Shown one piece after another: positions 1-8,447 of a stretch of 8,447 nt of DNA. Position 1 is the stretch's first letter; each line of letters opens with the position of its first letter. The stretch is from a bacterium (GTDB lineage: Bacteria; NPL-UPA2; JAGMAN01). The notes below the pieces were generated by a model. That model was not told where the DNA came from. It saw only the letters and a program-made list of their open reading frames with translations, and did not search any database. The position numbers and the translations under genes were made by a program. Where the stretch lies: positions 1 to 8,447 of the forward strand of contig JAGMAN010000045.1 of assembly GCA_023130215.1 (NCBI GenBank), read 5' to 3'.

Positions 1-573
1 ACCCGCCAGGAGCAGGCGGTGGTCATATTTCTGATTGGGGCGATTATCCTGGGAGGGGGAGCCCTTTACTACCGTCGGGTCATTCAGTCTAAGGTGGAGC
101 CACAGGTAGTGGGGGCTAAGATAAATGTTGAGGAATCTCAGCAGATCATGGTTGACATTGCCGGAGCAGTATGGAGGCCTGGAGTCTATACTTTCCAGGC
201 AGGGTCAAGGGTAAAGGATGCTGTGGATAAGGCCAGCCCCCGCAGCAACGCTAACCTGGAGTTACTCAATTTAGCTTCATCTTTGAGGGATGGACAGAAG
301 ATAGTGGTGCCTACCAAGATAAGTGAAGGAGATTCAAAGAAGAGTGCCTCCTCAGTGGAGAAGCTACCAGCTGGGCTGAAGAGGATAAACTTAAATACAG
401 CCAGTAAGGCAGAACTTGAAGCTCTTCCCGGGATTGGACCGGTGAGAGCCCTGGCCATCATTGAATACAGAACCCAGCATGGTGGATTTAAGAACATTGA
501 AGGGATTAAGAAGGTGGAGGGAGTCGGTGAGATTACCTTTAAGAAGGTAGAGAATCTCATCAGCGTTTATTAA
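1..573 (+). CDS. comEA: ComEA-like competence DNA-binding protein (5' partial)
   Basis: This is probably the membrane-anchored DNA receptor of natural transformation, which binds incoming dsDNA outside the cytoplasmic membrane and passes it to ComEC. Counting from the GTG at 19, residues 1-17 form one hydrophobic membrane anchor. Residues 42-98 match an SLBB domain (VDIAGAVWRPGVYTF). Residues 123-184 are the classic ComEA helix-hairpin-helix pair (INLNTASKAELEALPGIGP, then a second hairpin KKVEGVGEITFKKVENL). The frame stays open through base 1, reading TRQEQAV before the hydrophobic segment. Such a charged stretch is common before the anchor in this family, so the real start probably lies just outside the window and GTG 19 is internal. 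The gene ends 57 bp before the comEC membrane ORF, the usual comEA-comEC order. No promoter is visible. Confidence 0.93.
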   Translation, partial: TRQEQAVVIFLIGAIILGGGALYYRRVIQSKVEPQVVGAKINVEESQQIMVDIAGAVWRPGVYTFQAGSRVKDAVDKASPRSNANLELLNLASSLRDGQKIVVPTKISEGDSKKSASSVEKLPAGLKRINLNTASKAELEALPGIGPVRALAIIEYRTQHGGFKNIEGIKKVEGVGEITFKKVENLISVY

Positions 574-630
574 ATGGACCAGGATTATTGCCGTGGCCGA
601 TACTTTTGATGAGAATGCCTTTTTGCTAAT

Positions 631-2247
631 ATGCACCGCCCGCTGGTTGGAATTGCACTCTTCTATATAACAGGTATTTTCCTTGGTTTCTGTCTGGGCG
701 CTACCTTTCTCCACCCTAATTATTTACACCTTCCTCTTATCATGCTCTTCCTAACTATGGTCATCTCCTTCATCAAAAGAAAACCCAGCCTTAGCAACAT
801 CCTCATCCACATCTGTCTCTTATTTCTGGGCACGGTGGTCTATCTCCTGAAAGCTAACCCTTCTTATCCCGGACACATTTCAAATTTATTATTTGAGGGA
901 GAGGAGATGAAAAGAGTGGAACTGGAAGGGACGATTATTAAGGATCCGGAGGTGAGAAGCATTGGTAGGGGGGAGAAGGAGTCCAGGAACGACGATGAAA
1001 GAACATCAGAGAAGAGAACAATCCTCACTGTCAAAGCGGAAAGGATCAAGATACCCCTTTCGGCTCCCCCCTCACCCCTACCCTCTCCCAGGGGAGAGGG
1101 GAAAAAAGGAAAATGGGAGAAGGTGGCTGGGCTGGTGCAAATTTCAGTTTATAGGGAAGATGCGGCTTTCGACTACGGCAAGAGGATAAGGGTAAGCGGT
1201 TGCCTCAGACAGCCTCCTCTGCCGGAGAATCCAGGACAGTTTGACTACCGCAGTTATTTAGTTCGCAAAGGGGTCTATGCCCTCATGACTGTCCACCATA
1301 AAGGGCAGATTGAATCTCTTGGTATTGGCAAAGTGAATCCCTTCGCTAAGTTAGCCTTCCTCATTAAAGATAAAATGAAGAAAGTTCTTAAGGAGACTCT
1401 AAGATATCCCCAAGATGTCCTGCTGGCAGGGATTCTCTTAGGGGAACGGTGGGGAGTTCCTCAAGAGTTGAAAGAGGTATTCACTCAGACCGGGACAGTG
1501 CATATCTTAGCCATCTCCGGACTGCATGTTGGATTGGTAGTGGTAATCTTCATGGTCCTGTTACGGACTATTCGCATCCCCAGGAAAATAAGGGCTATGC
1601 TTACTATAGCTCTGGTCATTCTCTATGCTTTAGTCACCGGGGGACGCCCATCGGTCATCCGGGCTTCAATTATGGCCATAAGCATATTGAGCGCAGCCGC
1701 CATTGGACGTGATAGTGACCTGCTGAACAGCCTTTCTTTAGCCGCTCTCCTTATTTTAGCTGTTAATCCGTTAGAGCTATTTGATTCTGGCTTTCAGCTA
1801 TCCTTTGCCGCCGTCCTATCCATAATCTACCTGACGCCTAAGATAAATAGCCTTTTTCCGAAGGGCTATCCGCCAGCGACTGTCCTTAAGGGATACTTCT
1901 TGAGGTCACTCTCAGTAATATTAGCTGCCCAACTGGGCATCCTTCCACTCATCGCTTACTACTACAGCCTCTTCTCGCCAGTAGCTCTTGCCGCCAATTT
2001 CATTGTGGTTCCTCTGTTAGGAGTGGTGGTAGCCTTAGGTTTTAGCACCTGCCTCTCTGGTCTCCTCTTTCTCCCTTTAGCCCAGGTCTTTGGAGCAGCC
2101 AATGGGATAGTTCTAAGCGGGGTAGTAGGTTCAGTTAAATTTTTAGCTTCTCTACCGCTGGCTTTTATCTACTTAGGCAGTCCCCGAATAGAATTTATAG
2201 TCATATACTATCTTGCCCTGGGAGCAATTTTCTATGCGATTAAGTAA
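631..2247 (+). CDS. comEC: ComEC/Rec2 N-terminal membrane channel part
   Basis: This is the membrane part of the DNA-uptake channel ComEC, 538 residues. Hydrophobic segments at about 4-26, 32-47 and 57-73 are followed by a soluble DUF4131/OB-like region (about 85-235, with NPGQFDYRSYLVRKGVYAL). The polytopic competence domain follows, with its hallmark HILAISGLHVGLVVV starting at residue 291 and GGRPSVIRASIM further on. Full-length ComEC proteins continue into a metallo-beta-lactamase domain; here that domain is a separate overlapping ORF. Residues 146-158 (PPSPLPSPRGEG) come from a GC-rich palindromic repeat at 1066-1101 and interrupt the expected strand-to-strand join between KAERIK and VAGLVQ. 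A charged, low-complexity stretch (residues about 109-127) may be a second insertion. ATG 631 is the first ATG after an in-frame stop at 610-612 and suits the family N-terminus, but no good SD site precedes it. Confidence 0.93.
   Translation: MHRPLVGIALFYITGIFLGFCLGATFLHPNYLHLPLIMLFLTMVISFIKRKPSLSNILIHICLLFLGTVVYLLKANPSYPGHISNLLFEGEEMKRVELEGTIIKDPEVRSIGRGEKESRNDDERTSEKRTILTVKAERIKIPLSAPPSPLPSPRGEGKKGKWEKVAGLVQISVYREDAAFDYGKRIRVSGCLRQPPLPENPGQFDYRSYLVRKGVYALMTVHHKGQIESLGIGKVNPFAKLAFLIKDKMKKVLKETLRYPQDVLLAGILLGERWGVPQELKEVFTQTGTVHILAISGLHVGLVVVIFMVLLRTIRIPRKIRAMLTIALVILYALVTGGRPSVIRASIMAISILSAAAIGRDSDLLNSLSLAALLILAVNPLELFDSGFQLSFAAVLSIIYLTPKINSLFPKGYPPATVLKGYFLRSLSVILAAQLGILPLIAYYYSLFSPVALAANFIVVPLLGVVVALGFSTCLSGLLFLPLAQVFGAANGIVLSGVVGSVKFLASLPLAFIYLGSPRIEFIVIYYLALGAIFYAIK
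1066..1101. repeat. GC-rich palindromic repeat inside comEC
   Basis: A C-rich lead (CCCCCCTCACCCCTA) runs into a perfect inverted repeat, CCCTCTCCC (1081-1089) paired with GGGAGAGGG (1092-1100) across a 2-nt loop. From memory, this resembles the interspersed 'CCCTCACCC...CCCTCTCCC' palindromes found in many bacterial genomes, which when read through give peptides like PLPSPRGEG. Here it lies in frame inside the soluble domain of comEC. Base composition differs sharply from the surrounding gene. The assignment to a dispersed family is inference from one copy. Confidence 0.75.
2220..2224 (+). promoter_or_regulatory. Shine-Dalgarno site for the ComEC MBL ORF
   Basis: GGGAG lies 9 nt before ATG 2234, inside the end of the upstream ORF. 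It favours ATG 2234 over the in-frame TTG at 2213, which has no comparable site, and it suggests the second ORF is translated on its own by coupling rather than being only the tail of a broken gene. Confidence 0.6.
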
Positions 2248-3100
2248 ATTCCTAATACTCCTGCTGACCGCTTTAGCCGTCCTAATCTGGGGACTCGTCC
2301 TTCATCAACCTTCTCATCTCTTAAAGGTAACTTTCCTTGATGTAGGGCAAGGAGACTCTGCCTTTATCCAGTTTCCCTGCGGTGGAAACATGCTCATTGA
2401 CGGTGGCCAGGGAGGCCGTTACGATATGGGTAAGAAGGTCCTCACCCCATTTCTTCGAAGAAAAGGAGTGAGGAAGATAGATACTCTCTTACTCACCCAT
2501 CCTCACGCTGACCACGTGGGTGGACTTGCAACGGTGCTCAGAAACTTCAAGGTAGGACTGGTTCTGGAAAGCGGTCAATCCCACACCACCTACTCCTACG
2601 AGGAATTTCTAAGATTGGTTGAGGAAAGAAGGATAAATTATCGGGTGGTTAAAGCCGGCGAAAGGATAGAGGGATATGAAGAGGTAGAGATTCAGATTTT
2701 GAATCCTCCTCCCACCCTCCTGGAAGGAACAAGGTCCGATCTCAACAACAACTCAGTGGTTTTAAAGATAGCATATAGGAAGGTAAGCCTTCTCTTAAGT
2801 GCTGACATAGAGAGGGAGGCAGAAAATAGATTGCTCAGATATGGGCAGTTGCTGAAGAGCACTGCAGTTAAAGTCCCTCACCAGGGAAGCCGTTCCTCGA
2901 GCACCAAGCCTTTCCTGGATCTGGTTGACCCTGAGGTAGCTATCATCTCAGTGGGAAAGCATAATCCCTTCGGCCATCCTTCGCCCATCGTCCTAAAGAG
3001 GTATGAGGAGATGGGGACAAAGGTCTATCGAACAGATAGACAGGGAGCGGTGACCTTTATTAGCGATGGAAGGAAGTTCTGGATTAAAACGATGAAGTAG
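2234..3100 (+). CDS. ComEC C-terminal metallo-beta-lactamase domain as a separate protein
   Basis: This is a 288-residue protein with one membrane segment (about 6-23) followed by the metallo-beta-lactamase domain that normally ends ComEC and is thought to degrade or process the non-transported DNA strand. Motifs: VTFLDVGQGDSAFIQ (32-46), IDGG (55-58), metal-binding THPHADHVGG with H89, H91, D93 and H94, the family stretch LNNNSVVLKI (170-179), D191, and VPHQGS (214-219). The last motif is usually HHGS, so the second histidine is replaced by Gln217. GHPSP and a YRTDRQGAV-type ending complete the fold. It overlaps the membrane ORF by 14 nt in the +1 frame. ATG 2234 is chosen over TTG 2213 for its SD site. 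It may be a genuine split gene, a frameshifted ComEC, or a sequencing error in the TTTT run just before the start. Confidence 0.9.
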   Translation: MRLSKFLILLLTALAVLIWGLVLHQPSHLLKVTFLDVGQGDSAFIQFPCGGNMLIDGGQGGRYDMGKKVLTPFLRRKGVRKIDTLLLTHPHADHVGGLATVLRNFKVGLVLESGQSHTTYSYEEFLRLVEERRINYRVVKAGERIEGYEEVEIQILNPPPTLLEGTRSDLNNNSVVLKIAYRKVSLLLSADIEREAENRLLRYGQLLKSTAVKVPHQGSRSSSTKPFLDLVDPEVAIISVGKHNPFGHPSPIVLKRYEEMGTKVYRTDRQGAVTFISDGRKFWIKTMK

Positions 3101-3114
3101 TTAATTTGTCCTTT

Positions 3115-4242
3115 TCACTTTCCAGATGATGCCAGGGCGGCCGCCCCTAAGATACCTGCATTCTCCAGCTTTGAGATCTCTATTCTGACATCCTCTGAAG
3201 AAACTACACTTTGCATCCCCCTATATTTCTTTATCGCTTTTTCCACCAGTCTCTTCCACCTGATTCCCATCTTGCCTGCTATTACTACTATTTCTGGGTC
3301 AAAAGCCTGTACTGCATTTCTTATCCCCTCGGCAAGAGCATAGGCTGTCTCATCTTCGATCTTTAAGGCTAATTCATCTCCTTCATCTCCCGCCAGGGAT
3401 ACATGCCTGGCTTCAACATATTCAACCTTCTCATCATCGGATTTAGATTGTATCCCGAGGCTTCGAAGACTTCCATCCTTCTCCACCATCTCTATGATCT
3501 TGGTTTTTCTCCCTTGAGTTAGTATTTTCTTAATCCTCTCTTTGGCTACATCACTAACAGCAGTAGCTGAGGCATGCGCCTCCAGACAATCAGGATGCCC
3601 ACAGGCGCACCTTCTACTTTTTCTTCCTGGTGGTAATGCTATAGTTATGTGTCCTAATTCAGCTCCTCTGAACTTGTGTCCGGTAATCTTTGTTGGAATA
3701 TCTGTCCTGGGATGGGCATGGATTACTCCACCGCCCACACCAGTCCCCAATGTATAAACTACTAAATTATGACCGGCTCTACCCCAGCCACCGAAGATTC
3801 TTTCCCCATCAGCGGCCGCATTGGCGTCGTTATCAACGAAGGTTGGCAGGCCTAATTCTTTTTCAGTAATCTTCCCTATGGCCAGACCTTTGAACCCGGG
3901 CAGGTTATGAGCATCGCCAACCGCTTCATTATAGCCATCCCATGAAGGACAGCCAATCCCGATTCCTCTAAATTGAGACTTTCGCTTACAGCACTCGCGC
4001 TTCCAGCACTCGTAAGACGTGTTTGCTTTGCTCTCCTCAATCAACTCATTTATTGCACTTATCATCCTCTTAATGAATTGAGCTGGCCCAGAGCCTGCAT
4101 CTGTTTCCATCTCCTTCTGATGGATTATTTTACCAGAGGAAGTAACAATTCCCAGTTTGACCGTTGTTGCTCCGATGTCTATTCCAACGCTTGCAGCACT
4201 CGCGCTTCCAGCACTCGTAAGACGTGTAGAATATTCAGACAT
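3115..4242 (-). CDS. ROK-family sugar kinase (glucokinase-like)
   Basis: This is a cytoplasmic ATP-dependent sugar kinase of the ROK family, probably acting on glucose or an N-acetylhexosamine; the sequence does not settle which. Visible: N-terminal phosphate loop DIGATTVKLGIV (22-33), VDNDANAA with the likely catalytic base Asp139, glycine-rich LGTGVGGGVI, ExGH signature E195-G197-H198, and the structural zinc site H198, C212, C214, C219 (CACGHPDCLE). At 375 residues it is longer than most family members (about 300-320). Part of the excess is two copies of one 40-bp element, adding residues about 6-18 (TRLTSAGSASAAS) and 74-86 (NTSYECWKRECCK). Removing the first would give MSEYSVGIDIGATT, a normal ROK start. 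The gene faces away from rdgB and converges on comEC with 14 bp between, with no terminator hairpin visible there. Confidence 0.92.
   Translation of the reverse strand: MSEYSTRLTSAGSASAASVGIDIGATTVKLGIVTSSGKIIHQKEMETDAGSGPAQFIKRMISAINELIEESKANTSYECWKRECCKRKSQFRGIGIGCPSWDGYNEAVGDAHNLPGFKGLAIGKITEKELGLPTFVDNDANAAADGERIFGGWGRAGHNLVVYTLGTGVGGGVIHAHPRTDIPTKITGHKFRGAELGHITIALPPGRKSRRCACGHPDCLEAHASATAVSDVAKERIKKILTQGRKTKIIEMVEKDGSLRSLGIQSKSDDEKVEYVEARHVSLAGDEGDELALKIEDETAYALAEGIRNAVQAFDPEIVVIAGKMGIRWKRLVEKAIKKYRGMQSVVSSEDVRIEISKLENAGILGAAALASSGK
3983..4022 (-). repeat. 40-bp intragenic element, copy 1 (inside ROK kinase)
   Basis: This is 39/40 identical to 4188-4227; the only difference is position 3988 versus 4193. 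On the coding strand it contains two tandem 15-bp units, GAGTGCTGGAAGCGC and GAGTGCTGTAAGCGA. It is translated here as about NTSYECWKRECCK, adding three cysteines and a tryptophan. This is a different frame from copy 2. Confidence 0.9.
4188..4227 (-). repeat. 40-bp intragenic element, copy 2 (ROK N-terminus)
   Basis: This is the second copy of the element at 3983-4022, 205 bp away in the same orientation. It is read here as TRLTSAGSASAAS between MSEYS and VGIDIGATT. The reading frame relative to the element is shifted by one base from copy 1, yet both keep the gene open. The net addition seems to be a multiple of three (about 39 nt). Confidence 0.9.
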
Positions 4243-4254
4243 AAAAATATGAAT

Positions 4255-4259
4255 CCTCC
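4255..4259 (-). promoter_or_regulatory. Shine-Dalgarno site of the ROK kinase
   Basis: GGAGG on the minus strand lies 12 nt before ATG 4242, slightly farther than the ideal 6-9 nt. No better in-frame start lies closer to it, and the start agrees with the ROK N-terminus once the inserted element is discounted. Confidence 0.6.
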
Positions 4260-4266
4260 AGGCTCT

Positions 4267-4295
4267 ATCTTACTACCACTGGCAGAAGTTGTCAA
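4267..4295 (-). promoter_or_regulatory. Promoter for the ROK kinase
   Basis: On the minus strand, TTGACA (4295-4290, perfect -35), a 17-bp spacer, then TAAGAT (4272-4267, 4/6 match to the -10 consensus). This would start a transcript about 15-20 nt before the ROK start codon. It is divergent from the rdgB promoter. Confidence 0.6.
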
Positions 4296-4319
4296 TTCCA
4301 TTTCACAAATCCATTTCAC
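4294..4319. repeat. 13-bp tandem repeat between divergent promoters
   Basis: AATTCCATTTCAC (4294-4306) is followed directly by AAATCCATTTCAC (4307-4319), 12/13 identical. The pair fills the space between the ROK -35 box (overlapping it by 2 bp) and the rdgB -35 box (ending 2 bp before it). That position would suit a regulator binding site, but this is inference and no regulator gene is in the window. Confidence 0.5.
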
Positions 4320-4321
4320 TA

Positions 4322-4350
4322 TTGACACCTCCTCAGAGAGAGGGTATAAT
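4322..4350 (+). promoter_or_regulatory. Consensus sigma70 promoter for rdgB
   Basis: TTGACA (4322-4327), exactly 17 bp, then TATAAT (4345-4350): a perfect match to both housekeeping promoter boxes. Transcription would begin near 4357, giving a leader of about 25 nt with GAGGAG (4371-4376) 6 nt before the GTG start of rdgB. Confidence 0.85.
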
Positions 4351-4382
4351 TGCAACGGTAGGAAGAGGGTGAGGAGAGCTCT

Positions 4383-4970
4383 GTGGTAGAAGTGGTCATA
4401 GCCAGTAGAAATTATAATAAAATAAGAGAGGTTAAAGAAATATTAAAGGGACTTGATATAAAATTTCTCTCTCTTAAGAATTTTGCCGACTTTCCAAAAA
4501 CAGAAGAAGATGGGAATACTTTTAATGAAAATGCTCTTAAGAAGGCCCGGGAAATGGCAAAATGGACAGGCAGACTTACCCTGGCCGAGGATTCAGGAAT
4601 AGAAGTTGACTGTTTGGGAGGTGCCCCAGGAGTTCTTTCAGCCAGGTTTGCTTCCACTGACAGGAAAAGGAATCTAAAGCTCTTAAAATTGTTAGAGGGT
4701 GTGCCCCTTTCTAAGAGAAAAGCAAGGTTCAGATCCGCCGTAGCCCTGGCTAATCCAAAAGGTTGGACAAGGGTGGTAGGAGGGAGTTGTCGGGGAAGAA
4801 TCAGTTTTAAGCCAAGGGGCAACAGTGGATTTGGCTATGACCCCATATTCATAATTCCAAAATATAATAAGACTTTCGGCGAATTAGGTTATCCTCTTAA
4901 AAATAAGCTCAGTCATCGGGCAAGAGCTCTCCAAAAAACAAGGAAAATCCTGGAAAGCCTGCAGGCTTGA
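4383..4970 (+). CDS. rdgB: XTP/dITP diphosphatase (RdgB/HAM1 family)
   Basis: This enzyme hydrolyses non-canonical purine nucleotides (dITP, ITP, XTP) to monophosphates and pyrophosphate, keeping deaminated bases out of DNA and RNA. At 195 residues it has normal family length. Motifs: substrate-binding IASRNYNK (6-13), AEDSGIEVD with the likely catalytic/metal Asp70, GAPGVLSARF, FGYDP (150-154) and the C-terminal SHRARAL (177-183). The GTG start at 4383 has a strong SD (GAGGAG) at 6 nt spacing, and translation from it gives the expected first beta strand VEVVIASRN. It is the first gene after a consensus promoter. No terminator separates it from the cold-shock gene, so read-through is likely. 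The -35 box of the next promoter overlaps its stop codon. Confidence 0.96.
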   Translation: MVEVVIASRNYNKIREVKEILKGLDIKFLSLKNFADFPKTEEDGNTFNENALKKAREMAKWTGRLTLAEDSGIEVDCLGGAPGVLSARFASTDRKRNLKLLKLLEGVPLSKRKARFRSAVALANPKGWTRVVGGSCRGRISFKPRGNSGFGYDPIFIIPKYNKTFGELGYPLKNKLSHRARALQKTRKILESLQA

Positions 4971-4995
4971 CGGAGTTAAATGGGCGTGGTATAAG
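4967..4995 (+). promoter_or_regulatory. Promoter for the cold-shock gene
   Basis: TTGACG (4967-4972) overlaps the rdgB stop codon; after 17 bp comes TATAAG (4990-4995), preceded by TG at 4987-4988 (extended -10). Both boxes match 5/6. The start would be near 5002, giving a 5' leader of about 55 nt and a transcript of about 300 nt to the terminator. Confidence 0.7.
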
Positions 4996-5002
4996 GGTAA
5001 AA

Positions 5003-5020
5003 GCGAGAAGGGCGACTCGC
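5003..5020 (+). promoter_or_regulatory. Small hairpin at the 5' end of the csp leader
   Basis: GCGAG (5003-5007) can pair with CTCGC (5016-5020) around an 8-nt loop. It would sit at the very 5' end of the predicted csp transcript, where hairpins often protect mRNA. The stem is short and the claim depends on the predicted transcription start. Confidence 0.3.
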
Positions 5021-5041
5021 AGGAGATGAAACAAGGAGGTG

Positions 5042-5074
5042 AGGGAAAGTTAAAGTATGAAAGGGAAAGTTAAA
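5042..5074 (+). repeat. 13-bp direct repeat flanking the csp start
   Basis: AGGGAAAGTTAAA occurs at 5042-5054 and again at 5062-5074, 20 bp apart. The second copy encodes codons 3-6 (GKVK); the first lies in the leader between the SD site and ATG. The 20-bp shift is not a multiple of three, so it is not simple coding duplication. Confidence 0.7.
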
Positions 5075-5254
5075 TGGTTCAATGAAAAGAAAGGATATGG
5101 TTTCATTGAACGAGAAGATGGTGATGATGTGTTCATCCATTTTTCTGCTATCACTGGAGGAGGATTCAAAACCCTGGGTGAAGGTCAGGAAGTTGAGTTC
5201 GATGTAGCTGATGGTGAAAAAGGACCACAGGCAGCCAACGTGGTTAGATTATAA
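5057..5254 (+). CDS. csp: Cold-shock domain protein (CspA family)
   Basis: This is a 65-residue single-domain nucleic-acid-binding protein that melts RNA secondary structure. It is a normal-length CspA-type beta barrel: [13 protein letters not shown] (6-18) contains RNP1, and [10 protein letters not shown] (23-32) contains RNP2, with the usual [17 protein letters not shown] ending. It has its own promoter and terminator, so it is likely made as a short abundant monocistronic RNA. The start is fixed by the family N-terminus MKGKVKWF and by an upstream in-frame TAA at 5051-5053. The strong SD GGAGG (5035-5039) is 17 nt away, unusually far. A 13-bp direct repeat (5042-5054 and 5062-5074) spans the start codon and may account for the extra spacing. 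Confidence 0.96.
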
Positions 5255-5269
5255 ATTCTAGCCTGAGTT

Positions 5270-5305
5270 GACCCTTGACATCTGAGATGTCAAGGGTCTT
5301 TTTTT
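5270..5305 (+). terminator. Intrinsic terminator after csp
   Basis: The 13-bp perfect stem GACCCTTGACATC (5270-5282) and GATGTCAAGGGTC (5286-5298), with a 3-nt loop TGA, is followed directly by seven T residues (5299-5305). It ends the csp transcript 15 bp after its stop codon and isolates the tyrS operon. Confidence 0.95.
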
Positions 5306-5308
5306 ATC

Positions 5309-5337
5309 TTGCAAAGGTGATATGCATGTGCTAAAGT
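5309..5337 (+). promoter_or_regulatory. Possible promoter for the tyrS operon
   Basis: TTGCAA (5309-5314), 17 bp, then TAAAGT (5332-5337) with the extended -10 dinucleotide TG at 5329-5330. Each hexamer matches 4/6. Some promoter is needed here because a strong terminator lies just upstream. The predicted start (about 5344) is almost at the tyrS ATG. Confidence 0.4.
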
Positions 5338-5346
5338 AAAACAGCA

Positions 5347-6573
5347 ATGAAACCGGAAGAGCAGCTTGAAGTTATAAAGAGAGGGACGGTTGAGGTCATC
5401 TCGGAGGAGGAACTGCTTTCCAAGCTAAAGAGAGCTCAGAGAGAGAAGAGGGGGCTAAGGGTTAAATTTGGAGCTGACCCTTCTGCCCCCGATATTCACT
5501 TAGGGCATACGGTGCCTTTGCAGAAACTCCACCAGATGCAAGCGCTCGGCCACGAAATTATCTTTATCATTGGAGACTTTACCGCGAGAATAGGGGACCC
5601 CAGTGGTCAGTCTGAGACCAGAAGAGCACTCAATGAAGAGGAAGTTAAAGAGAACTCTGTCAGCTACCAGAAGCAGGTATTCAAGATACTGGATTCATCT
5701 AAGACTAAGGTAGTCTATAACAGCCGGTGGTGTTCCAAACTGAATTTTGCTGATGTCATTGATTTGGCCTCTAAATACACGGTGGCCAGGATGTTAGAGA
5801 GGGACGATTTCACCAATCGCTATAAAAATGGTCAACCAATCAGTATCCACGAGTTTCTCTACCCTTTGGTGCAAGCCTATGATTCAGTTATTCTGAAGGC
5901 TGATGTTGAGGTTGGGGGGACGGATCAGAAGTTCAACTTCTTAGTGGCCAGGGATTTTCAGAGGGAATATGGGCAGGAGCCAGAGGTGATTATCACCCTA
6001 CCGATGTTAGAGGGGACAGATGGAACTCGGAAAATGAGCAAGAGCTTAGGGAATTACATTGGCATCAATGAATCCCCTAAAGAGATGTTTGGGAAGATTA
6101 TGTCCGTTTCGGATGAATTAATGATAAGGTATCTTGAACTTCTCACCGATACTTCTCCTCAGAAGCTGGAGAAAATGAAAAGTGACTTAGACGGGGGAGA
6201 ACTTCACCCCCGGGACTTAAAGAGGCAGTTAGCTAAGGACTTAGTCTCCACCTACCACGGGGAGGAGGCAGCCCTGAAAGCGGGAAGAGAATTTGAGGCT
6301 ATCTTTAAGGAAGGAGGTCTCCCGGACACCGTTCCCGAGGTGAGAATCTCGCGCAGTGAGGTGCCGGGGGGAGGCAGAATCTGGGTTGTGAAGCTTCTTC
6401 TTCTAAGCAGAATGGCTGGAAGCGCTAGCCAGGCCCGACGCCTCATTCAACAGGGTGGAGTGAGAATAGATAGTGAGAAGCTCACCGATCCGGATTCAGA
6501 TATAATGGTGAGAGAAGGAATGGTCATTAAGGTTGGTAAACGCAAATTCGCTAAGCTCTTGATAGAGGATTAA
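5347..6573 (+). CDS. tyrS: Tyrosyl-tRNA synthetase
   Basis: This class I aminoacyl-tRNA synthetase charges tRNA-Tyr with tyrosine. At 408 residues it has typical length. The HIGH motif is H51-L-G-H54 ([16 protein letters not shown]), the KMSKS loop is residues 229-233, and the tyrosine/ATP site shows [12 protein letters not shown] and [22 protein letters not shown] (given here in two parts: [22 protein letters not shown]). The C-terminus (about 348-408) is an S4 RNA-binding domain. The long insertion-free layout with TARIGDPSG resembles the TyrZ-type branch. ATG 5347 is the first start after an in-frame TAA (5332-5334) and gives the usual [20 protein letters not shown] opening. No SD sequence precedes it. 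The gene heads a four-gene operon, with aroD starting 1 nt after its stop. Confidence 0.97.
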
Positions 6574-6574
6574 G

Positions 6575-7270
6575 ATGAAAATAGGGCGAGGGCCTAAGAT
6601 TGTAGCTGTTATCTGGGGAGATAGACTTCTTGAGTTAGCTGCGGCGGCCAAGGAAGAGGGAGCCGAGGTTCTGGAGGTCAGAGTAGATCTCTTCAAGAAG
6701 GTTAATCTTGCCGGTTTGAAGAAGAGCCTGAAAGAGATAAAAAGAAAAATTAAGTTGCCTATTATCGCCACCGTCCGGCGCAAAGATGAGGGGGGAGGAC
6801 GAAGATACACTGAACGGGAGCGTCTCCACATCTTCAGGTCTCTTACACCCATGGTTGACGGCGTAGATATTGAACTGAGGTCAGAGAAAATAATCGGAGA
6901 GGTGATAAGGGAAGCAAAATTACGGGGCGGGCTGGCCCTGGTCTCTTATCACAATTTGACAAAAACTCCTCCTGATGGTATCTTAAAAGACAGAGCCTGC
7001 CGGGCTAAAGAGATTGGGGCAGATATCGTCAAGATAGCTACTCTGGCTAAAAATAAGCGAGATGTGGCCAGGCTCCTTTGCTTCACCTATCAGTGTCCAC
7101 ATAAGCCTCTGGTTACCATTTCCCTGGGCCGGGTGGGAAGCATCTCCCGGATTATTGCTCCCCTCTTTGGCTCCCGGTTAACTTACGGCTGTGTAGAGAC
7201 GGAAGCCGCGCCCGGACAACTTCATGTCCTTCATCTAAAGGAGGAACTAAAAAAATTTTGCCCAACTTGA
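6575..7270 (+). CDS. aroD: Type I 3-dehydroquinate dehydratase
   Basis: This enzyme removes water from 3-dehydroquinate to give 3-dehydroshikimate, step three of the shikimate pathway, through a Schiff base with lysine. Motifs: EVRVDL with E34 and R36, ATVRRKDEGG, RYTERERL, catalytic His126 in VSYHN, and Schiff-base Lys153 in DIVKIATL. The 27-residue spacing of His and Lys matches the known Salmonella enzyme (His143/Lys170). GRVGSISR and the EAAPGQL tail complete the substrate site. At 231 residues it is slightly short but intact. The start lies 1 nt after the tyrS stop, with GAGGA about 5 nt upstream. Linking an aromatic-pathway gene to tyrS makes sense as tyrosine supply plus tyrosine use. 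No other aro gene is in the window. Confidence 0.96.
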   Translation: MKIGRGPKIVAVIWGDRLLELAAAAKEEGAEVLEVRVDLFKKVNLAGLKKSLKEIKRKIKLPIIATVRRKDEGGGRRYTERERLHIFRSLTPMVDGVDIELRSEKIIGEVIREAKLRGGLALVSYHNLTKTPPDGILKDRACRAKEIGADIVKIATLAKNKRDVARLLCFTYQCPHKPLVTISLGRVGSISRIIAPLFGSRLTYGCVETEAAPGQLHVLHLKEELKKFCPT

Positions 7271-7280
7271 GGGAAGAAGA

Positions 7281-7994
7281 GTGAAGGAGCAGCTGAGGAT
7301 TTTAGCCCAGTTGCAGGAGCTGGATGGGAAGATTCAGAAATTACGAGAGGAGATAGCCGCTGTTCCAGAGGATATCCTCACCTTGAGGGAGGTCATCAGC
7401 CAAGCTGAAAGAAGTTTAGAGGAGATGAGAGAGAAACAGGAAGGGCTGGCTAAAGAAAGGCGGCATAAGGAAAGGGAGCTCAGCACCAAGGAGGATTCCC
7501 TGAGCAAATACCAGTCCCAGCTATATGAGGTGAAGACTAACAAGGAATATTCAGCCATAATGGTGGAGATAGATAGCCTGAAGCAAGAGAATTCAGAATT
7601 AGAGGACGAGACATTAGGGTTGATGGAGAGAGGAGATGAATTAGGGGGGCTGATAAAGAAAAAGGAAGAAGAACTGAGAGTGGAGAGGGAAAGGCTGACT
7701 GGGGAGGAAGAGAAGAACCGGGAGAGAGTGGTTGGGTTAGAGGAGAACCGTCGGGTAGTAGAGAGGGAGAGGGAAGAATTGGCAAAGAAGGTAGATGGCA
7801 GCCTCCTCTCCAGTTACGAAAGGATTCTGAGAGGCAAAGGTGGATTAGCTCTTGTGCCGGTCCGAGACGATGCCTGTCAAGGCTGCTTTATGGAGTTACC
7901 TCCCCAGACCATAAATGAGATTATGAAAGGAGATAAGATTATATACTGCGAACGGTGCTCCCGCATCCTGTACTGGGAGGAGAAAGAGGAATGA
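7281..7994 (+). CDS. Coiled-coil C4 zinc-ribbon protein (DUF164/COG1579 family)
   Basis: This 237-residue protein has a long charged coiled-coil hairpin (about residues 5-175, rich in E, K, R and L heptads) and a C-terminal zinc ribbon with C199, C202 (CQGC), C223 and C226 (CERC). The family signature EVKTNKEYSAIMVEI sits near the turn. It belongs to the widespread COG1579 zinc-ribbon family, whose precise function is unsettled; nucleic-acid binding is usually suggested by the ribbon. Start: GTG 7281 with GAGGG 7 nt upstream, 10 nt after the aroD stop. The RNase HI start codon overlaps its stop (ATGA), so the two are translationally coupled, hinting at a shared role in nucleic-acid metabolism (inference). 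Confidence 0.9.
   Translation: MKEQLRILAQLQELDGKIQKLREEIAAVPEDILTLREVISQAERSLEEMREKQEGLAKERRHKERELSTKEDSLSKYQSQLYEVKTNKEYSAIMVEIDSLKQENSELEDETLGLMERGDELGGLIKKKEEELRVERERLTGEEEKNRERVVGLEENRRVVEREREELAKKVDGSLLSSYERILRGKGGLALVPVRDDACQGCFMELPPQTINEIMKGDKIIYCERCSRILYWEEKEE
7975..7980 (+). promoter_or_regulatory. Shine-Dalgarno site choosing the RNase HI start
   Basis: GGGAGG lies 10 nt before ATG 7991. It supports ATG 7991 over the upstream GTG 7955, which would add 12 residues not expected in RNase H, and over ATG 8006, whose GGAGGG is directly adjacent and too close. Confidence 0.6.
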
Positions 7995-8401
7995 GTGATG
8001 GAGGGATGAGCATTTATGTGGATGGTGCCTGCCGTGGAAACCCGGGGAAAGCGGCAGTAGGAATTATAATCTTTGATGATAAGAAGAATGTGGTGCGCAG
8101 ACGGAAAGAGTATTTAGGAAGGACGACCAACAATGTGGCTGAGTATATGGCTTTAATCTATGGTCTCCAGGAGGGACTTATCAGCCGGGCCGGTTCTCTT
8201 ACCATTTATACCGACAGCGAGTTGGCGGTAAAGCAACTTGAAGGAAAATATCGCATTAAGGATGAGCTCCTTAAAATCCTCTCCAAGCAGGTTGAGCATC
8301 TCAGGGAGGGATTTGAAGAAGTAAATATCAAATATCTAAATAGGAAGGAGAACAAGGAAGCAGATAGATTGGCCAACCAAGCCATTGATATGGCACTATG
8401 A
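7991..8401 (+). CDS. rnhA: Ribonuclease HI
   Basis: This 136-residue RNase H-fold nuclease degrades the RNA strand of RNA:DNA hybrids, such as R-loops and primers. All four catalytic acids are visible: D11 (IYVDGACRGNPG), E51 (NNVAEYMAL), D75 (IYTDSEL) and D125 (NKEADRLANQA). The basic handle region of E. coli RNase HI appears reduced, as in the compact 'RNase HI family / RT-like' proteins common in many bacteria. ATG 7991 overlaps the stop of the zinc-ribbon gene as ATGA and has an SD site at 10 nt. It is the last visible gene of the tyrS operon. After it, 46 bases remain with no recognisable gene or terminator. Confidence 0.95.
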   Translation: MSDGGMSIYVDGACRGNPGKAAVGIIIFDDKKNVVRRRKEYLGRTTNNVAEYMALIYGLQEGLISRAGSLTIYTDSELAVKQLEGKYRIKDELLKILSKQVEHLREGFEEVNIKYLNRKENKEADRLANQAIDMAL

Positions 8402-8447
8402 AGCCATTCATGGTATCTTATTATTTTTGATACAGCCGAAGGCAGTA

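Follow-up and report, generated by a model that had tools for sequence, protein, structure and literature searches.

The DNA-uptake gene comEC of the window, meaning the whole 8,447-nt stretch of DNA analysed here, contains an in-frame insertion built around a palindrome whose element order, tracts and spacing match the published intrastrand-triplex motif (PIT/TM). A second species of the genus carries the element as well, and a relative from the same order has an empty site. We consider it probable that a PIT/TM element was inserted once into comEC, in the ancestor of the genus, and is now a tolerated passenger. The reading of the insert as a dispersed palindrome, made in the initial annotation, is supported.

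The comEC insertion and its empty site

The host gene (631..2247, + strand) encodes 538 aa with two Pfam domains, DUF4131 at residues 32-222 (1.3e-24) and Competence at 268-536 (1.4e-65). A metallo-beta-lactamase domain is fused to the C-terminus of ComEC in many bacteria; here it is a separate ORF (2234..3100, +; Pfam Lactamase_B, 9.1e-20). The element, read directly from the sequence, occupies 1069-1100 of the + strand as CCCTCACCC-CTA-CCCTCTCCC-AG-GGGAGAGGG. The C-rich leader CCCTCACCC (1069..1077), the would-be third triplex strand, is a conserved column block among 17 copies. It is followed by a spacer, CTA (1078..1080), that varies among copies, and by the left arm CCCTCTCCC (1081..1089), which is a perfect 9-bp complement of the right arm GGGAGAGGG (1092..1100). 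The AG loop between the arms (1090..1091) has 2 nt and is longer in most other copies. Leader and perfect 9-bp inverted repeat are thus present as first described. The palindrome borders read GGCTCC/CCCTC and GAGGG/GAAAAAA, with neither a GTAG nor a CGTC tag. Taken alone, the palindrome is unremarkable, because about 0.29 perfect 9-bp inverted repeats with loops of 0-8 nt are expected by chance at the window's size and composition, and its single-strand folding is not significant, with 29 of 200 shuffles folding at least as well. What lifts it beyond chance is its identity to a dispersed family.

To place the insertion we compared ComEC at the protein and DNA level among relatives of the window's own genome (G000; 1.01 Mb in 136 contigs, 90% complete, contamination 0.08%). 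In G001, a species of the same genus, ComEC (L036) is 76% identical and has the element in frame at the same codon, as KAERVK-MPPLTLPSPQPSPARGEG-PKGEWQ; a named record, L034 (Nitrospirota bacterium CSMAG_2268), aligns identically and is apparently the same genome. ComEC of G003 (L037), from the same order and 64% identical, is free of the insert and reads LRAERIK-KKEKWEQ, an empty site. The element was likewise not found at this site in ComEC of G007 or G008. Measured against the empty site, the insertion in the window is 51 nt long (1051..1101, +) and adds residues 141-157, IPLSAPPSPLPSPRGEG; the initial annotation was right about an in-frame addition, and its estimate of about 12 residues gives way to 17. 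In G001 the insert measures 54 nt. The net change of 3 nt in spacer and loop from one species to the other leaves the reading frame intact. An extra 18 nt of 5' flank can be aligned between G000 and G001 (ATACCCCTTTCGGCTCCC and ATGCCCCCTCTGACTCTC) and is absent in G003. With G001 filled at the same codon and G003 empty, this is an insertion of 51 or 54 nt that preceded the divergence of G000 and G001. The proline-rich loop is missing from G003 and from more distant ComECs; a loop of this kind in relatives lacking DNA likeness would have spoken against a repeat, and G001/L034, the only relative with the loop, shares the DNA too.

The comEC frame is open throughout the insertion, KAERIK-IPLSAPPSPLPSPRGEG-KKGKWEKVAGLVQ, as had been claimed for both sides of the palindrome. 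The CTA spacer brings no stop codon into this frame, as the TAA spacer found in other copies would. Comparison with its sister in G001 shows purifying selection on the gene (dN 0.15-0.17, dS 0.41-0.57); NG86 gives dN 0.15 and dS 0.57, with dN/dS about 0.26, and YN00 gives a ratio of 0.41. Since the insertion is a multiple of three and free of stops in frame, it would be translated as a loop in a ComEC that remains functional.

A predicted structure places the inserted peptide in a disordered hairpin loop between strands of an OB-like domain. In the AlphaFold model of residues 81-230, a low-depth prediction from two sequences with a mean pLDDT of 68.5 (the other four models scored 31-42), fragment positions 62-80 form a coil between strands at 49-61 and 81-94. 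Matches in a fold search with this model were weak (best E 0.014) and belonged mostly to SSB/PriB-type OB folds. ComEC of G004 (L041, 1-3162, -) has an SNase domain (PF00565) inside a split DUF4131, at the loop matching the palindrome site. The predicted coil and the SNase insert suggest that the site is an exposed, tolerant hairpin of ComEC. A literature search for the encoded peptides found none.

Copies within the genome, the phylum and beyond

A palindrome confined to this one place in the genome would have spoken against the initial annotation; further copies are present. A pattern search of G000 returned a second exact leader-plus-arm match and two looser ones. Trained on 17 copies, a covariance model recognised four strong copies in the same genome, with E below 1e-7, besides two or three weak matches; the comEC copy scores E 1.5e-8, a value that is flattered because this copy is itself in the model. 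The 21-nt leader-plus-arm pattern matched in 14 of 60 searched genomes from several phyla, and the reversed control pattern had no match in the same 60. Of 5,426 E. coli genomes, 4,794 contain similar sequences, as do plasmids from many bacteria. Of the original view of a gene-avoiding extragenic palindrome, the dispersed family has stood; the family is PIT/TM and not REP, and strict avoidance of genes does not hold in this phylum.

Across nine genomes of the phylum we collected 44 distinct PIT/TM sites (model E up to 1e-4) and checked the long ORFs running through them. About 16 of the 44 lie inside ORFs with Pfam domains, on both strands and in several reading frames. Intragenic hosts are comEC and mfd (two species each), AddA, a DNA methylase and a histidine kinase (two copies each), an Na/Ca exchanger, an Eco57I-type methylase, a BcrAD ATPase, an alcohol dehydrogenase, a PMT-type membrane protein and a TsaB-RimI-like protein. 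Additional copies form the C-terminal tails of a D-Ala-D-Ala ligase, a TPR protein and a carbohydrate kinase. Spanning ORFs of the GC-rich genome G037, most of which lack Pfam support, did not count as genes. In other phyla, 2 fairly clear and at most 6 intragenic cases were seen in about 63 sampled copies. The difference has a Fisher p of 7e-6, of 0.0012 with the generous count and of 0.003 to 0.05 with the stronger home copies only, and is approximate because ORFs and Pfam domains were judged by eye, with no gene caller and with unequal sampling between the groups.

The mfd gene parallels comEC: G001 and G002 share the position of the element, and G003 lacks it; the mfd copies have degraded arms. 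In G002 mfd (L110, ORF 555-2798, +), an in-frame insert of short tandem repeats adjoins the PIT/TM copy after residue 248. The copy in the G008 Eco57I-type methylase (L121 residues 490-501, ORF 2-2677, +) is read in frame and immediately precedes the NPPY catalytic motif. Orthology was rejected for the C52 copy of G000 and the C6 copy of G002, the latter in an antiporter gene: their flanks are similar, but the G000 copy sits between two other genes.

The window also holds a second, unrelated repeat of 40 nt, found twice in frame (3983-4022 and 4188-4227) in a ROK-family gene (3115-4242, -). Both repeats are at the same places in the G002 ROK gene, and more distant ROK proteins of the phylum have no internal insert. 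Further in-frame copies occur in MurB of G001 and in LytB/IspH, AddB and ribosomal-S1-like genes of G002. With no match in 190 genomes outside the genus, this repeat is genus-restricted. At 5270-5298, 3' of a cold-shock-like gene, a perfect 14-bp inverted repeat runs into a stretch of T and looks like an ordinary intrinsic terminator.

Origin of the insert and identity of its tracts

In the explanation that we favour, a non-autonomous dispersed PIT/TM palindrome would have entered comEC once, in the ancestor of the genus, landing between two beta strands of the soluble, OB-like DUF4131 domain. It would be translated as a flexible, Pro/Gly-rich hairpin loop, ComEC would stay functional, and the element would since have been passed on together with the gene as a tolerated passenger. 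We infer neutrality of the loop, function of the ComEC protein and the mechanism of insertion. Several points count against this explanation. Neither transposition nor a mobilising enzyme was seen, the structure model has two sequences behind it, and in the comEC element G000 and G001 agree at all 27 tract positions but not in spacer and loop. At the 72% identity of four-fold sites, the chance of 27 identical positions under neutral drift is 0.72^27 = 1.4e-4, and 0.0024 at 80% identity, in a test that is post hoc and uses one sequence pair. A pure passenger model leaves this identity unexplained; gene conversion, repeated insertion or constraint could explain it.

Two insertions at one hot spot, or gene conversion by other copies that overwrote the element, would give identical tracts beside a differing spacer and loop, and G001 contains many donor copies. 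The 18-nt 5' flank, common to G000 and G001 and absent in G003, favours a single event; conversion may still have followed a single insertion. We give double insertion or conversion a small chance. Constraint would mean that the element is kept for its DNA or RNA structure, with a hairpin or triplex that pauses the polymerase or ribosome, or that tunes comEC and the downstream metallo-beta-lactamase ORF. The preserved tracts are as such a role would have them, but they come from that one post hoc comparison, the mfd arms are degraded, and 29 of 200 shuffled sequences fold as well. For the E. coli copies, promoter and terminator activity and a stable triplex in vivo are all reported to be absent (PMC4666352). 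We find such a function improbable. A broader reading holds that conserved genes of this small-genome phylum regularly accept several unrelated short repeats in frame, PIT/TM being one, and that the comEC palindrome is kept at the DNA level, by function or by conversion; we regard this combination as rather unlikely.

Two further explanations have very little probability. It is possible in principle that an ordinary proline-rich linker evolved at the protein level and resembles the repeat by coincidence, since proline-rich loops are common and a window yields 0.29 such palindromes by chance. The occurrence of the 21-nt pattern in many genomes with none for the reversed control, the model score (flattered as it is) and the reading of the same element in other frames in other genes make a coincidence very improbable. 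With 136 contigs in the genome, an artefact of assembly or binning might be suspected; the independent G001/L034 assembly has the same site with diverged sequence, and contamination is 0.08%, which leaves an artefact practically negligible.

Relation to known palindromic repeats

PIT/TM was described by Holder et al. 2015 (PMC4666352), where earlier work by Hoyne and Maher is cited. The comEC element has the defining three G/C-rich tracts, two forming the hairpin and the third able to occupy the groove, with a 3-nt spacer and a 2-nt loop. Reversed, the window copy reads CCCTCTCCC-CT-GGGAGAGGG-TAG-GGGTGAGGG, compared with CCCTCTCCC-TGA-GGGAGAGGG-TTA-GGGTGAGGG for E. coli copy 17 (PMC4666352). 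The motif is dispersed in many bacteria; copy numbers here are modest, with 4 strong copies in G000 and about 16 in G001. The 23 copies of E. coli K-12 are always intergenic (PMC4666352), a reported property that is not part of the definition, whereas the present element is in frame in a conserved gene, common to two species, and many copies of this phylum are also within genes. No clear function and no proven triplex in vivo are reported for the E. coli motif, and triplex formation as a single strand in vitro is reported for that motif only (PMC4666352).

GTAG/CGTC REPs (PMC3733652) are likewise palindromes of 20-40 nt, some of them intragenic, including in replication and repair genes. The comEC element differs in having no tag, another three-tract layout and no RAYT association that we could find. 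A Y1 (RAYT-type) transposase was not found in G000, at 90% completeness, and is present in G001, G003 and G004; the element was not found in 10 Y1 loci examined in other genomes. Identity with REP or with REP/RAYT (REPtron) systems was rejected on the missing tag, the missing transposase in G000 and the lack of an element near the 10 Y1 genes. A Y1 transposase as mobiliser of the PIT/TM element is possible, with no link found.

PIT/TM repeats occur in hundreds of bacterial genomes, are strictly intergenic in E. coli as described, and lack an agreed function or mobility. In-frame insertions that can be dated from filled and empty sites mean that these repeats behave like insertions, and such sites give the boundaries of the element and reveal which protein loops tolerate it. 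No report of such repeats in candidate phyla came up in a literature search, and as far as searchable papers show, the novelty lies in the PIT/TM family being inserted in frame, repeatedly and at datable sites, in this phylum. A close parallel is the Rickettsia RPEs (PMC10969869), dispersed palindromic elements in frame in unrelated metabolic genes and often common to related species. Like them, the elements in comEC and mfd are in-frame insertions with homologues that lack them; unlike RPEs, which are about 150 bp and encode a conserved peptide, they have a core of about 35 nt, are read in several frames and belong to an unrelated lineage. In-frame palindromes are established for RPEs and for some REPs, so the phenomenon is known and the PIT/TM case is a variant of it. 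Together with the second repeat family in essential genes, it makes this lineage a place to ask, outside Rickettsia, whether new protein segments can come from selfish repeats.
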